Shown here: in pieces, positions 1 through 64,000 of the stretch
How positions within the stretch are numbered: the first letter of the stretch is position 1
Layout: each line of letters begins with the position of its first letter
DNA from: Roseibacillus ishigakijimensis
GTDB lineage: Bacteria; Verrucomicrobiota; Verrucomicrobiia; Verrucomicrobiales; Akkermansiaceae
DNA length: 64,000 bases
Assembly: GCF_016595415.1 (NCBI RefSeq)
Contig: NZ_JAENIO010000004.1
Location: forward strand, 62,001-126,000
Direction of reading: 5' to 3'
Program-made: the position numbers and the translations under genes
The notes under the pieces: generated by a model
Databases searched by the model: none
Told to the model about the DNA's origin: nothing
The model's input: the letters and a program-made list of their open reading frames with translations, nothing else

Positions 1-1152
1 ATTGGCCTTTTGACCATTCTTGATAGCCAGGCGTTCTCTCTCGACCGCCTGAGTCAGCTTCTGGTCCAGGCCGGAGACCTTGGCTTCCAATTGGTCGATG
101 GTCTTCTGGAGACCACCCCGTTGTTCGGTCCAATTTTTGGCAAGTTGTTCCGCTTCGGCGGCCAGGGAATTGAGGGCGGCGTCTTTGTCGGCAAGGCTTT
201 TCTCAAGCTCGGCCATCCGCTGGTCGCGTTGCTGAAGCTCCTCCGCGGACGTGGCGTTCTGCTGGCGCAGCTTCTCCAGTTCGGACTGGGTTTCCGCGCG
301 CTCTTTTTTCCAAACCTCGGCCAGCCGGGCGGACTCGGCACCGATTTCGGCCAGCGCGCGTGATTTCTCCTGCAAATTCTGCTGCAAGGTCACCACTTGG
401 GCCGCTTTTTCCTGGCTCACCCCGAGTTCTTTCTCCAGACCGCTGACCTGCTCTCCCAAGGCGACCACTTTTTCCTCCAGCTGCGAGCGCTCGCTCTGCC
501 ACTCCTTGGCCAGGCGAGCGGTATTGGCCACTGCAGTCTGGGCTTCCCGCACCTGGGCGGTGCGCAGAGCTTTCTCTGCTTTCTGGCGCCAGTCGGCAAC
601 CGCCTTGCGCCAGGCCTCATTGTCGCGAACCCGGGTCAATTCGGATTCCTCCAATTTGCGCTGAGCGGCGTCGCGTTCTTTTTCCACCTCGGCCAATTGG
701 CCCTCCCACTTGCCCTTTTGCTGGCCAAACTCCGCCTGCAGACCGGCCAGCCGGCGCTCGAAGTCGGCGTCCACCTTGGCGCGATCCGCTTCAATCTTGT
801 TGACCTTGGCAGCCAACTGCTTTTCCCGGGCTGCAAACTCGTTTTGTTCTTGCTCGCTGGCCCGCAGGGCTTGCGCGGCCTTCTGCCGGGCCGCCTGCAA
901 TTGCTGGCGCAGCTCGGCCACGTTGACCGCCGTTTCGCCCTGCTTTTCCAAAGCCCGCTGGGCTCCGGCCTTTCCTTGCAAAGCTTGGTCGAGCTCACTC
1001 CGCAAGCGGTCAATCTCAGCCGCAGCCTTTTCATATTCCCCGATGGGAACGATGCCAATATTTGCTCCGGTCACCTCCTCTTTGGGAGTCACCGCCGCTT
1101 CCTGGCCCCAGGCCAAGTTGGCGGTCGCTAGTAAAATAAACGCCCTCTTCAT
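1..1152 (-). CDS. Secreted coiled-coil protein, C-terminus outside window (partial)
   Basis: The reading frame opens at an ATG (1152-1150) and stays open for all 384 codons to the left edge, so the C-terminus is missing. The start MKRAFILLATANLAWGQE looks like a signal peptide cleaved near residue 17. Everything after about residue 40 is rich in Glu, Gln, Lys, Ala and Leu in heptad-like spacing (for example LRSELDQALQGKAGAQRALE). This predicts one long continuous alpha-helical coiled coil facing the periplasm. I see no enzyme motif. It is divergent from tgt, with about 250 bases of non-coding DNA between them. I do not recognise the family; coiled-coil composition makes similarity to myosin- or SMC-like proteins uninformative. 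Confidence 0.75.
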   Translation of the reverse strand, partial: MKRAFILLATANLAWGQEAAVTPKEEVTGANIGIVPIGEYEKAAAEIDRLRSELDQALQGKAGAQRALEKQGETAVNVAELRQQLQAARQKAAQALRASEQEQNEFAAREKQLAAKVNKIEADRAKVDADFERRLAGLQAEFGQQKGKWEGQLAEVEKERDAAQRKLEESELTRVRDNEAWRKAVADWRQKAEKALRTAQVREAQTAVANTARLAKEWQSERSQLEEKVVALGEQVSGLEKELGVSQEKAAQVVTLQQNLQEKSRALAEIGAESARLAEVWKKERAETQSELEKLRQQNATSAEELQQRDQRMAELEKSLADKDAALNSLAAEAEQLAKNWTEQRGGLQKTIDQLEAKVSGLDQKLTQAVERERLAIKNGQKAN

Positions 1153-1409
1153 GTCGGCGATGACTTTACGAAGATTCCCTCCGAAACAAAGAGAAAGCCT
1201 CCCATCAGGAGAAAAAAGGCCTCTCCCCGCTTCCTTGGCGGGGCTCCGGGAAGAGGAATCCCCGCAAACTGCGTCTCTTTCATCCCTTCCTCCGCCCGGC
1301 GCCCCCACTTTTCCTGCTCCGCGAAAATACTTCAATTTCCTTAAGCAAAATGCACCCCCCTTTCAAACTGGACAGATGGACGGAACAAGCAGAGGGTGCG
1401 CGCTCTTTT

Positions 1410-2534
1410 ATGTTTCGCCTCGATGCCACCGACCCCGAGAGCAAGGCCCGCGCCGGTCTGCTGACCACCCCCCATGCCGAGATCGAGACCCCGGTCTTCA
1501 TGCCGGTGGGCACCCAGGCCACGGTAAAGACCCTCCATCCCCGGGAACTCAAGGAGGAGTTAGGGGCCAAGATCATTCTCGGCAACACCTACCACCTCTG
1601 GCTGCGCCCGGGCACCGAGATCATCGGCAAGATGGGCGGCCTCCACGGCTTCGCGGACTGGCCCAATGCCCTCCTCACCGATTCCGGCGGCTTCCAGGTC
1701 TGGTCCTTGGCGAAACTGCGCAAAATCTCGGAAAAAGGGGTCACCTTCCAATCCCACCTCGATGGCTCGCGGCTCGAGCTGACCCCCGAGACCTCCATGG
1801 AAATCCAGTCCATCCTCGGCTCGGATATCGCCATGCTCTTCGACGAATGCCCGCCCTACCCCTGCGAGCGCGGTTACGCCGAGGAGTCCACCGGACTGAC
1901 CAGCCGCTGGGCCCGGCGTTGCAAGCAGTGGGTGGAGGAGAACCGCGCCAGCACCGGCCGCCAGCAGCACTTCGGCATCGTGCAGGGCAGCGTGTATCCC
2001 GACCTGCGCGAGCGCTCGGCCAAGGACCTCGTCGACCTCGACTTCGACGGCTATGCCATCGGCGGCGTCTCCGTCGGGGAGCCGGAGAAAGAAATGTTCG
2101 CCGCCATCGACAATGCCGAGCCCTTCCTGCCCAAGGAAAAGCCCCGCTACGCCATGGGCCTGGGCACTCCCACCCAGATCCTCGAGATGATCGCCCGCGG
2201 CGTCGACATGTTCGACTGCGTGCACCCCACCCGATCCGCCCGCCACGGGCTCGCCTTCACTGCCGATGGCCCCATCCACATCAAGAACCTCAAATACGCT
2301 GACGACCCCCGCCCCCTCACTCCCGATTGCCATCCCCACCTCGCCGGATTCTCGCGCGCCTATCTCCGCCACCTCTTCAAGGCCGGGGAAATGCTCGCTT
2401 TAAGATTGCTTTCATTCCACAATCTTGATTTCTACCTTCGCCTGACCCGCGAAGCGCGGAAGGCCATTGTGGCAGGCGAATTCACCGCCTTCCGCGAGGA
2501 CTTCACCGCTCGCTACACAGCCCAAGCAAAATGA
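1410..2534 (+). CDS. tgt: Queuine/preQ1 tRNA-guanine transglycosylase
   Basis: This enzyme exchanges guanine-34 of GUN-anticodon tRNAs for a queuosine precursor. Catalytic-core motifs are intact: DSGGFQV near residue 91, FDECPPYP near 143, GIVQGS near 189, GGVSVGEP near 218, and MFDCVHPTRSARHG near 268 carrying the nucleophilic Asp. The usual zinc site (C-x-C-x2-C plus a later His) is altered. Here the segment reads PDCHPHLAGFSRAY, keeping one Cys and the final His of FHNL, with two His in between. I start at the ATG at 1410 (374 residues, the normal family length), about 14 bases after an AGAGGG. An upstream in-frame ATG at 1350 would add an unconserved 20-residue leader. The stop overlaps the yajC start (ATGA), the usual tgt-yajC-secDF order. 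Confidence 0.95.
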   Translation: MFRLDATDPESKARAGLLTTPHAEIETPVFMPVGTQATVKTLHPRELKEELGAKIILGNTYHLWLRPGTEIIGKMGGLHGFADWPNALLTDSGGFQVWSLAKLRKISEKGVTFQSHLDGSRLELTPETSMEIQSILGSDIAMLFDECPPYPCERGYAEESTGLTSRWARRCKQWVEENRASTGRQQHFGIVQGSVYPDLRERSAKDLVDLDFDGYAIGGVSVGEPEKEMFAAIDNAEPFLPKEKPRYAMGLGTPTQILEMIARGVDMFDCVHPTRSARHGLAFTADGPIHIKNLKYADDPRPLTPDCHPHLAGFSRAYLRHLFKAGEMLALRLLSFHNLDFYLRLTREARKAIVAGEFTAFREDFTARYTAQAK

Positions 2535-2884
2535 CATTCCATTTCGATTCCCTCTCCCTTCTCGCGCAAGCCTCCAGCGGAGGCAACCCCTTGGCCAGTC
2601 AGCTCGTGCCCATCATCCTGATGGTGGCCATCTTCTACCTGCTCATCTTCCGCCCCCAGCAGAAGCAACGCAAAGAGCTGCAAGCGCGTATCGACTCGCT
2701 GGAAAAAGGCGACAAGGTGATCACCACCGGCGGCCTCCACGGCAGTGTGCACAGTCTCTCGGACAAAACCGTCACCCTCAAGGTCGGCGGCGACAATGTT
2801 TTCCTCACCTTCGACAAAACCTCAGTAGCTTCCGTGAAAAAGCTGAAAGCTGAAAAAGCTGAGGAAAAGAACGGTAAAAAGTAA
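2531..2884 (+). CDS. yajC: Preprotein translocase accessory subunit YajC
   Basis: A 117-residue protein with the YajC pattern: a short N-terminal periplasmic stretch, one membrane segment (about residues 24-40, VPIILMVAIFYLLIFRPQQK), then a small cytoplasmic domain with the family signature KGDKVITTGGLHGSV and a Lys/Glu-rich tail. YajC binds SecDF and supports the SecYEG translocon in the inner membrane. Its start overlaps the tgt stop by four bases, so the two are probably translationally coupled. secDF follows after 42 bases. Confidence 0.95.
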   Translation: MTFHFDSLSLLAQASSGGNPLASQLVPIILMVAIFYLLIFRPQQKQRKELQARIDSLEKGDKVITTGGLHGSVHSLSDKTVTLKVGGDNVFLTFDKTSVASVKKLKAEKAEEKNGKK

Positions 2885-2926
2885 TCCCGCGTCCCACCGG
2901 ACGCGCTCTTTCGATAGTTAGATCCC

Positions 2927-5308
2927 ATGAATCCCTACATTATTTTCTTTGTTGGCCTTCTCATTCTCGGCCTCCTCTTTGCCTACTTTGCGGCCGAGAA
3001 GCACCGCAACAAGAAGCGAATCGGCACCACTGTGACTGCGGTGGTCGCTCTGCTCTGCGGCCTGGCCATCCAGACCGAAGGCCTGCGCTCCGGTATCGAC
3101 CTCGCTGGTGGTTCCGCCTTCACCGTGCGGGTGGACCCCAAGAAGGATGACCAGGGCCAGCCCGTGCCCGTCAGCCCCGAGGACCAGCAAACCGCCATCT
3201 CCGTCATTGCCGACCGCCTCGACCCCGATGGCGTGAAGGACATGACCATCCAGGCCCAGGGTGACGACCGCATCACCATCGAGATGCCCGGCACCACCGA
3301 AGAGGAAGCCAAGGAAATCGCGGCCATTCTCCAGAAGCAGGCCGTGCTGAACTTCCGCGCCGTGCATTCCGACAACGACACCCTCGCTCCGCAGGTGGCT
3401 TCCGGAGCGGTCACCCGCCCCGCTGGCTACGAACTTTTGCAAGAGCCCGTCGATGACGAGGAAGGCAAGCCCCTCCTCGACGAGAACGGTGAGCCCGTCA
3501 CCCGTCCCATCCTCGTGGAGCGCCGCGTGAAGGTCTCCGGCAGCGAGATCAAGGCCGCCTTCCCCGACTACTCCCGCCCCGGCGTGATGAATATCGAGCT
3601 CACCGGCGAAGGTGGGCGCAAGATGCGCGACTACACCGCCACCATCACCCCCGGCCGCGACCGCATGGCCCACGTCCTTGATGGCAAGGTCCTCAGCGCC
3701 CCCGGCTTCCAGAGCAAAAACCTCGGCAGCAAGTTCATCATCACCGGCATCTCCGGCGGCACCGCCGTCGTCGAGCGCCTCGCCCAGCAGCTGCGCAACC
3801 CCTTGAGCAATCCCCTCATCATCGAGGAGCAACGGCAGGTCTCCGCCCGTCTTGGGGATGCCACCATCAAGCAAGGCATCTACGCCGGGGTGGCCGGTCT
3901 CGCCCTCACCCTCGTCTTCGTCACCATCTACTACCGCTTCGCAGGCATCATCGCCCTTCTCGGTCTCTTGGTGAATATCCTCATTCTCTTCGGCTCCATG
4001 GCCATGTTCGGCTTCACCTTCACCCTGCCGGGCATCGCGGGCATCATCCTCACCATCGGGGTCGCGGTCGATGCCAACGTCCTCATCTTCGAGCGCTTGC
4101 GCGAGGAAATGGCAGCCGGCAAGTCCATTGGGGCGGCCATCTCCGCCGCTTACGACAAGGCCTTCTCCGCCATCTTCGACGCCAACATCACCACCCTGAT
4201 CACCGCCCTCATCCTCTTCTGGCGCGCCTCGGGCACGGTCAAGGGCTTCGCCATCACCCTCACCATCGGTATCCTCGCCTCCATGTTCGCGGCCCTGCTC
4301 GTTACCCGCATCCTCTTCTGGTGGTTCCAGGATGCCGGCATGGTCAAGAAGCTCAACTTCCTCAATGTGGTGCCGGAGAAGACCATGGACTTCCTTTCCA
4401 AAGGCAAAATCGCCTTCGTCATCTCCTCCGTCCTCATCGTGGGCTCCCTGCTGATGACTGGCATCAAGCGTGAAGGGGCTCTCGGCATCGACTTCACCGG
4501 CGGTGCCCTCACCCGCTTCGAGCTGGGTGACAACGAACTGCCCGTGGCCAAAGTGCAGGAAGAAGTCAACAAGACCGAAGGCCTCGCCAAGGAGCCCCAG
4601 GTGCAGGAAGAGCAGTCCGCCTCCGGCTTCTCGCTGGCCGTGCGCTCCTCGGAGAAGGACGTGCCCGCCATTGTGACGCAACTGCGCGCCAGCTTCCCCG
4701 AGCTGGGTGACATCGAGTATTCCACCGAGACGGTCTCAGCGGCCCTCGGCGGCGACTTCCTGAAGAACTCCCTCATCGCCCTCGGCATTGGCCTCTTCGG
4801 CATCCTCATCTACATCACCCTGCGCTTCGAATTCTCCTTCGCGCTCGGTGCCTTCGTCGCCCTAGCCCACGATGTCATCATCTGTATCGGCATCCTCATC
4901 CTGCTGGGCCGGGAATTCTCCCTCATCCACGTGGGGGCCATCCTGACCATCGCCGGTTACTCCATCAACGACACCATCGTGGTCTTTGACCGTATCCGCG
5001 AGCAGCTGCAGATGCGCAGTGGCGACATCAACAAGATCATGAACGAGGCCATCAACGCCACCCTCTCGCGGACCATCCTAACCTCCGCGACGACCTTTGT
5101 GGCGGTGCTGGTGCTCTTCATCTTCGGTGGTGCGGCCATGCGCGACTTCGCCCTTGCCATGATGATTGGCGTGGTGGTGGGAACCTACTCCTCCATCTTC
5201 GTCGCCGCCCCCGTAGTCTCCTGGTGGTCCAAGAAGCGCGGCACCAACCTGCGCGCGGAAGTCATCGACGCCCAGCTGGAAGCCCAGGTCAATCCCGGCA
5301 AAGGCTAG
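2927..5308 (+). CDS. secDF: Fused protein translocase subunit SecDF
   Basis: SecD and SecF are joined in one 793-residue polypeptide; many bacteria encode them separately. SecDF uses the proton gradient to pull secreted proteins out of SecYEG. The SecD half shows GIDLAGG at about residue 56 after two N-terminal hydrophobic segments, a large periplasmic domain (RITIEMPG), and the transmembrane motif VDANVLIFERLREEM near 383. The SecF half restarts with GIDFTGG near 520 and has NDTIVVFDRIREQ near 680. The extra hydrophobic helix before the first SecD helix is unusual. The gene is last in the tgt-yajC-secDF unit and is followed by a clear intrinsic terminator. Confidence 0.95.
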   Translation: MNPYIIFFVGLLILGLLFAYFAAEKHRNKKRIGTTVTAVVALLCGLAIQTEGLRSGIDLAGGSAFTVRVDPKKDDQGQPVPVSPEDQQTAISVIADRLDPDGVKDMTIQAQGDDRITIEMPGTTEEEAKEIAAILQKQAVLNFRAVHSDNDTLAPQVASGAVTRPAGYELLQEPVDDEEGKPLLDENGEPVTRPILVERRVKVSGSEIKAAFPDYSRPGVMNIELTGEGGRKMRDYTATITPGRDRMAHVLDGKVLSAPGFQSKNLGSKFIITGISGGTAVVERLAQQLRNPLSNPLIIEEQRQVSARLGDATIKQGIYAGVAGLALTLVFVTIYYRFAGIIALLGLLVNILILFGSMAMFGFTFTLPGIAGIILTIGVAVDANVLIFERLREEMAAGKSIGAAISAAYDKAFSAIFDANITTLITALILFWRASGTVKGFAITLTIGILASMFAALLVTRILFWWFQDAGMVKKLNFLNVVPEKTMDFLSKGKIAFVISSVLIVGSLLMTGIKREGALGIDFTGGALTRFELGDNELPVAKVQEEVNKTEGLAKEPQVQEEQSASGFSLAVRSSEKDVPAIVTQLRASFPELGDIEYSTETVSAALGGDFLKNSLIALGIGLFGILIYITLRFEFSFALGAFVALAHDVIICIGILILLGREFSLIHVGAILTIAGYSINDTIVVFDRIREQLQMRSGDINKIMNEAINATLSRTILTSATTFVAVLVLFIFGGAAMRDFALAMMIGVVVGTYSSIFVAAPVVSWWSKKRGTNLRAEVIDAQLEAQVNPGKG

Positions 5309-5336
5309 GCCTGGCCAGACAGAACAATCTTTTCCC

Positions 5337-5370
5337 AAAAGCGCGTGGCTCCGGCCCCGCGCTTTTTTTC
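5337..5370 (+). terminator. Intrinsic terminator after secDF
   Basis: A GC-rich hairpin (AGCGCG... pairing with ...CGCGCT) is followed by a run of seven T, about 28 bases after the secDF stop. Confidence 0.8.
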
Positions 5371-5408
5371 TGCCCCCATCGCCACCCAGCTGATGGGCCA
5401 GCGGAGTC

Positions 5409-5656
5409 GGGCAATGCCTTCCTGCAAGGTTGCAGGACGCCTTCGCGACAGGGCAATGCCTTCCTGCAAGGCTGCAGGACGCCTTCGGGGCCGGACAATG
5501 CCTCCCTGCAAGCTGCAGGACACCATCGGGGCCGAACAATGCCTCCCTGCAAGCTGCAGGACGCCATCGGGGTCGGACGATGCCTCCCTGCAAGCTGCAG
5601 GACACCATCGGGACCGGACAATGCCTCCCTGCAGGTTGCAGGGCTCCATCGCGCTA
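5409..5656. repeat. Six-unit 41/42-bp minisatellite with a palindrome in each unit
   Basis: Six adjacent units lie at 5409-5450 and 5451-5492 (42 bp), then 5493-5533, 5534-5574, 5575-5615 and 5616-5656 (41 bp). Each carries a near-perfect inverted repeat of the type CCTGCAAGCTGCAGG. The units are mostly identical, with scattered substitutions; the first two share an extra base and the last has the most changes at its end. The array fills the gap between secDF and the convergent hydrolase gene, and its last three bases form that gene's stop codon. Several frames stay open through it because the period nearly preserves frame, but I see no reason to call a protein. Confidence 0.95.
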
Positions 5657-6562
5657 GGATTCCACCGCCGCGACCTTCTCCTTTTCCCCGAACAAGCTCT
5701 CCAGCACCCCCTCATTAGAGCGGGCGATGATGGAGTAGTGCCCTTCCCCGGGAAAATAGCGGGTGCGCGCGCCGGGAATCCACGAGGCATACTCCTTCAC
5801 CATCGCAAAGGGGATGTTGCGGTCCTCCTCGCCGTGCCAGAACTCGATGGGAACGGTGATTTGCGAGAAATCGAGACCCCAGTCATCGGTGTAGACGTCG
5901 CCATCGATCTGCACCCCCGCCGTGCCCGCCGAGATTCCCTCGCGGAAACTGCGCGTCACGGTCTCGAAACTCTCCGCCCCTTGCAAAGCCTCCCGATCGG
6001 CCTGTGCCGTCCACCGCATGACCCACGACATGGGGGCCTTTTCAGGAGGAAACTGTGAAATCCAATGCGAGGCCCGCAGAATACCGGGGATGAGGAAGGG
6101 GGCATGGGGGCGGATGCGCAAGAGGGCGCGGTAAGGCCACATCATCGCCGAGCGATCGGGGAATTTCGCCAGGGGCGGAGCCCCACAGACCACTGCCGTC
6201 TGTTCTACCCGCCCGGGCAGGCCAGCGGCCGCCACCACCGCATAGGGACCGCCTCCGGAGACCCCCATGACGGAAAACTTGTCCCAGCCAAGAGAATCGG
6301 CTAGCTCAATGACCAAGGGGGGCCAATCGCGCAGGGTGCGCCCCGGCTGCAGCTCGGACTTCCCCACCCCCGGGCGGTCGGGAGCGATGAGGCGCACCCC
6401 TTTTTCCACGCAGAGTTCATGCAAGGCCGCCGCCTGCAGACGCGAGGAAGGCCAGCCATGAAAATACATCAAAGGCCGGCCCTGAGGGTCGCCATACTCG
6501 GCATAGCACAAGCGTCGACCGCTGGAGAGGGTGAGAAAATTCGTTTCGTTCACAAGCCCCAA
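5654..6562 (-). CDS. Alpha/beta-fold hydrolase
   Basis: A 302-residue protein with the full alpha/beta-hydrolase layout: HGWPSS oxyanion region at 35-40, nucleophile elbow GVSGGG with Ser102, acid Asp247 in GEEDRNIP, and catalytic His275 in GEGHYS. There is no signal peptide, so it is probably a cytoplasmic esterase, lipase-like enzyme or related hydrolase; the substrate is not readable. The start shown is a TTG; a GTG three codons downstream is equally possible, and neither has a strong ribosome binding site. It shares the minus strand with trpA but is separated from it by about 70 bases. Confidence 0.85.
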   Translation of the reverse strand: MGLVNETNFLTLSSGRRLCYAEYGDPQGRPLMYFHGWPSSRLQAAALHELCVEKGVRLIAPDRPGVGKSELQPGRTLRDWPPLVIELADSLGWDKFSVMGVSGGGPYAVVAAAGLPGRVEQTAVVCGAPPLAKFPDRSAMMWPYRALLRIRPHAPFLIPGILRASHWISQFPPEKAPMSWVMRWTAQADREALQGAESFETVTRSFREGISAGTAGVQIDGDVYTDDWGLDFSQITVPIEFWHGEEDRNIPFAMVKEYASWIPGARTRYFPGEGHYSIIARSNEGVLESLFGEKEKVAAVES

Positions 6563-6634
6563 GCTAGCACAGCAGCTCCGCCGGGGTCATCGAACTTTCC
6601 GATGGCAGCATCACTCCAGCCGATGCTCGCCACC

Positions 6635-7429
6635 CTAGCGGATGGCGGCCACCAACTCGCTGACGAAGGATTGCACCTTCTCCGCCACTGCCGGATCGTC
6701 AGCGTTGTTTTCTACGATTTTGACAATGGCCGAACCCACGATGATGCCATCGGAGACCTTGGCCACCATCGCCGCTTGCTCGGGGGTATTGATGCCGAAG
6801 CCCACACAGACCGGGGTGTCGGTGTATTTTTTAATCCGATCGACGACTTGGCCAATGCCTTCGGAGGGGGCTCCGTGGGCCCCGGTGACTCCCGTGCGGG
6901 AGAGGGCATAGAGAAAGCCCTGCGAATTCTCCGCCAACAACTTGACCCGCTCCTCGGGAGTGGTCGGCGCGATGAGCTGGATGTGATGCAGCCCCGCCCC
7001 CTGCGCCAAGTCGGCATTGCGCGCGGCTTCATCCGGGGGGAGGTCGAGGAGCAAGATGCCATCGGCCCCGGCCGCCGCGGCATCCTGGTGGAATTTCTCG
7101 TAACCGTAGGTAAAGACGGGATTGAGGTAGGTGAAGAGCACCAGCGGGGTCTCGTGGCGCTGGCGGAACTCGCGAATGAGCTCCAGGCAACCCGCAGTGC
7201 TGGCCCCAGCCGCGAGCGCGCGACCGGCAGCCATCTGATTGACAATGCCATCAGCGAGAGGATCGGAGAAAGGGAGGCCCATCTCGATGACGTCGACTCC
7301 GGCCTCGGCCAGGCCACACATGATGGCGAGGGAACGGTCGAAGTCGGGGTCACCCGCTGCCACATACGCTACGAAGGCCTTTTTTCCCTCCGCCTGCAAT
7401 TTCTCAAAGGTGCTGTCCAATCGATTCAC
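6635..7429 (-). CDS. trpA: Tryptophan synthase alpha subunit
   Basis: This subunit cleaves indole-3-glycerol phosphate to indole and glyceraldehyde-3-phosphate, passing indole to TrpB. I chose the GTG at 7429 because it gives 264 residues, close to the usual length, and has AAGGTGAG about 10 bases upstream. The frame stays open much further upstream, but that part is unlike TrpA. Catalytic Glu49 (DVIEMGLPF) and Asp60 (SDPLADG) fall at exactly the positions known in the E. coli enzyme. Phosphate-binding glycines appear in GFGINTPEQ and DGIIVGSAIV. No trpB or other trp gene is next to it in the window, so trpA is detached from the usual operon. Confidence 0.93.
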   Translation of the reverse strand: MNRLDSTFEKLQAEGKKAFVAYVAAGDPDFDRSLAIMCGLAEAGVDVIEMGLPFSDPLADGIVNQMAAGRALAAGASTAGCLELIREFRQRHETPLVLFTYLNPVFTYGYEKFHQDAAAAGADGILLLDLPPDEAARNADLAQGAGLHHIQLIAPTTPEERVKLLAENSQGFLYALSRTGVTGAHGAPSEGIGQVVDRIKKYTDTPVCVGFGINTPEQAAMVAKVSDGIIVGSAIVKIVENNADDPAVAEKVQSFVSELVAAIR

Positions 7430-7661
7430 TGGCGCAATCTCACCTTTCGGGAGAGAAAGCGGAAGTCTCGAATGCGAATTTGTGCTCTCCTCGCCCGCAG
7501 ACCGCGCCAACAAAGTCAACAGGGTGAACGTGTTTCTCCTGAAAATCCAGCCCTCCGGCCCTAACTTGATGGCCAGTCGCCCGTTGCCATGACAGCGCCG
7601 GGGCGGCCTCCGCTGTCCAGCCAAGCCATCCCCCCAGGTGTTTCCGGACCGCTTTTTTGCC

Positions 7662-10600
7662 ATGAAAACCATGATCTTGACCCAACTCAGGCCCGCCCTC
7701 GTGCTCGGGCTTCTCTCCCTCCATACCTCCGCCGCCGACCTGAACTGGACGGGCGCGACCAGTAGCGACTGGGAAATCGCCGCCAACTGGGATAGCAATA
7801 CCCAACCCGCCGAGGGCGACGTCTTGCGCATCAACAGCGGCACCGTGACCTTCGACAGCGACCGGGAGGTGAACTACAACAGCGTCCTGCTGGATGGAGC
7901 GACCCTGACCTTTCAGGGCGGACTCTTCAAAGCCACCGCCCACCCGAACTGGCAAAACACGGTGGACGGCACCGCGAGCCAGGAGGGGGCCACCGTGCAC
8001 CTCAACCAGCTGCAGGTCGGCACGGGCAACGGCAAAACCGGCCTCTATCAAGTGACTGCGGGAGAATTGCTCATTGCGCGCGGCCTCTCGGGCTCGTCCA
8101 TTTTCCTTGGGGGCAACAAGGCCAATGACGATGGCGGCACCGGCACCTTCGAGATTTCCGGCGGAAGCCTCCTGACCCGGGGCGCGGTGCAACTGGGCTC
8201 GACCAATGGCAATGGAGCAGGCACCTTCGCCGTCCTCGGCTCACAGGCCAGCAGCATTGGAATCGGAGCCAACAATGAGGACAGCGACGGCGCCTGGAAC
8301 CAACTCCCCGGCTCCACCCTCCGCGTGGGCGTCGACTTCGGAGGCGTCACTCCCATCGTCATCCATGATGGCAGCGGCGACGAGAGCGGAACAGCGGCGG
8401 TTTTTGAGAATGGCACCCTCCTCGACGTTTCCTACTACGCGGGCGCTTCCGGCGGGGGCACCTGGACCGTGCTGGAGCTGGAGAATGGCGACATCGTCGA
8501 CAATGGCCTCGCCTTTGCCCCGGGAGTGGACACCAGCGTGTGGTCCTTTGCCATCGACAACTCCGGCAACAACGGCCTCCTCACCGTCACTTCCAACGAA
8601 CCAGTCAATCGCGATGTCTATTGGGATGGCTCGGAGAACTCGGACTGGGGCAACCCCGCCAACTGGACCAATAACTTCGGCGTCGCTGATGGCAAATATG
8701 TCCACATCGAGAGCGGCACCATCGATTACACCGAGGCCAATGGACTGAGCGCCAACTTGCGCGGCTTTCGCATGACCGGGGGCACCCTCAACCTCTCCGG
8801 CGGCGAGATCCAGGCTGCAGAACTCTCCTCCGCCTACAGCAATCTCGATGGCACCGTGAACCAAACCGGTGGCGAATTCGGGCTCAATGCCCTCGAAATC
8901 GGCCGCACGGTGGGCAACGACGCCCACTACAATCTCAGCAACGGAGAGCTGCGCATCGGCCGGGCTAGGAACGGCTACTCCCTCTTCCTCGGGGCCCACT
9001 CCAACTTCAGCGACGCCGGCGACGGCACCCTGACGATCTCGGGCGGCTCCTTCGCCACCCGCACCGGAATCAAGCTCGGCGATGCCACCCATGCCGGCCA
9101 GGGCACCTTCGCGGTTCTGGGCTCCACCGCAAGCGAGATCGCCATCGCGGGAGCCAATGACGACAGCGATGGCTTCTGGGAGCAGCATAGCGGCTCGGTC
9201 CTGCAGGTGGGCATCGACTTCGGCGGGGTGACTCCCATCCTCATCAAGGACAGTGCCGAAAACACCAGCGGCACCTCGGCCACTTTCGCCAACGGCGCCC
9301 TCCTCGACGTCGATTACCACAACCTCACCGAAGGCGGCGGCACCTGGACCGTGCTGGAAGTGGAAAATGGCGACATCATCGACCAGGGCCTGACCTTCGC
9401 TCCCGGAGTGGACACCAGCATCTGGTCCTTCACCATCGACAATTCCGGCCCCAATGGCCGCCTCCTCCTCACTGCCCAGGGCGACCCCCTCGGCCATGCC
9501 CTGACCATTGGCAACACGCCCCAGCAAAAGATGCGCTACGGCATGGACTATGAGCGCCTCTGGTATTGGACCGGCGGGCTCAATGGCTCCGAGCGGGACC
9601 AGATCGCCCGCTGGACCACCGTGGATGCGGACGTGGACTTCATCCGCGTGGCGGTCAATGGGGGCTACGAACTCACCGAAGGCAGCTACAACTACAGCGC
9701 CTACGGGAACAAAATCCTCCCCCTCATGCGCGAAATGCAGGAGGCCAACCCCCAGCTCAAGTTCTTTGCCTCTCCCCGCCCCCAAAACGAAGCGGAAAGC
9801 GGAGTCGCCTGGCAACCCTACCCCCGTTGGATCACCGGAGCCACTGGCAACAACAGCAACTTCGACTTTGACTGGCAAAAGTGCGCGGAATACCTCGTGC
9901 GCTACCTCCTGCTCATGAAAAACGAGGGCTTCCAAATCAGCTTCCTCGATATCACCAACGAGTGGCAGAGCAACGTGGGCGGCGGCCGCCTCACCCAGGA
10001 CGACATGGACAACATCCATGAATACCTGAACGTGACCTACTTTGAGAATCCTTGGAACTACTCGGAAGTGGAGCCCGACCTCTTCCTCGCGCCGGAGGAC
10101 ATCCCCCTCATCGTCGCGCCCTCCTCCTGGAACTATTCCCAAGGGCGAAGCTGGATCAGCAATCTCGACAGTGGAGACAAAGAAGCCATCGCCATCGCCG
10201 CCTCCCACAACACCGACCGCACCGGCGACGCTCAATCCTTCGCCGCCACTGCTCGCGCCGAACTGGGTGACGATGTCGAAATCTGGAACACCGAGGTCCA
10301 CGGCTGGAAGAGCACTTCCAACGAGAACGAGACCACGTCCTTCTACTACTACCTCGAAGCGGTCCGGGCTGGCTTTGGCGGTCTCAATGGCTGGCTCGCC
10401 ATCGGAACCACCAATCAGGGCCACTCCTACATCCTGAACCCCAGTGGCACTCCCCAACGCAATGTGAAGTATCACATTTTCCAGAAGCTCAGCTCGACCT
10501 CCAACTACGGTCACGCCCTCGACATTCTGGAAGAACCCGATCTCTTCACCGCCCCGCTGGGCTCCAATGATGACGACATCCCGCGCAATGTCGCGGCCTT

Positions 10601-11810
10601 CATCAAGGGCAACCTGATGACAGTCTGGATCGTGAACGAGAACGCGGCCTCCGTGCCCCTCATCATCACGCCCTCCGGCCGCACCATCGAGGGCTCCTCG
10701 GTGCGCCGCACCCACTGGATCGACCCCGCCGAGGTGGAAGGCTTTGTCAGCTACGAGGCCGTCACCTCCGGCACCTCCTTCGCCTCCACCATCCCCGGCG
10801 AATCGGTTTGCTGCTTTGAAATCCTGCTTGATGGCGAGGACTTCGCCCCCCGGCGCTTCGAAGCCGAAGACTACTCCCACCAATGGGGGACCGGCACCGA
10901 AACCGCGAGCGATGTCGATGGAGGGGAAAACATCTGCCACACCAACCACGGCGACTTCCTCCGCTTCGGCAGTGTCGCGCTCGCTACCAATGCCACCGTG
11001 AGCTTCCGCGCCGCTCGTCCCAATGGCGGCCTCCCGGCCCTCATCCGCGTGCGCGAAGGCAGCGCCGAAGGCCCCGTCCTCGGGGAAGTGGCCGTGCCCG
11101 AGACCGGAGGCTGGCAGAACTACGAGACCCTGACCACCACCCTCAGCGTCCCGGCCGGCATCTACAACCTCTACCTCGAATTCGCCGAGGAAGCCGCCGA
11201 CCCCGCAGGCGGTTACCTGATGAACCTCAACTGGTTTTCGGTCAACGAGGACACCACCGTGCTCCTCCCCGTCACCGGCCTCACCGCCAGCGCAACGGGC
11301 AGCGAGCAAATCGACTTGAACTGGGAAGCCACCGAGGGAGCCGGAAGCTACACCGTCAAGCGCGCGACGGCGAGCGAAGGCCCCTTCCTCCCCGTGGCCG
11401 AAGGGCTTCTCTCCCCCGGCTACGCCGATAGCGGGCTTTCACCCGAAACCACCTATTACTACGTTGTGAGCGCGACCTTTGCGGGCGAGGCCGGACCGGA
11501 CTCGGCCATTGCTAGCGCCACCACCGAGGCCGAGGCCGTGATTATCGACCCCGCCAAAGTGGTCATCGCCAACCTCACTCTCGGGCTCGATGGCACCCAG
11601 GCGGAGCAACTTAGCTTCACGGTGGAGGAGTCGCAACAAGGAGTGAATTACCAGGTCTACGGCAGCGACACCATGGAGGCCAATGACTGGGAAGCGGTAG
11701 GACCCGTCTTCGCCGGAAATGGAGGTCTCCTCGAAATCGAAGTGCTCTTCAACTACTCGGCCACCACGAACGCGAAGCACTTCTTCCGCCTCCAAGCCAC
11801 CGTCGAGTAA
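7662..11810 (+). CDS. Large secreted GH30-like glycosidase with solenoid, CBM6-like and Fn3 domains
   Basis: About 1,382 residues starting at MKTMILTQLRPAL, a signal peptide; a slightly earlier in-frame start is less convincing. Residues about 25-320 and 322-610 are two copies of one beta-rich passenger-like unit (both contain GTFAVLGS, SGTWTVLE-type and FAPGVDTS strings). Residues about 620-1030 resemble clan GH-A family 30 glycosidases: acid/base Glu767 in DITNEWQ and nucleophile Glu878 in WNTEVHGW. Then come a CBM6-like module (FEAEDYS, about 1065-1200), a fibronectin type III domain (about 1203-1290) and a C-terminal beta-rich tail ending KHFFRLQATVE. It is probably surface-exposed or secreted and cleaves a polysaccharide; the exact substrate cannot be told. 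Fold assignments for the solenoid and tail are inference. Confidence 0.85.
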   Translation: MKTMILTQLRPALVLGLLSLHTSAADLNWTGATSSDWEIAANWDSNTQPAEGDVLRINSGTVTFDSDREVNYNSVLLDGATLTFQGGLFKATAHPNWQNTVDGTASQEGATVHLNQLQVGTGNGKTGLYQVTAGELLIARGLSGSSIFLGGNKANDDGGTGTFEISGGSLLTRGAVQLGSTNGNGAGTFAVLGSQASSIGIGANNEDSDGAWNQLPGSTLRVGVDFGGVTPIVIHDGSGDESGTAAVFENGTLLDVSYYAGASGGGTWTVLELENGDIVDNGLAFAPGVDTSVWSFAIDNSGNNGLLTVTSNEPVNRDVYWDGSENSDWGNPANWTNNFGVADGKYVHIESGTIDYTEANGLSANLRGFRMTGGTLNLSGGEIQAAELSSAYSNLDGTVNQTGGEFGLNALEIGRTVGNDAHYNLSNGELRIGRARNGYSLFLGAHSNFSDAGDGTLTISGGSFATRTGIKLGDATHAGQGTFAVLGSTASEIAIAGANDDSDGFWEQHSGSVLQVGIDFGGVTPILIKDSAENTSGTSATFANGALLDVDYHNLTEGGGTWTVLEVENGDIIDQGLTFAPGVDTSIWSFTIDNSGPNGRLLLTAQGDPLGHALTIGNTPQQKMRYGMDYERLWYWTGGLNGSERDQIARWTTVDADVDFIRVAVNGGYELTEGSYNYSAYGNKILPLMREMQEANPQLKFFASPRPQNEAESGVAWQPYPRWITGATGNNSNFDFDWQKCAEYLVRYLLLMKNEGFQISFLDITNEWQSNVGGGRLTQDDMDNIHEYLNVTYFENPWNYSEVEPDLFLAPEDIPLIVAPSSWNYSQGRSWISNLDSGDKEAIAIAASHNTDRTGDAQSFAATARAELGDDVEIWNTEVHGWKSTSNENETTSFYYYLEAVRAGFGGLNGWLAIGTTNQGHSYILNPSGTPQRNVKYHIFQKLSSTSNYGHALDILEEPDLFTAPLGSNDDDIPRNVAAFIKGNLMTVWIVNENAASVPLIITPSGRTIEGSSVRRTHWIDPAEVEGFVSYEAVTSGTSFASTIPGESVCCFEILLDGEDFAPRRFEAEDYSHQWGTGTETASDVDGGENICHTNHGDFLRFGSVALATNATVSFRAARPNGGLPALIRVREGSAEGPVLGEVAVPETGGWQNYETLTTTLSVPAGIYNLYLEFAEEAADPAGGYLMNLNWFSVNEDTTVLLPVTGLTASATGSEQIDLNWEATEGAGSYTVKRATASEGPFLPVAEGLLSPGYADSGLSPETTYYYVVSATFAGEAGPDSAIASATTEAEAVIIDPAKVVIANLTLGLDGTQAEQLSFTVEESQQGVNYQVYGSDTMEANDWEAVGPVFAGNGGLLEIEVLFNYSATTNAKHFFRLQATVE

Positions 11811-11841
11811 AAGCGACTCGCTCCCAGCATTCTTAAACGAC

Positions 11842-11870
11842 AAGCGGGACCAGCCGGTCCCGCTTTTTTT
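11842..11870 (+). terminator. Intrinsic terminator after the GH30-like gene
   Basis: A perfect hairpin with arms GCGGGACC and GGTCCCGC, followed by a T run, about 30 bases after the stop codon. The rest of the 316-base gap before trxB holds no gene that I can support, only a short heptamer repeat. Confidence 0.9.
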
Positions 11871-12028
11871 GTGCCAACCTCCCCCCTGTCATCCAAGCCC
11901 TCAGTCGCCTCCCGAGCAGAAGGCAAAGGGCTTTCACCCCCATCCCATTTTACGATCCTCCGCGCAATCTCGTGGTGCCAAGTAGTTCCCTGGTCAGCTT
12001 CCGTATCTGCACCACTTAAGATCCGCAC

Positions 12029-12051
12029 TCTGAACTCTGAACTCTGAACTC
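12029..12051. repeat. Heptamer direct repeat (TCTGAAC x3)
   Basis: Three consecutive copies of TCTGAAC plus a partial fourth, about 75 bases upstream of the trxB start. It could be a short slippage tract; nothing indicates a function. Confidence 0.8.
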
Positions 12052-12126
12052 AATAATCCCGATTCCCGCTTGGCGGAGAGAAAAATGGGCATAAAGTCCT
12101 GCCCCACACCTCTCATTCGCAAATTT

Positions 12127-13062
12127 ATGGAAAACGTTCTCATCATCGGAACCGGCTCAGCCGGTTGGACCGCCGCTCTCTACACCAGTCGCGCCAACCT
12201 TGAGCCCCGCGTCCTCGCCGGCGAGCAGCCCGGCGGACTGCTCACCACCACCTCGGAGGTGGAAAACTTCCCCGGCTTCCCCGACGGCATCGACGGCTAC
12301 GAGCTCATGAACCGCATGCAGCAGCAGGCCGAGAAGTTCGGAGCCCGCACCGAATACAAAGTCGCGGAGTCCATCGCCAAGACCGAAGCCGGTCACTTCG
12401 AAGTCAAAATCAAAGGCAGCGACGAGGTCATCGAGTCGAAGACCGTGATCATCGCCACCGGAGCCTCTCCCCGTCTCCTCGGCATCGAAGGCGAACAAGA
12501 ACTTTACGGCAAAGCCGGGGTGACCACCTGCGCCACCTGCGACGGCGCCTTCTACCGCGACATGCCGGTCGTGGTCGTCGGAGGCGGCGACTCGGCGGCC
12601 GAGGAAGCTCTTTTCCTCACCCGCTTTGCCTCCAAGGTCTACCTCGTCCACCGTCGCGACGAGCTGCGCGCTTCCAAAATCATGGCCGACCGCGCGCTGG
12701 AGCATGAAAAAATCGAGATGGTCTGGGACAGCGCCCTCACCGCCTACATCCCGGGTGAAAACAACAAATTGGCCGGAGTGAAGGTGAAAAACCTCAAGAG
12801 CGGCGAAGAAAGCGAACTCGACGTGCGCGGAGCCTTCATCGCCATCGGTCACGTGCCTAACAGCCAGTTCGCCGGCGACCTCGTGGACCGCAACGAGGCA
12901 GGCTACATCGTGACTCAGGGCGAGCGCACCGCGACCAAAACTCCCGGTCTCTTCTCGGCCGGTGACGTGATGGACGACTACTACCGCCAGGCCATCACCG
13001 CCGCTGGCGAAGGCTGTAAGGCCGCCATCGAGGCCGAGCGCTACCTCGCCGACGCGGAGTAA
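12127..13062 (+). CDS. trxB: Thioredoxin reductase
   Basis: An FAD/NADPH enzyme that reduces thioredoxin. The 311-residue frame has the FAD-binding [17 protein letters not shown] at the N-terminus, the redox-active Cys pair CATC at 135-138, the NADPH-binding [13 protein letters not shown] near 155 and the VHRRDELRA motif, and ends with the second FAD motif ([13 protein letters not shown]). I start at the ATG at 12127 because conserved sequence begins immediately; earlier in-frame codons encode unrelated residues. It is probably cytoplasmic and may supply electrons for the thioredoxin-fold proteins elsewhere in the window. A terminator follows. Confidence 0.95.
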
Positions 13063-13087
13063 AACCAACTCCTGCTCTCATCTTTCC

Positions 13088-13120
13088 AAAAAGGCGGTCC
13101 GCAAGGGCTGCCTTTTTTTT
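13088..13120 (+). terminator. Intrinsic terminator after trxB
   Basis: An 8-bp stem with two G-U pairs closes a GCAA tetraloop (GGCGGTCC-GCAA-GGGCTGCC), flanked by an A run and eight T. Confidence 0.85.
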
Positions 13121-13216
13121 CGCCAAGTTCCCCCCGTCTCCTCCCAAAAACCCCGCAAAAAAAATCCTGTCTCATCCTGTCAACCCTGTCCGAAATCCAC
13201 CCTGCCTAAAAAAGAA

Positions 13217-13242
13217 ACGCGATCCCCTCCCCGAAATCGCGT
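13217..13242. other. Inverted repeat just upstream of the YicC-family start
   Basis: ACGCGAT and ATCGCGT form a 7-bp inverted repeat with a 12-base spacer, ending 12 bases before the ATG at 13255. It could be an operator or a leader hairpin; no test is possible from sequence alone. Confidence 0.45.
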
Positions 13243-13254
13243 AAACCTCCCCCC

Positions 13255-14127
13255 ATGCAATCGATGACCGGCTTTGGCCGAGGAGAAAAAACGACCGCGC
13301 TCTTTCACGCCGAGGTGGAAGTAGCCTCCGTCAACCGCAAACAGGCCGAAGTCGCCCTGAGCCTGCCCCGGGGACTCGGCGAACTGGAGCCCACCCTGCG
13401 CAAGATCGCTCTCACTGCCATCTCGCGCGGCCGTATCAACGTCACGGTCAAGCTCACCGCCGTAGACGAGAGCGCCTCCAACCTGCAGATCGACTTGGGC
13501 AAAGCAAAGGCCCTGCAGCACGCCTTCAACAAGCTCGGTGAAGAATTGGGACAAGACTTTACCCTCACCCCCCAGGATTTTCTCCGCTTGCCCGACCAAT
13601 TTCTCATCGAGAGCGGCTACCAAGCCGAAGACGTGCTGCCCGCCGTGCAACCGGCCTTGGAAAAAGCTTTGGCCGAACTCCTCACCATGCGTGGGCAGGA
13701 AGGCCAGGCCCTGCAGACCGACCTCGCCACCCGCTTGGCCACCCTCGAACAGCTCACCCAAGAAGTGAGCGAGCTCGCCCCCACCGTGCCCGCCCGCCAG
13801 CGCGAACTCCTCCTGCAGCGCCTCAACGAGGCCGGGCTGGAGCTCGATCCCGGCGATGAGCGCGTGCTCAAGGAAATCGCCCTCTTCTGCGACCGCTGCG
13901 ATATTTCGGAGGAACTGACCCGGCTCGCGGCCCACTTCACCCGCTTCCGCGAGTTCCTCACCGCCACCGAACCGGTGGGACGGCCCCTCGATTTTCTCTG
14001 CCAAGAGCTCAACCGCGAGTTCAACACCATCGGCTCCAAAGCCAACAACTCCGCCATCGCCCACCGCATTGTGACCTCAAAAACAGAACTCGAAAAAATC
14101 CGCGAGCAGGTGCAAAATGTGGAGTAA
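13255..14127 (+). CDS. yicC: YicC/YloC-family endoribonuclease
   Basis: A 290-residue protein starting with the family hallmark MQSMTGFGRGE and ending with the conserved FLCQELNREFNTIGSKANN...ELEKIREQVQNVE. The family is associated with RNA cleavage and small-RNA turnover in enterics and with stationary-phase phenotypes; the exact role here is unknown. No signal peptide, so cytoplasmic. The amidase lipoprotein gene starts 7 bases downstream, so the two are likely co-transcribed, although their functions have no obvious link. Confidence 0.93.
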   Translation: MQSMTGFGRGEKTTALFHAEVEVASVNRKQAEVALSLPRGLGELEPTLRKIALTAISRGRINVTVKLTAVDESASNLQIDLGKAKALQHAFNKLGEELGQDFTLTPQDFLRLPDQFLIESGYQAEDVLPAVQPALEKALAELLTMRGQEGQALQTDLATRLATLEQLTQEVSELAPTVPARQRELLLQRLNEAGLELDPGDERVLKEIALFCDRCDISEELTRLAAHFTRFREFLTATEPVGRPLDFLCQELNREFNTIGSKANNSAIAHRIVTSKTELEKIREQVQNVE

Positions 14128-14134
14128 CTCCCCA

Positions 14135-14776
14135 ATGAAAAGACTCCTTTTTCTCGCCCTTCCCCTACTCTTGGCCACCTGCACCCCCTCCGGCCCCGGC
14201 TCGAGCCGGAGCAGCCACTCCGCACCGGAAGGGGTGAACGTCTCCCTCATGATTCCCGCCGGGCAATACGGTCGCCATCAGATGCGCCCCATGGACCCGC
14301 GCTACATCACCGTGCACACCACCCAGAGCTATGGCCGCGGAGCAGGAGCGCGCACCCATGCCCAGATTCTCCGCCGCGGTGGGCTCAAGTCCACCCACAA
14401 TTCCCTCGGCTACCTCACCTGGCACTTCTCGGTGGACAGCGAAAGCATCTACCAGAGCCTGCCCACCAATGAACAAGGCCAACACGCGGACTACGAGGGA
14501 TCGGGTAACAAATACTCCATCGGCATCGAAATGTGCGAGAATCGCGACGGCAGCTTCGCCGCCACCAAAGCACGCACCGCCAAGCTCATTGCCCAGCTCA
14601 TGAAGCAGCACGACATCCCCCTCTCCCGCGTGGTGGGTCACTGCGAATGGGAACGGGTGCGCTACTCCGACGGCAAGAACCTCGGCTACAAAAATTGCCC
14701 CAAACCCCTTCTCGACAACGGCAAATACGGACCCAAATGGCAAGCCTTCAAGCGCCAAATCCAATCCTACCTGTAA
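14135..14776 (+). CDS. N-acetylmuramoyl-L-alanine amidase lipoprotein (Amidase_2)
   Basis: The 213-residue product starts with a lipoprotein signal, MKRLLFLALPLLLATC, with Cys16 as the likely lipidated residue (Thr at -1 is less typical). The mature part matches the zinc Amidase_2 fold: VHTT near residue 50, YLTWHFSVD, and GHCEWER...GYKNCPKPLL near the C-terminus, with metal-binding His and Cys in the expected places. Such enzymes cut the amide between MurNAc and the peptide during wall recycling, like AmiD. GGAG lies about 10 bases before the chosen ATG; an earlier start at 14117 lacks this and would bury the signal peptide. Confidence 0.88.
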   Translation: MKRLLFLALPLLLATCTPSGPGSSRSSHSAPEGVNVSLMIPAGQYGRHQMRPMDPRYITVHTTQSYGRGAGARTHAQILRRGGLKSTHNSLGYLTWHFSVDSESIYQSLPTNEQGQHADYEGSGNKYSIGIEMCENRDGSFAATKARTAKLIAQLMKQHDIPLSRVVGHCEWERVRYSDGKNLGYKNCPKPLLDNGKYGPKWQAFKRQIQSYL

Positions 14777-14788
14777 GGATCGCCCGCC

Positions 14789-14916
14789 CGTAGCGCCAGC
14801 GCCTCGTCGGCCCCAGAAGAATCGACCTCACCAGTCAACCCCCGGATGTCTCGGCGAGACCATCCCTACCGGAAGGGAAAATTCGCGTCCGTAGCGCCGA
14901 CGCCTCGTCGGCCCCA
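14789..14916. repeat. Pair of dispersed 27-bp repeats
   Basis: Two near-identical 27-bp copies at 14789-14815 and 14890-14916, differing only by a swap of AG to GA inside CGCCAGCGCC versus CGCCGACGCC, both with CCTCGTCGGCCCCA. They lie in the 260-base gap between the amidase gene and the FG-GAP gene. The sequence looks like a short dispersed intergenic repeat. No other gene is visible in the gap. Confidence 0.85.
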
Positions 14917-15037
14917 CCTTTTCCGTCAGTCCCCAATCTCTCAACAGGGTCCTCAACCATCCCCAAAATCCCTCCCCCAGCGTAAGCCCCCGCACTCGCT
15001 CTTTTTTTGTTTCCCTCCCCTTATCTTTTGATGAGAA

Positions 15038-18000
15038 ATGGTCGCCGTGCGCATTTACCCCCTCATTCTCAGCCTTCTCCCCACTCTTCAGGCCCAATTT
15101 CACTTGGAGCGCCCCATCGACTTGGTGGAAGGTTTTTCGGCGGATCAAATCCTCTATACCCCTTGGTTTTCCGGGAGCTCGGACTACGCCACCGTCATTT
15201 GCGATCGAGACCGCCGCCAGGTTTTTCTGCGATACTATCACAACAGTCGCAACCAGCTCCGCAACTTGGAAACTCTCGAATCCGATGTGTGCGGCCTCGC
15301 GATGGGCGATGTCGACGGCGATGGAAAAAGAGACCTGATCATCCAAGACGGCGACCAACTCCTCTGGTGGAAGAAGGGCGAAGAGGGCGAATACGATACG
15401 GATACCTTCACGCGCCAAGGCGTTCTCACCACTCTTCCCCGGGGCGACGCCTTACTCACCCACTTCGAGCTTGATCACCGCCTGGCCAGTCCCACGGGGG
15501 TGGAGGTGGTGGAGGATCGGGCCCTGGATTTCGATGGCAACGGCTTGGCCGACCTGCTCTTCCTTCCTCCTCGCCATCCTCAAAACATCCAGGGCTACAA
15601 TGGAGAATATCGCGATCCACCTCTACTCCTGCTCCAAGACTCGGCGGGCCAGTTTGAGACTCTTTCCCTCTCCTTTCCCGACATCACTGCCGAAGAGGAC
15701 TTCAATGGCTACCACTTGCTCAAGTTCTCCCCCACGGCAGAGGGAAAGGATGGCATGGTGGTCAGACACCTGAACACCTTTTCCTATTTTTTGCATAGCC
15801 TCGCCGAGGACCGTAGCTCGTGGACCCAACAGAGTTTCCCCCAGGGCTATGCCAGCAATCGTTATCCCATCGATCTCAACGGAGACGGGACGGAAGAACA
15901 TTTGGAACTCGTCATAGATCACAGAAGTCAGCCCCAACGGCCCAGGCTCATCTGCACCCACCTGCAGGAGGACGGAAGCTTGGTGCCTCTCTGGACCGTC
16001 TTTTTCTCTGAGGAATCCCTTCCGTTTGAGACCACTGAGGAGGTGTCCGGTTTTACCTGTGGCAACCTCGACGAAGATTCTCACCACGAAATTCTCATCA
16101 ACATTCCCTTTCTCTCCCAAAGCTTCGCCATTGATTTCCCAAACGATAATCTCGCTGAGCCAAGTCTCCACCCGCTGGCCTCCTTCTCCGGCCCAACTGG
16201 CAAACAAGGTCCTGCCAACTACTCGGGCTCTCTCATCGGCTTGCTAAAGACCTCGGACACCGACAGCCAAACCTTGCTCTACGAAGCTAGCCGCCAGGGA
16301 AATGACTTTCCCTTCCTTCCCTTCTTCTCTGGCGAGAGCCACTCCGGCGCGGCGAAAATTGTTCACACCGCCCGCACAACCTGGCGCGGAAATCCTCCTT
16401 TTACCTATGCCTACCCGGGCTCACCGATCGCGACCACCTTTCACCCGCGTCGCTTCCTTTTGGTGGATCAAACAGGCGACGGCCACCGGGACCTGGTCGT
16501 GCTCAACGGGGACGAAAATGCCCGAATCCAAACTTATGGAGGCGGAGAGCATCAGGGGGCTCGCCTGACCGAACTCGACCGGAGCAGCTCCCCTGGCCGG
16601 GGACGCACGCTGTTGGCCCCACAACACAGCACCCGCACCCCCACCCCCATTCGGATCCATTCAGAGGAAGAGAATGATCAAGCAGGCATTCACCATCACC
16701 ACAGTCACTACGACGAATGGCTGGAACCCTATTTCCTCGCGTGGGGCGAAGCCACCTATCCCTCTCCGCATTGGGAGGATTTCATCAAAGACAACTTTTC
16801 CACCGCGACCAAATCCACCGGCCCCGTCCCCTCTCACCTCTTGGCCTTTGAAGACTTTGATGGCGATGGCACCCCCGACCCCATCACGATCAACTCCTCC
16901 TCGGGAATGATCGAATGCCTCTTCACCTTTCGCTTGGATCAAGTCTCGAGCCAACTGGGACTCGCCCCCATCATTTGGAACAGGCATCTGTGGAGCAACG
17001 ACTTTCAGCCAACCTGGCCTGACTCCCGCCACTATCTGGTGGCTGATCCCGATCAGGATGGCGACCTCGACCTCTTCGCCGCTGTCTCCACACCACTTCT
17101 CAAGCCGGCACTCTTTCGCAACGACGGCGAGGGGAATTTTACTAGGGAGGAACTGGCCGGTCCCTCTTCCCTTCTCGCTGAGTTGAAAACGGGCAACATG
17201 GATGGCAACGGCATCCCCGATCTCGTTCTTTTCCAGCCCACGAAAGATTCATTGGGAAATCCCGGCTCCGGGCTGGTGACGGTCCTCCTCGACTGGGGAC
17301 GGGAGGAATTCCAGATTCCCATCAATCAGCATCAGTCCGAACGCGACTATTTCCCCAGTGGCTATTCCGAAGGAGCGATGGGAGTTGGAGACCTCGACGG
17401 AGACGGCTTGGACGATCTGATTCTAAACAATGGACGAGGCAGTGATGCCTTCGGAAATCCGGTCCCAGCGCAGATCTTCGTGCTCACCCAAACCGCCCCC
17501 CAGGAGTTCCGGCTTTGGTCCGAGCTGGACATTCCCGGTCTCGCCGACTGCAACCAAATCGAAATCCACGATTACGATGGGGACGATCGCAACGATGTTC
17601 TTCTCTCCTCAGAGGTCGACGGCCGCTTGATTTGGCTCAAAAACTCACCCCTCCCAAACTACTCCAGCTACGAAGAGTGGGCGGCCACTCGACAGTTACC
17701 AGCGAACTCCGCGGCGGACAATGCTGATGGGGACCAGCTGAGCAACTTCGAAGAATGGGTCCACGGCACCGACCCCCACGTTTCGGACCGAGAAAACTTC
17801 CCCAGCCGTCAAGAGAGACATCAACCCGGACAGGCCTCGCACCTTCACTTTTCCCTCGACTACTCCCCCCCACTCGCTTGGTCCTTTGCCCTCCCGGCAG
17901 CCTTGCACGAGGACTATGAAGTGATCTTGGAGAAAAGCGTCGACCTGCAAAATTGGCACCGCATCAGTGGCGAACCCGTCATCGATCCTTACAACAAGGG

Positions 18001-18121
18001 ATTACTGAGATACGGCATCGAGGAAGAGTGGAGCCTTCTCCACGTGCCCGGAACCCACCAATCCAGCAAGCAACTCTATTTCCGCTCGCGCATCGTCGAA
18101 CGAGAAGCCCCGTCACAATGA
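15038..18121 (+). CDS. Secreted FG-GAP/VCBS repeat protein
   Basis: A 1,027-residue protein with a signal peptide (MVAVRIYPLILSLLPTLQAQ). It carries about ten calcium-loop repeats of the D-x-D-G-D-G-x-x-D type, for example GDVDGDGKRD, EDFDGDGTPD, ADPDQDGDLD, GNMDGNGIPD and GDLDGDGLDD. These predict a seven-bladed, integrin-like beta-propeller with Ca2+ sites. Near the C-terminus NADGDQLSNFEEWVHGTDP resembles a thrombospondin type 3 calcium motif often seen in this phylum. The role is unknown; such proteins are usually cell-surface adhesins or enzyme scaffolds. It is convergent with the permease gene, only six bases away. Confidence 0.85.
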   Translation: MVAVRIYPLILSLLPTLQAQFHLERPIDLVEGFSADQILYTPWFSGSSDYATVICDRDRRQVFLRYYHNSRNQLRNLETLESDVCGLAMGDVDGDGKRDLIIQDGDQLLWWKKGEEGEYDTDTFTRQGVLTTLPRGDALLTHFELDHRLASPTGVEVVEDRALDFDGNGLADLLFLPPRHPQNIQGYNGEYRDPPLLLLQDSAGQFETLSLSFPDITAEEDFNGYHLLKFSPTAEGKDGMVVRHLNTFSYFLHSLAEDRSSWTQQSFPQGYASNRYPIDLNGDGTEEHLELVIDHRSQPQRPRLICTHLQEDGSLVPLWTVFFSEESLPFETTEEVSGFTCGNLDEDSHHEILINIPFLSQSFAIDFPNDNLAEPSLHPLASFSGPTGKQGPANYSGSLIGLLKTSDTDSQTLLYEASRQGNDFPFLPFFSGESHSGAAKIVHTARTTWRGNPPFTYAYPGSPIATTFHPRRFLLVDQTGDGHRDLVVLNGDENARIQTYGGGEHQGARLTELDRSSSPGRGRTLLAPQHSTRTPTPIRIHSEEENDQAGIHHHHSHYDEWLEPYFLAWGEATYPSPHWEDFIKDNFSTATKSTGPVPSHLLAFEDFDGDGTPDPITINSSSGMIECLFTFRLDQVSSQLGLAPIIWNRHLWSNDFQPTWPDSRHYLVADPDQDGDLDLFAAVSTPLLKPALFRNDGEGNFTREELAGPSSLLAELKTGNMDGNGIPDLVLFQPTKDSLGNPGSGLVTVLLDWGREEFQIPINQHQSERDYFPSGYSEGAMGVGDLDGDGLDDLILNNGRGSDAFGNPVPAQIFVLTQTAPQEFRLWSELDIPGLADCNQIEIHDYDGDDRNDVLLSSEVDGRLIWLKNSPLPNYSSYEEWAATRQLPANSAADNADGDQLSNFEEWVHGTDPHVSDRENFPSRQERHQPGQASHLHFSLDYSPPLAWSFALPAALHEDYEVILEKSVDLQNWHRISGEPVIDPYNKGLLRYGIEEEWSLLHVPGTHQSSKQLYFRSRIVEREAPSQ

Positions 18122-18127
18122 CCTCCT

Positions 18128-19852
18128 TCACCGCCCCTCCCGGAGCTTTTTGCGAACCCAGTCGGAGGTGAGGTCGCCGGCGAAGACGAGACTGGCACCG
18201 AGGAGGACCCAAAGGAGCATCTCGTCGTAGTAAAAGCGCACCCCGGCCTCGGTGATGAGGAAGCCCAGAGAGCCTACCCCGAGCATCCCCAGGACGGTGG
18301 CCTCGCGAATGCAGGTCTCCCAACGATAGAAGAGATAGAGAACGAGGCGGTTGAAATTGGCTGGCAAGAGAGCGCCGAGATAGGCACTGGAGCGGGTGCC
18401 CCCTTGCAAGAGGATGACCTCTGCGGCGCGGCTGGGGGCATTGTCGAGGACCTCGGCGCCAAGACGGAGCAAGATGCCGCCATTGTGAATGGCAAGGGCC
18501 AAAATGAGGGCCCAGACGGTAGGGCCAAAGACTTGCAAGAGGAGAAAGGCGAGGATGAATTCGGGCAAAGACCGGGCGAGCATGGCCACCCCCCGCAGCA
18601 GTTGTCCCAAGTAACGACGGGTCACCTTCCCCCCCAAACAAACGCCGCGGGGACAGGCCCGAGCCAAGCTGCGGGTGCCCCAAATCATGCCCACGAGAGC
18701 TGCCGCCCCGGCGAGAAGGGCCGCGGTCGTGCCCACATGAAGGGTGCGCCAGAGGGCATCGAGCCCTTCCCAAATCAAGAGCTCGTGAAGCCATTGACCC
18801 AGGGTGTCCCCTTGCTGGCCCGCGCGGAGGGGATAAGGAATGAGCTCTTGTCCGAATCGTTGCAGATTCTGCCAACGCCGCTCCAAGCTCACCCCAGAGG
18901 TCCAGTCGGACTCCAGCAGCCAGGCCGCGAGGGTAAGGACAACGGCCCCGCCGGTCGCGGCCCGCACGAAGCGACTGCGGGGGCGCGCCCGCCAGAGGTC
19001 GGAGAGGCTGGCCCCGGGACCGGGAGACCGCCGCGCGGGCACGCCTTTGGCGAGGAGAGCACGCAGACGGGTGCCACTCCATTCGAAGAAAATGACCACT
19101 GCCAGCAAGGCGTAAAGATAGCTCCAGATTTCGCGATAATGGCCATCCTCGTAGGCGGTGGAGAGATGGTAGCCAATGGTGGGAATGCCCACGAAGCCCA
19201 GCACGGCGGAGGAGCGCACGGCGCACTCGAGACGATAGAGGGCGTAGGTGACGAGGTCAGGCAGGGCGCGGACGGCGGCTCCGGCCAGAAAGGAAGCGAA
19301 ACCACCGCCACCGATGGCGCGCAAAGTTTCGGTGGCAGAAGCGTCGGCCTCATCGAGCAGCTCGGAAAAGACTTTGGCCAAAGTTCCCCCATAAGGAAGG
19401 GCCAAGGCAAGCACGGCGGCGAGAGGCGAAGTCCCCACTGCGGAGATGAAGAGCAGGGCCCACATCAGCTCGTGCACGGAACGCAGGGCGGTGGCGGCGA
19501 GACGCGAAAAGCGGCGCAGGGCTTCCAAAGGGCGGGAAGGCCGACTCCACCAGCGACGCGCCCCGAGGATGCCCCCCACGATGCCGATCACCAAGGCCAG
19601 ACTCATCGCCACGGCGGCATAGCGCACGGTGAGCCAAAGAGCGGTGAGCACTTTTTGCCAAAAGGGCAGATCACCCCTGCGGGCATCCGGGGATTGGTAA
19701 TCCAGAGCCGGCTGAAAGGCCGCTTGGAAGAAATCGAGGGCCACCCGGCGGCCGTTCTCGGAGGGCAGCAGATCGCAAGGGTGGGCCCCGAGAATCCACA
19801 GACCAGCCAGAAAGAGGAGCAGGCCGCTGAGGAGAAACCACCGCCGTTTCAT
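18128..19852 (-). CDS. Double-domain ABC permease (PhnE-type, phosphonate/selenate importer)
   Basis: The 574-residue protein is two PhnE-like permease halves fused head to tail. Each has about six membrane segments and an ABC coupling (EAA-like) loop: ETLRAIGGGGFASFLAGAA near residue 180, and a second at VILLQGGTRSSAYLGALLP near 470. Each is followed by the family motif R-x-E-x-x-x-R-x-x-x-V/A-L-G (YRLECAVRSSAVLG, YRWETCIREATVLG). A fused pair can replace the usual homodimer. Its ATG overlaps the ATPase stop by four bases (ATGA), so it is translationally coupled. Substrate: see the binding protein. Confidence 0.88.
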   Translation of the reverse strand: MKRRWFLLSGLLLFLAGLWILGAHPCDLLPSENGRRVALDFFQAAFQPALDYQSPDARRGDLPFWQKVLTALWLTVRYAAVAMSLALVIGIVGGILGARRWWSRPSRPLEALRRFSRLAATALRSVHELMWALLFISAVGTSPLAAVLALALPYGGTLAKVFSELLDEADASATETLRAIGGGGFASFLAGAAVRALPDLVTYALYRLECAVRSSAVLGFVGIPTIGYHLSTAYEDGHYREIWSYLYALLAVVIFFEWSGTRLRALLAKGVPARRSPGPGASLSDLWRARPRSRFVRAATGGAVVLTLAAWLLESDWTSGVSLERRWQNLQRFGQELIPYPLRAGQQGDTLGQWLHELLIWEGLDALWRTLHVGTTAALLAGAAALVGMIWGTRSLARACPRGVCLGGKVTRRYLGQLLRGVAMLARSLPEFILAFLLLQVFGPTVWALILALAIHNGGILLRLGAEVLDNAPSRAAEVILLQGGTRSSAYLGALLPANFNRLVLYLFYRWETCIREATVLGMLGVGSLGFLITEAGVRFYYDEMLLWVLLGASLVFAGDLTSDWVRKKLREGR

Positions 19853-20601
19853 GAGGCCGGATTATCGTGGTCGTCCAGGCGATAGAGTTGGTTCACCAGC
19901 CCCTCTTCGGCTTCGCCATCGAAGACCACCCGGCCCGCCCGCAGGCCGATGATGCGGTCGAAGTAGCGTCGGGCCAGAGCAACATCGTGCAAGCTGGCGA
20001 CAAGGGTCAGGTCTTCTTCCCGGGCCACGGCGGTGAGCAACTCAATGAGGTCGCGCGCGCGCTCGGGATCGATGGCGCTCACAGGCTCGTCAGCGAGAAT
20101 AGCACTAGGCTGTTGAAAAAGAGCCCGCGCCACGGCGACCCGTTGCTGTTGTCCCCCGGAAAGCTGATCGACACGCTGATAGAGCTTTTCCCCGATACCC
20201 AGTCGCTCGAGAAGGTGATGAATGGCCTCTCGCTCGCTTTTTTTCATGAACAAAAAGCTGCGCAACAGGCCCCAGGGGCCTTTCTCCGCCACCCGCCCGC
20301 AGGCTACATTCTGATTAACCCGCAGATTGGGCACCAGGCCGAGGTCCTGCGGGACCCAGGCCAATCGCGAGCGCACTTGCCGCAGACCTTTGGCTCCCAA
20401 TTGAGCCAAGTCACGGCCATTGGCCCGCACCTGGCCCGCACTGGGGAGGAAGCGGCCATTGAGAAGGCCGAGGAGACTGGTCTTGCCCGCTCCGCTGGGA
20501 CCGATGAGGCACACCTGCTCGCCTTCCGCGATCCTCAGATCGGTGGGGTGGAGAGCAGGTAAATCCCCGTAACGAAGGGTCGCTTGACGGAGCTCAAACA
20601 T
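19849..20601 (-). CDS. ABC transporter ATPase (PhnC-type)
   Basis: The 250-residue ATPase has Walker A GPSGAGKT at 34-41, signature LSGGQQQRV at 147-155, Walker B with Asp171-Glu172 (ILADEP) and a His switch (ASLHDVAL). It powers the fused permease. The ATG follows directly after a strong hairpin and T run, and the only ribosome-binding-like sequence (AGGAG) lies inside the hairpin's 3' arm. Its expression is therefore probably lower than, or separately controlled from, the binding protein. Similarity to PhnC places it in the phosphonate/phosphite/selenate import group. Confidence 0.92.
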   Translation of the reverse strand: MFELRQATLRYGDLPALHPTDLRIAEGEQVCLIGPSGAGKTSLLGLLNGRFLPSAGQVRANGRDLAQLGAKGLRQVRSRLAWVPQDLGLVPNLRVNQNVACGRVAEKGPWGLLRSFLFMKKSEREAIHHLLERLGIGEKLYQRVDQLSGGQQQRVAVARALFQQPSAILADEPVSAIDPERARDLIELLTAVAREEDLTLVASLHDVALARRYFDRIIGLRAGRVVFDGEAEEGLVNQLYRLDDHDNPAS

Positions 20602-20661
20602 GAAAAAAGAAGACTCCTGCCCGCACCCTCAATCGGAAGATCGATACGTGCAGACAGGAGT
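20602..20661 (-). terminator. Intercistronic terminator-like hairpin overlapping the ATPase ribosome binding site
   Basis: On the minus strand, ACTCCTGTCTGCAC pairs with GTGCGGGCAGGAGT as a 14-bp stem (two G-U pairs) at 20661-20613. It is followed by CTTCTTTTTT and then the ATG of the ATPase. It is built like an intrinsic terminator and also covers the AGGAG that would serve the ATPase. A partial terminator here would give excess binding protein over transporter. Confidence 0.8.
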
Positions 20662-20672
20662 TCAGGGGGGAT

Positions 20673-21575
20673 CTAGCGCAGCAGGTCGAGCTCTTTGGCG
20701 ACCTTCACAATGCCGGCGAAATCTTCGTTCTTGGCGGGAATGAGGTCATCCCGGTTGAAAGCCTTCAGCACCTCCTTGTCGTCGCAGTCGACGAGCACGG
20801 TCTGCAGTTTGTCGATGAAGCCATCCCCAAACAGGTCCTCGAGGTCGGGATGCACCGTGAGGTTGTAATCCGCGTATTGGGGAGTCACCCAGATGACCGG
20901 GGCATCCTCGGCACTGATGTCGCCATCGGCCACCATGGACTCATATTTCTTATAGCTCAGGGCGCCGACTTGGACCGAGCCGCTGGCCACCGCCCGGGCC
21001 GTGGCATCGTGGCTCCCCTTGGTCTGAAACTGCACTGGCTGAGTGAAAAAGTCCTCGGGGGCCTGTCCGGTTTCCTCCTGAATGAAGTAGGTGGGCATGA
21101 GACGACCCGAGGTGGAGCTGGGACTGCCGAAGGTGAAGGTGAGGTCCTTGATGGCCTCGCCAGGAAAGCTCTCACTCTTGCTCAAGCCCGTGGACTTGTG
21201 CGCGATGAAGTAGCTGACATATTCCGGGTCCACATCGCCCTGGGCAATGGCCCGAGCACCTGGCACGGCCTCGCGGGCCTGCACTCCGGTGAGCCCGCCG
21301 AACCAGACGAGGTGCACTTCGCCATTCTTAAAGCGCTGCACCGCCGCCGGGTAGTCCGCCGAAATGGAGAATTCGACGTCGATGTCGAGTTCCTCGGCCA
21401 GATAATCCTGCAAAGCGGCGAAGTTGGCCTCCTGGTCAGAGACTTTTTCGTCCGGAATGGCGGTGATCACGAGAGTGCCGCCAGCGGGCTCGCCCGCTTG
21501 GTCAGAAGAAGAGTATTTACAGCTGGAAAGAGCGGCGAGGCTGCCCACCGCGGCGAGTTTAAGGATGGTTTTCAT
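20673..21575 (-). CDS. Phosphonate/selenate-type ABC binding lipoprotein
   Basis: A 300-residue lipoprotein (MKTILKLAAVGSLAALSSC, Cys19 lipidated) of the PhnD superfamily. Diagnostic strings are VITAIPDEKV, AAVQRFKNGEVHLVWFGG, FGSPSSTSGRLMPTYFI, SHDATARAVASGSVQVGAL and TPQYADYNLTV. The TPxYxDYNxTV element and the SSTSGxLMPxYF block are, as I recall, typical of the subgroup annotated as putative selenate binding proteins rather than classic phosphonate PhnD. That attribution is from memory and moderate. I start at the ATG at 21575 because the lipoprotein signal begins there; upstream in-frame codons run through leader hairpins. First gene of the three-gene importer operon. Confidence 0.88.
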   Translation of the reverse strand: MKTILKLAAVGSLAALSSCKYSSSDQAGEPAGGTLVITAIPDEKVSDQEANFAALQDYLAEELDIDVEFSISADYPAAVQRFKNGEVHLVWFGGLTGVQAREAVPGARAIAQGDVDPEYVSYFIAHKSTGLSKSESFPGEAIKDLTFTFGSPSSTSGRLMPTYFIQEETGQAPEDFFTQPVQFQTKGSHDATARAVASGSVQVGALSYKKYESMVADGDISAEDAPVIWVTPQYADYNLTVHPDLEDLFGDGFIDKLQTVLVDCDDKEVLKAFNRDDLIPAKNEDFAGIVKVAKELDLLR

Positions 21576-21635
21576 GAAATCATTTAGAAAATAAGAATGG
21601 CCCCCAATGAGCAAGGGGGCGGGAAAGCGGGGCAC

Positions 21636-21717
21636 AAAAAAACCGTCGACACGAAGGCCCAAAGCCCCGGTCAGACGGTTTGTCTGCAGCTTGTTGCTGG
21701 ATGTGGACCCACATCCA
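21636..21717 (-). promoter_or_regulatory. Leader with terminator and alternative hairpin before the importer operon
   Basis: Read on the minus strand, the 240-base gap before the binding-protein gene contains three structures. First is a hairpin with 8-9-bp arms (GGATGTGG / CCACATCC, 21717-21698). Next is a small hairpin CAGAC-AAACC-GTCTG (21686-21672). Then comes an intrinsic terminator, AACCGTC pairing with GACGGTT, followed by seven T (to 21636). The small hairpin uses the same bases as the terminator's 5' arm, so the two cannot form together. This resembles a transcription attenuator or riboswitch platform. A simpler reading is that it only terminates the upstream HAD gene. Confidence 0.6.
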
Positions 21718-21815
21718 TGAACCGGTTTTCGTCGTTTCACCCTCATCGCGTTCAAGAAGGACTAAACACTCCGCCTCTCGCTACCGAAAGAAAAAAGTTA
21801 AAAATGAGTCGCGCG

Positions 21816-22550
21816 CTAGGGACGATACAGCCCCAGCATCATGAGGAGAAGAGCAAAGGCGAACTCGCGGCGGTCTCCCCAGGGCTTGGCCGGAGTGAGG
21901 ACTCGCCAGCCTTCGTCCGCCGCTTTTTGCGCGAAAAGGCCCTCAGGATGGATAGCGGTCACCTTTTCACACAGCGCCAGCATGGGCAGGTCGGCTTTGC
22001 TGTCGGAGTAACCTTCACTGGCGGGAAGCACGCCCTGCAGGCCCAGCTCGTCCTGCAAACGAACGACCTTGTTCGCTCCTTTGTTGTTTCCCAGGGGGAA
22101 AGGAGGAAACCAGCGCAACCTTTCCTCCACCTCCACGACCGTGCCAAAGGTGTGATCGAAACCCAGCGCCTCGCCAATGGGGCAGACGTAGAGCTCCGGA
22201 CTGGCGGAGACGAGGACGAGAGTGTCTCCGGCCGCGCGATGGCGCTCAATCTCCGCCACCACCTCGGGATAAGGAAGATCGCGCACCACTTCAGCAGCAA
22301 AGATTCGCCCCCAGGCCGAGAGTTTGTCCCCGGGAAGACGCCAGGCAAAGCCCATAAAAACACGCTTCATGGTCTGGGACCCCAGCACTTTCGCCAGCGG
22401 GAGAAGGAGGAAAAAAGGTAGCAAGAGGATGCGGCGCCATCCCTCGCGACGCAGCACGAAGTTGCAGAAAAGAACCTGCAGATCCCAAGGAACAATGGTT
22501 TGGTCGAGGTCGAAAAGGGCCCAGCCCTTGGCATGTGGTGGTTTGCTCAC
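21816..22550 (-). CDS. HAD-family (IB subclass, SerB-like) phosphatase
   Basis: A 244-residue protein with the HAD motifs in order: DLDQT (nucleophile Asp14, general acid Asp16), VSASPE (motif II) and GYSDSKADLPML (motif IV; Tyr replaces the usual second Gly position). The cap arrangement and length match the SerB-like IB group, which includes small-molecule phosphatases such as phosphoserine or lipid-related phosphatases. The hydrophobic stretch RRILLLPFFLLLPLAKVLG (about residues 38-56) suggests membrane association. Substrate unknown. It precedes the importer operon on the same strand but is separated by the structured leader. Confidence 0.85.
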   Translation of the reverse strand: MSKPPHAKGWALFDLDQTIVPWDLQVLFCNFVLRREGWRRILLLPFFLLLPLAKVLGSQTMKRVFMGFAWRLPGDKLSAWGRIFAAEVVRDLPYPEVVAEIERHRAAGDTLVLVSASPELYVCPIGEALGFDHTFGTVVEVEERLRWFPPFPLGNNKGANKVVRLQDELGLQGVLPASEGYSDSKADLPMLALCEKVTAIHPEGLFAQKAADEGWRVLTPAKPWGDRREFAFALLLMMLGLYRP

Positions 22551-22627
22551 GGAAGAAGAAGGAAAAGCTGGTCTGAATCCCGGTGCAAGCCCGGTGATGA
22601 AGGGAGTCCGTTTTTGTGACGGAGATA

Positions 22628-23069
22628 CTGAGTCTCTGCGGCTCTGTGTCCAAGGCCGACCTATTCTCGACGCCGAGACGCTGAGTCACAGAGGTTCACA
22701 GAGCTTTTTGAGAAAAGAACTCCGCGAAGCTCTGAGTCTCTGCGGCTCTGTGACGAAGGCTGGCTTATTCTCAACGCGAAGACACTGAGTCACAGATACT
22801 TACAGAGCTCCTTAAGAAAAAAACTCCGCGAAACTCTGAGTCTCTGCGGCTCTGTGACCAAGGCCGACCTATTCTCGACGCCGAGACACTGAGTCACAGA
22901 GGTTCACAGAGCTTTTTGAGAAAAGAACTCCGCGAAGCTCTGAGTCTCTGCAACTCTGTGTCCAAGGCCGACCTATTCTCGACGCCGAGACGCTGAGTCA
23001 CAGAGGCTCACAGAGCTTTTTAAGAAAAAAACTCCGCGACGCTCTGAGTCTCTGCGGCTCTGTGACGAA
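22628..23069. repeat. 104-bp tandem repeat, four full copies plus a partial
   Basis: Full copies lie at 22628-22731, 22732-22835, 22836-22939 and 22940-23043, each exactly 104 bp; a partial fifth runs 23044-23069. Copies 1, 3 and 4 are nearly identical; copy 2 differs most. Every unit contains sense and antisense versions of the words CTCTG(C/T)G and CACAGAG, so it can fold on itself (CTCTGTG pairs with CACAGAG). Together with about 75 bases on each side it fills the 614-base gap between the HAD and cyclophilin genes. I see no gene in it. Confidence 0.97.
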
Positions 23070-23164
23070 CACAACCACCAGCTAAGCATCTGGCACCCAA
23101 GCGCTGGGGAAGTTTTCTTTTCCAAGGACCCCAATTGCCCCTAGAGTGCGCCCACTGCCGCGAC

Positions 23165-24325
23165 ATGAAGTGCCTTTCCCTCCCCCTCGCTTTCCTGACC
23201 GCTCTCCCCAGCCAAGCTCAAATTTTCGCCGATTTCGAGACTTCTCTGGGCGACTTTTCGGTCGTGCTGGATTACGAGAATGCCCCCCTCACCGCAGCCA
23301 ATTTCATCCTACTGGCCGAGGGCTCCCGGCCTTGGATCGACTCCACCACCGGCGTGGTGTGGAGCAACACGCCCTACTACGACGGCATCATCTTTCATCG
23401 CGTCATCGATGGCTTCATGATTCAGGGCGGCTCGCCCAATGGACAGGGCACGGATGGTCCCGGTTACCGCTTTCCGGATGAAACCGACAATGGGCTCACT
23501 TTTGACCGGCCCTTCCTGCTGGCTATGGCCAACTCCGGCCCGAACACCAATGGCTCGCAGTTTTTCATCACCGAGCAAACTCCGAATTGGCTCAACGGCG
23601 ATCACACCATCTTCGGCGAGGTCGCAAGCGGAACCGCCACCATCCACGCCATTTTGGAAACGGCGACCGATGGCGATGATCGCCCCACCACCCCGGTCGT
23701 CATCGAGTCGGTGAGCATCCACCGGCAGGGCACGGCCGCCGAGTCCTTTGACGAAACAGCGCAAGGAGTGCCCCGGGTGACGGCCCTCGCGCCCCCCTTC
23801 ACTGCCGAGGCCAGCGCCCTCCGGGTGGAACAACCGGCAAACAGTATTTTGCAAGTCGCGAGCAGCCCCGACCTGCAGGAATGGAGCACCAGCGAACGCT
23901 TTCGCGATGGCGAGAGCGGTGGGGAGGAGCTCTTCCCCACCAGTGGCGAACCCCGCGCCTTCTTCCGCACCACCCTCATCGAGCACCCTTACACCCTACC
24001 CCAAAGCTACTTGGGCCGCACCCTGACCTTCGAGCTCGAGGACGAAGGAAGCACCACCCTCGTCGTGCAGCTGAATGCAGCCGATGCCACCATCGGCGAT
24101 GAGGGCACCCTCACGATTGGCGAGGGGTCCTCTCCCATCACCGAGGTCTGGGAAGAGTTCGCCACGCCCTACACCGCCTCGCTGGTGATCTTTTCGGAGA
24201 ACTACGTCCCCTTCCGCTTCGAACTGGCCTCGGACTCCGCCACCCACGGACGGATGGATGGCACCGCATTCTTCGACGACGGCGCTCAACCCATTTTCGG
24301 CACATTTTCCCTCACCACTCCATGA
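23165..24325 (+). CDS. Secreted cyclophilin-type peptidyl-prolyl isomerase with C-terminal extension
   Basis: A 386-residue protein with a signal peptide (MKCLSLPLAFLTALPSQAQ). Residues about 20-190 are a cyclophilin domain that accelerates prolyl cis-trans isomerisation: FETSLGDFSVVLDYENAP, the active-site FHRVIDGFMIQGG, MANSGPNTNGSQFFIT and HTIFGEV. All expected active-site residues (Arg, Gln, Phe) are visible. The remaining ~190 residues are beta-rich with 'LQVASSPDLQEW' and 'RAFFRTT', a C-terminal style shared with other secreted proteins here. The ATG at 23165 is chosen because the signal peptide starts there. The stop overlaps the next start (ATGA). Confidence 0.92.
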   Translation: MKCLSLPLAFLTALPSQAQIFADFETSLGDFSVVLDYENAPLTAANFILLAEGSRPWIDSTTGVVWSNTPYYDGIIFHRVIDGFMIQGGSPNGQGTDGPGYRFPDETDNGLTFDRPFLLAMANSGPNTNGSQFFITEQTPNWLNGDHTIFGEVASGTATIHAILETATDGDDRPTTPVVIESVSIHRQGTAAESFDETAQGVPRVTALAPPFTAEASALRVEQPANSILQVASSPDLQEWSTSERFRDGESGGEELFPTSGEPRAFFRTTLIEHPYTLPQSYLGRTLTFELEDEGSTTLVVQLNAADATIGDEGTLTIGEGSSPITEVWEEFATPYTASLVIFSENYVPFRFELASDSATHGRMDGTAFFDDGAQPIFGTFSLTTP

Positions 24326-26025
24326 AGTCTCTCCTTCTCGCCTTTCTCGCCAGCACGGCCAGCGTCTTTGCCCAAGGCATCTACGCCATCGTGGACGTCG
24401 AATTCACTAACGACGCCCCACCCAACGACTACCAGTTCGTGATCGAACTCGATTACCAGCACGCCCCCCGCAATGTAGGCCTCTTCATGCTCTTGGCCGA
24501 GACCGAAACCCGCCACTTCCGCAGCAAGCTGGCCACCACGGTCAACAACCCCCACGGCGAATACGTGCCTGCCGATGCCAATGGCACCCTCCTGCCGGGA
24601 GGAACGGCCTACACCATCGTCGCGGCCAACTCTTCCGCCAACCCTCCGAGTGCGACCCTCTTCCTCAGCGCCACCAGTTCCAAGATGGCCACCTTCACAA
24701 ACAACAATGGCACCTGGACCTCCGACAATCCCTATGTGAGCCTCTTCTACAACGGCTCCACCATGGTGCGGCGCTTCATGATCAAGGAGGATCCCAAGCT
24801 CTCCTACCTCGATGAAGTCACCGGAGAGGTCACCAGCGGACCCTTCTACGACAACGAGGACATCCTCCGTATCACTGGCGAACATCCTTACCTTTCCCTC
24901 GGCAAAAAGACCTTCGGCACCAACAACTCACCCGGCTGGTCAATGCAGAACGAGATGATCGACCAGTTCCACAACGACTTCAACGACTCCGCCGGCCCCT
25001 GGGGAGATCGCTTTTCCAATGCCGCTGGGATAGTAGGGCCGAGCCAACAATTTGCGGTGGCTTTGGCCAATCGCAGCCTGCTGGAGCCCAATACCGCTGG
25101 CGCGGAAATTCTCATCACCGGCGTCGCAGGCAACCCGGACTTTCGCGGTCGCCATACCCACATCGGTCGAGTCGTCTCTGGCCCCTACACCGGCAATACC
25201 AATCCCAGCACCTACGTGCCCAGTAGTCGCGCGGTGGTTCAGACCATCATCAATGGCGAGCCCGCCAAAATCAACTCGATCACTTTTGAGAATCAGAACG
25301 TCTCCAACTTCCACCCCATTGCGTTGCTGGGAGAAAACGACGACAACATCTCCCTCCCCACCATCAGCTTGAGCACGAGCCGCGCCGAGCTCGATTTCTC
25401 CCCCCTCACCGGGCCCCGGGTGCTCACGGGGGCCCAGCCCGGCGAAATCCGCTACCTCGATGCGTCCACCGATCTCGAAAGCTGGAACCGGGTTGGTCAG
25501 AGCAGTTATCCCATCGACGGCTCCGCCGAGAGTGGGTTCGATCTCACCCCGACCCTCGCAGCCAACCAACGCGGCTTCTTCCGCACCAGCGCCACAGTGA
25601 GCACCTACCCCGACTGGCCCGCCGAGGAGTTCGCGGAAGGCTTTCCTAATGCCTTTTTCAAATTCAAAGGACGGGAAAACGAGGAAGGCACGGCCTCGCA
25701 AGTGCTGAACATCTTCAATCTTTACCTGAATGCGGCGGGCACGGCGGGAATCCTCGCTGGTCTCGGGGGCGACCTGCAGGGCGAGTACTCCATCGATAGT
25801 GTGGACTACCAGGCAAGCGGCCCCTTCCGGGGAAATCTCACCCTCGATGGCCCGAATCTGCCGGAACCTCTCCGGCTGCGCCTCTACTTCGACTCCCACC
25901 GTACGGGTGAGATCAATTCCGGCCAGCCCCTCATCAACCGCTTCCACCGCCTCGTCACCCGCGAGGTCAATGGTTTCCCCTTTGAGCAAGCGGCCGAGTT
26001 CGGCATCTGGGTGCAGGAACGCTAG
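24322..26025 (+). CDS. Secreted degenerate cyclophilin-like protein
   Basis: A 567-residue secreted protein (signal MKSLLLAFLASTASVFAQG) whose outline follows its upstream neighbour. VIELDYQHAPRNVGLFMLLAE aligns with the neighbour's LDYENAPLTAANFILLAEG, MVRRFMIKED falls where FHRVIDGFMIQGG should be, and FAVALANRSLLEPNTAGAEILIT matches FLLAMANSGPNTNGSQFFIT. The FHRV motif and QFF are lost and there is a ~60-residue insertion, so isomerase activity is doubtful. The C-terminal half again has a 'EIRYLDASTDLESWNRV...GFFRTS' tail. Translationally coupled to the active-looking cyclophilin. I read it as a diverged paralogue; that is inference. Confidence 0.7.
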   Translation: MKSLLLAFLASTASVFAQGIYAIVDVEFTNDAPPNDYQFVIELDYQHAPRNVGLFMLLAETETRHFRSKLATTVNNPHGEYVPADANGTLLPGGTAYTIVAANSSANPPSATLFLSATSSKMATFTNNNGTWTSDNPYVSLFYNGSTMVRRFMIKEDPKLSYLDEVTGEVTSGPFYDNEDILRITGEHPYLSLGKKTFGTNNSPGWSMQNEMIDQFHNDFNDSAGPWGDRFSNAAGIVGPSQQFAVALANRSLLEPNTAGAEILITGVAGNPDFRGRHTHIGRVVSGPYTGNTNPSTYVPSSRAVVQTIINGEPAKINSITFENQNVSNFHPIALLGENDDNISLPTISLSTSRAELDFSPLTGPRVLTGAQPGEIRYLDASTDLESWNRVGQSSYPIDGSAESGFDLTPTLAANQRGFFRTSATVSTYPDWPAEEFAEGFPNAFFKFKGRENEEGTASQVLNIFNLYLNAAGTAGILAGLGGDLQGEYSIDSVDYQASGPFRGNLTLDGPNLPEPLRLRLYFDSHRTGEINSGQPLINRFHRLVTREVNGFPFEQAAEFGIWVQER

Positions 26026-26034
26026 CAGCCCCGT

Positions 26035-26808
26035 TCACGAGAGCCGCTCCCCGCCCGCATAAACATTGAAAGTGGGCGGGCGGAGGAACCCGATGAGCGT
26101 TTGGCCACTCTCGCGGGCGAACTCCACTGCCAAGGAAGAGGGTGCGGAAATGGCGGCGACCACGGGAATCCCTGCGGCGAGGGCCTTTTGCATCACCTCA
26201 AAGGAAACCCGCCCCGAGACCTGGAGGACAGTCTCAGCCAAAGCAACCCCCTCGTCCGCTGCCCAACCAATGACCTTGTCGATGGCATTGTGACGGCCGA
26301 CATCCTCCCGCAAGACCAGCAACTGGCCCTCCCCATCAAAAAGCCCGGCGGCGTGAATGCCCCCCGTGCGCGCAAAGGCTTGCTGGGCGGCGCGGAGTTT
26401 GTCCGGAAAGGTCAGCAAGGCCGTGCGCGCCAACTGAAATCCCTCCCCCACGGGCTCATGATGCTGCCGAATCGACTCAATGCTGGCCTTGCCGCAAATC
26501 CCACAGGAAGACGCACTGAAGAGATGGCGACTGAGCTTGGCCCGGTCGAATTCCACACCATCGGCGAGAAAGACAAGGGCATGATTCTCCTTCTGCTCGA
26601 GATCGATGCGAGCGACTTCCGCCAGAGAGTCCACAAAGCCCTCGGTGAGGAGAAAGCCCGCCACCAGGTCGGCATCATGGCCTGGCGTGCGCATCACCAC
26701 CGCCACCGGAAAGCCGTCGACCGTGATTTGCAGAGGTTCCTCCACCGCCAGCTCATCCTCGACGATTTCACTTCCCTCCCGCCCCTCTCGCGCAATGGCA
26801 AACTTCAT
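26035..26808 (-). CDS. fdhD: Formate dehydrogenase accessory sulfurtransferase FdhD
   Basis: FdhD passes sulfur from a cysteine desulfurase to the molybdenum cofactor of formate dehydrogenase. The 257-residue product has the sulfur-carrying pair in SSCGICGK (Cys102, Cys105), DVGRHNAIDKVIG near 165 and VSGRVSFEVMQKA near 195, all hallmarks of the family. The start ATG at 26808 lies about 40 bases after the terminator of the upstream MFS gene, so it is likely a separate transcript. No formate dehydrogenase gene is in the window, so the client enzyme is elsewhere. Confidence 0.93.
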   Translation of the reverse strand: MKFAIAREGREGSEIVEDELAVEEPLQITVDGFPVAVVMRTPGHDADLVAGFLLTEGFVDSLAEVARIDLEQKENHALVFLADGVEFDRAKLSRHLFSASSCGICGKASIESIRQHHEPVGEGFQLARTALLTFPDKLRAAQQAFARTGGIHAAGLFDGEGQLLVLREDVGRHNAIDKVIGWAADEGVALAETVLQVSGRVSFEVMQKALAAGIPVVAAISAPSSLAVEFARESGQTLIGFLRPPTFNVYAGGERLS

Positions 26809-26847
26809 GGAGGGAGCCTCGACGAGGGAGCGGCATTCTCCAACACG

Positions 26848-26875
26848 AAAAAAGCCTGCTCCGGAGAGCAGGCTT
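26848..26875 (-). terminator. Intrinsic terminator after the MFS gene
   Basis: On the minus strand AAGCCTGCTC pairs with GAGCAGGCTT, followed by a T run, just after the permease stop at 26911. Confidence 0.88.
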
Positions 26876-26910
26876 GGAAAATGAAAAGGTGGTAGAACGG
26901 AAAAAGCGGA

Positions 26911-28539
26911 TTAAGCCTCGCCCGCGTGTTCGGCGGCGGCTTTCTGAGCCTTGACGCTCTCCTCATCCTCAATGGTGAGGGGCTTGTAGCCACCGATTTT
27001 CTTAAAGTAGAGCAACATGCCCAAGTAAATCAGGGCCATCGCAGCCGGGATGAGGGCGTCGGTGCGCAAAGTGCGACGGGCACCGCGAACGTCGGCTTCC
27101 ACCACGGCGGTTTGCTCGCTAGTGCGCTCGTCACCCGCATTCTTCGCTTCTTCCAGCAATTTACCATCGAGAGGCTGCACCTCACCCACCCCGAAGAAGG
27201 AGCTCGGATCGCCTTCGCTCTTGTATTGCTCATACAAGGCCGCGTTCTCGGTCTTGAGCTCATCCACCGCGTAACGGTCCTTGAGGTAACCCAGGCCGAC
27301 ATTACCAATGAGGCCGGCAGACATCATGCCCACGCCACCCATCAAGCTCATGGCCACCGCACCTGTGGAGGGGAAACGGTCCCCAACCACCGCCAACATG
27401 GTCGGCCAGAAGAAGGTCTTACCAATCGCGTAGATGGCGACCGCACCCAAGGCGAAGCCGAAACCACTAATGGCGGCAATGGCATTGAGACCGATAACCG
27501 CGATGACCGCACAAGTCAGCAGGAGACCCACCGGGCTCATGCGGAGATTCTTCTCGATGGCATCAGCGGCAAAGCGCAGGACAAACATGAGAAGGGAGGT
27601 GAAGACAAAGAGAATCTTGCCCTGGGTAGGGTTCAAGATCACACCGGTGATGTTCTGAATCCAGCCATCAGTTCCCAATTCCACCGCACCCACGAGCACG
27701 TGGGCGATGAAGAGGAAGAAGAGAAGCACGCTGCCTGCGTATCCACCCGTCAGCTTGAGAGTGAGCACGAAGAGACCGATGCCGACGACGAGAGCGGCCA
27801 AGGTAGGAGCCACACCAGGACCAGTGATAGTGTTCACGGTATCGCGCGCGAAAAGGGCGAGCATGAAGCAAACCACCGCACCACTGAGGTAACCGACTTC
27901 GCGGAACATCTGGGCAAAGGACAGGCCTTTCTCCGAGGCCTCGGACTGAGGATACTTCTGGCCGAAGAACATGACGCCGTAGGCCAGTGTGGGAACCAAG
28001 TAGAGGGCGAGCTGGCCCTTCCAGTGCATGGCGTTTTCCCCGGAGCCGAGGAACCAACCGATGAGACCACCGATGACCATTCCGAGCGGCCAAGAGGCGT
28101 GCAGAATGTTGAGGTAATGAGTCCGCTTATTGGGGAACAAGGTCGAGACGAGAGGATTCGCCACCGCTTCCAGGGTTCCATTCGCTAGAGCGAAAATGAA
28201 AGTTCCCCAATAGAGGAAGTTGAAGGCCACCTCGGTGGATTGTCCTTCCGTGGCTCCCAGAGTCACGAAAGCAGAGATGGTGTGGAAGAGGAAAGCCGCG
28301 ATGACGAGCTTGGCATAGCCAATCTTGTCCACGATCACCCCCCCGATGATGATGCCGAAACAGAAGCCGGTGAAACCCGCTCCCCCAATCATCCCCAGCT
28401 GGGCTCCTGAGAAACCGAACTCATCAGCCCAGTTGGTGAAAATACCTCCCCGGACGCCGAAACCGACCCCGGCCGCCAAGATCGCGACGAATCCTGCCCA
28501 GAGGAGTCGCATGCGATTTACTTCGTTTGCTTTTGTCAT
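26911..28539 (-). CDS. MFS transporter
   Basis: A 542-residue inner-membrane protein with about 12 hydrophobic segments, starting [36 protein letters not shown] is in the place of the MFS loop motif, and [19 protein letters not shown] with a preserved HxxWP-like [10 protein letters not shown] resembles the sugar-proton symporters of the FucP-type group. A soluble loop of about 75 residues interrupts the last pair of helices (around residues 430-500). Substrate is not determinable; a sugar is plausible. It stands between ilvC and fdhD with terminators on both sides, so it is monocistronic. Confidence 0.85.
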
Positions 28540-28650
28540 GTGTTAGTGCTGCTTTTTTTGAACCGACTCCGAGTCTCTACAAAATTGAGACCGCATCAAG
28601 TCAATCATTGCCATACGGTCGAGATAAAGCGCCCTAACACCTTTTTGCGG

Positions 28651-28688
28651 AAAAAAGTAAAGCCGCGCGGCCCCCACCGCGCGGCTTT
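28651..28688 (-). terminator. Intrinsic terminator after ilvC
   Basis: Perfect arms AAAGCCGCGCGG and CCGCGCGGCTTT with a short loop, followed on the minus strand by a T-rich tract. It ends about 57 bases after the ilvC stop. Confidence 0.9.
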
Positions 28689-28744
28689 GGAATGGGAGCC
28701 GGTCCCCACCGGACTTCCCAAATCTGTTGTGAAATCTGTCTTTC

Positions 28745-29791
28745 TTAGTTGGAGCCGGAGACGTAGCTGGCTTGGCTCTGGCCCTTACCAACTTTTTTGT
28801 CTCCCAGCCAGCTCATCATGCTCCGGAGCTTGCCGCCCACATCCTCAATGGGGTGCTGGGCTTCTTTCTCACGAATCGCATCGAAGTTCTTGCCGCCGGC
28901 ATTATACTCATCGGTCCACTCCTTGGCAAACTCTCCGTTCTCGATAGCCTTCAATTGTTGCGCCATGCGCTCCTTGACGGAGGAATCGATAATCTTGGGG
29001 CCAACGGTCACGTCACCGTATTCCGCGGTCTCGGAGATGGAGAAACGCATACCGGCGATGCCGCTCTCGACCATGAGATCGACGATGAGCTTCAATTCGT
29101 GCAAGCACTCGAAGTAGGCCATCTCGGGCTGGTAGCCAGCCTCCACGAGGGTCTCAAAGCCAGCTTTGACGAGGGCACTCGCTCCACCGCAGAGAACACA
29201 CTGCTCACCGAAAAGGTCGGTGACGGTTTCTTCCCGGAAATTGGTCTCGAAGACACCCGCACGAGTGCCGCCGATGCCTTTGGCCCAGCCCAGAGCAATG
29301 TCATGAGCCTGGCCGGTGGCGTCTTGGTGAATGGCGATCAAAGTGGGAACGCCCTTCTTCTCAACAAACTGGCTCCGGACGGTGTGACCCGGGCCCTTGG
29401 GAGCGACCATGATGACGTCGATATTGTCGGGAACAGTGATGGTCTCGAAGTGAATGGCGAAACCGTGGGAGAAAAGGAGGCACTTGCCTTCGGTCAGGTT
29501 GGGAGCGATGTCGCTCTCGTAAACAGAGGGGATAACCGTATCCGGGACCGCGACAAAAATCACGTCGGCCGCCGCGATCGCTTCGCCGGTGTCCATCACC
29601 TGGAAACCGAGCTTCTCAGCGACTTCGCGGGACTTGGATTGGGGGTAGAGGCCGATGATGACCTCGCATCCGCTGTCTTTCAGGTTCAGAGCGTGGGCGT
29701 GGCCCTGGGAACCGAAACCGATGACGGCGAGCTTCTTGCCTTGGAGAGAAGAGAGGTCGGCGTCTTTGTCTGTGTAAATTTTTGCTGCCAT
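28745..29791 (-). CDS. ilvC: Ketol-acid reductoisomerase (class I)
   Basis: Converts acetolactate and acetohydroxybutyrate to dihydroxy acids with NADPH in valine, leucine and isoleucine synthesis. The 348-residue product has the nucleotide-binding [17 protein letters not shown] at 25-41, the metal-site region [18 protein letters not shown] and SETAEYGDV near the end, and [10 protein letters not shown]. It is the short, class I form. I start at [10 protein letters not shown] because the upstream extension (about 39 codons) is not conserved-looking. No other ilv gene is adjacent in the window. Confidence 0.95.
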
Positions 29792-30143
29792 GCTTACGGT
29801 GAAAGGAGGCGCAGGCTGCACAGACCAGGGGGTATCGTCAAGCAGACAAACGATTTTCTTGCTCTTTCTCCAAAATACGCGCGCCCAAGAGCTCTCTCTT
29901 CGCCCCAAATTTACCCTTTACTCCGACAAACAGGCAATCCCTGCGCAGTCTTCGCTCCCAAAATTGCCTCTACCTTGCGAAAAAAAGCCTCAGACCTCAC
30001 GGGTCCATGCTCACTTGGCTGGTCGACGGCCTCATTCAAGGCCGGGGGACCCGAAGCTCCTTCCAAAAATCTCGCCTTTCCGTAAATCTAGTGGCTCGGG
30101 TCCCCTCTCTGGGACGATGACTGCAAAGGAGGCCCCGGGGCGC
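29792..30143. other. Intergenic region between ilvC and recA
   Basis: About 350 bases upstream of ilvC and downstream of recA (both genes are on the minus strand). It presumably carries the ilvC promoter. I see only overlapping low-quality reading frames and no T-box, tRNA or repeat. Nothing else can be supported. Confidence 0.5.
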
Positions 30144-30170
30144 AAAAACGGCGGCTTGCACAAGCCGCCG
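30144..30170 (-). terminator. Intrinsic terminator after recA
   Basis: Perfect hairpin with arms CGGCGGCTTG and CAAGCCGCCG, followed on the minus strand by TTTTT, about 47 bases after the recA stop. Confidence 0.9.
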
Positions 30171-30216
30171 TCATCAAAATTCTCCAGTCAGGGCTTCGGA
30201 GCCCGCCAAGGAAAAC

Positions 30217-31320
30217 CTACTTGGCCATCTCGGCCTTCACCTTGTCCTCGATTTCGAGGTAAAGCTCTTCGTTTTCCTTGAGCGCGGTCTTCGCACCATC
30301 GCGACCTTGCCCGAGCTGATTGCCATCGTAGCTGAACCAACTGCCCCGCTTTTGCACGATTCCGAATTCCAAGGCCAAATCGAGCAGAGAGCCCACGGAA
30401 GAAATTCCCTCATTATACATGATGTCGAATTCTGCTTCGGTGAAGGGTGGAGCCACTTTGTTTTTGACCAGTTTGATCTTGGTGCGGCTGCCAGTGACCA
30501 CGCCATCGGTGCCCTTGATTTGCCCGATGCGACGGATATCGACCCGCACGGAAGAGAAAAACTTGAGGGCCCGTCCACCCGGGGTGGTTTCCGGGCTACC
30601 GAACATCACTCCGATTTTTTCCCGAATCTGGTTGGTGAAGATGCACACCGTGCGGGCCTTGGAGATGCTCGCAGTCAACTTTCGCATCGCCGCGCTCATC
30701 AGACGGGCCTGCGCGCCCACGGTCGAGTCCCCGATCTCGCCATCAAGTTCCTGCCGGGTCACCAAAGCAGCCACCGAGTCGAGCACCACCACGTCGAGAG
30801 CATTGGAGCGAACGAGTGTTTCACAAATCTGCAGAGCCTCTTCACCTGAAGAAGGTTGGGAAACCAGCAAGTCATCGGTATTCACCCCCAGCTTGCGCGC
30901 GTAGGAGGGGTCGAGCGCATGCTCCACATCGATGAAGGCCGCCAATCCCCCCGCCTTCTGAGCCTGCGCAATGGCGGTGAGGGTGAGGGTCGTCTTTCCA
31001 GAACTCTCCGGCCCAAAGACCTCAATCACCCGACCGCGCGGAAAGCCACCCACCCCGAGCGCGCGGTCAATGAGCAAGTTGCCCGTCGGAATGGCGTCGA
31101 CATCCATGCGGGTGTCGTCTCCCAGGCGCATGATGGCAGCCTCGCCAAAATCTTTCTGAATCTGGGTGATCGCCAAATCCAGATTCTTGGCGCGGGCTTG
31201 GTTCAATTTCTCATCAACCACGACGGCGCGGCTGGCTTTCTGTTTATCGGACTTTTCAGACATCTTTGTTTCTTCTTCGGAGGCGGAGACCATGGCGATT
31301 TCGGGTTCGTTCGCCAGCAC
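30217..31320 (-). CDS. recA: Recombinase RecA
   Basis: Forms ATP-dependent filaments on single-stranded DNA for homologous recombination and SOS induction. The 367-residue product has Walker A GPESSGKT at 103-110, Walker [11 protein letters not shown], the L1/L2 loop region and [27 protein letters not shown] chose the GTG at 31320 because AGGAGA lies about 9 bases before it; an ATG at 31263 (starting MSEKSDKQK) is the common RecA-like length and remains possible. It follows two thioredoxin-fold genes on the same strand with a 64-base gap that can hold a promoter. No clear LexA box was identified. Confidence 0.96.
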
Positions 31321-31384
31321 TTTAGAACCTCTCCTGACAGTTGGTCAAGAGAAAACTGTTCAAGTGATTTTAGAATATCACTCC

Positions 31385-32323
31385 TTATTCGGAGTCAGCC
31401 TCTTCCTGTTCAGGGGATTCTTCTTCCATTTCCGCCCGCTGCTGGAGGTGGGCGGTGATGTTGTTTTTGATGACTTCGACATTCTGAGCGAAATCAGATT
31501 CCGGCAAAACCTTGGCGACTTCATCAACAGCAGCGAAGGCTTCCTCTTTTTTGCCCTGCTCCACGTAGACGGTGAGGCGGGCCATCAGGATGAACTGCAG
31601 TTCCTCTCCCTTTGGTTCGTGCTTGGCGAGATAGGAGTCAACATCGGCGAGGGCCTTGTCGAACTCGCCCGCCATGAATTTCTCTTCAATCTTGGACTGG
31701 AATTCGGCCAAGCGCTTCGCACTCGCAAGCTCGGCCTGGACGCCCCGTTCATCCTCGGGATCAAGTTTTTTGAGTTCGTCCAATTCCTTTTCGAAGTGAG
31801 CCTCGATGTCGGAGGGGTTGGTGTTGGAAAGGAAAGTGGCCAAGGCCTCTTCCCGTTCTTCGCCGTCAGCCTTTTTCAGGTTTTCATAGGGCTGGGTGAT
31901 TTCGGCGAGATGCTTGAGATAGGCTTCCGCTCCTCCCTGTTGGTAACCGGTGCGGGCAATGGGTCGGCCGGCGGAATCGAAAAGAAGGACAGTAGGGAAG
32001 CCTTCCACCGAGTAATTGAGGGCCAGTTCCTCGTTTTTCTTCCGTTGTTCGGGAGAGACGAGGCTTTCGTCGTTGGGGAAGTCCAGCTCGACGAGGACGT
32101 AATCCTCGGCCACCGCTTCGAAAGCCTCTTGGTCGAAGACTTCCTCTTTCAGTTTGATGCACCAGTGGCACCAGTCCGAGCCGGTGAAATCGACAAGGAG
32201 ATTCTTGCCAGCCTCCTCAGCCGCTTTCTGGCCTTTCTCAAAATCCGTGTGCCAAGTGAGTTCTGCCGAAGCAGAGGCCGCAAAGATTCCCAGAAAAGCG
32301 ACCGCGAGTGTTTTTGATTTCAT
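31385..32323 (-). CDS. Secreted thioredoxin-fold protein (WCHWC)
   Basis: A 312-residue protein with a signal peptide (to about residue 20), then a thioredoxin-like domain (about 25-150) with the redox motif WCHWC (Cys52, Cys55) and the cis-Pro region EGFPTVLLFD. The last ~150 residues are helical and charged, ending in an acidic tail. It resembles the periplasmic Thioredoxin_7/DsbD-gamma-like group, probably acting on disulfides in the cell envelope. A paralogue of the next upstream gene. Target unknown. Confidence 0.82.
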   Translation of the reverse strand: MKSKTLAVAFLGIFAASASAELTWHTDFEKGQKAAEEAGKNLLVDFTGSDWCHWCIKLKEEVFDQEAFEAVAEDYVLVELDFPNDESLVSPEQRKKNEELALNYSVEGFPTVLLFDSAGRPIARTGYQQGGAEAYLKHLAEITQPYENLKKADGEEREEALATFLSNTNPSDIEAHFEKELDELKKLDPEDERGVQAELASAKRLAEFQSKIEEKFMAGEFDKALADVDSYLAKHEPKGEELQFILMARLTVYVEQGKKEEAFAAVDEVAKVLPESDFAQNVEVIKNNITAHLQQRAEMEEESPEQEEADSE

Positions 32324-32385
32324 ACTCCACTACAACGCCGCTGCCGGAGCGATTAGTCAAATTGAAATACCGCTCAAGAGGAGAA

Positions 32386-33714
32386 TTATTGCTGAGAGGC
32401 CTTTCTCAACTTCTCCGCTTGTTGACGCAGGGCCTCCGCTTGGCGGGTGAGTTCCCGGGCCCGTTTCTCAAAAGCGCTCACTTGGCTTTCGTCCCAAGTG
32501 GATTCCCCGCCCTCTTCTTTTTGGGGCGCTTGCTGCTCCGCGAGCGACTCTTCATGGGCCTCCCGGGCGGTTTTCAAGGCTGCTTCGGCTTCTTTGAGAG
32601 CCGCTTCCACGGCTGCGAGAGCTTTTGCGCTGGCTTCTTGGGTGTCAACTTTTTGCGACGGCTCCTGCTCGCTCTTAGCCGGAGCGGGAGCAACCCCTTC
32701 AGTCTTGGCGACTTCCGCCTCTTGCCCGTCGGAACGAGCGGCTTCTCCCACCCCTGCGACGGCAGGCTCGTCTGGCGTGGAAGCGGGAGTGGCTTCTTTT
32801 TCCCGAGCCGCCAGGAGAAGCTTCTCGGCCCGTTTGACGAGGCCGAAGGCTTGCTGGCCAATGGGCGAAGCGGGATCGATTTCCTGCAGGGTCTGGGCGG
32901 TCTCCATCGCTTCTTGATAATCAGGAATCTCCATTAAAGAATAGTATTTGAAAGCCAGAGCCATCTGGCGCTCCCCTTTTTTCAAGGTCTCATGGGAGAG
33001 ATAGTCATCACAGAGCGCAACGGCTTCCTGATAGCGCTTGCTGTTCATCAGGGGGACGAGTTCAGTTTGCAGATTCTCGGTGCGCTCCTTGGCCACCACT
33101 TCGGCGACGAGAGGAGACTGGTCCTTGGAGGCCTCCCGCAAAGCTTGGAATTCCGCTTCATACATTCCCAAGATACTGGTTTCGGGCACGGCCCGGAGCA
33201 GTTTCTCCAAGGCGGTGACGCGGTCCTCATCGGATTGCGCGGCCTCGAATTCCTGCCGTGCTTCATCACGAGTCAAACGGTTGTCCTGCTGATCCTTGAC
33301 GGCGTCCACATAGTCGGTCACCCGCCAATCGTGCAAATAGCGGACCACGCCGTAGGGATGGCCATTCTCGTCGGCGGTCACCAGCACCGGGTAGCCTTTG
33401 ATGCCATACTGCACCCGGATGGGTTCGTTGCGCTCGGCAATGGCGGGTTTGCTTTGAGGAAAATCCAGCTCCACAAAAACGAAGTCGCGTCCCAGAGCGC
33501 GGGTGAATTCGTTTTTCGTCAGCACGGATTCGCGGAGCACCTGGCATTGATCGCACCAATCGGAGCCCACGAAGGTAATCAGCAAATCTTTGTCCTCGGC
33601 GGCGGCTTTCTCCAGCCCGGCCTCATAATGGTCAAGCCAGACGGCCTCATTGGCTGGTAGCGAGGAAGAAACCGCGAAAAGGGCACCCGCGAGCAAGGGA
33701 ATAAAGAGTCGCAT
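32386..33714 (-). CDS. Secreted thioredoxin-fold protein (WCDQC) with coiled-coil tail
   Basis: A 442-residue paralogue of the downstream gene: signal peptide (MRLFIPLLAGALFAVSSSLPA), redox motif WCDQC (Cys54, Cys57), cis-Pro in KGYPVLVTADE, then a helical, TPR-like middle region, and an Ala/Glu/Lys-rich coiled-coil C-terminus (about residues 290-442). The start at 33714 begins the signal peptide; an upstream extension is unrelated. The two lie in tandem, 62 bases apart, followed by recA. Probably a membrane-associated or periplasmic disulfide protein. Confidence 0.8.
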   Translation of the reverse strand: MRLFIPLLAGALFAVSSSLPANEAVWLDHYEAGLEKAAAEDKDLLITFVGSDWCDQCQVLRESVLTKNEFTRALGRDFVFVELDFPQSKPAIAERNEPIRVQYGIKGYPVLVTADENGHPYGVVRYLHDWRVTDYVDAVKDQQDNRLTRDEARQEFEAAQSDEDRVTALEKLLRAVPETSILGMYEAEFQALREASKDQSPLVAEVVAKERTENLQTELVPLMNSKRYQEAVALCDDYLSHETLKKGERQMALAFKYYSLMEIPDYQEAMETAQTLQEIDPASPIGQQAFGLVKRAEKLLLAAREKEATPASTPDEPAVAGVGEAARSDGQEAEVAKTEGVAPAPAKSEQEPSQKVDTQEASAKALAAVEAALKEAEAALKTAREAHEESLAEQQAPQKEEGGESTWDESQVSAFEKRARELTRQAEALRQQAEKLRKASQQ

Positions 33715-33825
33715 GAGAAGACCCTTAGACTCGGGTTTCTGGGGTGGCAAGTCCCCAAGCCGCGGAACCTCAAGAAAAACCAGGATGGCAAAGTCAGCCC
33801 CCCCTGAGCAGCTAGCGAAGAGCAC

Positions 33826-34563
33826 CTAATCCGCGACCACAGCAAAAATCGAGGCAAAGCCGTGCCCCTTCACGGTCGCAGTGGGGTTCACCTTCATTTG
33901 GGAAATATCGCCATCGAGAAAAAGGGCGTTGCGGCAGCCCAAAGCGCGGAAGCAGTCCGCAAAAGTCCAGAGGTTCACCATCGTTTCGCCCTTGGTGATC
34001 ACGAAGACGACCCGCCCCTCGCCATCCACGCCCACGCCATTGCGGAGGAGTTCGCTGTTCGATCCCTCGTTGAAGGCGGGGTGAGTCTGGCCCTCCAGCA
34101 AGAGGGCGGGACCCGATTGCACGGCGGCCCAGAGGGAGGCTTTTTTTTCCACGCTCCACTTGGCATAGGCCTGACTTTCCACCACCCCGGCTACCATTTT
34201 GTCGGCCGATTTCTGGAGATAAAAAAGGGCGTTGGGTTTGAGGAAGAAATTGCCGGGGGCGTCACGCAGGTTGAGTGGGCGCAACTCTTTGCCCTTCTCG
34301 AGATAGAGCACGGAGGGAATTTGGCGGGGCTCGAAGATGCCGCCATTGGTCAACATCAGCACCTCCTCCCCCTGATTTTGCAAAGCCTTTCTGGCCGCGC
34401 GAAAGGTGAAAAGCGGCTTTCCGTCCTCGCCCAGCCAGAGCAAGCGCACCTTTTCTGGCTCCGTGCGAAAAACGCGAAATTCCTTGCCCCGGTGGAGGAA
34501 TTCTTCCTCTCCTCCCCGTAAGCAAAGCAGAGAAAGAAAATAGAATGTGACGATGAGCCTCAT
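33826..34563 (-). CDS. Secreted phosphodiester-glycosidase-domain protein (NAGPA/YigE-like)
   Basis: A 245-residue protein with a signal-like N-terminus (MRLIVTFYFLSLLCLRGG). It matches the domain also found in mammalian NAGPA ('uncovering enzyme'): TNGGIFEPRQIPSVLYLEKGKELRPLN, FFLKPNALFYL, QSGPALLLEG, and the C-terminal GCRNALFLDGDISQM. In that family the domain hydrolyses GlcNAc-phosphodiester or acts on glycans; the bacterial substrate is not known. The start ATG lies inside a 15-bp perfect hairpin that also serves as terminator of the upstream gene; a GTG two codons earlier is the alternative. Confidence 0.8.
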   Translation of the reverse strand: MRLIVTFYFLSLLCLRGGEEEFLHRGKEFRVFRTEPEKVRLLWLGEDGKPLFTFRAARKALQNQGEEVLMLTNGGIFEPRQIPSVLYLEKGKELRPLNLRDAPGNFFLKPNALFYLQKSADKMVAGVVESQAYAKWSVEKKASLWAAVQSGPALLLEGQTHPAFNEGSNSELLRNGVGVDGEGRVVFVITKGETMVNLWTFADCFRALGCRNALFLDGDISQMKVNPTATVKGHGFASIFAVVAD

Positions 34564-34574
34564 CGTCACATTCT
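34542..34574 (-). terminator. Perfect 15-bp hairpin spanning the glycosidase start codon
   Basis: AGAATGTGACGATGA and its exact complement TCATCGTCACATTCT flank a 3-base loop. On the minus strand a T-rich stretch (TATTTTCTTTC) follows, and the hairpin lies about 36 bases after the stop of the duplicated-domain protein gene. It is therefore a probable terminator for that gene while containing the ATG (34563) of the next one in its 5' arm. Confidence 0.85.
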
Positions 34575-34609
34575 TGTAGCTAGAACTTCGCAGTCAAACA
34601 AAACGATGC

Positions 34610-36523
34610 TTATTGCTTGCTGAGGCGAAAGAACGCCCGGCCATCCGTAGCCACTTCAGTGGCAGGAATGAGATAGCTACCCGTGGGCCCGCTGGCGACG
34701 ACCGTAGCCACAGGATTCTCGCCAAAATCCACCAAATCCAGGCTCTTGTAGACGTCATAGGACGCGCCATCCTCGGCAACCCATTCCACAAGATAATCCC
34801 CGCTCTCCGGCTGCAACGTGATGCCGATCACCTCGATCCCCTCCGTGACCACCTCGACAGGGGCTCCACAGTAGCGGAGCCGGAAGTTGGAGATCTCGAA
34901 ACTTCCCGAGTCCACCGATGGATTTTCGCTATCCTCGAAGGGATGCGCGTCAAAAATGCGGAAACCGAAACCATTCAATTGGGTAAAGGTTCCGGAGGGG
35001 GGCACATCATCGGGGTTAGGGGGAGCACTCTCATCAATCAATGCCGTGGCCGTGATAGCGGTGAACTGGCCGGTCACAGGATCATTATACCAAGTGGTGG
35101 CCATCTCCACCTCGGTCTCGGAGATCCGGGTCACCCGGGTCACGAACCGGCTGGTGTCATTAGGGAACTGCAAGCCGACCAAATTGGGATCGCCACTTTG
35201 GCCCAAGGTTCCCCCCGCACTCAAAAAGACCGCGAAGTCGCCTTCAATAAAGGGAGTCAACTCCTCTCCCTCCTCGTAGCTGCTGATGTGATCATCGACA
35301 CGAATGCGCATCGCGGTGCCGCCGGGGGGACCGAAGTCGATCATTCCGAGAACAAATTCAAAATTACTGGCGGTATCGAAGAAGCCAAAACGGAAGTCGG
35401 TATCACTTCCCTTGTAGACATCGCTCAACAGCTTGAGGTCGAAACTCGCCTCGATGGACTGGCCCACCTCGCTCAGGGCCAGGGGAGCAAACTGCTGGGT
35501 GATCGCGGGCAAGGCCACCCCCTCGGCCACCGCTCCAATCTCGGCAGTGAAGCCATCGGCACTCACTCCGGTCAGATTCGTGATTTCATCGCCCTCGCCC
35601 TTATACAGAAACCAATCGTCAGGATTGCTCACCAACACACTCCGATCAATCTGCAAGCTCGAGATGCGGTAACTCCCCGATTCCACCGTTTCATCGTTTC
35701 CGTCGGCATTGAAGGGATTGGCATCATTCAAGCGAAATCCAAATCCGTTGATCGTCTGGAAGCCTCCCCCGGGTGGGACGTCGTTGGTATTGACGGGTTC
35801 CGCCTCATTCAAGACCGCCGCGACACTCGCCCAACGCTGTTCAAATCCTCCGGTCGGCTCAACGACCCATTGGGTGACAATCTCCAGCTCACTGGGAGAG
35901 ATACGAGTCACCGTAGCCTCGAAGCTATGCACATCCTGCAGGAACTTGAGACCGTCTCCCCCCGGATTGCCCCCGCTGGGCGAAAGGGTGCCTCCCCCCT
36001 CACCGAGGTGGGAGTAATCTCCGGGCTCGAAATCACTCGGGATCTCCTCCTCAGTGACTTCATCGACGGTGCGGGTGCTGATGTAATTGTCGACACGCAG
36101 GCGCATGCCCGTGCCACTAGGGCTGCCCAAATCCACCATCCCCACAATGATCTCGAAGTTCGTGCTCGTATCGTAGAACGAGAAACGGAAATCGGTGTCA
36201 TTTTGGTCTATGACTTCGGTCAGAAGTTCGACGTCGAACTGAACCCGCAAGGAAGCCCCCACCTCGGAAACATCGACCGGTTCAAACTCCTGGACCACGG
36301 CAGGACGATTCCCCGCAATGGTGGGATCCTCCAGATCCGAAATGGTCGCTTCGAATCCCGTGGCCGACTGGGCCGAAAGGCTGGAATTCCCTTCTGGATC
36401 GTAAAGATGCCAGTTCTCGGTCAGCGGCACCACCTCCGCCGAAAGTGAAAGAATGCCTAGCCCCATGAGCACTCCCAGCCAACCAACCCCGTTCACTCCG
36501 CCCATCTGTTGCTTGTTCTTCAT
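34610..36523 (-). CDS. Secreted protein of two tandem copies of an unknown ~270-residue domain
   Basis: A 637-residue protein starting MKNKQQMGGVNGVGWL with a signal peptide to about residue 27. Two copies of one domain follow (about 35-300 and 305-570). Both contain FxxxDTDFRFxF, TxxNFEx-x-x-GMxDxGxPxGTxMRxRVD, TRVTRIS and NGFGFRxxDAxPF. A C-terminal ~60 residues (ESGDYLVEWVAEDGASYDVYKS...FFRLSKQ) resembles the beta-rich tail on other secreted proteins here. The copies look like jelly-roll/LamG-type sheets, but I do not recognise the domain. Start choice among several close ATG/TTG codons is uncertain. Confidence 0.78.
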   Translation of the reverse strand: MKNKQQMGGVNGVGWLGVLMGLGILSLSAEVVPLTENWHLYDPEGNSSLSAQSATGFEATISDLEDPTIAGNRPAVVQEFEPVDVSEVGASLRVQFDVELLTEVIDQNDTDFRFSFYDTSTNFEIIVGMVDLGSPSGTGMRLRVDNYISTRTVDEVTEEEIPSDFEPGDYSHLGEGGGTLSPSGGNPGGDGLKFLQDVHSFEATVTRISPSELEIVTQWVVEPTGGFEQRWASVAAVLNEAEPVNTNDVPPGGGFQTINGFGFRLNDANPFNADGNDETVESGSYRISSLQIDRSVLVSNPDDWFLYKGEGDEITNLTGVSADGFTAEIGAVAEGVALPAITQQFAPLALSEVGQSIEASFDLKLLSDVYKGSDTDFRFGFFDTASNFEFVLGMIDFGPPGGTAMRIRVDDHISSYEEGEELTPFIEGDFAVFLSAGGTLGQSGDPNLVGLQFPNDTSRFVTRVTRISETEVEMATTWYNDPVTGQFTAITATALIDESAPPNPDDVPPSGTFTQLNGFGFRIFDAHPFEDSENPSVDSGSFEISNFRLRYCGAPVEVVTEGIEVIGITLQPESGDYLVEWVAEDGASYDVYKSLDLVDFGENPVATVVASGPTGSYLIPATEVATDGRAFFRLSKQ

Positions 36524-36639
36524 AATCATCATTATCAAAAAAACATTGCAAGGAATTCAGACCGCCACTTAACGATCCTCATCCCATTGCAACAGATCCC
36601 ACTAACATTTTCTTTCTGGGATGGAAACAAATTTCAAAA

Positions 36640-37030
36640 CACTACCGCTTCGGCGTCATCCAGGTGGGGAGAGGAGTTTGTTGCCCCAGGCTGCTCTGGC
36701 CCTCATCTCGCTCATGGGGAGAGACTTCTTGCTTGAGGGGGGCGGCTTTGAGGAGGTTTGGGGCCATGCGGCGCAGGATGGCGATTCCATTCACTTCCTT
36801 CTACATAATTCTGACCGAGAACGACTTCCGCCGCCACTCCTTCTTTTTTGACACCGAGCAGCTCTCGCTTACGATCATGACGAGACTCGTGAGCGCTTCC
36901 CACCTTTTGCGAAGCGACGGTTGCATCGAATCCAGTTCCTGAGTGACGGCAATGCGGCGCGTCGTGACCCGTCCGTTGGCTTTCTCGCCGTGTTCGTGAG
37001 TCTGCCCAGACAGGCCACTATCCTTCACAT
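36640..37030 (-). pseudogene. ISAs1-like transposase remnant, frameshifted
   Basis: On the minus strand a frame reads THEHGEKANGRVTTRR, AVTQELD, LTSLVMIVSES, the pattern seen before the C-terminus of ISAs1-family (H-repeat-associated) transposases (HGRxExRR..V). After a stop and frame change come GIAILRRMAPNLLK, matching the family's NFAxIRRxALNLLK block, and then a third frame LDDAEAVVF resembling the usual C-terminal end. No N-terminal half or inverted repeats were found, so this is a decayed fragment. The 589-base gap it lies in holds no intact gene. Confidence 0.6.
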
Positions 37031-37127
37031 TCTGGTTGGATGGCCATCCAGCCAGTGTTTCACGGGAGTTCGGGAAAGCACAAGGCTCCTGCCAACTATT
37101 TCCTTAGCAGGATGACGGTGCCAGCGC

Positions 37128-39515
37128 TCAATGGGCCTCGGGCGCGCAGGCACAGGGGGCGGGCTCCGGCAAAGCGGCGGAAGGAATAGCCTCGGCCTCG
37201 AGGTGCCCGGCGGCATATTGGATGCCGTCGTGAATCTGCTGCAGGATGGCAGGGGTCCAGAAGGAAGAGGCGTTGTGGCCGAAGTTTGTGTAAAAGACCC
37301 GGCCCGTGCCCACCTTGTGCACCCAGCTGACGGGATAATCGCCGTCCTCTTGGATGAAATGGGCCACGTTCTGATAGAGCTGGTCGGATGTTTGATTCTC
37401 CTCCTTGGACATATCGAGACTCACCAGGACGCGGGAGTGCTGGCGGTCGAAAGTTCCCTCGCGATAGAGATAAATCTCGTCCGAATGCCAGAAGCCTTGG
37501 CCGTCAAAGGCCCGGTTAAGCGGGTGATCGGGGGACTCCAGCTGAAAAGCCCAGGTGCCTTTGGGCGACCAAGGATGGCAGTAAAAGATGCCCCCCATAA
37601 TCGCCACTCCCTCGGGCCAAGTGCGACAGCTATCGGAGGCGGAATGAATGCCGACCACTCCCCCGCCGGCTTTCAGATAGCTCAGCAAAGCCTTTTGCCC
37701 ATCCGGTCCGATGGTTTGCTCGAAGCTGGTGGTGTTATTGAAGAGAACGACATCGAACTGAGCCAGATAGTTGGGGTGAAAATCCGCCGGGTCGTCACTG
37801 AGTGTGATCGTGAAGGCCCCGGTCCTTTTAGCCATTTCCAACAAGGCAAAATTCCCGGTCGCGATGCTAGTGTGGGGATATTGGCATTGCCAAAAGAGGA
37901 GAACGCGCGCCGGTTCGGGCGCGGGGACGGCGGCCTTTCTGGGAACCGCCTCCTGCACCTGCTTTTGTTCTGCCAAACTGGGGCCGAACATACCGACGAG
38001 GAGTTCCTTTTTCTCCTCCCAGGGCAACTTGACCCAACCGTTCGGCGGCTTGGGGGGGGCCGTCTGGGCAGCCTGCGGAGGGGCAGCCGGAATCTCGTTG
38101 AGCGTGTAATACCCCACCGGATGCCAGAGCGCGCGACCGGACTTGCTTCGCACCCCAGAGGAATCGAGACGATGGAGATGACCCTTCACGAGGCCTTCCA
38201 CCTGCAGCCGCACGCGCAAGCCATCGGGGGAAACGGTTGCCCGCTTGATTACGGGTGTGCTCTGGTCCACCTCAGGGCTGCCGTAGCTGGATTGATAAAT
38301 ATAAGTCCAGGCTTCCATGGCGTAGCTGGCGGGGTCGCCCGCCGTGGTGGGATCGACGGTTTCGGTAAAGGTCAGCTCAAAGCCATCGGGGAGGGCCCGC
38401 ATTTGCGAGGTCTCGAAGGGCACCTGGCCATTCCAGCGCACGCGCTCCAGGGTGAAGCCGCGCGTGCCCCGGGAACCCCACCCCCGGTTGGTGCCGCCCA
38501 CAAAGAGAGTGCCATCGTCGGCCAATTTGCCGGGGACGAGCCCGCTCTCGAAGCCTTCTAAGAAATGCCAGGCCGCGCCTTGATAGACGCCGTTGACTTT
38601 TTCGGTGAAGACCCGCTGGACCTGCGAATGACTCTGCTCGCCAATGAAAAGCGAATTCTCGAAGGGCCCGAGGTGACCTTTCTCGTCCAAGACTACAAAG
38701 GTGGGCGAGGCCCCCATGCGTCCGTGGGGCAAGAGCACGCTGGGCGGGTAGAGTTCCGGGATGCGCGCCATCTCGGTCGGGAAGCGGCTGGGACTATTCG
38801 GGCGGGCGGGAGCCTCTTGATCCGGAATCTCAGCATAATACTCGAAGCCCGTTGGAAAGCCCAGGAAGCTACCGGGCTTGGCATGGCGCACGGATGAAGT
38901 GCCATTCCAAGTGCCCTGATTGTCGGTGAAAAAGGTCTCTCCCTCGGCATTGAAACCCACTCCCCCCGGCGAACGCAATCCCGAGGCCACGGGGGTGGTG
39001 GTGCCATCAGGGGCGACCTTGATCATCCAGCCACGCCATTTGGAACTCCCTCCCAATTGGCACAGGGCCACCCAGACATCGCCTGCCTGGTCCGGCTCGG
39101 AACCAAAGGCAAACTGGTGGTAGGTGGCGTCAAAGCCCCAGTCCTGGCTGACGATCTCGAAGCGATCAGCCTCCCCGTCGCCATCGCGATCCTGCAAGCG
39201 GCTCAAATCGGTGCGGGTAGTGACGTAGAGAGCATCATCCTTCCAAAACATGCCGAAGGAGCTCTCCAGGCCATAGGCGAAGCGCGTCCAGGAGACCTGC
39301 GAAAGGTCCTCCCCGTAGGCTCCTTCCGCAATCCAGATTTCCCCCCGTCGGGTGGAGATGGCGAGCTTCTTCTCGGGAAGCAGCGCAATGCTGCCCACCT
39401 CGGCCTCCGTGCCAGCGGGCAGTGGAATGACCTCGCGGCGGTAGAAATCGTCCTGGGTCGCGGCGGCAAGGGTCACCGCCCCGGCTAGCGAAAGTGTGGA
39501 TAAAAGAGCCTTCAT
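37128..39515 (-). CDS. Secreted propeller-plus-ThuA protein
   Basis: A 795-residue protein with a signal peptide (MKALLSTLSLAGAVTLAAA). Residues about 25-480 form a beta-propeller of the sugar/sorbosone-dehydrogenase style common in Planctomycetes and Verrucomicrobia. Residues about 545-760 are a ThuA-type (trehalose-utilisation, glutamine-amidotransferase-like) domain with VLLFWQCQYPHTS, FDVVLFNNTTS, GGGVVGIHSASDSCRTWPE and GTGRVFYTNFGHN. A Cys-rich tail ends the protein. It is probably involved in carbohydrate oxidation in the periplasm. Its start overlaps the stop of the cytochrome c gene by four bases, so the two are co-translated and probably one complex. Substrate unknown. Confidence 0.85.
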   Translation of the reverse strand: MKALLSTLSLAGAVTLAAATQDDFYRREVIPLPAGTEAEVGSIALLPEKKLAISTRRGEIWIAEGAYGEDLSQVSWTRFAYGLESSFGMFWKDDALYVTTRTDLSRLQDRDGDGEADRFEIVSQDWGFDATYHQFAFGSEPDQAGDVWVALCQLGGSSKWRGWMIKVAPDGTTTPVASGLRSPGGVGFNAEGETFFTDNQGTWNGTSSVRHAKPGSFLGFPTGFEYYAEIPDQEAPARPNSPSRFPTEMARIPELYPPSVLLPHGRMGASPTFVVLDEKGHLGPFENSLFIGEQSHSQVQRVFTEKVNGVYQGAAWHFLEGFESGLVPGKLADDGTLFVGGTNRGWGSRGTRGFTLERVRWNGQVPFETSQMRALPDGFELTFTETVDPTTAGDPASYAMEAWTYIYQSSYGSPEVDQSTPVIKRATVSPDGLRVRLQVEGLVKGHLHRLDSSGVRSKSGRALWHPVGYYTLNEIPAAPPQAAQTAPPKPPNGWVKLPWEEKKELLVGMFGPSLAEQKQVQEAVPRKAAVPAPEPARVLLFWQCQYPHTSIATGNFALLEMAKRTGAFTITLSDDPADFHPNYLAQFDVVLFNNTTSFEQTIGPDGQKALLSYLKAGGGVVGIHSASDSCRTWPEGVAIMGGIFYCHPWSPKGTWAFQLESPDHPLNRAFDGQGFWHSDEIYLYREGTFDRQHSRVLVSLDMSKEENQTSDQLYQNVAHFIQEDGDYPVSWVHKVGTGRVFYTNFGHNASSFWTPAILQQIHDGIQYAAGHLEAEAIPSAALPEPAPCACAPEAH

Positions 39516-41110
39516 GGTTGAATCCAAGTGTATGTCATTGCCAAAGAGTGCTCGCCGGCAGTCAGGCCAGCGAGCGAGAGATAAAGATCGGAACCCCGTT
39601 GCTGGAGAGCGCCCGGGGCCGAAGCGGAGATCGTGAGGGCTCCATTAACCAGGAAACCGTCCTCTCGCGCCTGTAGCTCTTGGCCGGAGACAAGACGCAG
39701 CGCCCAATCACCCGCCCCCGTCGGCGGCACCGTGATGGTCAGCTTCCGCTGCAATGAAGGACTTTCCCCCTCACCGGGAAGGGGCTGATCCACGATCAGG
39801 AGCTCCCCGGCGCGATAGCGAAAGGCCGGTCGGTTCTGTTCATCCAAATCGTAGCCCAGGAAGAGCACTTGCCAATCCAGGGGAAAGGCGCGCGGCCATT
39901 TTTGCCCGGACGGCCTGGGCAAGGGGCCAATTCCCAGTCCACGCCCGAGGGAGACCACCTGTTCGCCCGCCGGAGGAGTGGCCCCGGTGCCGCGCACGGT
40001 CCAGTGTTGCCCCGCATTGATGAACTTTCCTTGCCAAAGCAATTCCAGCGCAAGGGTAGAGGCGCTGAAACCATAGTTGATCCCGCCCTCGAGACCGACC
40101 CCGATGGCCCGGGGGCTCACCCCCTCGATAGTGTTGCGATAGAGCGTGCTCCGGCCATTCTCCGGGAAGAGAAAGATATCCGGAAAATCCTTCGCATCGG
40201 CATCGCGGTCAGTGTCGGTGAGAGGATGAAGGCCCATGGAGCCGCCGCTCCGATGAAGGGCGAGCCCCCCACGGGGACCTTTTTGAAAATACTCGAGACG
40301 GAAGGAATTGGTTCCTTTCACCGCCTTGGCCCGCGCACTGGTGTGGCGGTAATGCTGACCCTGACCCTTGAGGTGAAAAACCTCCTGCCCGTTGTAAATG
40401 AGTCGCAGCCCACCCACCGAAGAGACAAAGAAATTGCTATCGTGGTCGCCGGGACTTTCCATCGTCCCTTCCCAGACAACGGCAAAATTCTCCTTCCGGC
40501 CGCCCGCTTGACTGAGGCTGATAGGGCCTTCTTCCTTTTCCTCGGACACCGAGGTGAGCTGGCTGAAATCCGGCATCTCTTCCCACTCGCCCTCATAGAC
40601 GGTCACGGTCAGATTGCTCACTCCCCAGCGATGGCGGGGCAAGGGCGGGAGGGGATGCTTCATCAGAAGCTCGGGAGCGGTCCAAAGACTCTCCCGTGTT
40701 GCGTTCTCCGCCCGCACTTCCGCCACCAATTCCGGCTTCACCGCCCCGTCGCGATTCCCCCAGCTCGACCGCACATGGCTCGCGATGGAAGCAATCTGTT
40801 CATCGCTCAACACCGAGCCCTGGGGCGGCATTTGCAAGTTGTAGGTCTTGGCCCGCACCAGCACTGGCTCCTCGAGCCCATGAAGAATCACGGAAATCAT
40901 GCGCCGGGCATCACCTCGCACCCACTCGCTCCCCGCCAAGGGAGGAAAAGGAGCCCCTGCCGCGCCCTTGCCATCGGGTCCATGGCAAGCCGCACAGTAG
41001 AGACCGTAGAGGGCCTCACCGGTAGGCTCTGCGGCCCGCAAGCCTGCTCCAGAGAAAATCGCCAGGGCAGTCGCGACGAGAGCCTTTTTATCAAAAAATC
41101 GTTGTTTCAT
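39512..41110 (-). CDS. Cytochrome c domain protein, partner of the ThuA/propeller protein
   Basis: A 532-residue secreted protein (signal to about residue 27). A class I cytochrome c domain (about 30-120) has the haem site CAACH and a likely axial Met in QMPPQG. The rest is beta-rich (PA14/carbohydrate-binding-like; FAVVWEGTMESPGDHDSNFFVSSVGGLRLIYNG), then a C-terminal domain with SLGRGLGIGPLP. This is the PVC-type haem-protein arrangement used to receive electrons from a periplasmic dehydrogenase. Chosen start 41110 begins the signal peptide; upstream in-frame codons are unrelated. Coupled to the next gene by ATGA overlap. Confidence 0.83.
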   Translation of the reverse strand: MKQRFFDKKALVATALAIFSGAGLRAAEPTGEALYGLYCAACHGPDGKGAAGAPFPPLAGSEWVRGDARRMISVILHGLEEPVLVRAKTYNLQMPPQGSVLSDEQIASIASHVRSSWGNRDGAVKPELVAEVRAENATRESLWTAPELLMKHPLPPLPRHRWGVSNLTVTVYEGEWEEMPDFSQLTSVSEEKEEGPISLSQAGGRKENFAVVWEGTMESPGDHDSNFFVSSVGGLRLIYNGQEVFHLKGQGQHYRHTSARAKAVKGTNSFRLEYFQKGPRGGLALHRSGGSMGLHPLTDTDRDADAKDFPDIFLFPENGRSTLYRNTIEGVSPRAIGVGLEGGINYGFSASTLALELLWQGKFINAGQHWTVRGTGATPPAGEQVVSLGRGLGIGPLPRPSGQKWPRAFPLDWQVLFLGYDLDEQNRPAFRYRAGELLIVDQPLPGEGESPSLQRKLTITVPPTGAGDWALRLVSGQELQAREDGFLVNGALTISASAPGALQQRGSDLYLSLAGLTAGEHSLAMTYTWIQP

Positions 41111-41304
41111 GTCAGGAAAGGAAACCGGGCCGCCCGCTACGGCGGCCCCCATCCGGATGTTTCCCTACTCCCCCGAATTGGTGAGATTGGACAATTTTAC
41201 GCGGAAAAGAGCGCAACCCCCTCCCAGCCCGCTCCCCGGAATGACCAAAAAAACGAGCCCAAAAAAAAAGAGCAAAGGAAAATTATTTTTTAAGTTGCTA
41301 TTAA

Positions 41305-41322
41305 AATTAGCCCGGGCTAATT
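41305..41322 (+). promoter_or_regulatory. 18-bp perfect palindrome, candidate DtxR/MntR-family operator
   Basis: AATTAGCCCGGGCTAATT is a perfect 18-bp palindrome ending 8 bases before the ATG of the metal-binding lipoprotein, just after an AT-rich stretch that can serve as the -10 region (TATTAAAAT). Two-fold symmetric sites starting with TTAG and ending with CTAA are usual for DtxR-type metalloregulators; the exact match here is not tested. Placement suits repression when metal is sufficient. Confidence 0.6.
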
Positions 41323-41329
41323 CAGGGCC

Positions 41330-42322
41330 ATGAACTCACTTTTCTTTCGTCTTCTCACCTCCACAGGTGCTTTGGTTTTGCTTCTTGGAATCGCCTCTTG
41401 CCGGGACAAGGAGGGAGCCAAGAGCGTTGCCAGTTCCTTCTCCCACCCCTACCGCATCACTGCCACGACCGGAATGATCGCGGACATCACGCGCCAGGTA
41501 GTGGGAGGCGAGGAAGTGGCCGAAGTGACCAACCTCATTGGGGAAGGCATCGATCCCCACGCCTACAAGGCCGCGCGCAGTGATTTGCTCGCCTTGCAGA
41601 AGGCCGATCTCGTTCTTTACAATGGTCTCCTCTTGGAAGGAAAAATGGGGGACACGTTTTCCCGTCTCGGCGAGAGCGGCAAACCCGTCGTCGCAGTGGC
41701 GGAGTCGGTATTGCAATCCACCCAAGGCCCTCTGCGGGACGAGTCGGATCACCCCGACCCCCATGTGTGGATGGATGTGCGCCTGTGGATGCAAGCGGTG
41801 GAAACCATCGCCACCACTCTGATGAAGCACGACCACGCCCATGCCGACCGTTACCGGGAAAATGCCGACCGCTATCTCGCTGAACTCCGCCAATTGGACG
41901 ACTATGCCCGCACCTCCTTGGCGACCATTCCGCAAGAGCAACGGGTCCTGGTCACTGCTCATGACGCCTTCGGCTACCTTGCCCGCGCTTACGGCATCGA
42001 GGTCAGAGGGGTTCAGGGTCTTTCCACTGAATCCGAAGCGGGGGTGAGAGACATCGAGAATCTGGTCCTCTTTCTAATCGACAGGAAAATTCCCGCCATT
42101 TTCGTGGAGAGCTCGGTCTCCGATCAGCACGTGAAGGCCCTGCAGGAAGGGGCCCGGGCCCAAGGGCATGAAGTTACTATTGGGGGAAAGCTCTTCTCCG
42201 ATGCCATGGGGCCGGCCGGAACCTATGAAGGCACCTACGTGGGCATGATCGACCACAACATCACGACCATCACCCGCGCTCTCGGCGGGCAGGCCAGAGG
42301 CTTTCGAGCTTCCCGGAACTAA
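41330..42322 (+). CDS. Metal ABC transporter binding lipoprotein (TroA/MntA-like)
   Basis: A 330-residue lipoprotein (Cys24 after MNSLFFRLLTSTGALVLLLGIAS). It belongs to cluster A-I metal-binding proteins (Zn/Mn). Ligands visible: His77 (GIDPHAYK), His145 (DPHVWMD), His211 (TAHDAFGYLARAYG) and Asp308 (GMIDHN), matching the three-His-one-Asp set of TroA, which binds Zn or Mn. A small His/Asp-rich loop (HDHAHAD, about 167-173) is like ZnuA but short. First gene of the locus, after an 18-bp palindrome. Exact metal not determinable. Confidence 0.92.
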   Translation: MNSLFFRLLTSTGALVLLLGIASCRDKEGAKSVASSFSHPYRITATTGMIADITRQVVGGEEVAEVTNLIGEGIDPHAYKAARSDLLALQKADLVLYNGLLLEGKMGDTFSRLGESGKPVVAVAESVLQSTQGPLRDESDHPDPHVWMDVRLWMQAVETIATTLMKHDHAHADRYRENADRYLAELRQLDDYARTSLATIPQEQRVLVTAHDAFGYLARAYGIEVRGVQGLSTESEAGVRDIENLVLFLIDRKIPAIFVESSVSDQHVKALQEGARAQGHEVTIGGKLFSDAMGPAGTYEGTYVGMIDHNITTITRALGGQARGFRASRN

Positions 42323-42409
42323 CCTCCTGCCAGCGGCCCAACCTCTCCCCAACGCGCTGCCCGAGGTCGTGCGGAGGGCGAGATCTGCCCGCAAAACACT
42401 CTAACCAAC

Positions 42410-43189
42410 ATGAATATGAACACCCGCACCCAACTCCTCGCCCTCGCCTGCTCAGGTCTTGGCCCACTCTCCGCCAATCATCTCTTCGACCCCGTCGCCG
42501 ACGATCAACTGCGTGAACTCGCCGCGGATCGGCCGGACGCCACCGAGAGCCCCCAGACCGTCGACGCCGGGCGTTTCCAACTGGAGGCCTCCCTCTACGA
42601 CTACCGCCGCCACAAGGGAGAAGAAAGCCACACCTTCGGCTCCCTCACCGCCAAGGTCGGGCTCACGGACTCCTCCGACCTGCAATTCGTCTGGGACAGC
42701 TACTCCCGCACGGACTCCGGCGCCGAGGGCTCGGGCGACCTGACCATCCGCTACAAGCACAACCTGTGGGGAAACGAAGGTGGCGGGACCGCCTTCGCGC
42801 TCTTTCCTTTTGTCAAAATTCCCACCGGCGGCGAGCTTTCCAATGACCAATGGGAAGGCGGCCTCATCCTCCCCTTCAGCACCAGTCTGGCCCAGGGAGT
42901 GGGACTGGGGCTCATGGCGGAAATCGACTATCTGTATGAGGAAGAGGAGGGGAACCACGCCTTTGCCTTCGTCCACACTGCGGTCCTGGGCTTCGATCTC
43001 AGCGAGCGCCTGGGCCTTTTCACGGAATACATTGGCACGGCGGGAGAAGGTTTCTACGAAGCTTCACTGGCTGCCGGGCTCACCTACCAAGTCCATGAAC
43101 ATCTCCTCCTCGATGCGGGAGCCACCTTCGGCCTCACCGACGAAGCCGAGGACCTGGGACTCTTCACCGGATTCACCATCCGCTACTAG
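42410..43189 (+). CDS. Outer-membrane beta-barrel-type protein in the metal-transport locus
   Basis: A 259-residue secreted protein (signal MNMNTRTQLLALACSGLGPLSA) whose body alternates polar and hydrophobic residues with short turns (FGSLTAKVGLTDSSDLQFVWDSY, DLTIRYKHNLWGNEGG, YVAASLAAGLTYQVHEHLLL) and ends in an aromatic residue (FTIRY). That is the pattern of an outer-membrane barrel like the 'MetA-pathway' or transporter group. It lies 87 bases after the binding protein and 63 before the ATPase, so it may be the outer-membrane entry route for the metal. The role is inference. Confidence 0.75.
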   Translation: MNMNTRTQLLALACSGLGPLSANHLFDPVADDQLRELAADRPDATESPQTVDAGRFQLEASLYDYRRHKGEESHTFGSLTAKVGLTDSSDLQFVWDSYSRTDSGAEGSGDLTIRYKHNLWGNEGGGTAFALFPFVKIPTGGELSNDQWEGGLILPFSTSLAQGVGLGLMAEIDYLYEEEEGNHAFAFVHTAVLGFDLSERLGLFTEYIGTAGEGFYEASLAAGLTYQVHEHLLLDAGATFGLTDEAEDLGLFTGFTIRY

Positions 43190-43252
43190 CGCAATCACCC
43201 CAGGTGGCAACCGTTCATTGCGGGTCGCCTCTTCCTCTGATAGAAAAATGGC

Positions 43253-44080
43253 ATGAAGTCCTTGGCCAAAACCTTCTCTCCCCGGGGCGACGCGGCGGGG
43301 CCGACCCTCTCGGACCACCCGAAGGAGGTTCCCCTCGCGGTGCACGATCTGACGGTCGCCTACCACCGGAAGCCCGTGCTCTGGGACCTGGACCTGGACA
43401 TTCCGGACGGCAAGCTGGTGGGCATCGTGGGGCCGAACGGAGCCGGCAAGTCCACTTTGCTCAAGGCCTGCCTGGAGCTCATCCCGCGCACCTCCGGCGA
43501 GGTCGCCATCTACGGCGAGCCCTACAAGAAACAGCGCCAGCTGGTGGGCTACGTGCCGCAGCGGGAAAGCGTGGACTGGGACTTCCCGGTGAGCGCCCTC
43601 GACGTCGTCGCCATGGGCACCTACCGCAAACTGGGCTGGCTCAAGCGCGTGGGCAAGCGCGAGCGAGAGATCGCCCGTAAGGCCCTCGAGCAGGTCGGCA
43701 TCGGCGAGCTGGCCGACCGGCAGATTTCCCAACTCTCCGGCGGGCAGCAGCAGCGGGTCTTTCTCGCCCGCGCGCTCGCCCAGGACGCCCAGCTCTACTT
43801 CATGGACGAGCCCTTTGCCGCCGTCGATGCCGCCACCGAACAAGCCATCGTCAAGCTCCTGCAAGAGCTCAATGCCCGGGGCAAAACCTGCCTCGTGGTC
43901 CACCACGACCTCGCCACCGTGGCCCGCTACTTCGATTGGGTCATTCTGCTCAATATGCGGGTGGTGGCCTCCGGTCCCACCAGCGAGGTTTTCACCCCCG
44001 AGAACCTCGAAAAGACCTACGGAGGTCAACTGAATCTCCTCAATCAAGCTGTGCAAGCCCTCCGGGATATCACGAAATAG
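43253..44080 (+). CDS. Metal ABC transporter ATPase (TroB/MntB-like)
   Basis: A 275-residue ATPase with Walker A GPNGAGKS at 60-67, [15 protein letters not shown] near 160, Walker [12 protein letters not shown] and the His switch VHHDLATV. The [23 protein letters not shown] block is characteristic of manganese/zinc ABC ATPases of this cluster. An N-terminal extension of about 30 residues is unusual. It pairs with the two permeases downstream, although a sulfatase gene and a Uma2 gene intervene. Confidence 0.93.
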
Positions 44081-44087
44081 TTGTTCC

Positions 44088-45503
44088 ATGATCAAACGAT
44101 TCCTCTTCCTCCTCACCACCAGTGGCCTCCTGGCGGCCGAGCGCCCCAACGTCCTTCTCCTCTGTATCGACGACCTGCGCCCGGAGCTGGCCAGCTTTGG
44201 TGCCGACTACATCCAGTCGCCCCACATTGACGCCCTCGCCGCGCGGGGCCGCGCCTTCACCCGCCACTACGTGCAGGCTCCCACCTGCGGGGCCTCGCGC
44301 TACACCCTGTTGACCGGCCGTTACGGCCCCTATGGCAACCGTTCCCTCTTTGAAAGGGGGAAAAAGATCGCGGCGGGCGAAGAAGTCAGCCCCTCCCTGC
44401 CGGCCTGGTTTCGCGAACATGGCTACACCACCGTCTCAGTGGGCAAGGTCTCCCACCACCCCGGGGGCCGGGGCGGTCCGGATTGGGATACGGAAGAAGA
44501 AAAGGAAATGCCCCTGAGCTGGGACCGCCACCTCATGCCCACCGGCCCCTGGCAACACCCCCGCGGAGCCATGCACGGCCTCGCCAATGGCGAAATCCGC
44601 TCCCAGGTGCACAAGGGCAGCATGGATGTCTACCAAGCCTTCGACGGCCCCGATACCAGCTACCCGGACGGGCTCATTCTGGAGGAATCCCGCAAGCAAC
44701 TGGCCGACCTCACGGACCAGGACGAGCCCTTCTTCCTCGCCGTCGGCTTCATCCGCCCCCACCTGCCCTTCGGCGCTCCCGCAAAATATTATGAACCCTA
44801 CCGCGAGGCCGAACTGCCGCCCACCCCGCACCCGGAGAAGCCGGACTGGCGCTCCACCTGGCATGACTCGGGAGAATTCCGCGGCCAATACACCACCTGG
44901 GGCCGCGAGCCCAACGAGGATGCCGAGCTGGCCCTCGAGCTGCGCAAGCACTACGCCGCCTGCGTGACCTACGTCGACAGCATGGTGGGCGAGCTTCTTA
45001 CCCAGCTGGAAGAAAGCCCGGCCGGGAAAAACACCATCGTCGTGCTTTGGGGGGACCACGGCTGGCACCTCGGCGAGCACGCCATCTGGGGCAAGCATGC
45101 CCTCTTCGAGGAATCCCTGCGCTCCCCCCTCATCATCAGCCATCCCGACCTGACTCAACCCGGGAAAAAGACGCGCGCCCTCAGCGAGACCATCGACATT
45201 TACCCCACCCTCTGCGACCTCGCGGGGATTGCCCAGCCAGAGACCCTCCACGGGCGCTCCCTGCGCCCCCAGCTCGAGGATCCCGCCGCCAGTGGCCAGC
45301 CTGCCCTCTCTTACAAGCACGACGTCCACTCCCTGCGCACCGACCGCTACCGCCTCGTCCTGCACGAAGACGGCTATGCCGAGCTCTATGACGAGCGCGA
45401 CCGCGAGGCTAAAAACATCGCCGCTGACCACCCCGAGGTGGTGAACGAGCTGAGTGCAAAACTTCACGCCCGTCTGAAAGACAAGCCCCGCAGCCGCGAA
45501 TAG
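44088..45503 (+). CDS. Secreted type I sulfatase (iduronate-2-sulfatase-like)
   Basis: A 471-residue secreted protein (signal to about residue 17) with the sulfatase core: [14 protein letters not shown] metal-binding Asp pair, formylglycine motif C-G-A-S-R at 67-71 (Cys67; Ala in place of the usual Pro is allowed), [11 protein letters not shown], and [26 protein letters not shown]. It would hydrolyse sulfate esters of sulfated glycans, calcium-dependent, after formylglycine conversion by a separate enzyme not in the window. It sits 7 bases after the metal ATPase and 15 before the permease, so it is co-transcribed with the metal transporter. Confidence 0.92.
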
Positions 45504-45518
45504 CCCCCTCTTGCCTCC

Positions 45519-46886
45519 ATGACGCTGGCCGATTTCTGGGACATCCTCACCCTCCGCAACTACAACACCCGGGTAGTGGTCCTCTCCACCACCATCCTCG
45601 GAGTGGCGGCGGGCTTGGTCGGGTCTTTCCTTCTGCTCAGAAAGCGTTCCCTGATGGGCGATGCCCTTTCCCACGCCACCCTACCCGGCATCGCCCTGGC
45701 CTTTGCCCTCATGACCAGCTGGGGCCTGGACGGCAAATCCCTCCCCGCCCTGCTCGCCGGGGCCACCCTCTCCGGCGTGCTGGGCGTCCTCCTCATGCTG
45801 GCCATCCAACGCACCACCCGCCTGCGCGACGATGTCTCCATGGGCTTGGTTCTCTCGGTCTTCTTCGGGCTCGGCGTGGCCCTCCTGGCCATGGTGCAAA
45901 AGCTCCCCAACGCCAGCGCGGCCGGGCTGGAATCCTTCATCTACGGGCAATCGGCCTCCATCGTATGGAATGACTTTCTGCTCATCGCCGCCGTCTCCCT
46001 CCTCATCACCCTGACCACCCTTCTCCTTTTCAAAGAGTTCACTCTCCTTTGCTTCGACGATGGCTTCGCCGCCTCCCAGGGCTGGCCCGCTCTCCTCCTC
46101 GATATCGCTCTCCTCGCCCTCGTCACCGCCGTCACCGTCATTGGGCTGCAATCGGTGGGGCTCATCCTTATCATCGCCTTCCTCATCACCCCCCCGACCA
46201 CCGCCCGCTTCTGGACCGAGCGTCTCTCCCATCTGGCCGTCCTTTCCGGGCTCTTCGGAGCCCTCAGCGGTTGGCTGGGAGCCAGCCTGAGCGCGGCCTA
46301 CGCCAACTTGCCCGCCGGGGCCCTCATCGTGCTGGCCGCCGCCCTCCTCTTCCTCCTCAGCATGATCTTCGCCCCCGCCCGTGGTGTCCTCCCCCGCTTC
46401 CTCCGCCAGCGCCGCCTGCGGCAAAAAGTCGCCCGCCAACACGTCCTGCGCGCCGCTTACGAAATCCTCGAGAGCCAATGCACCCACGAGCAGGACCCGG
46501 CCGGGGGCCACCTCGTCACCAACGCGCCCTTTCCCTTCTCCGCCCTTCTCGCCAAACGAACCTGGTCCCCCCACACCCTGCAGAAAATTCTCCGCTCCGA
46601 GCAACGCCGCGAGCACCTCACCCGCCGCCCCGAGGGCACCATCCTGCTCAGCGAAGCCGGCTTTGGCGAAGCGGCCCGCGTCACCCGCAACCACCGCCTC
46701 TGGGAAGCCTACCTCGTGACCCACGCCGACATCGCCCCCAATCACGTCGACCGCGATGCTGATATGGTTGAACACGTTCTCGAGGCCGACCTCGTCCGTG
46801 AGCTGGAGCGCGTCCTGCGCGACCGCGATGCCTGGGTCGCCATGCCCACCAGCCCGCATGAAATCGAACCCGCCCGCCCCTCCTGA
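45519..46886 (+). CDS. Metal ABC permease fused to a DtxR/MntR-like regulator domain
   Basis: A 455-residue protein. Residues about 1-285 are a TroC/MntC-type permease (about eight membrane segments; LMGDALSHATLPGIALAFAL, VGLILIIAFLITPPTTARF). After a basic linker (RFLRQRRLRQK, about 292), residues about 300-440 resemble DtxR-type regulators: a winged-helix-like part (HVLRAAYEILE ... TWSPHTLQKILRSEQRREHLTRRPEGTILLSEAGF) and the metal-binding dimerisation helix ARVTRNHRLWEAYLVTHADI...NHVDRDADMVEHVL. His, Asp, Glu and His residues of the MntR-like metal site are present. The regulator is thus tethered to the membrane. Whether it binds DNA or regulates transport is unknown. Confidence 0.85.
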   Translation: MTLADFWDILTLRNYNTRVVVLSTTILGVAAGLVGSFLLLRKRSLMGDALSHATLPGIALAFALMTSWGLDGKSLPALLAGATLSGVLGVLLMLAIQRTTRLRDDVSMGLVLSVFFGLGVALLAMVQKLPNASAAGLESFIYGQSASIVWNDFLLIAAVSLLITLTTLLLFKEFTLLCFDDGFAASQGWPALLLDIALLALVTAVTVIGLQSVGLILIIAFLITPPTTARFWTERLSHLAVLSGLFGALSGWLGASLSAAYANLPAGALIVLAAALLFLLSMIFAPARGVLPRFLRQRRLRQKVARQHVLRAAYEILESQCTHEQDPAGGHLVTNAPFPFSALLAKRTWSPHTLQKILRSEQRREHLTRRPEGTILLSEAGFGEAARVTRNHRLWEAYLVTHADIAPNHVDRDADMVEHVLEADLVRELERVLRDRDAWVAMPTSPHEIEPARPS

Positions 46887-46935
46887 GCCCTCTTCTTTCC
46901 TCGCTTTTTCCCCTCATGGACCCCATAGTCTTCTC

Positions 46936-47523
46936 ATGAAAACTCCCGTGGACGGCACCTCTGCCATCGCCATCGAGCCCGGCATCGTCTGGATGAGCGT
47001 GGAAGATTACCTCGCCGCCGAAGAGCGCTCTCTCGAGAAACACGAATACATCGACGGCTATGTCCGCGCGATGGCCGGAGCCTCGAAAAACCACGAGCGG
47101 ATCAGCCTCGACCTCGCCGTCAACCTCGTCTCCCACCTCCGGGGACAGCCCTGCGAAGTCTTCAAAGCCGACATCAAGGTCCATGTGCAAATCCTCGACA
47201 AGCGCTTCTACTTCTACCCCGACCTGGTCGTCACCTGCGACGTCCGCGACAAGGACAACTCGGCACAAGTCGACTTTCCCAAACTGATCGTGGAAGTTTA
47301 CAGCGAAGGCAATCTCGCCGCCGCCCTGGACAAGCTCTCCTCCTACCGAGCCATTCCCACCCTGGAGGAATACGTCCTCATCAGCTGCGATCCCGCCAAG
47401 CCTCTGGTCACCATTTTCCGCCGCGACAACCGCTGGCAACCGGTGCAGTTTTCCGAGGGCGAGCTCCAGCTCGACTCGATCCACTACCGTCTCCCCTTCG
47501 CCGACCTCTACGCTCGCCTGTGA
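46936..47523 (+). CDS. Uma2-family restriction-endonuclease-like protein
   Basis: A 195-residue cytoplasmic protein of the Uma2/DUF820 family (PD-(D/E)XK fold). Visible core: MSVEDYLAAEERSLEKHEYIDG, the acidic residue in FYFYPDLVVTCDV and the Glu-x-x motif in PKLIVEVYS. Family members are predicted nucleases of unclear role, common in cyanobacteria and other environmental bacteria. It lies between the two metal permease genes; the stop overlaps the next start (GTGA), so it belongs to the same transcript. Start 46936 gives the family's normal N-terminus. Confidence 0.87.
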   Translation: MKTPVDGTSAIAIEPGIVWMSVEDYLAAEERSLEKHEYIDGYVRAMAGASKNHERISLDLAVNLVSHLRGQPCEVFKADIKVHVQILDKRFYFYPDLVVTCDVRDKDNSAQVDFPKLIVEVYSEGNLAAALDKLSSYRAIPTLEEYVLISCDPAKPLVTIFRRDNRWQPVQFSEGELQLDSIHYRLPFADLYARL

Positions 47524-48461
47524 ACTGGACTTCCTTCGATACCTCCATCGTCCTCGTGGGCGTGCTCTGCGCCATGGCCTGCGCCCTGCCGGGCTGCTTC
47601 CTCGTGCTGCGAAAGATGTCCATGATGGGCGACGCCATCAGCCACGCCGTCCTCCCCGGTCTCGCGATGGCCTTCATCCTCACCGGTTCGCGGGCCAGCT
47701 TCACCATGTTCCTCGGCGCCGCCCTCGTCGGGGTCCTCACCGCCGTCTTCACCCAATGGATTGGCCGCTTTGGCAATGTCGACCGCGGCGCGGCCATGGG
47801 CATCGTCTTCACCACCCTCTTTGCCCTCGGGCTCATCCTCATCCGCAGCGCTGCCGACCATGTCGACCTCGATCCCGGCTGCGTGCTCTACGGAGCCATC
47901 GAGCTGACTCCCTTCGACGAAGTGACCCTCCTTGGCCTCGCTCTCCCCCGCGCGGCCGCAGTCGCGGGCGGGATCTTTTTCCTCAATCTCCTCGTCATTC
48001 TTCTCCTTTTCAAAGAATTCCGACTCAGCGCCTTCGACCCCGGTCTGGCCGACACCCTCGGTTTCTCCTCCCAGCTCTTGCACTACCTCCTCATGGTCCT
48101 CGTCGCTATCACCACCGTGGCTGCCTTCGAGGCCGTGGGCAGCGTGATCGTCATCGCCATGCTCATCGTCCCCCCCGCCACCGCCCTGCTGCTGACCCAT
48201 CGCCTGGGGCTCGTCCTCCTCTTTTCCTGCCTCCTGGCGGCGGCCGCCGCCCTCCTGGGTCACCTCAGCGCCATCACCGTGCCCACCTGGTTCGGCTTCG
48301 CCGACACCAACACCTCCGGGATGATGGCCACCGCCTCGGGCTTCCTTTTCCTCCTCGTCTGGCTGGGAGGTCTTGTGCAAAAAAGTCTGCACCGACGCAA
48401 CCAGCCAACTCCTCACTCCACCCCTTCGCCAAAATCGCGCGACCTTCTCAGTCCCCACTGA
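47520..48461 (+). CDS. Metal ABC permease (TroD-like)
   Basis: A 313-residue permease with about eight to nine membrane segments and the family strings MMGDAISHAVLPGLAMAFILTG and AVGSVIVIAMLIVPPATALLLTHRL. Paralogous to the permease half of the gene two positions upstream, so the importer probably uses a heterodimeric membrane pair. Starts with GTG overlapping the Uma2 stop. A charged cytoplasmic tail ends the protein. Last gene of the metal locus. Confidence 0.92.
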   Translation: MNWTSFDTSIVLVGVLCAMACALPGCFLVLRKMSMMGDAISHAVLPGLAMAFILTGSRASFTMFLGAALVGVLTAVFTQWIGRFGNVDRGAAMGIVFTTLFALGLILIRSAADHVDLDPGCVLYGAIELTPFDEVTLLGLALPRAAAVAGGIFFLNLLVILLLFKEFRLSAFDPGLADTLGFSSQLLHYLLMVLVAITTVAAFEAVGSVIVIAMLIVPPATALLLTHRLGLVLLFSCLLAAAAALLGHLSAITVPTWFGFADTNTSGMMATASGFLFLLVWLGGLVQKSLHRRNQPTPHSTPSPKSRDLLSPH

Positions 48462-48606
48462 ACAAAGAAGCGCTTCCAACAGTCCCCCCACAGGGCCCCG
48501 CGCAAAAATTTCCAAGTCTCTCCTGTATTTCGCGCGCATTGTGGCAAAATACGGTGAAGAAAGTCTCCCCCGGCGACGTCTCTCCTCCACCCTCTCAATC
48601 GACCTC

Positions 48607-49266
48607 ATGAAAACTCCTCTGCTTCTCCTCACCCTCCTGCTCTCCACCCTCCTCGCGGTGGCGGGACCGATTCTGAACATGGACAAGCTCGGCGAACAGC
48701 TCGGCGGCTGGGAAGCCAAAGGCAATCGCGCCGCCGACTACGAGCGTTCCGGCTCCAATTACCGCACCTGGAAGCCGGAAGTCACCCCCATGCCAGACGG
48801 CGGGCTCTTCATCTCCATGCGCATCGACCACTTGCGCGGACTCTTCGCCGCCGACGACCACGCCTCTCTGCAAGTGACTCTCGACAAAAAGGGGAACATC
48901 GTGTCCGCCCAATCCTCAATGGCCTTCCAAGGAAAAAAAATCACCTCCGATGCCATTCGGCAAGGGGCCGACGCCAGCACCGAGGTGATGGGCGTGCAGC
49001 AAGTCGCCAAAGTAGGCACCGATCTCCTGGCCGACCTTTCTTCCAAACTCCTGCGGGAAAACGTCGCGGAGCCCGGACGAGTCACCTTCCCGGCCGTCAT
49101 TCACCACAACTACAATCTCCTCTGCCTGGCCACCGGCCTGGTCTCGGAAGCCCAGCTCCCGGCCCATCCGGAAAAAGAAGCCCCCAGCGCGCCTCTGAAC
49201 CTCAACCAGGACAAAGGCACTCAGGAAAAAACGGGCAAATCTTCCACCTTGCCAGTAGGCCAATAA
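48607..49266 (+). CDS. Small secreted protein of unknown function
   Basis: A 219-residue protein with a strong signal peptide (MKTPLLLLTLLLSTLLAVAG). The mature part is mixed alpha/beta with no motif I recognise; the C-terminal ~30 residues are polar (NQDKGTQEKTGKSSTL). It starts 145 bases after the metal locus, long enough for its own promoter. No function can be assigned. Confidence 0.75.
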   Translation: MKTPLLLLTLLLSTLLAVAGPILNMDKLGEQLGGWEAKGNRAADYERSGSNYRTWKPEVTPMPDGGLFISMRIDHLRGLFAADDHASLQVTLDKKGNIVSAQSSMAFQGKKITSDAIRQGADASTEVMGVQQVAKVGTDLLADLSSKLLRENVAEPGRVTFPAVIHHNYNLLCLATGLVSEAQLPAHPEKEAPSAPLNLNQDKGTQEKTGKSSTLPVGQ

Positions 49267-49289
49267 TGGCCCCCCTGGTAAGCAGAGAC

Positions 49290-49318
49290 TTGCTTTGTGA
49301 GGGATTCATGCGAATAAT
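49290..49318 (+). promoter_or_regulatory. Candidate sigma-70-type promoter
   Basis: TTGCTT at 49290-49295 and AATAAT at 49313-49318 are separated by 17 bases, 33 bases before the ATG at 49351. Confidence 0.4.
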
Positions 49319-49350
49319 CTAGCATCAAGCGAAGTCAAATTTCTACCATT

Positions 49351-49887
49351 ATGAAAAACTGGACCCTTTTCCGCAGTCTCGCCTCCGCGGGAGCCTGCCT
49401 GGCCGCCGGAGCGCTCGCCTCCTGCACCCCCTACCCACCCCAAGCGCCCCTGGCCTACGGAGGTCCCCGAATCTCGCCCCCGTCGGACTATCGCAGCGCG
49501 GAGCTCGGCAACGAGGGCTCAGACTACCGCGAGGCCGGTAGCGGAGGGTCGAGCTACCAGCCCCCTTCCCGCTTGAACAACAATAGCTCCGCCTCCCAAT
49601 CCCGACCTGGCTACCAACCTCCCGCGCCCTCTCCGGCCACAAGCGAGAATCGCCCCGCCCAAACCAGCTCGGGAGAAATCCCAGTGGCGATGAGCAGCCT
49701 GAAACCAAACACCGTCATCTCCCCCTACCCTCCCTACAACGTGCTCGACACCACGGGAGCCAGCTCGGGTGACAAACTCTGCGACCCCTCCACCATCCCC
49801 ATCGACCCCGCCACCGGCAAGCCCTACGTAGACCCCGCCACCGGACTGCCCGACGTCAAGCGGGGCAAATACTTCATTGTGCCCTGA
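49351..49887 (+). CDS. Proline/serine-rich lipoprotein of unknown function
   Basis: A 178-residue lipoprotein (signal with Cys25 in GALASC). The mature part is low complexity, rich in Pro, Ser, Gly, Asn and Tyr to about residue 110, then ends with a small ordered piece containing IPIDPATGKPYVDPATGLPD, a tandem DPATG repeat. It is probably a flexible surface or periplasmic anchor. Family not recognised. Confidence 0.75.
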   Translation: MKNWTLFRSLASAGACLAAGALASCTPYPPQAPLAYGGPRISPPSDYRSAELGNEGSDYREAGSGGSSYQPPSRLNNNSSASQSRPGYQPPAPSPATSENRPAQTSSGEIPVAMSSLKPNTVISPYPPYNVLDTTGASSGDKLCDPSTIPIDPATGKPYVDPATGLPDVKRGKYFIVP

Positions 49888-49908
49888 CCTCCCCAGAGGA
49901 GCGGCTCC

Positions 49909-51012
49909 CTACCAATCTCCCCGCTCTTCCTTGTCGAGCTCGACCCGATCCGCCCAATTGCGGGCCTTCACCTTGCGGTCGCGCTTAGCCCAGCGCTCGG
50001 TGGCCATCTGGCGCTTCTTCTGCCGCCGTTTCAGTTCTTCAATCTCGATTTCGAGGTTGAGGAAGCTCTCGTAGCGAGCGGGGTCGAGTTCTCCCGCCTC
50101 CACCGCAGCCACGATGGCACAGCCGGCATCTTTCTCGTGGCGACAATCCGAGAAGCGGCACTGACGGGTCAACTCCTCAATATCAGCAAAGCTCTCCCGC
50201 AATGTCGCCTCATCAGTCCACATCTGCACCTCCCGGATGCCGGGGTTATCGATGAGCATGCCTCCCTCCGGCAGGAGCACGAGCTCACGCCAACTGGTGG
50301 TGTGCCGCCCCTTGCCAGTGACCTCATTCACCTCACCGGTCAATAGATCATCCCGCTCAAGGAGCTGGTTGACGAGAGTCGATTTTCCCACCCCGCTGGA
50401 GCCAACCAGGGCCAGGGTGACCCCTTCCGTGAGATAGCTCTTGAGGACCTCTAGGCCCGTTCCTTCCAACGCACTGGCCCCCCTCACCTCGATGCGGGCG
50501 TCCAAGTCCTTCACGGAAGCGACCAATTCCGCCATCTCCTCCTCACTGACGAGGTCGGCCTTGTTGACGAGCAACACGCCCCGGGCACCACTCTTTCCGA
50601 TCAGGGTCAGGTAGCGCTCCAAGCGGCGGAGATTGAAGTCAGCCACTGCATCGGTGACCACCACCACAAGATCGACATTGGCCGCGATGACCTGCTCTTC
50701 GGAAGAATTTCCCGGTTTTTTGCGGGAAAAAGTGGTGCGACGCTCCAGACGAGCCCGGATGATGTGCTCGTCGCCATCATCCTGCACTTCCACAGCCACC
50801 CAGTCGCCCACTGCCGGGAGCTCGGCATCACAACTGGCCGCGTGCCACACCTTCCCGCCCGTCACCACCTCCAACTCATCCCCCCCTTCCAGCCAAGCGC
50901 GAAAATTAATCTTGGTCTCCTCCACCAGACGCGCGGGCACCCAGCCCTTCTTGCGATAGGGGGCAAATTGTTCCTCAAAAAAGTCGCTCCAGCCGATTTC
51001 TTGCAAAGTCAC
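49909..51012 (-). CDS. rsgA: Small ribosomal subunit biogenesis GTPase RsgA
   Basis: Circularly permuted GTPase that helps mature the 30S subunit. The chosen GTG at 51012 gives 367 residues. Visible: an OB-fold N-terminus, NKADLVS (G4), the P-loop GSSGVGKSTLVN (G1) after it, DNPGIRE (G3) and the zinc-binding CRFSDCRHEKDAGC. The C-terminus is highly basic (RQKKRQMATERWAKRDRKVKAR). Divergent from the PdeM-type gene, with an 89-base gap. A longer in-frame extension to 51165 would run into that gene and is unlikely. Confidence 0.94.
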   Translation of the reverse strand: MTLQEIGWSDFFEEQFAPYRKKGWVPARLVEETKINFRAWLEGGDELEVVTGGKVWHAASCDAELPAVGDWVAVEVQDDGDEHIIRARLERRTTFSRKKPGNSSEEQVIAANVDLVVVVTDAVADFNLRRLERYLTLIGKSGARGVLLVNKADLVSEEEMAELVASVKDLDARIEVRGASALEGTGLEVLKSYLTEGVTLALVGSSGVGKSTLVNQLLERDDLLTGEVNEVTGKGRHTTSWRELVLLPEGGMLIDNPGIREVQMWTDEATLRESFADIEELTRQCRFSDCRHEKDAGCAIVAAVEAGELDPARYESFLNLEIEIEELKRRQKKRQMATERWAKRDRKVKARNWADRVELDKEERGDW

Positions 51013-51101
51013 TCGCGCGAGCCTAGCAAAAGGCAGCTCTCCAGAAAAGATTTTCGCCGAAAAGCAGTGGACGCCGTTCCCCACCCGCGCACAGTGCGCA
51101 G

Positions 51102-51776
51102 GTGTTTCTCGACCTCCCTCCCGGCCGCATCGAACTTCTGGCGGACAAAGCGCTCCTCTTGCCAACGACCAGAGTGCTGGTGCTGGCCGACACCCACTTC
51201 GGTAAGTCCGCCGCCTTCCGTGCCCGCGGCCTCCCCGTCCCGGAAGGTGATACCGCGGCCGACCTGGCCCGCCTCGACCAGCTGCTGGCGGATACCCGGG
51301 CCACGGAACTCGTCATCGCCGGCGACCTCCTCCATGCCCGCGTCGGCTGTCAGCCCGAGGTCCTTTCCCTCCTCCTCCCTTGGCTGGCAAAGGCCCCCGT
51401 GCCCATCACCCTGGTGGAGGGGAATCACGATGCCGCCTGCGGAAAAAACCCTCTCGGCCCCGCTCATCCCTTGCTAACGACAGTCACCCGGGAAGGTTTC
51501 CAGATTCGGCACAATCCCGATGAGGTGCTCGGCGAGTCCACTGGCTTTCACCTCGGCGGGCATCTCCACCCTGCCGTGCGCATCAAGGACGGCACCGGCC
51601 CCGGCTTCCGCACCCCGATTTACTGGCTGCGCGGCAATCAATTGGTCCTACCCGCCTTCGGCAGCTTCACCGGAGGGCAATCCTATCCCTACAAAGAGGG
51701 CGAAGACCGCCTCTTCACCCCCTTGAACGGACGGGTGGTCGAGCTGCCCGCCAAGCTTTGGTCGACAGAGAGGTGA
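51102..51776 (+). CDS. pdeM: PdeM-like metallophosphoesterase (ligase-associated DNA damage group)
   Basis: A 224-residue phosphoesterase. Metal-site motifs: ADTHFGKSAAFRARGLPVPEG (D-x-H), GDLLHAR, EGNHDA (GNHD/E) and GGHLHPAV (GHxH). The 'THFGKSAAFR..GLPVPEG' string matches PdeM, which in other bacteria is grouped with a ligase, a helicase and an exonuclease in DNA repair. None of those partners is in the window. Start is a GTG; no strong ribosome binding site. Divergent from rsgA. Confidence 0.88.
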   Translation: MFLDLPPGRIELLADKALLLPTTRVLVLADTHFGKSAAFRARGLPVPEGDTAADLARLDQLLADTRATELVIAGDLLHARVGCQPEVLSLLLPWLAKAPVPITLVEGNHDAACGKNPLGPAHPLLTTVTREGFQIRHNPDEVLGESTGFHLGGHLHPAVRIKDGTGPGFRTPIYWLRGNQLVLPAFGSFTGGQSYPYKEGEDRLFTPLNGRVVELPAKLWSTER

Positions 51777-51803
51777 GCCGCTTTCTCCCCTCTCAGCCCC
51801 TCC

Positions 51804-52454
51804 TCACTCCTCATCCGGCGGGACGAACTCGTCAACCGCGCGGAAATCCACGCTCTTTCCCGATGGGTCATCAAAGAAGAAAACGTAGGTGCGATTGACC
51901 TTCGACATCGGCCACCGCGCCGAACTCAGCGGACGAGCACTATTTCCCTCCCGAACCCCCAAAAGCACGTTGTAATAGCGCTCCTGCTGAGGATTGGTGG
52001 GCACCACCACCTTACCCTCACCGGGCTTGAGCATGGCTTGCGTGTCGCCAACTTTCCCCACCACCGTTTCCTTGGAACGATTGAGAAAGTAGAAATGACC
52101 CGGCCGAAAGCTGGTGTCATCGCTGTTGACAATCACAGGTTCAAAAACGGTGTCTTTCCCCGGGGTCAAGAGCACGATGAAGTCGCTCCCGCTCTCGGGC
52201 AGCTTGATCTTGCTCAAGGGCTTGCCGTTTTCTCCCACCGTTTGCAGGACAAACTCGCGGGCCGGCATCTGTTGCCGCGGGGACAGATTGTTCTTGGGCA
52301 CGCTGAAGGGCTCGGAAGCCTCCTCAGCGGCTACCCCCACCACCTCGGGGAGATTTTTCGGCAGGGTCTGGGCCAAGAAGCGAACCTGCAGGCCCTGACT
52401 CCACAACGGGCCTACCCCAAGGAGAAACAGTGTCGATAAAAACAGTCTCATCAT
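51804..52454 (-). CDS. Secreted protein linked to the Verru_Chthon-A-type gene
   Basis: A 216-residue protein with a signal peptide (MMRLFLSTLFLLGVGPLWSQ). The mature part (about 180 residues) is beta-rich with VNSDDTSFRPGHFYFLNRS and a short acidic end (EFVPPDEE). I do not recognise a family. It lies 12 bases after the stop of the large pseudopilin-like gene on the same strand, so the two are probably co-expressed; its role may be in the same surface system. Confidence 0.72.
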   Translation of the reverse strand: MMRLFLSTLFLLGVGPLWSQGLQVRFLAQTLPKNLPEVVGVAAEEASEPFSVPKNNLSPRQQMPAREFVLQTVGENGKPLSKIKLPESGSDFIVLLTPGKDTVFEPVIVNSDDTSFRPGHFYFLNRSKETVVGKVGDTQAMLKPGEGKVVVPTNPQQERYYNVLLGVREGNSARPLSSARWPMSKVNRTYVFFFDDPSGKSVDFRAVDEFVPPDEE

Positions 52455-52466
52455 TACGACACTCTA

Positions 52467-55400
52467 TTAGACTTCGGCAGGGTTAAGCCAGCGGAAAGAA
52501 AGAACTTTGAGGCGCCGGCCAAAGGTTTGGTTCAGCCGATTGCTCAAGTCGTCGGGCAACTCGTCCCGCTCATCCGCCTCTTTGACCAGATAGTCCGCCT
52601 CCCGCTGCACCTGGGCCTCACACCAGGCCTGGGCCCGCACCTGGCCGTTGGGTCCACGCGACTCCCCATAGGCTCGCACGATAAAGGTATCCGAGCGCAC
52701 GGTGAGCAGCGGCCCGATGGGTGTCAGGATGTCAGCCTGCTTGATGATGCCCGGAATCCCGGTGGAAATGGGTCCATCCTCGGCGGCCGGGAAGGCCATC
52801 CGGCTAGCCGTCGCCCCCAGGACGCTCCGGTTCTCGAAGGCAGCATTCAACCCGACTTGATCGGAGTCGAGCGCGGCCTGAATGGCTCCCGCCCGGGCCA
52901 AGTCGTCATCATTGCCGACCCGGCGATTCACAAAGTCCGCCAGAGAGAGGAAAGGCCCCCGCTTGCGCACTTCGCGCACGATGCCTTCTGCCAGCGCCTC
53001 GATTTCATCTTCGGAAAGGACACGACGGCCATTCCACTGCGCCGAGTCAAAGAGAGGCTGACCCGTGCGCCCATCCGCCACCTCATCAGCGGGGACCAGA
53101 AGACCGGGAACCGGCACTCCCCCCCGCGAATCGCGCGGAGAGACCTCCCCACTCTCATCCCGGGTGGTGACTTGCGAGCCGTTGAGCGCGCCCAGCAATG
53201 CCTTCCAAGCCATCACCGAAGTGGAATTGACATTGAAAAGTCCGTCCACACTCATATAGGCCGCTACTTTTCCCACCGCCTCATCCGTGGCATTGGAACC
53301 ATCGAAAAGTTGGCTGAGAACTTCGCTGGGCTCGAAGTCTCCCAAATTGGGCTGGTAGCGAACATTGCTGAGAGGCTCCTCGCCTTCCAGGAATTGCTGG
53401 GCCACCTCCTGTTGACTGCGCTTGCGGCTAAAGCCATCGGCATCCTCCGGCGCAATGGTCGAGAAGAACCAATCATCCCAAAGCGCCCGGTTGGCGAGAT
53501 AGGAATGGTCCGCAAGAGCACGACGCCCGGAGATCGTGCGTTCGGTCTCGCTAGGACTCAAGACCGCCGGGGCATAAGAATTCCCAATCGCATGACTAAT
53601 CTGAGGCAAAAGCGGCTCGCGGGCATTCAAGGCCGCATACCCATAAGTGGGCTGCTGGTGGAGGAAGCCATTGGCGGCAGAATGCTGCAAAGCGGCAATG
53701 GAAGCCAGCGGCTCACGCGGAATGGAATGAGTCACTACATAATTGGAACCCGAAGAGGAACGGTAGCCTCCACCGAAGAACCCTGCCCCCGATTCGCTGG
53801 TTTCCAAATTGCGATTGGTCCAACTATTCAGAGCTTCGACCTTGATTTCGTAGGGCATCCGGTCCAACTCCTCCTCAGAGAGATCGTAGAAGTCAACATG
53901 GTGGGCCTTGGGGTTGAAGCGCATGAAGCTGCGGGAACCGCGATCATTGGCCTCCTCAGTCTTGACGTAGTAGGAATACATCATGATGGGGGCTTTCTCC
54001 ACCGCGAGCTGCCCCACGTTCAGGGCCCGGGTATCATCCTCGTCGAGGGTCTCAAAAACATCAGGAAAACGATTGGCGTAGAGTCGCTCCCGAGGCGGTT
54101 TGGTGCCAGGAGTATTTTCATTGCGGGATTCTCCCCGCTTCAGGCGCTGGTTGCCAAAGTCATAATCCACATACATGCCTCCCACGCCGAGACTATTGGA
54201 ACCCCGATCATCGCCAATATAGACCTCATGGTGGGTTGTAGAGAAATGGCGAGTGTGGGTGGAATAACCGGCCAGCACATTACCTGCTCCGTTCCGCGCG
54301 CCCGCCGTCAAATTGTTGGGCCGGGCGCGATAGATGATCTCGGCACCACGAGGAGCCGTCACCGTCTGATTGGCGTCGTTTTTTAAGAGCAAGGCCACGC
54401 CTCCACCAAAGTTAAAGCCCGAACGACCGGCCAGTTTGTGACGATTGGAACCGTATCCCGTCAGTTTTGCTTGCTCGTCACCACTCTGGGAGAACTTGAT
54501 CACTTCTCCCGGCTTAAAGGCTAAGGGATCTTCCTGCCCGACAGTAAGCGAAAGGTAATTGGAATCACTGGTGGAAAGGGAGGACATGATCGGACAGCGA
54601 TAACGGCGTCCGTTCACGGTCACATCCAAGTCATAAGGCATTCCGAAATATTTCACCGTCATGTAGGCACTTCCCTGAGGCAGGACAATCGGCACATCAT
54701 GAGGATTCCAAAGGGTGAGAATCGGATCAATGACCAGATACAAATCATAAGTGTCCCGCTGCCCGGAAGCTGGCCGCGCCTCCAGCGAAAATACCGCCTG
54801 ATAACTGAGGATGGTAGGCTGCTTGTAGTGATGGAAATAATCATTCCGGGCGGCGGCGGGACCTCGCTCCATAGTCAAGGCAGGGGCTCCCCCGGGCACC
54901 GAACCACCGGTGGTGTAACGAGAACGCCCACTGCCCAGCTCCTTGTAAAGATTGTAATAGGTAGAGAGTTCCTCGAAATTAATTCCGTCCTCACGACCGA
55001 CCCGATAAAGCGGCTCCATCGGAAAATTGGGGCGCCGGGAACGGGTATTGACCTCGAGGAACATGGAAAGGTCCTTGCGGAAGCCCCCCTGGCGCACATT
55101 GGTCAGCAATCCGGTGGAACGGGCTGCCATATCATGAAAGAGACCGTCATGGGCAGCCTCTGACGAACTCACGAACTCGAACTGGCCCCAACCCGTCATC
55201 GCCGCCACCCGGGGATCGGAAGGCTCGAAATCCTCAAAGACGGAATCATCACCAAAGGTGACGAACTCCAGAGCAGCATTGGACGCAGTCTGGTGCTCGC
55301 GACGAATCTCGGCCAAGCCCCCGGCTGGCTCCTTTTCTGGCAGAGCTACTGCGGCCTTCATTCCCTGATCGCCAGTCCACCAGGCGATGCCTCCCTGTTG

Positions 55401-55952
55401 CTCGGCGCCCACCGTGATCACCGGGGCCTCCACGAAGTGAACATCGTTTTCACCCACCGTGCCTTCTCCCACCAGATTGATGGAACGAGCGGCACTCTGT
55501 GGGCTGTAGGGACGGTTTTCGGCCGCTCCCCCCCGCTCGGGGGAAGACACCAGCCACGCCAAATGGCGCGGAGAAGGCCGGGTCTCCAGCGTGTCATCCC
55601 AAGATTCGTAAACCCCCGTCCAATAACGATAGCCTTCTTCCGCCGCTGGCTCGCTGCCATCGCCCGAGGCCGGCTTCTGGTCAGCCGCCATCGTGATGCG
55701 ACGGTCGTCACCAACGTATTTTTGCAACTGCCCAATCGCCATTTGCAAGGCCATGCGGGCATTGGCCCGGGCAACCTGCTCGTCCATCACGGCCGCAGAC
55801 GAGCGCAACACAGTGCTGGAAAGGCTGAGCAATCCCACGGCAATCAGGGACAAAAGGATGAGCATCGTCACCGTCACAATGAGCGAGAAGCCAGCTCGTT
55901 GACGCCGCAAGCACGCTCTCGGGGAAGGAAGAGGACTTTTCATGGGTTTCAT
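52467..55952 (-). CDS. Verru_Chthon cassette protein A-like pseudopilin protein
   Basis: A 1,161-residue protein. Near the N-terminus RRQRAGFSLIVTVTMLILLSLIAVGLLSLSS is a pseudopilin-type prepilin region (Phe after Gly), with a hydrophobic helix about residues 21-47. The following large, mostly beta-rich body (for example RYWTGVYESWDDTLETRPSPRHLAWLVS) and the C-terminal AQAWCEAQVQREADYL match what I know of the Verru_Chthon cassette A family, which occurs only in Verrucomicrobia and relatives. That identification is from memory. The usual B, C and D partners are absent; only one small secreted gene follows. Confidence 0.78.
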   Translation of the reverse strand: MKPMKSPLPSPRACLRRQRAGFSLIVTVTMLILLSLIAVGLLSLSSTVLRSSAAVMDEQVARANARMALQMAIGQLQKYVGDDRRITMAADQKPASGDGSEPAAEEGYRYWTGVYESWDDTLETRPSPRHLAWLVSSPERGGAAENRPYSPQSAARSINLVGEGTVGENDVHFVEAPVITVGAEQQGGIAWWTGDQGMKAAVALPEKEPAGGLAEIRREHQTASNAALEFVTFGDDSVFEDFEPSDPRVAAMTGWGQFEFVSSSEAAHDGLFHDMAARSTGLLTNVRQGGFRKDLSMFLEVNTRSRRPNFPMEPLYRVGREDGINFEELSTYYNLYKELGSGRSRYTTGGSVPGGAPALTMERGPAAARNDYFHHYKQPTILSYQAVFSLEARPASGQRDTYDLYLVIDPILTLWNPHDVPIVLPQGSAYMTVKYFGMPYDLDVTVNGRRYRCPIMSSLSTSDSNYLSLTVGQEDPLAFKPGEVIKFSQSGDEQAKLTGYGSNRHKLAGRSGFNFGGGVALLLKNDANQTVTAPRGAEIIYRARPNNLTAGARNGAGNVLAGYSTHTRHFSTTHHEVYIGDDRGSNSLGVGGMYVDYDFGNQRLKRGESRNENTPGTKPPRERLYANRFPDVFETLDEDDTRALNVGQLAVEKAPIMMYSYYVKTEEANDRGSRSFMRFNPKAHHVDFYDLSEEELDRMPYEIKVEALNSWTNRNLETSESGAGFFGGGYRSSSGSNYVVTHSIPREPLASIAALQHSAANGFLHQQPTYGYAALNAREPLLPQISHAIGNSYAPAVLSPSETERTISGRRALADHSYLANRALWDDWFFSTIAPEDADGFSRKRSQQEVAQQFLEGEEPLSNVRYQPNLGDFEPSEVLSQLFDGSNATDEAVGKVAAYMSVDGLFNVNSTSVMAWKALLGALNGSQVTTRDESGEVSPRDSRGGVPVPGLLVPADEVADGRTGQPLFDSAQWNGRRVLSEDEIEALAEGIVREVRKRGPFLSLADFVNRRVGNDDDLARAGAIQAALDSDQVGLNAAFENRSVLGATASRMAFPAAEDGPISTGIPGIIKQADILTPIGPLLTVRSDTFIVRAYGESRGPNGQVRAQAWCEAQVQREADYLVKEADERDELPDDLSNRLNQTFGRRLKVLSFRWLNPAEV

Positions 55953-56085
55953 AACACATCGTATTTACATTATGGTTCACACCCGTTCAATCCCCATTTT
56001 GGGTTACCCCTTGGAGGTCCACCTGACTTCTTCGGCTCGAATTCTTTACCGAGCCGCCTTTTTCAATCTCTTCCCCGTCACGCCG

Positions 56086-56364
56086 TCACGCCCCCCCAGC
56101 CATTGTCATCAGCATTGTGGCCGTGGTGAGTAGTGGCCCGGCCACCCCGAGGAAGAAAAAGGCCGCAGAAATCTTTCCAGAGAAAGCGTTTTCCGCCAGG
56201 CGGGAGAGGAAAAAAGGCACGAAACAACTGATCCAGCCCAGCAGAACGCCCAAGACGAGTGCGCCGAGAGACTCGGCGGGTCCGGTGGCCACCATGCGGG
56301 TGACGAAACCGGTCGCGGCCCCCGCCGACATCGCCGCCAAGTAGGAGAATTCCTCCAAGTTCAC
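56086..56364 (-). CDS. Small membrane protein of unknown function
   Basis: A 92-residue protein with three hydrophobic segments (around residues 8-25, 33-53 and 67-90), so probably an integral membrane protein. No motif is recognisable. Its ATG overlaps the stop of the SDR gene by four bases, so the two form one unit. Confidence 0.68.
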   Translation of the reverse strand: MNLEEFSYLAAMSAGAATGFVTRMVATGPAESLGALVLGVLLGWISCFVPFFLSRLAENAFSGKISAAFFFLGVAGPLLTTATMLMTMAGGA

Positions 56365-57017
56365 GAGACCGTCAAGCTGGCTCCGTTATCCCGGGAGGAG
56401 AGCTGTTCCAAAAAAGGCACCGCCACCCGACCCCATTCTTCCGCAGAAGGAAAACCAGCCGCCCCCTCTCCCCAGGTTTTGCGCAACATCTCGGTATCGA
56501 TGATGCCGGGATTGAGGGCGACCGCCGCCAAGCCAGACGGCAGCTCCTCGGCGAGGGCCTGACTCAAGCCTTCCATGGCCCATTTGGTCGCACAGTAGGG
56601 AGCCACCTGGGCCGAGACGCTGCGGCCCCAGCCACTGGAAAAATTCACCACCACTCCCGTGCCACGCGCTATCATCAGAGGCACCGCAGCCCGGATGAAG
56701 TTGGCCACGCCCTTGATATTGACGTCGATGGTGCGATCGAAGTCCTCCCCCGTCACCTCCCAGAGAGGGCGGGGCTCGTTGATAACGGCGGCGTTGTTGA
56801 TGAGCAGATCGGGTGCCTCCGTGCTGGCTGCCGCCTGAAGGCAAAACTCCCGCACCGCCCTCTCATCGCAGACATCCACCGCGCGAAAAAAACCTTCCCC
56901 CATCTCCCCCAGCCGCCGGGCACAACCCGCCACCTGCCACCCGCGGGCCTGGAAGCCCTTGGTCATCTCCAACCCCAGTCCCCGCGAACACCCCGTGATC
57001 CAAACTGTCTTTGCCAT
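56361..57017 (-). CDS. Short-chain dehydrogenase/reductase
   Basis: A 218-residue SDR starting MAKTVWITGCSRGLGLEM. The NAD(P)-binding TGCSRGLG is at 8-15, then NNAAV, and the catalytic Ser-Tyr-Lys set (NFSSGWG, YCATK). NPGIIDTEM follows the active site. A classical cytoplasmic SDR of unknown substrate. The start at 57017 begins the Rossmann strand; in-frame sequence upstream to 57305 is unrelated. Coupled to the small membrane protein downstream. Confidence 0.9.
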   Translation of the reverse strand: MAKTVWITGCSRGLGLEMTKGFQARGWQVAGCARRLGEMGEGFFRAVDVCDERAVREFCLQAAASTEAPDLLINNAAVINEPRPLWEVTGEDFDRTIDVNIKGVANFIRAAVPLMIARGTGVVVNFSSGWGRSVSAQVAPYCATKWAMEGLSQALAEELPSGLAAVALNPGIIDTEMLRKTWGEGAAGFPSAEEWGRVAVPFLEQLSSRDNGASLTVS

Positions 57018-57108
57018 GTAGGCCCAAACTACCATTCGGCCCTTGATTCCCGAAAAAGAAAATTTGTCGGAAATGCCGTTGTTTTTCTTCGGTTGCCATT
57101 GTTGGCCT

Positions 57109-60108
57109 ATGAAGACACAACTCATCGCAACACTCACCTTGGGGGCCTCGGCCCTCGCCTCCCTCTTCGGGCAGGCACCTTGGTCGGGCTCCCCGCTACA
57201 AAGAGGAATCGCCGCCGTCACCTGTGGAGCTCCAGCCAACGATGGCTCTGGCACCCCCATCCCTGCCGCCTCCGCACCCACCTTCGGGCTGGTCGATCTG
57301 CGCAACCCCGCCAGCGCGGACTATGGACCCTGCGGCCTGCCCGCCGCCCCTCTCTGGGACGCTTCCCAGTATCACCATGCCTCTTGGAATGCTCAAGATT
57401 TGGGCAATGTCTTCGGCATCGCACTCGGGACCAACGACGACATTTACGTGGCCGCCCACGGTCTCTACGGGACCTACCGGCCGCTTCATCACCGCTATGG
57501 CGATATTGGCGGCGGGGCATCCGATCTCAATGCCGCCGGCACCGTCTATCACATCGATGGCAGCACGGGCGCGACCACCGTTTTTTGCGTCATCCCCGGC
57601 CAACAAGCCATGCCCCTATCGACTTGGGGAAGCGGCTCGGGCCTGGTCTCGGGCCCCGGCCTGGGAAATGTCTCCTGGGACTACGATCACGATCAACTGT
57701 TCGTCACTTCTCTGGAAGATGGCCGCATCTACCGGGTAGACGCGACCGGCACCGTGCTGAACTTCCACGATCCCTTCAGCCCGGACTCCGGTGCGGTTGG
57801 CATGCCTCCCCGCAATGAACGCCTCTGGGCCGTGGAATACGAAGACGGTGCCGTCTACTACTCGGTCTGGAACGACGGCTCGGTGGGCAACCCGGCCGAA
57901 ATCCGCCGCGTGGACCTCGACGGCAGTGGCGACTTCATCCCCACAACCGATACCAGCATTCTCTTTCCCCCGGGGCAAAATACCTGGGGGTCGGTCAGCG
58001 CCCCCGTCTCGGATATCAGTTTCACCCTGGATGGGCAAAAGATGATCCTCGGAGTGCGCACCATGGTCAACGACACCACCGCCTACAACCACAATAGCGG
58101 CACTCAGGTGGCCGAGCTCATCTCCGGGAGCTGGACCCACACCCACTTCATGCGCACGGGCTGCAATGCCCTCGATGGGGAAGCCTACGGCGGGGTGGCG
58201 CTGGGCGAAGAGGGAGGCACCCAAGACAACGTGCTCTGGTCCTCCTCCGCCGATATGGCGGCGAACTTCGGACCGCACGGCAACTTTGGTGTGCGCCTCT
58301 CCGATGTCCCGGTCACCGGGCAGGCCGCCTTTTCTTGGAAGGTGCCCTATATGCCCGGCTTTACCAATACGACGACCGAAGACTGGAAAGGCTCCGGCGG
58401 CGATATCGAAATTCTACGGGAACGCGACGACTGCGCCCGCATCGAAGTGGTCGAAATTCATTGCCCGGAAGACAAAGGAGCGCCCTACACCGTGGATCTC
58501 TCGATTTCCCACAACCTTCCCGACACCGAGGTTTACTATCTTCAGTTCAAGCCCTGCCCGGATGGAACCCTGCCCAGTGGGTCGACGACGGTGCAGCCCG
58601 AACCCAGCGGGATCCTGACCCTTCCCACCCCTCTCGCGGCGGGCGAGAGCTACGATCTCTCGATCACTTTGCCCGTCTCCCCGGAAGGAGGGATGGTCTA
58701 CTTCAAGGTCAAACTCCTGAGTGAAACCGGAGAAGATTGTTGCCTGGAAACGGTTTGCGTCGACTTACCCGATTGCCAATGCGCGGAGGTCCTCGCCCAC
58801 CGCATCGAGTGCGAGCGCGATGAGGCCACCGGTCTCATCAAATACACGCTCACTTTCCAGGTTCGGAATTTGACCCATCTCTCGCCCGCTCCCATCACCT
58901 TCACGGGTGCCACCTTCCTGCCACCCGCCGGCTTCGATCCGGCTTCGGTGAGCCTGAGCCCGACCAGCATCGCGCCGGGGGCCACCGGTGCGGTCACGGT
59001 CTGCTATCTCGGCACACCTGGCCCCCTGTGCTTCAATCTCGCCCTCCACGATGGCAGTGAAGAAAATTGCTGCGCTATCCCGAACCTCTGTGTGGAGCTG
59101 CCGCCCTGCGAAGGTCAAGAGCCCAAACCCGATACCTGCCGCTTGACCCGCAAGGTGCCCTGTTGTCCGAAAACCGGGCAGGCCATCCTGACCTACACCA
59201 TCTGCAACAACTCCCTCACTCCCCGCACCTACACGTGGTCCGCCCTGTCCTTTGCCAATCCCTCCTGCCCCATCGCACTCGCTCCCGGCGATCTCTCCCC
59301 GAACTCGGGGGTCATTGGCCCCGTCCCTCCGGGTGGCTGCGCTTCGGTGACCATCACGGTGAATTGCGAACGATTGGAAGGCAACCGACCCTGCACCAAC
59401 ATTCAGGTCTGTGCGGAAACGGACGCCAGCCCGGAGCCCATTTGCTGCCGCGGCATCGTCTATCGCCCCAGTGGCGATACCCCCGTCATCAAGCTCGCCG
59501 ATCCCACCGCCGAAACCCTGAGAATTGGCCCGGGCGAAGTCCGTCCCATGCGTTTTGTGCTGGAAAACCCGGGCGACAGCCCTCTCAGCACCAAACTCTG
59601 GCTCTTCGACGAGACCTTGCAACTGGTGGCCGTGGACCAAGAAGGCAAGCTGCGTGAGAACGAGCCCTACGCCATCGATCTGGAGCCCGGAGGTCGCCTG
59701 GAGCTGACCCACTATTGGGCCCGCAACGACAATGGCGGAGACTTGGGCTTTGCCGAAATCGAGGCCTACTTCGGGGACGGCTTTTTGGCCACCCAGCTAC
59801 CCATTCTCTTGCAAGCAGGCGATGACGGCAAGACCCGCCCCTCCATCAAGAGCCTGCAAGCGCTCACCGGTCCCGAACCGGCCGTGAAGCTCGAGATTGA
59901 GACCCTGCCGGGACGCTTCTACCGCATTCAGGAGAGCCGGAACCTGCAAGACGACTGGGAAACCACCGAATGCGTGGTGGAAGGCGATGGCTATGCAAAC
60001 GGAGTCTTCACCGGCACCGGCGGGGTCCTCGATTGCACTGTGCCCTGCGAAGAACTCGACGACCGGGTCTTCTACCGCGTCCTGCGCCTCGACAGCCTCG
60101 ACCGCTAG
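57109..60108 (+). CDS. Large secreted Cys-rich protein with propeller-like N-terminus
   Basis: A 999-residue protein with a signal peptide (MKTQLIATLTLGASALASLFGQ). Residues about 25-460 look like a six- or seven-bladed propeller (repeated D-x-x-DQLFVTSLEDGRIYRVDATG and DGQKMILGVRT strings). Three ~120-residue Ig-like or DUF11-like modules follow (about 460-570, 570-690 and 690-810), each with pairs of Cys (EDCCLETVC, ENCCAIPNLC, CCRGIVY), which are likely disulfides. The C-terminus (about 810-999) carries IKLADPTAETLRIGPGE and the tail FYRVLRLDSLDR typical of this genome. The role is unknown; probably cell-surface. Confidence 0.78.
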   Translation: MKTQLIATLTLGASALASLFGQAPWSGSPLQRGIAAVTCGAPANDGSGTPIPAASAPTFGLVDLRNPASADYGPCGLPAAPLWDASQYHHASWNAQDLGNVFGIALGTNDDIYVAAHGLYGTYRPLHHRYGDIGGGASDLNAAGTVYHIDGSTGATTVFCVIPGQQAMPLSTWGSGSGLVSGPGLGNVSWDYDHDQLFVTSLEDGRIYRVDATGTVLNFHDPFSPDSGAVGMPPRNERLWAVEYEDGAVYYSVWNDGSVGNPAEIRRVDLDGSGDFIPTTDTSILFPPGQNTWGSVSAPVSDISFTLDGQKMILGVRTMVNDTTAYNHNSGTQVAELISGSWTHTHFMRTGCNALDGEAYGGVALGEEGGTQDNVLWSSSADMAANFGPHGNFGVRLSDVPVTGQAAFSWKVPYMPGFTNTTTEDWKGSGGDIEILRERDDCARIEVVEIHCPEDKGAPYTVDLSISHNLPDTEVYYLQFKPCPDGTLPSGSTTVQPEPSGILTLPTPLAAGESYDLSITLPVSPEGGMVYFKVKLLSETGEDCCLETVCVDLPDCQCAEVLAHRIECERDEATGLIKYTLTFQVRNLTHLSPAPITFTGATFLPPAGFDPASVSLSPTSIAPGATGAVTVCYLGTPGPLCFNLALHDGSEENCCAIPNLCVELPPCEGQEPKPDTCRLTRKVPCCPKTGQAILTYTICNNSLTPRTYTWSALSFANPSCPIALAPGDLSPNSGVIGPVPPGGCASVTITVNCERLEGNRPCTNIQVCAETDASPEPICCRGIVYRPSGDTPVIKLADPTAETLRIGPGEVRPMRFVLENPGDSPLSTKLWLFDETLQLVAVDQEGKLRENEPYAIDLEPGGRLELTHYWARNDNGGDLGFAEIEAYFGDGFLATQLPILLQAGDDGKTRPSIKSLQALTGPEPAVKLEIETLPGRFYRIQESRNLQDDWETTECVVEGDGYANGVFTGTGGVLDCTVPCEELDDRVFYRVLRLDSLDR

Positions 60109-60123
60109 GATAAACCTGCTCCG

Positions 60124-60170
60124 ACGGCCTCCCCTCTGCCTTCATGCGCAGGAGGGAGGCCGTTTTTTTC
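60124..60170 (+). terminator. Intrinsic terminator after the Cys-rich protein gene
   Basis: ACGGCCTCCC pairs with GGGAGGCCGT, followed by a run of seven T. Confidence 0.88.
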
Positions 60171-60206
60171 CTTTTTTCGCTGCGCCATCCGGCCAAGAGT
60201 CTGGCC

Positions 60207-61097
60207 ATGTATTTCACCGGATTTGCCGACGAAGCCGCTCGCGACCTAGCCACCCAGATCAAAGCCACCCAGGAAATCGGATGGACCCGCATTTCCGCCC
60301 GGGGAGTGAATGGCAGCAATATTCACGAACTGCCTGAAGAAGAATTCCAGGCCGTAGCCGACCAACTCGACGCCGCAGGTATCATCATCCCCGAATTCGG
60401 CTCCCTCATCGGAAACTGGGGCAAAAAAATCAGCTCCGACTTTGACCTCACTTTGGCCGAAATCGACCGCGCCATTCCCCGCATGAAACGCCTCGGCACC
60501 TCCATCATCCGGGTGATGTCCTTTGCGCAAGAGCCTTGGGGTGAGGAGCAACACGAGGAGGAACGTTTCCGCCGCTTGCGCGAGATCGTGAGCCGTTTCG
60601 CCGAAGCCGGCCTCACCGCAGCCCACGAGAACTGCATGAACTGGGGCGGTTTTTCCCCCCAGCACACCCTGCGGCTGGTGGAGGAAGTGCCAGGGCTCAA
60701 GCTCATCTTCGACACCGCCAATCCCGTTTTTCAAAAGGATCGCTCCAAGCCACAAGCGGATGGCGACTTCCCTTGGCAGGACCCCATGGAGTTCTTCCAA
60801 ACCGTGCGCGAACACATCATCCACGTCCACATCAAGGACTGCACCAATCCCCCTGCGGGCGAGACCGAACCCGCCGAATACACCCTTCCAGGGCGCGGGC
60901 AAGGCAAAGTGCGCGAGATCCTTACCGAGCTGAAGAACTCCGGCTACGACGGCGGCCTCGCCATTGAGCCCCACGTGGCCACCGTCTTCCACGCCGTCGA
61001 TGGCGCAGAGCCCGATTGGGAACAGTGCTACAACTCCTACGTGGAATACGGCAAGGAGTTCGAAAAGCTCTGCCGCGAGCTCGGCATCGAGGGCTAG
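60207..61097 (+). CDS. Sugar phosphate isomerase/epimerase-like TIM-barrel protein
   Basis: A 296-residue protein of the xylose-isomerase-like TIM-barrel superfamily. Metal-site type residues appear in AAHENCMNWG, LIFDTANPVF, HIIHVHIKD and GLAIEPH, the order typical of the IolE/hexulose-epimerase group. No signal peptide. Possible substrates are sugars or inositols; not decidable. The stop shares a CTAG with the convergent MFS-acyltransferase gene, so the two reading frames overlap by four bases tail to tail. Confidence 0.88.
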   Translation: MYFTGFADEAARDLATQIKATQEIGWTRISARGVNGSNIHELPEEEFQAVADQLDAAGIIIPEFGSLIGNWGKKISSDFDLTLAEIDRAIPRMKRLGTSIIRVMSFAQEPWGEEQHEEERFRRLREIVSRFAEAGLTAAHENCMNWGGFSPQHTLRLVEEVPGLKLIFDTANPVFQKDRSKPQADGDFPWQDPMEFFQTVREHIIHVHIKDCTNPPAGETEPAEYTLPGRGQGKVREILTELKNSGYDGGLAIEPHVATVFHAVDGAEPDWEQCYNSYVEYGKEFEKLCRELGIEG

Positions 61098-63592
61098 TCG
61101 GCCTGGCGGAAAAGAAAGCGCTCCGAGTCCTCCCGCCAGCCCGCAGGCGCGGTCCGGCTGGGCAGGAGCCGCCCGACCGAGCCTTCCTTCCAGCCGGGCT
61201 GGAAGAGGGCCAGGGAGGAATTTTTCTCCTCGGGATGCGGCATCGACCAAGTGACAATTCTTCCCTCCTGCACCAGACTGGGCAGGAGACCTTCTTCCCG
61301 GAGAACGTCCTCCCCACCGCGCCAGGCAGCCAGGAGCTGGACCCGACGCCCTCCTTTTGCCAACTGGGCCAAGGCTGTCGGGGACAAGGAGTCGCGCTGC
61401 AAGACGACGCGATTAAGCGCTTCCTCCCGGGCCAGATGCTGGAGCTCTTTCTCGCGGGTTCCCGCTGCCACTGGCGCGATCCTGACCCCAGTCAATGTCG
61501 GCAGAAAAAAGGCCAACACGCGGGATAGCTCCTCACCCGGGGACCACTCGAGCAGCACCCGATCGCCCCGTTCCCAAAAGGCCACCGCCGCCAGTTCGCG
61601 GGCTTGCCGGACCAGGAGCTGCCTTTCCTCCCGGCCAAGAGCGCACACCTGCCGCCATTCTTCCCGCCAACCCGCAGGCGGCTCACAGAGCAAGGGCGGC
61701 TCCCCGGGCCTCAGATCGCAGGCAAGGCTTTCCTCCTCCAGCGAAGCCTCCGCCAGCACCCGCCAGCGCTCGGCCACCGCCCCTGCGGTCGCAGCCCGGG
61801 GCGGCAGCGGTTCGCTGAAGCGCACTTGCAGCCGGGATCCCCACCGCCGGGGCCATTTGCGAAAATAGCGACCTCCGGCAAAACTGGTGAAGGTGCCCCA
61901 CAAACCATGCATATGCGCCACCACCACGGGACAATCCGCCTTGCGGGCAATCATCTCAAAGCCACGCTTGACCTCGCAGATCGCCCCCGTGCGGCTGAGC
62001 TGACCTTCGGGGAAGAGACAAACCACATTCCCCGCCGCCGCCTCTTCGGCCGCCAGACGAATCGCCTCTTTGGCCTTCTCCGGCGAGACCGGAACCGCCT
62101 CAAAAAGACGCGCAAAGTGGCCCACCCAACGATGACGGTAACATTTCTCCGCAATGAGGAAGCGAACCGGGCGCGGACTGGCAGCCGAGACCACGAGGGA
62201 ATCGACAAAAGATAGATGATTGGGGCAAAGGATGACTCCTCCGCTGGCTGGCATGTTCCCGGCCTGCAGAGCCTCGATGCGATAGAGCCGACGAATCAAG
62301 GTCAGGGCAATCAAACGCCAGAAGCTCCGCGGCAAGAGCTTGGCGACGTAAAGAGTGACCGCCGCTGCGAAAACGGCGAAGAAGGCCATTTGCCAAGCCA
62401 CCGCCACTCCCCCAATCTTGAAAAGAAGTTGCAGAGCGATGGCAGCCGCCCCCCCGAGGTTGTTCATCAGGTTGGAAACACTGAGCACTTTGCCCCTCTC
62501 TTCGCTGGGACTGAGGTCAATGAGGTGGGCCTTGAGCGGCACTAGGAAGACGGCCGCTCCCGCTCCAGCCACAAACAAGCCCCCCCGGAAGAGCCACCCG
62601 CCCTCGGGAGCCAGCGCGAGCAAAATGGCTCCACTGGTCATCACCACCCCCCCCAGAGGCACGAGGCCAAGCTCCGTCCCCCGACGGCTGAGCAGACCGG
62701 CCGTCACACTTCCCACCACAATCCCGACACTGGCGGTCGCCATCAGAAAAGAGTTGGTCGTGCCCGTTCCTTCCCCGCCATCGTGCAACTGATAGGCGAC
62801 CTCATAAACGGCGAGGAGAATGAAGGTGGCGAATCCCCAGAAAAAGGCCACGCCCAGCGAGCAAAGCCGCAAGGGTTTCTCGGCCCAAACCGTACGAAAA
62901 TCACGCACATGCCGGAAGGCGACCCGCGGCGTGAGCGGACCAACTTCGTGAGCCGGGGTTGGCTCGATGAGCCGAGCCAACACCACCGCCAAAAGACAAG
63001 CCGCAGCCAGGAAAAACACCGGACCGGCGGCCGCCGCCCATCCATCCCCCAGCTTGGCCAAGCGCTGATCGAAGATGATCCCTGCCAGAATCTGCCCCAG
63101 GAGCACGGATAAAATCGTGATCCCCTCACTGACCCCGCTTCCGAAAGCCAGCTTCTTCCTCCCGAGAAGTTCCTTCAAAATCCCGACCTTAGCCGGGGAC
63201 AATAAAGCCGACTGCAACGCGAGGACAAAGAACGCGCACACGGCGAGGAGAAGAGACCGTTCCCAGACGGAATAAGCCATAAAGGCAAGGCCCACGACCT
63301 GCATCCAGGCAGCCCACCGGGCCACCAGATTCTTGGGAAAACGGTCCGCCAGCCAACCCGCGCTGGGAGCGAAAAGGAGATAGGGCATCACCATCAGAAT
63401 GGCGAGCGGGTGCTCAATCGGAAATCCCGCCCCTTGGGAAACAAGCCAGCCCCCCAGAGGGAGAAGCATGAACCGGGCGAAATTGTCGTTGAAGGCATTC
63501 AGCCCCGTCATAGCCGCAATGGCAATGAAGGACAGCCAGTTGCGTCGGCTTGGCTCGTGCGAATCCAAATCAGTGGGCATGACGGAATTCAT
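61094..63592 (-). CDS. MFS transporter-acyltransferase fusion (LplT-PlsC-like)
   Basis: An 832-residue fusion. Residues about 1-420 are an MFS transporter (12 helices; AGWLADRFPKNLVARW) like the lysophospholipid flippase LplT. Residues about 440-610 are a PlsC-type 1-acylglycerol-3-phosphate acyltransferase with NHLSFVDSL (H-x4-D) near 451 and FPEGQLSRTG near 527. The last ~200 residues start like an AMP-binding (acyl-ACP synthetase) domain (GDRVLLEWSPGEELSRVLAFF) but end early. This is a shortened form of the LplT-Aas system for re-acylating lysophospholipids. The chosen ATG at 63592 is one of several possible starts; the longest frame opens with TTG at 63628. Confidence 0.86.
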   Translation of the reverse strand: MNSVMPTDLDSHEPSRRNWLSFIAIAAMTGLNAFNDNFARFMLLPLGGWLVSQGAGFPIEHPLAILMVMPYLLFAPSAGWLADRFPKNLVARWAAWMQVVGLAFMAYSVWERSLLLAVCAFFVLALQSALLSPAKVGILKELLGRKKLAFGSGVSEGITILSVLLGQILAGIIFDQRLAKLGDGWAAAAGPVFFLAAACLLAVVLARLIEPTPAHEVGPLTPRVAFRHVRDFRTVWAEKPLRLCSLGVAFFWGFATFILLAVYEVAYQLHDGGEGTGTTNSFLMATASVGIVVGSVTAGLLSRRGTELGLVPLGGVVMTSGAILLALAPEGGWLFRGGLFVAGAGAAVFLVPLKAHLIDLSPSEERGKVLSVSNLMNNLGGAAAIALQLLFKIGGVAVAWQMAFFAVFAAAVTLYVAKLLPRSFWRLIALTLIRRLYRIEALQAGNMPASGGVILCPNHLSFVDSLVVSAASPRPVRFLIAEKCYRHRWVGHFARLFEAVPVSPEKAKEAIRLAAEEAAAGNVVCLFPEGQLSRTGAICEVKRGFEMIARKADCPVVVAHMHGLWGTFTSFAGGRYFRKWPRRWGSRLQVRFSEPLPPRAATAGAVAERWRVLAEASLEEESLACDLRPGEPPLLCEPPAGWREEWRQVCALGREERQLLVRQARELAAVAFWERGDRVLLEWSPGEELSRVLAFFLPTLTGVRIAPVAAGTREKELQHLAREEALNRVVLQRDSLSPTALAQLAKGGRRVQLLAAWRGGEDVLREEGLLPSLVQEGRIVTWSMPHPEEKNSSLALFQPGWKEGSVGRLLPSRTAPAGWREDSERFLFRQAD

Positions 63593-63713
63593 ATCAGCGA
63601 GAGCCAGCCGGGGGAAATCGATTGTCAAAAAGAAATCATTGTTTCAGTCGATACCCTCCAAAAAAGACTGCCGTAAAGATAAGCAATGAAGAGCAGTGGA
63701 GCGCGCTTCCAGC

Positions 63714-63820
63714 GGGCACAAGGAGGCCTCCGTGCCTCCGCCTCCCAGTGAAACCCGGGCACAAGGAGGCCTCCGTGCCTCCGCCTCCCAGAGAAAACCC
63801 GGGCACAAGGAGGTCCCTGA
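63714..63820. repeat. GC-rich 43/44-bp minisatellite, two full copies plus a partial
   Basis: Copies at 63714-63756 (43 bp) and 63757-63800 (44 bp), both beginning GGGCACAAGGAGGCCTCC and containing the palindrome GGAGGCCTCC; a third partial copy is at 63801-63820. Together with a hairpin further right, these fill the 400 bases left of the window edge. No gene is supportable there. Confidence 0.92.
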
Positions 63821-63915
63821 AAACAAGAATTCCGACCCGACTACTTCGCCAACAGAGTGGGAAATGCCTGTTAAATCACTGGGGAGGAGGCACGCTCCCC
63901 TTCAGATATTGGGAA

Positions 63916-63939
63916 GGCCGCCCTTTTCTTCGGGCGGCC
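63916..63939. other. GC-rich hairpin near the right edge
   Basis: GGCCGCCC and GGGCGGCC form an 8-bp stem with an 8-base loop. No T run follows on either strand, so a terminator call is weak. It may end a gene that lies mainly beyond the window. Confidence 0.5.
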
Positions 63940-64000
63940 CTCTGAGTCGAAAGACAAATGACCGGGGAACCTCAGGATTCCTTCACCGGCCCCATCGAAC

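Follow-up and report, generated by a model that had tools for sequence, protein, structure and literature searches.

Attenuators of the trp leader-peptide type consist of a short translated open reading frame (ORF) that overlaps an intrinsic terminator, and their outcome depends on the ribosome. In Escherichia coli, Thanbichler and Boeck reportedly described in 2002 an autoregulation of SelB that acts via a SECIS-like element of selAB. Autoregulation of E. coli SelB is also cited in PMC8124441. As for the supply of selenium itself, a 2026 review states that a specific high-affinity selenium transport system has not been identified in prokaryotes (PMC13188914), and a 2024 study reports that an attempt to pin down an archaeal selenium transporter was unsuccessful (PMC11097638).

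The leader described here lies before a putative selenium importer and resembles each of several known systems in part. As in the E. coli selAB element, there is a SECIS-like hairpin without selenocysteine (Sec) insertion and a proposed repression of a selenium gene by SelB with Sec-tRNA, but in this case uptake genes would be the targets, a translated ORF holds the hairpin just past its AUG, an intrinsic terminator brings in transcriptional control and the host is a verrucomicrobium. With trp-type attenuators it shares a short translated ORF over an intrinsic terminator and an outcome that would hinge on the ribosome; unlike them, it has no run of codons for a sensed amino acid, its signal would be a protein-bound hairpin within the ORF, and a conserved antiterminator was not found among 33 leaders. 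The Moco/tungsten cofactor riboswitch (PMC2408646) is likewise a conserved RNA ahead of an oxyanion importer, but it has a complex aptamer fold, whereas the present leader is without an Rfam match. Among the papers listed in literature searches, none was seen to describe such an element. We propose, at even chances, that this translated attenuator controls the selenium uptake genes of Akkermansiaceae, with SelB–Sec-tRNA reading the hairpin, P1, and the terminator stopping transcription.

The leader and the importer genes (Table 1) are encoded on the minus strand of the window, the 64,000-nucleotide stretch of Roseibacillus ishigakijimensis DNA that was analysed. The gene directly downstream of the leader exceeds the curated TIGR04553 cut-off; TIGR04553 is itself a hypothetical equivalog, and selenium is its putative substrate. 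The permease has two PhnE-like halves in a single protein of 574 aa. Near the importer, an ORF at 26035-26808 (minus strand) was recognised by reading its translation as FdhD-like (formate dehydrogenase accessory protein); formate dehydrogenase is a selenoprotein in 6 of 12 related genomes (see below).

Table 1. Features of the leader and the neighbouring genes in the window
Feature	Positions	Strand	Evidence or remark
Whole element: leader ORF start, hairpin P1, linker, intrinsic terminator	21636..21746	-	R1 covariance match 92.5 bits (the window copy is one of the six sequences used to build R1)
Leader ORF start codon ATG, conserved	21744..21746	-	ORF reads MRVKRRKPVHGCGSTSSNKLQTNRLTG..., open in frame into the binding protein here
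Hairpin P1, SECIS-like, 7 conserved pairs	21699..21716	-	Eighth pair 21717-21698 in the window
P1 GGUC tetraloop, invariant; proposed SelB contact	21706..21709	-	GGTC in 33/33 copies
Small hairpin CAGAC-AAACC-GTCTG, overlapping the terminator 5' arm	21672..21686	-	Folds in truncated RNA
Intrinsic terminator, seven T, within the leader ORF	21636..21681	-	AAACCGTC...GACGGTTTTTTT, -20.7 kcal/mol
TIGR04553 putative selenate ABC transporter substrate-binding protein (lipoprotein)	20673..21575	-	NCBIfam TIGR04553, 279.5 bits vs cut-off 250
ABC transporter ATP-binding protein, PhnC-like	19849..20601	-	TIGR02315 E 3.6e-67, below its cut-off; PF00005
ABC transporter permease, PhnE-like, two permease regions in one protein	18128..19852	-	TIGR01097 over cut-off; PF00528 in two stretches
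Upstream HAD-IB hydrolase	21816..22550	-	PF12710; TIGR01488 over cut-off

A sequence-only reading of this locus had placed a stable hairpin and a terminator with seven T on the minus strand, and both are there: the 82-nt stretch at 21636-21717 has a folding energy of -35.8 kcal/mol, where its shuffles average -23.6 (z -4.0), and none of 200 shuffles equals it. In the window P1 is a perfect 8-bp hairpin (TGGATGTG-GGTC-CACATCCA, minus strand). The element does occupy the span then assigned to it, but its true 5' end lies further out, with the AUG at 21746.

Homologues of the binding protein occur in 28 of 58 genomes (own genome included), and reading the DNA upstream of them revealed the leader in five besides the window. 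A covariance model built from these six leaders (R1) retrieved 33 copies in 27 of 260 Akkermansiaceae genomes, spread over 4 of 16 genera. Read by eye, 20 copies stand before a TIGR04553 binding-protein gene, and the other 13 either lie ahead of a porin gene or form its start. Of these porins, L084 matches Porin_O_P, and L083 (39% identical to L084 and 65% to L089) has no Pfam match, nor has L089. Across the 32 distinct leaders the structure is paired in 93.6% of cells, and P1 and the terminator together reach a covariation score of 0.542, compared with 0.250 for shuffled and at most 0.113 for slid alignments, so that the covariation among homologous leaders named earlier as a check is present. 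P1 is paired in 99.6% of cells, with changes on both sides in 5 of its 7 pairs, and the terminator stem shows such changes in 7 of 11. The 32-sequence alignment was fitted to the covariance model, which favours structure; a six-sequence MAFFT alignment built without structure gives the same picture. Each stem pair of P1 changes in at least one copy while its loop is GGUC in all 33, and all 33 have terminators, of -15.2 to -27.4 kcal/mol with T runs of 5-9. A conserved intrinsic terminator thus stands before the gene, as in an attenuator, and since the element recurs before importer and porin genes with covariation, it is well supported as a conserved cis-regulatory attenuator tied to the importer. 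In a sample of the phylum searched with model R2 under stricter filters, 4 of 387 genomes had a match, namely three of the window's genus and a marginal one (G425, E 0.005). The GGUC hairpin was found in none of eight alphaproteobacterial TIGR04553 plasmid loci (8 of 15 matches were examined). On Paracoccus marcusii plasmid pKGP2 (L211), which has no hairpin, TIGR04553 adjoins fdnG (formate dehydrogenase-N alpha), and this adjacency supports the selenium link in another phylum.

The same reading had set against the terminator a small, mutually exclusive hairpin that uses its 5' arm. This hairpin forms in the window when the RNA is folded as cut before the terminator 3' arm. Across leaders, however, a competing hairpin beat linker shuffles at below 0.05 in 5 of 33, the median fraction being 0.13; the window thus has the mutually exclusive pair, but its conservation is not demonstrated. 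The small hairpin as antiterminator is unsupported overall in this test on 33 leaders, and because it is no better than shuffles in most homologues, the mechanism proposed below does not rest on it. A pseudoknot between the P1 loop GGUC and a terminator GACC, which came from reading the alignment, was not adopted because its partners vary or are absent (e.g. L061, L074, L079) where the loop is constant. Rfam yielded no match at gathering score in the window or in 15 homologous loci, and permissive matches in the window were at chance level (best E 1); the earlier statement that no known riboswitch consensus fits therefore holds.

Conservation extends to a reading frame. L068 is cut at its 5' end, and in all 32 copies that have a start codon the leader ORF is open from the AUG to past P1. 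The start codon stands at the 5' end, in one frame to the loop, in 31 of these 32 (L064 departs). Counted from the first alignment column, 26 of the 32 have an AUG-to-loop distance of 31 nt, but the ATG of L077 comes six bases after that column, which makes its distance 25 nt. In 29 of the 32 copies no stop interrupts this frame up to and across the T run; of the two alternative frames, one is open that far in 1 copy and the other in 17, and the ORFs of L056, L058 and L064 end before the T run. In eight porin copies (L065, L067, L069, L074, L076, L077, L079 and L083) the ORF runs in frame into the porin, so that the terminator falls within the porin's first codons, in several cases within signal-peptide codons. 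Such nesting of codons, hairpin and terminator in one stretch is an unusual layout in its own right. In L083 (2664-3986, minus strand), L089 (3626-4966, plus strand) and L090, the element makes up the first codons of the porin, and the terminator is encoded in the signal peptide (RLTGA..TAFLWAG). We also considered whether the leader ORF truly extends the binding protein of the window at its N-terminus. The frame is open, yet this was judged incidental, because the ORF of the relative L056 stops at codon 21 and it is at 21575 that the lipoprotein signal begins. No in-frame UGA precedes P1, which rules out Sec insertion in the leader.

The GGUC hairpin also occurs inside genes that lack the leader. 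At 67 TIGR04553 loci, 64 of them from 63 of 254 family genomes and 3 from other families, we looked around the gene start for hairpins with stems of 6 bp or more. A GGTC loop was found at 35 of the 67, compared with 9 for the next commonest tetraloop and a median of 0 over the 256 loops. These 35 comprise 20 leaders, 14 hairpins within the binding-protein ORF of the sister genus g9, mostly 22 nt after its AUG, and a single g12 hairpin (G035). Genus g12 also has three loci whose loop is the pentaloop GGTCT, placed 27 nt past the AUG; in two of these the stem (GGTGCC/GGCATC) resembles the apex of the FdhA SECIS. A gapless alignment of 18 g9 copies shows changes on both sides in 8 of 8 pairs and scores 0.619, against at most 0.244 when slid. 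Two of the 18 depart, G271 with a GATC loop and G272 with one mismatch; the stems of G011 and G023 are interrupted by a mismatch, so that the unbroken part below the loop is four pairs long. The G271 copy (L192, 230-274, minus strand), the sole one in g9 with a GATC loop, keeps its stem intact and is a natural variant. As a control, GGTC hairpins were present at 0 of 244 ORF starts in selB, selD, tRNA-Sec and formate dehydrogenase loci. A wider regulon of GGUC hairpins was rejected for want of enrichment (selD loci 1, selB 0, tRNA-Sec 1, formate dehydrogenase 0). The scan found no hairpin at 29 of the 67 loci. At six of these a porin upstream carries the leader; it is missing from the remaining 23, among them all 11 of genus g10 and G224, where just 9 upstream bases were scanned.

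Work in E. coli established that a SECIS requires a bulged U on the 5' side of its stem, and P1, a continuous helix, has none. We compared P1 further with the rules for loop, stem, energy and UGA spacing given in PMC13188914. In all 33 copies the 4-nt loop and 7-bp stem lie within the ranges for the apical loop (3-9 nt) and upper stem (4-16 bp), and GGTC (33/33) places G in the first two loop positions, which are mostly G then G/U. An MFE of -7.5 kcal/mol or lower is reached by the 18-nt hairpin alone in 30 of 33 copies, L077, L079 and L085 being weaker. No in-frame UGA lies 16-37 nt before the loop in the 32 leader ORFs. Lacking both this UGA and the bulged U, P1 is SECIS-like and not a SECIS; what it has in common with bacterial SECIS elements as described there is a 7-bp stem and a small loop starting GGU, here a tetraloop rather than a pentaloop, at 22-40 nt from a codon occupied by the ribosome. 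In the importer hairpins the loop lies 22-36 nt from the AUG (40 nt in one), which agrees with the 16-37 nt that the bacterial SECIS model gives between UGA and loop (PMC13188914).

The loop of P1 has the same GGUC core as the native SECIS elements of FdhA and SelD, whose loops we read from genes with an in-frame UGA, and the minimal E. coli SECIS, ggttgcaggtctgcacc, also contains GGTC (PMC3834832). Sec-FdhA was present in 6 of 12 genomes searched, with a GGTCT loop in 6 of 6. Of 27 leader genomes searched, 24 gave a SelD match, and in 23 of these 24 the gene has an in-frame UGA; of 36 genomes searched in g9, g10, g12 and g14, 35 gave a match and 34 of these have the UGA. The two exceptions are partial matches. 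Positions 2-3 of the SelD SECIS loop are GU in 53 of 53 genes read (GGTCT in the window genome), a constancy that coding constraint (Val, Gly-Leu) may explain in part. The SelD UGA-to-loop distance is 32 nt in 44 of 53; in the remaining 9 the script picked another hairpin or none, and the loop letters are in the same place. Of the 260 family genomes 69 have SelB, which is present in 26 of the 27 leader genomes and in 43 of the 233 others (Fisher 3.7e-16, not phylogeny-corrected); the leader genome without a SelB match (G232) is 86% complete and has Sec-SelD. The SelB of the window genome aligns with E. coli SelB over its whole length. Since the binding protein itself tracks selenium use, co-occurrence with SelB is expected under any selenium-linked mechanism.

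The match between the P1 loop and that of selenocysteine-insertion signals suggests that the selenocysteine machinery reports selenium supply and shuts the importer. RNA polymerase would transcribe a short ORF from the conserved AUG, with P1 about 31-34 nt downstream and the intrinsic terminator after it, usually inside the same ORF. When selenium is plentiful, SelB-GTP-Sec-tRNA(Sec) would be abundant and would bind P1 as it does a SECIS, sitting at about the usual UGA distance, here from a ribosome initiating at the start codon. Early translation would be hindered, the uncovered terminator would fold and the importer would be switched off; when selenium is short, ribosomes would cross P1 and the 5' arm of the terminator and the importer would be made. 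Selenium sufficiency would thereby shut selenium uptake. Where the hairpin lies directly in the importer gene and there is no terminator, control would be translational only. While the conserved structure, loop, frame, terminator and gene context are observed, SelB as reader of P1 is a candidate to which we give roughly an even probability, and both the sign of the response and the contribution of the ribosome to antitermination are inferred. The broader reading, which we hold tentatively and at somewhat under even chances, is that SelB with Sec-tRNA serves as the cell's selenium sensor, acting through a UGA-less SECIS-like hairpin in the first codons of porin or binding-protein genes or in a terminator-bearing leader ORF, such that tRNA-Sec charging feeds back on import through both translation and transcription.

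Several observations count against SelB as the reader. All 11 g10 binding-protein genes lack the hairpin despite Sec-SelD; it is absent from the eight alphaproteobacterial homologues; in L056, L058 and L064 the leader ORF ends ahead of the T run; and P1 differs from native signals not only in lacking a UGA and a bulged U but in having a loop of 4 nt where those of SelD and FdhA have 5. A U two pairs below the loop (alignment column 44, pairing with A or G) is invariant and is not a known SECIS feature. The same attenuator might then be read by another protein or another RNA, with GGUC and the invariant U as its site, and that U and the missing bulge, both unlike native SECIS, speak for such a reader; we consider it unlikely, though a serious contender, because the loop core is that of the same organisms' SECIS, the genes are selenium-linked and no alternative factor came to light. 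A riboswitch that senses a small molecule such as selenate, selenite, selenide or a related anion would suit a conserved structure with a terminator ahead of an importer, but with Rfam silent in the window and the 15 homologous loci, the element translated, and one simple tetraloop hairpin in place of a conserved junction or pseudoknot, neither of which was found, its chances are slim. Sensing of the imported oxyanion or a derivative, as suggested earlier, loses ground for the same locus, where nothing like a ligand-binding aptamer was seen: because the element is translated and its sole invariant block is the GGUC tetraloop, the free oxyanion is a weaker candidate for reading P1 than a protein, of which SelB with Sec-tRNA is the likeliest.

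Sensing might be absent altogether, the hairpin just tuning initiation or signal-peptide synthesis and the terminator setting a constant partial readthrough. P1 is indeed always close after the AUG, and in g9 it lies in codons of the signal-peptide n-region, but such a role does not need an invariant loop on a changing stem, and with the GGTC hairpin absent from the 244 other ORF starts we regard it as improbable. That the conserved object is the N-terminal peptide (e.g. ERGSTF, DRSIS) and the hairpin a by-product is very improbable: the reading frame is kept in most copies, but residues shift with compensatory base changes (EGGSTF to EDGSIF, GDRSIS to SRSVS) while the loop codons remain xGG TCx. 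Least probable is what the sequence-only reading had offered as the plainer explanation, a terminator that merely ends the upstream HAD transcript, the importer having its own promoter downstream. The HAD gene, which shares the strand, does lie upstream, this terminator could serve its transcript as well, and about 60 bases separate the T run from the importer start codon; a promoter scan found no sigma-70-type promoter. Ending an upstream transcript does not, however, explain why the element, with its AUG and P1, is kept before and inside porin genes too, and recurs with covariation.

A selenocysteine-type RNA signal on the TIGR04553 importer and on a porin would be independent genetic evidence for selenium as the cargo, and the proposed arrangement would form a feedback circuit, open to direct testing, with a translation factor as the reporter of a trace element. 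Elsewhere in the window, 23135-26025 (plus strand) encodes two adjacent proteins that, from their translations, resemble cyclophilin-type peptidyl-prolyl isomerases with extra C-terminal regions.

Follow-up and report, generated by a model that had tools for sequence, protein, structure and literature searches.

The closest described system is YtgCR (CT069) of Chlamydia trachomatis, in which an ABC-3 permease is followed by a C-terminal DtxR-like domain, in an operon of substrate-binding protein, ATPase and permease genes. The YtgR part of this permease-DtxR fusion is reported to be released by cleavage and to act as a transcriptional repressor with iron (PMC5599777, PMC7755916, PMC6504234), and its metal ligands are described as conserved (PMC5599777). 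The original prediction on the present DNA held that the regulator is a separate gene in known systems, and overlooked YtgCR, which has been studied experimentally (PMC5599777, PMC7755916, PMC6504234). The separate arrangement is seen in the Treponema tro operon (TroABCD and TroR). Its transporter type is the same as here, whereas TroR is a separate DNA-binding protein. No paper on permease-DtxR fusions outside Chlamydia was found in open-access text. The fusion described here lies within the window, the whole 64,000-nucleotide stretch of DNA that was analysed, which belongs to contig 137 of a verrucomicrobial genome of 4.1 Mb (Table 1). The reading preferred here, to which we give an even chance, is that the importer itself is controlled by the fused domain, acting as a cytoplasmic metal sensor (trans-inhibition), with the transcription of the operon left to a separate MntR.

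Table 1. The metal transporter operon and the parts of its fused permease, in window positions.
Feature	Position	Strand	Evidence or remark
18-bp perfect palindrome AATTAGCCCGGGCTAATT, putative operator	41305..41322	.	7 bp upstream of the first operon gene
Substrate-binding lipoprotein	41330..42322	+	Closest solved relative is TroA of Treponema pallidum
Beta-barrel gene, PF13557 (Phenol_MetA_deg)	42410-43189		Between binding protein and ATPase
ABC ATPase, MntA-like	43253..44080	+	
Sulfatase	44088-45503		Inside the transporter operon
Fused gene, 455 aa, encoding an ABC-3 metal permease with a DtxR-like domain at its C terminus	45519..46886	+	ORF list, Pfam, orthologue survey
ABC-3 permease domain, residues 18-284	45570..46370	+	Pfam E=1.2e-60
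Basic linker, residues 290-320, continuous with DtxR helix 1 as one predicted helix	46386..46478	+	AlphaFold
Winged-helix region, residues about 340-377	46536..46649	+	Fold retained; relaxed constraint on recognition helix 350-364
Metal-binding/dimerisation helices, PF02742, residues 379-435, with H392, E396, D411, D415, E418, H419	46653..46823	+	
Terminal Ser-Pro-His motif, residues 445-447, nearly invariant among W-type fused permeases	46851..46859	+	Family conservation
Uma2-family gene	46936-47523		Inside the transporter operon
Second ABC-3 permease, without DtxR domain in this genome	47520..48461	+	

The operon is tro-like, with genes for substrate-binding protein, beta-barrel protein, ATPase, sulfatase, fused permease, Uma2-family protein and second permease. 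Judging from its components, the importer transports a divalent metal, for example Mn, Fe or Zn, because the binding protein is closest to TroA and the ATPase is of the MntA type. The TroA-like binding protein keeps the ligand positions His, His, His and Asp. The fused protein belongs to the ABC-3 permeases (TroC/MntB/ZnuB), with PF00950 across the membrane part, the 8–9 transmembrane helices expected of this class and the metal-gate Asp/His. D48 and H52 are invariant and align with the MGDAISHAVLPG stretch of the manganese permease 7kyo. Some 30 related metal ABC loci also carry homologues of the PF13557 beta-barrel protein, among them the unfused systems L064, L066, L070 and L071. This recurrence suggests that the barrel is an outer-membrane partner for metal uptake. 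The sulfatase is also present in another genome (G003, L042), and the Uma2 gene is seen in this genome only. An Nramp (MntH-like) transporter and three matches to the Fur family are encoded elsewhere in this genome (G000), on contigs 99, 170, 44 and 129 (L203–L207); therefore, the fused importer is not its sole metal control.

That a permease, a DtxR/MntR-type winged helix and metal-binding dimer helices share one reading frame had been proposed from the sequence, and Pfam, a family profile and AlphaFold with Foldseek agree on it. The Fe_dep_repr_C model (PF02742) matches residues 379–434 of the C-terminal region with E=5.5e-12, at 46 bits against a curated cut-off of 27. The family profile of the fused domain aligns with SloR, IdeR, DtxR and MntR over helix 1, the HTH/winged helix and the dimer helices (E=1.3e-13). 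In the AlphaFold models, the elements of the fused domain follow the DtxR order (pLDDT 82.9 for the domain alone and 89.4 for the whole protein). Foldseek with the predicted domain finds DtxR, IdeR, DR2539 and MntR, with a target TM-score of 0.85 for 1ddn (1ddn_A). Based on the profile and the predicted structure, the fused domain has the two-domain DtxR fold with a winged helix. For the helix-turn-helix, the original prediction stands as to the fold, by the family profile and the AlphaFold match to DtxR/IdeR, and fails as to PF01325, which gives no match. The linker is basic, as had been stated. In the whole-protein model, residues 290–320 form a single helix (pLDDT about 95) that begins where the membrane part ends and continues into DtxR helix 1. 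A floppy, obviously cleavable linker is therefore absent from the prediction, and the joint between permease and fused domain is predicted to be stiff.

Fusions were suspected to occur in relatives, and they do. In a scan of public genomes, 328 places encode a relative of the W domain, where W denotes the first-permease fusion of the type studied here. The taxon labels of the 80 relatives kept out of these 328 are Verrucomicrobiota or its subgroups, except one labelled 'Bacterium'. Among the 142 genomes of the order, 41 contain a permease orthologue at E of 1e-50 or better, a cut-off below which the weaker permease matches include another type, S. All 41 are fused, in frames of at least 442 aa, and no unfused orthologue of the first permease is found among them. 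The same joint in 41 of 41 orthologues, together with the 328 places that encode a relative of the domain, rules out an assembly or frameshift artefact, as well as a chance fusion. The S type is a second kind of fusion in the same order, with a more canonical metal domain (PF02742 about 1e-24). In the permease tree, W and S are placed together at 100/99, apart from unfused permeases, and a single origin of the fusion for W and S is therefore possible. In the D type, seen in eight loci from other verrucomicrobial classes, the second permease is also fused, and a separate DtxR adjoins most of these loci. Double-fusion metal ABC operons are found at L182–L189 (for example, L184:6965-9967 and L185:7624-11232); in L182 and L186 the domain of the second permease is almost without HTH, with the metal site retained.

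The ligand positions of DtxR and MntR, in their usual numbering, were transferred to the fused domain by alignment, and conservation was counted in 80 non-redundant members. His308 (73/80) corresponds to Met10 of DtxR and Asp8 of MntR, His392 (80/80) to His79, and Glu396 (80/80) to Glu83. Asp411 (74/80) corresponds to His98, Asp415 (74/80) to Cys102/Glu99, and the pair Glu418-His419 (79/80 and 74/80) to Glu105-His106. By this alignment the metal site is rewired, with His308, Asp415, Glu418 and His419 as its residues. His392, Glu396 and Asp411 are proposed to be a second metal site, and His447 of the Ser-Pro-His motif is a possible further ligand. In a divergent branch (L050–L054), His308 is replaced by Gln and Glu418-His419 by Glu-Glu. 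These members possibly use a different metal or have lost the site, and their loss of His308 and His419 counts against the sensor reading. Both branches, the typical one and that of L050–L054, are present in G030 and G020.

The same conservation bears on the idea that the fused domain serves as a structural or assembly module, for permease pairing or stability, with a metal site that is only structural. A domain never lost in 41 of 41 orthologues, with conserved dimer helices, would fit such a module. However, the ligand positions vary as little as the dimer core, and their residues were replaced jointly (Met/Asp to His, Cys/Glu to Asp), which is expected for a tuned site. A purely structural role is thus considered unlikely.

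The part of the domain that would read DNA behaves differently from the metal and dimer part. PF01325, the DtxR DNA-binding model, matches 0 of 16 W domains and, weakly, 1 of 22 S domains, whereas it clearly matches the separate regulators MntR (1.4e-17) and DtxR (3e-10). FeoA-type stand-alone regulators are also missed by this model, so the Pfam test is weak alone. Three DtxR-like regulators of about 320 aa (L199, L200 and L034) contain FeoA domains, two each in L199 and L200, and are without a clear PF01325 match, unlike ordinary DtxR. The mean pairwise identities of the recognition helix and the dimer helices are 0.29 and 0.76 in W, 0.16 and 0.71 in S, and 0.16 and 0.54 in D, against 0.52 and 0.68 in separate DtxR and 0.43 and 0.48 in separate MntR of the same phylum. 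The comparison leaves out L081, a contig-end fragment initially grouped with stand-alone regulators by profile score. dN/dS was calculated against two congeneric genomes, by NG86 counts on short stretches that give the order of magnitude only. For the fused domain it comes to 0.53 and 0.58 in the recognition helix and to 0.08 and 0.05 in the dimer helices; for the separate MntR, the recognition helix gives 0.04 and 0.04. The fused recognition helix drifts about ten times faster than that of the separate MntR (dN/dS ~0.55 versus ~0.04). The strong purifying selection on the metal/dimer part rules out a degenerate relic.

Because the PF01325, identity and dN/dS tests agree, the fused domain does not appear to be held to a DNA sequence, and it has probably given up sequence-specific DNA binding. 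The helix 2-3 region has a mean net charge of +3.5 in the fused domain versus about 0 in separate regulators, which counts against the sensor reading. Arg347 is nearly invariant and Trp349 invariant in this region, which therefore has some function. These basic helices may contact lipid, the ATPase, or DNA without specificity.

An intact separate MntR (L002:471-920) is encoded in this genome, and most fusion-bearing genomes have a separate regulator. No separate PF02742 regulator was found in the fusion-bearing G044, G020, G030 and G039, all but G044 incomplete genomes, and this too counts against the sensor reading. The 18-bp palindrome noted in the original prediction is present, and its core occurs only once in the whole genome. 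Operators of related operons are of either the AATTAGCCCGGGCTAATT type or the CTTGAnnnnTCAAG/TTTGAnnnnTCAAA type. The exact motif TTAGCCnnGGCTAA is seen in 9 of 90 promoters and in none of the shuffles, and the exact motif [CT]TTGAnnnnTCAA[AG] in 53 of 90 versus 0.09 in shuffles. A DtxR gene is adjacent in 26 of 34 loci with the CTTGAnnnnTCAAG-type operator (at most one mismatch) and in 1 of 13 with TTAGCCnnGGCTAA (Fisher p=2.5e-5, uncorrected for kinship; as the loci are related, the significance is overstated). Among seven W genomes with DtxR, five carry the CTTGAnnnnTCAAG operator type and none the TTAGCCnnGGCTAA type. Among five W genomes with MntR only, four carry the TTAGCCnnGGCTAA type and none the CTTGAnnnnTCAAG type. 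Since the operator type tracks the separate regulator, the operator would be read by that regulator and not by the fused domain. The palindrome is most likely the operator for the separate MntR. It had also been suggested as a target of the fused domain; this is disfavoured by the relaxed recognition helix, by the intact MntR, and by the operator type following the separate regulator across relatives.

The same facts weigh on a role like that of YtgR, in which the fused domain would be a metal-dependent repressor and would bind the operator of the operon, either after cleavage from the permease or while still at the membrane. The domain order and operon type are shared and the phylum is related. 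The winged-helix fold is retained and basic, and YtgR itself is reported to be cleaved and to repress ytgABCD (PMC5599777, PMC6504234). Against this, the fused recognition helix is under relaxed constraint, the operator type goes with the separate regulator, and the joint is predicted to be without a flexible linker. An intact MntR is present here, whereas YtgR is described as the only identified iron-dependent regulator in Chlamydia (PMC6504234). Such a repressor is judged rather improbable in this family. Capture of the separate MntR/DtxR in mixed dimers, by which the state of the transporter would be reported to the gene switch, is more doubtful still: the dimer helices are the best conserved part of the fused domain and most genomes have a separate regulator, but the fused domain is unchanged whether the partner is DtxR or a very different MntR, and in eight loci the second permease offers a candidate partner.

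The trans-inhibition reading is preferred because the domain is never lost, the metal site and the dimer helices are kept, DNA selectivity appears to be given up, and a joint predicted to be rigid connects the domain to a metal permease. It corresponds to gating of transport, the best supported of the three ideas in the original prediction. On this reading, the first permease would have acquired a DtxR/MntR-type repressor by fusion early in the history of the Verrucomicrobiota. In this family the domain would have retained its dimerisation helices, the DtxR fold in two parts and a rewired metal site, and would have lost the selection of a DNA sequence. When cytoplasmic Mn2+/Fe2+ (or Zn2+) rises, the metal would be bound by the fused domain. 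The metal-bound domain would then close onto the stiff helix connected to the last transmembrane segment; the ATPases or the partner permease are alternative contacts. Such closure would slow transport, much as the C-terminal domains do in MetN and ModC, while MntR would control the transcription of the operon at the palindrome. Here we infer the binding of metal, its identity, the movement of the domain and the effect on transport. In most W members the domain is on only one of the two permeases, which, as to a dimer partner, counts against the sensor reading. A wider version is held more tentatively. The repressor would have turned into an allosteric brake, the fused, DNA-blind DtxR sensing cytoplasmic metal throughout the family, and in some classes two different DtxR domains, one on each permease, would pair under the transporter, where the metal-driven dimer geometry of the repressor would gate transport.

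If a fused DtxR domain does trans-inhibit its importer, this would be a new means by which metal importers perceive the metal they carry, and a transcription factor domain would have been re-used as a transporter brake. The puzzling YtgCR gains an evolutionary setting, in which free-living relatives of the same superphylum carry fusions that seem not to act on DNA. What a repressor does on a permease can thereby be tested in species that grow in culture, among them Roseibacillus persicicus and Haloferula rosea.

In the trans-inhibited importers MetNI and ModBC, the sensing domains sit on the ATPase. These domains are unrelated to DtxR. The likeness proposed here is one of principle, namely that the importer is slowed by an extra domain which detects the imported substrate (PMC10710835). 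DtxR, IdeR, MntR and SloR share the two-domain fold and the metal-site positions with the fused domain. The fused domain differs from them in being on a permease, in having His at the Met10/Asp8 position and Asp at 98 and 102, and in being without a conserved recognition helix and without the SH3/FeoA domain. The architecture is that of YtgCR, a permease and then a DtxR-like domain in one reading frame. YtgR is set apart by its description as cleaved, DNA-binding and the only regulator of its kind in Chlamydia. The verrucomicrobial fusion has a drifting recognition helix and a linker predicted to be rigid, and it occurs alongside separate regulators. The permease-DtxR fusion is thus already known from YtgCR, and the verrucomicrobial family differs in failing the DNA-recognition test and in having separate regulators.
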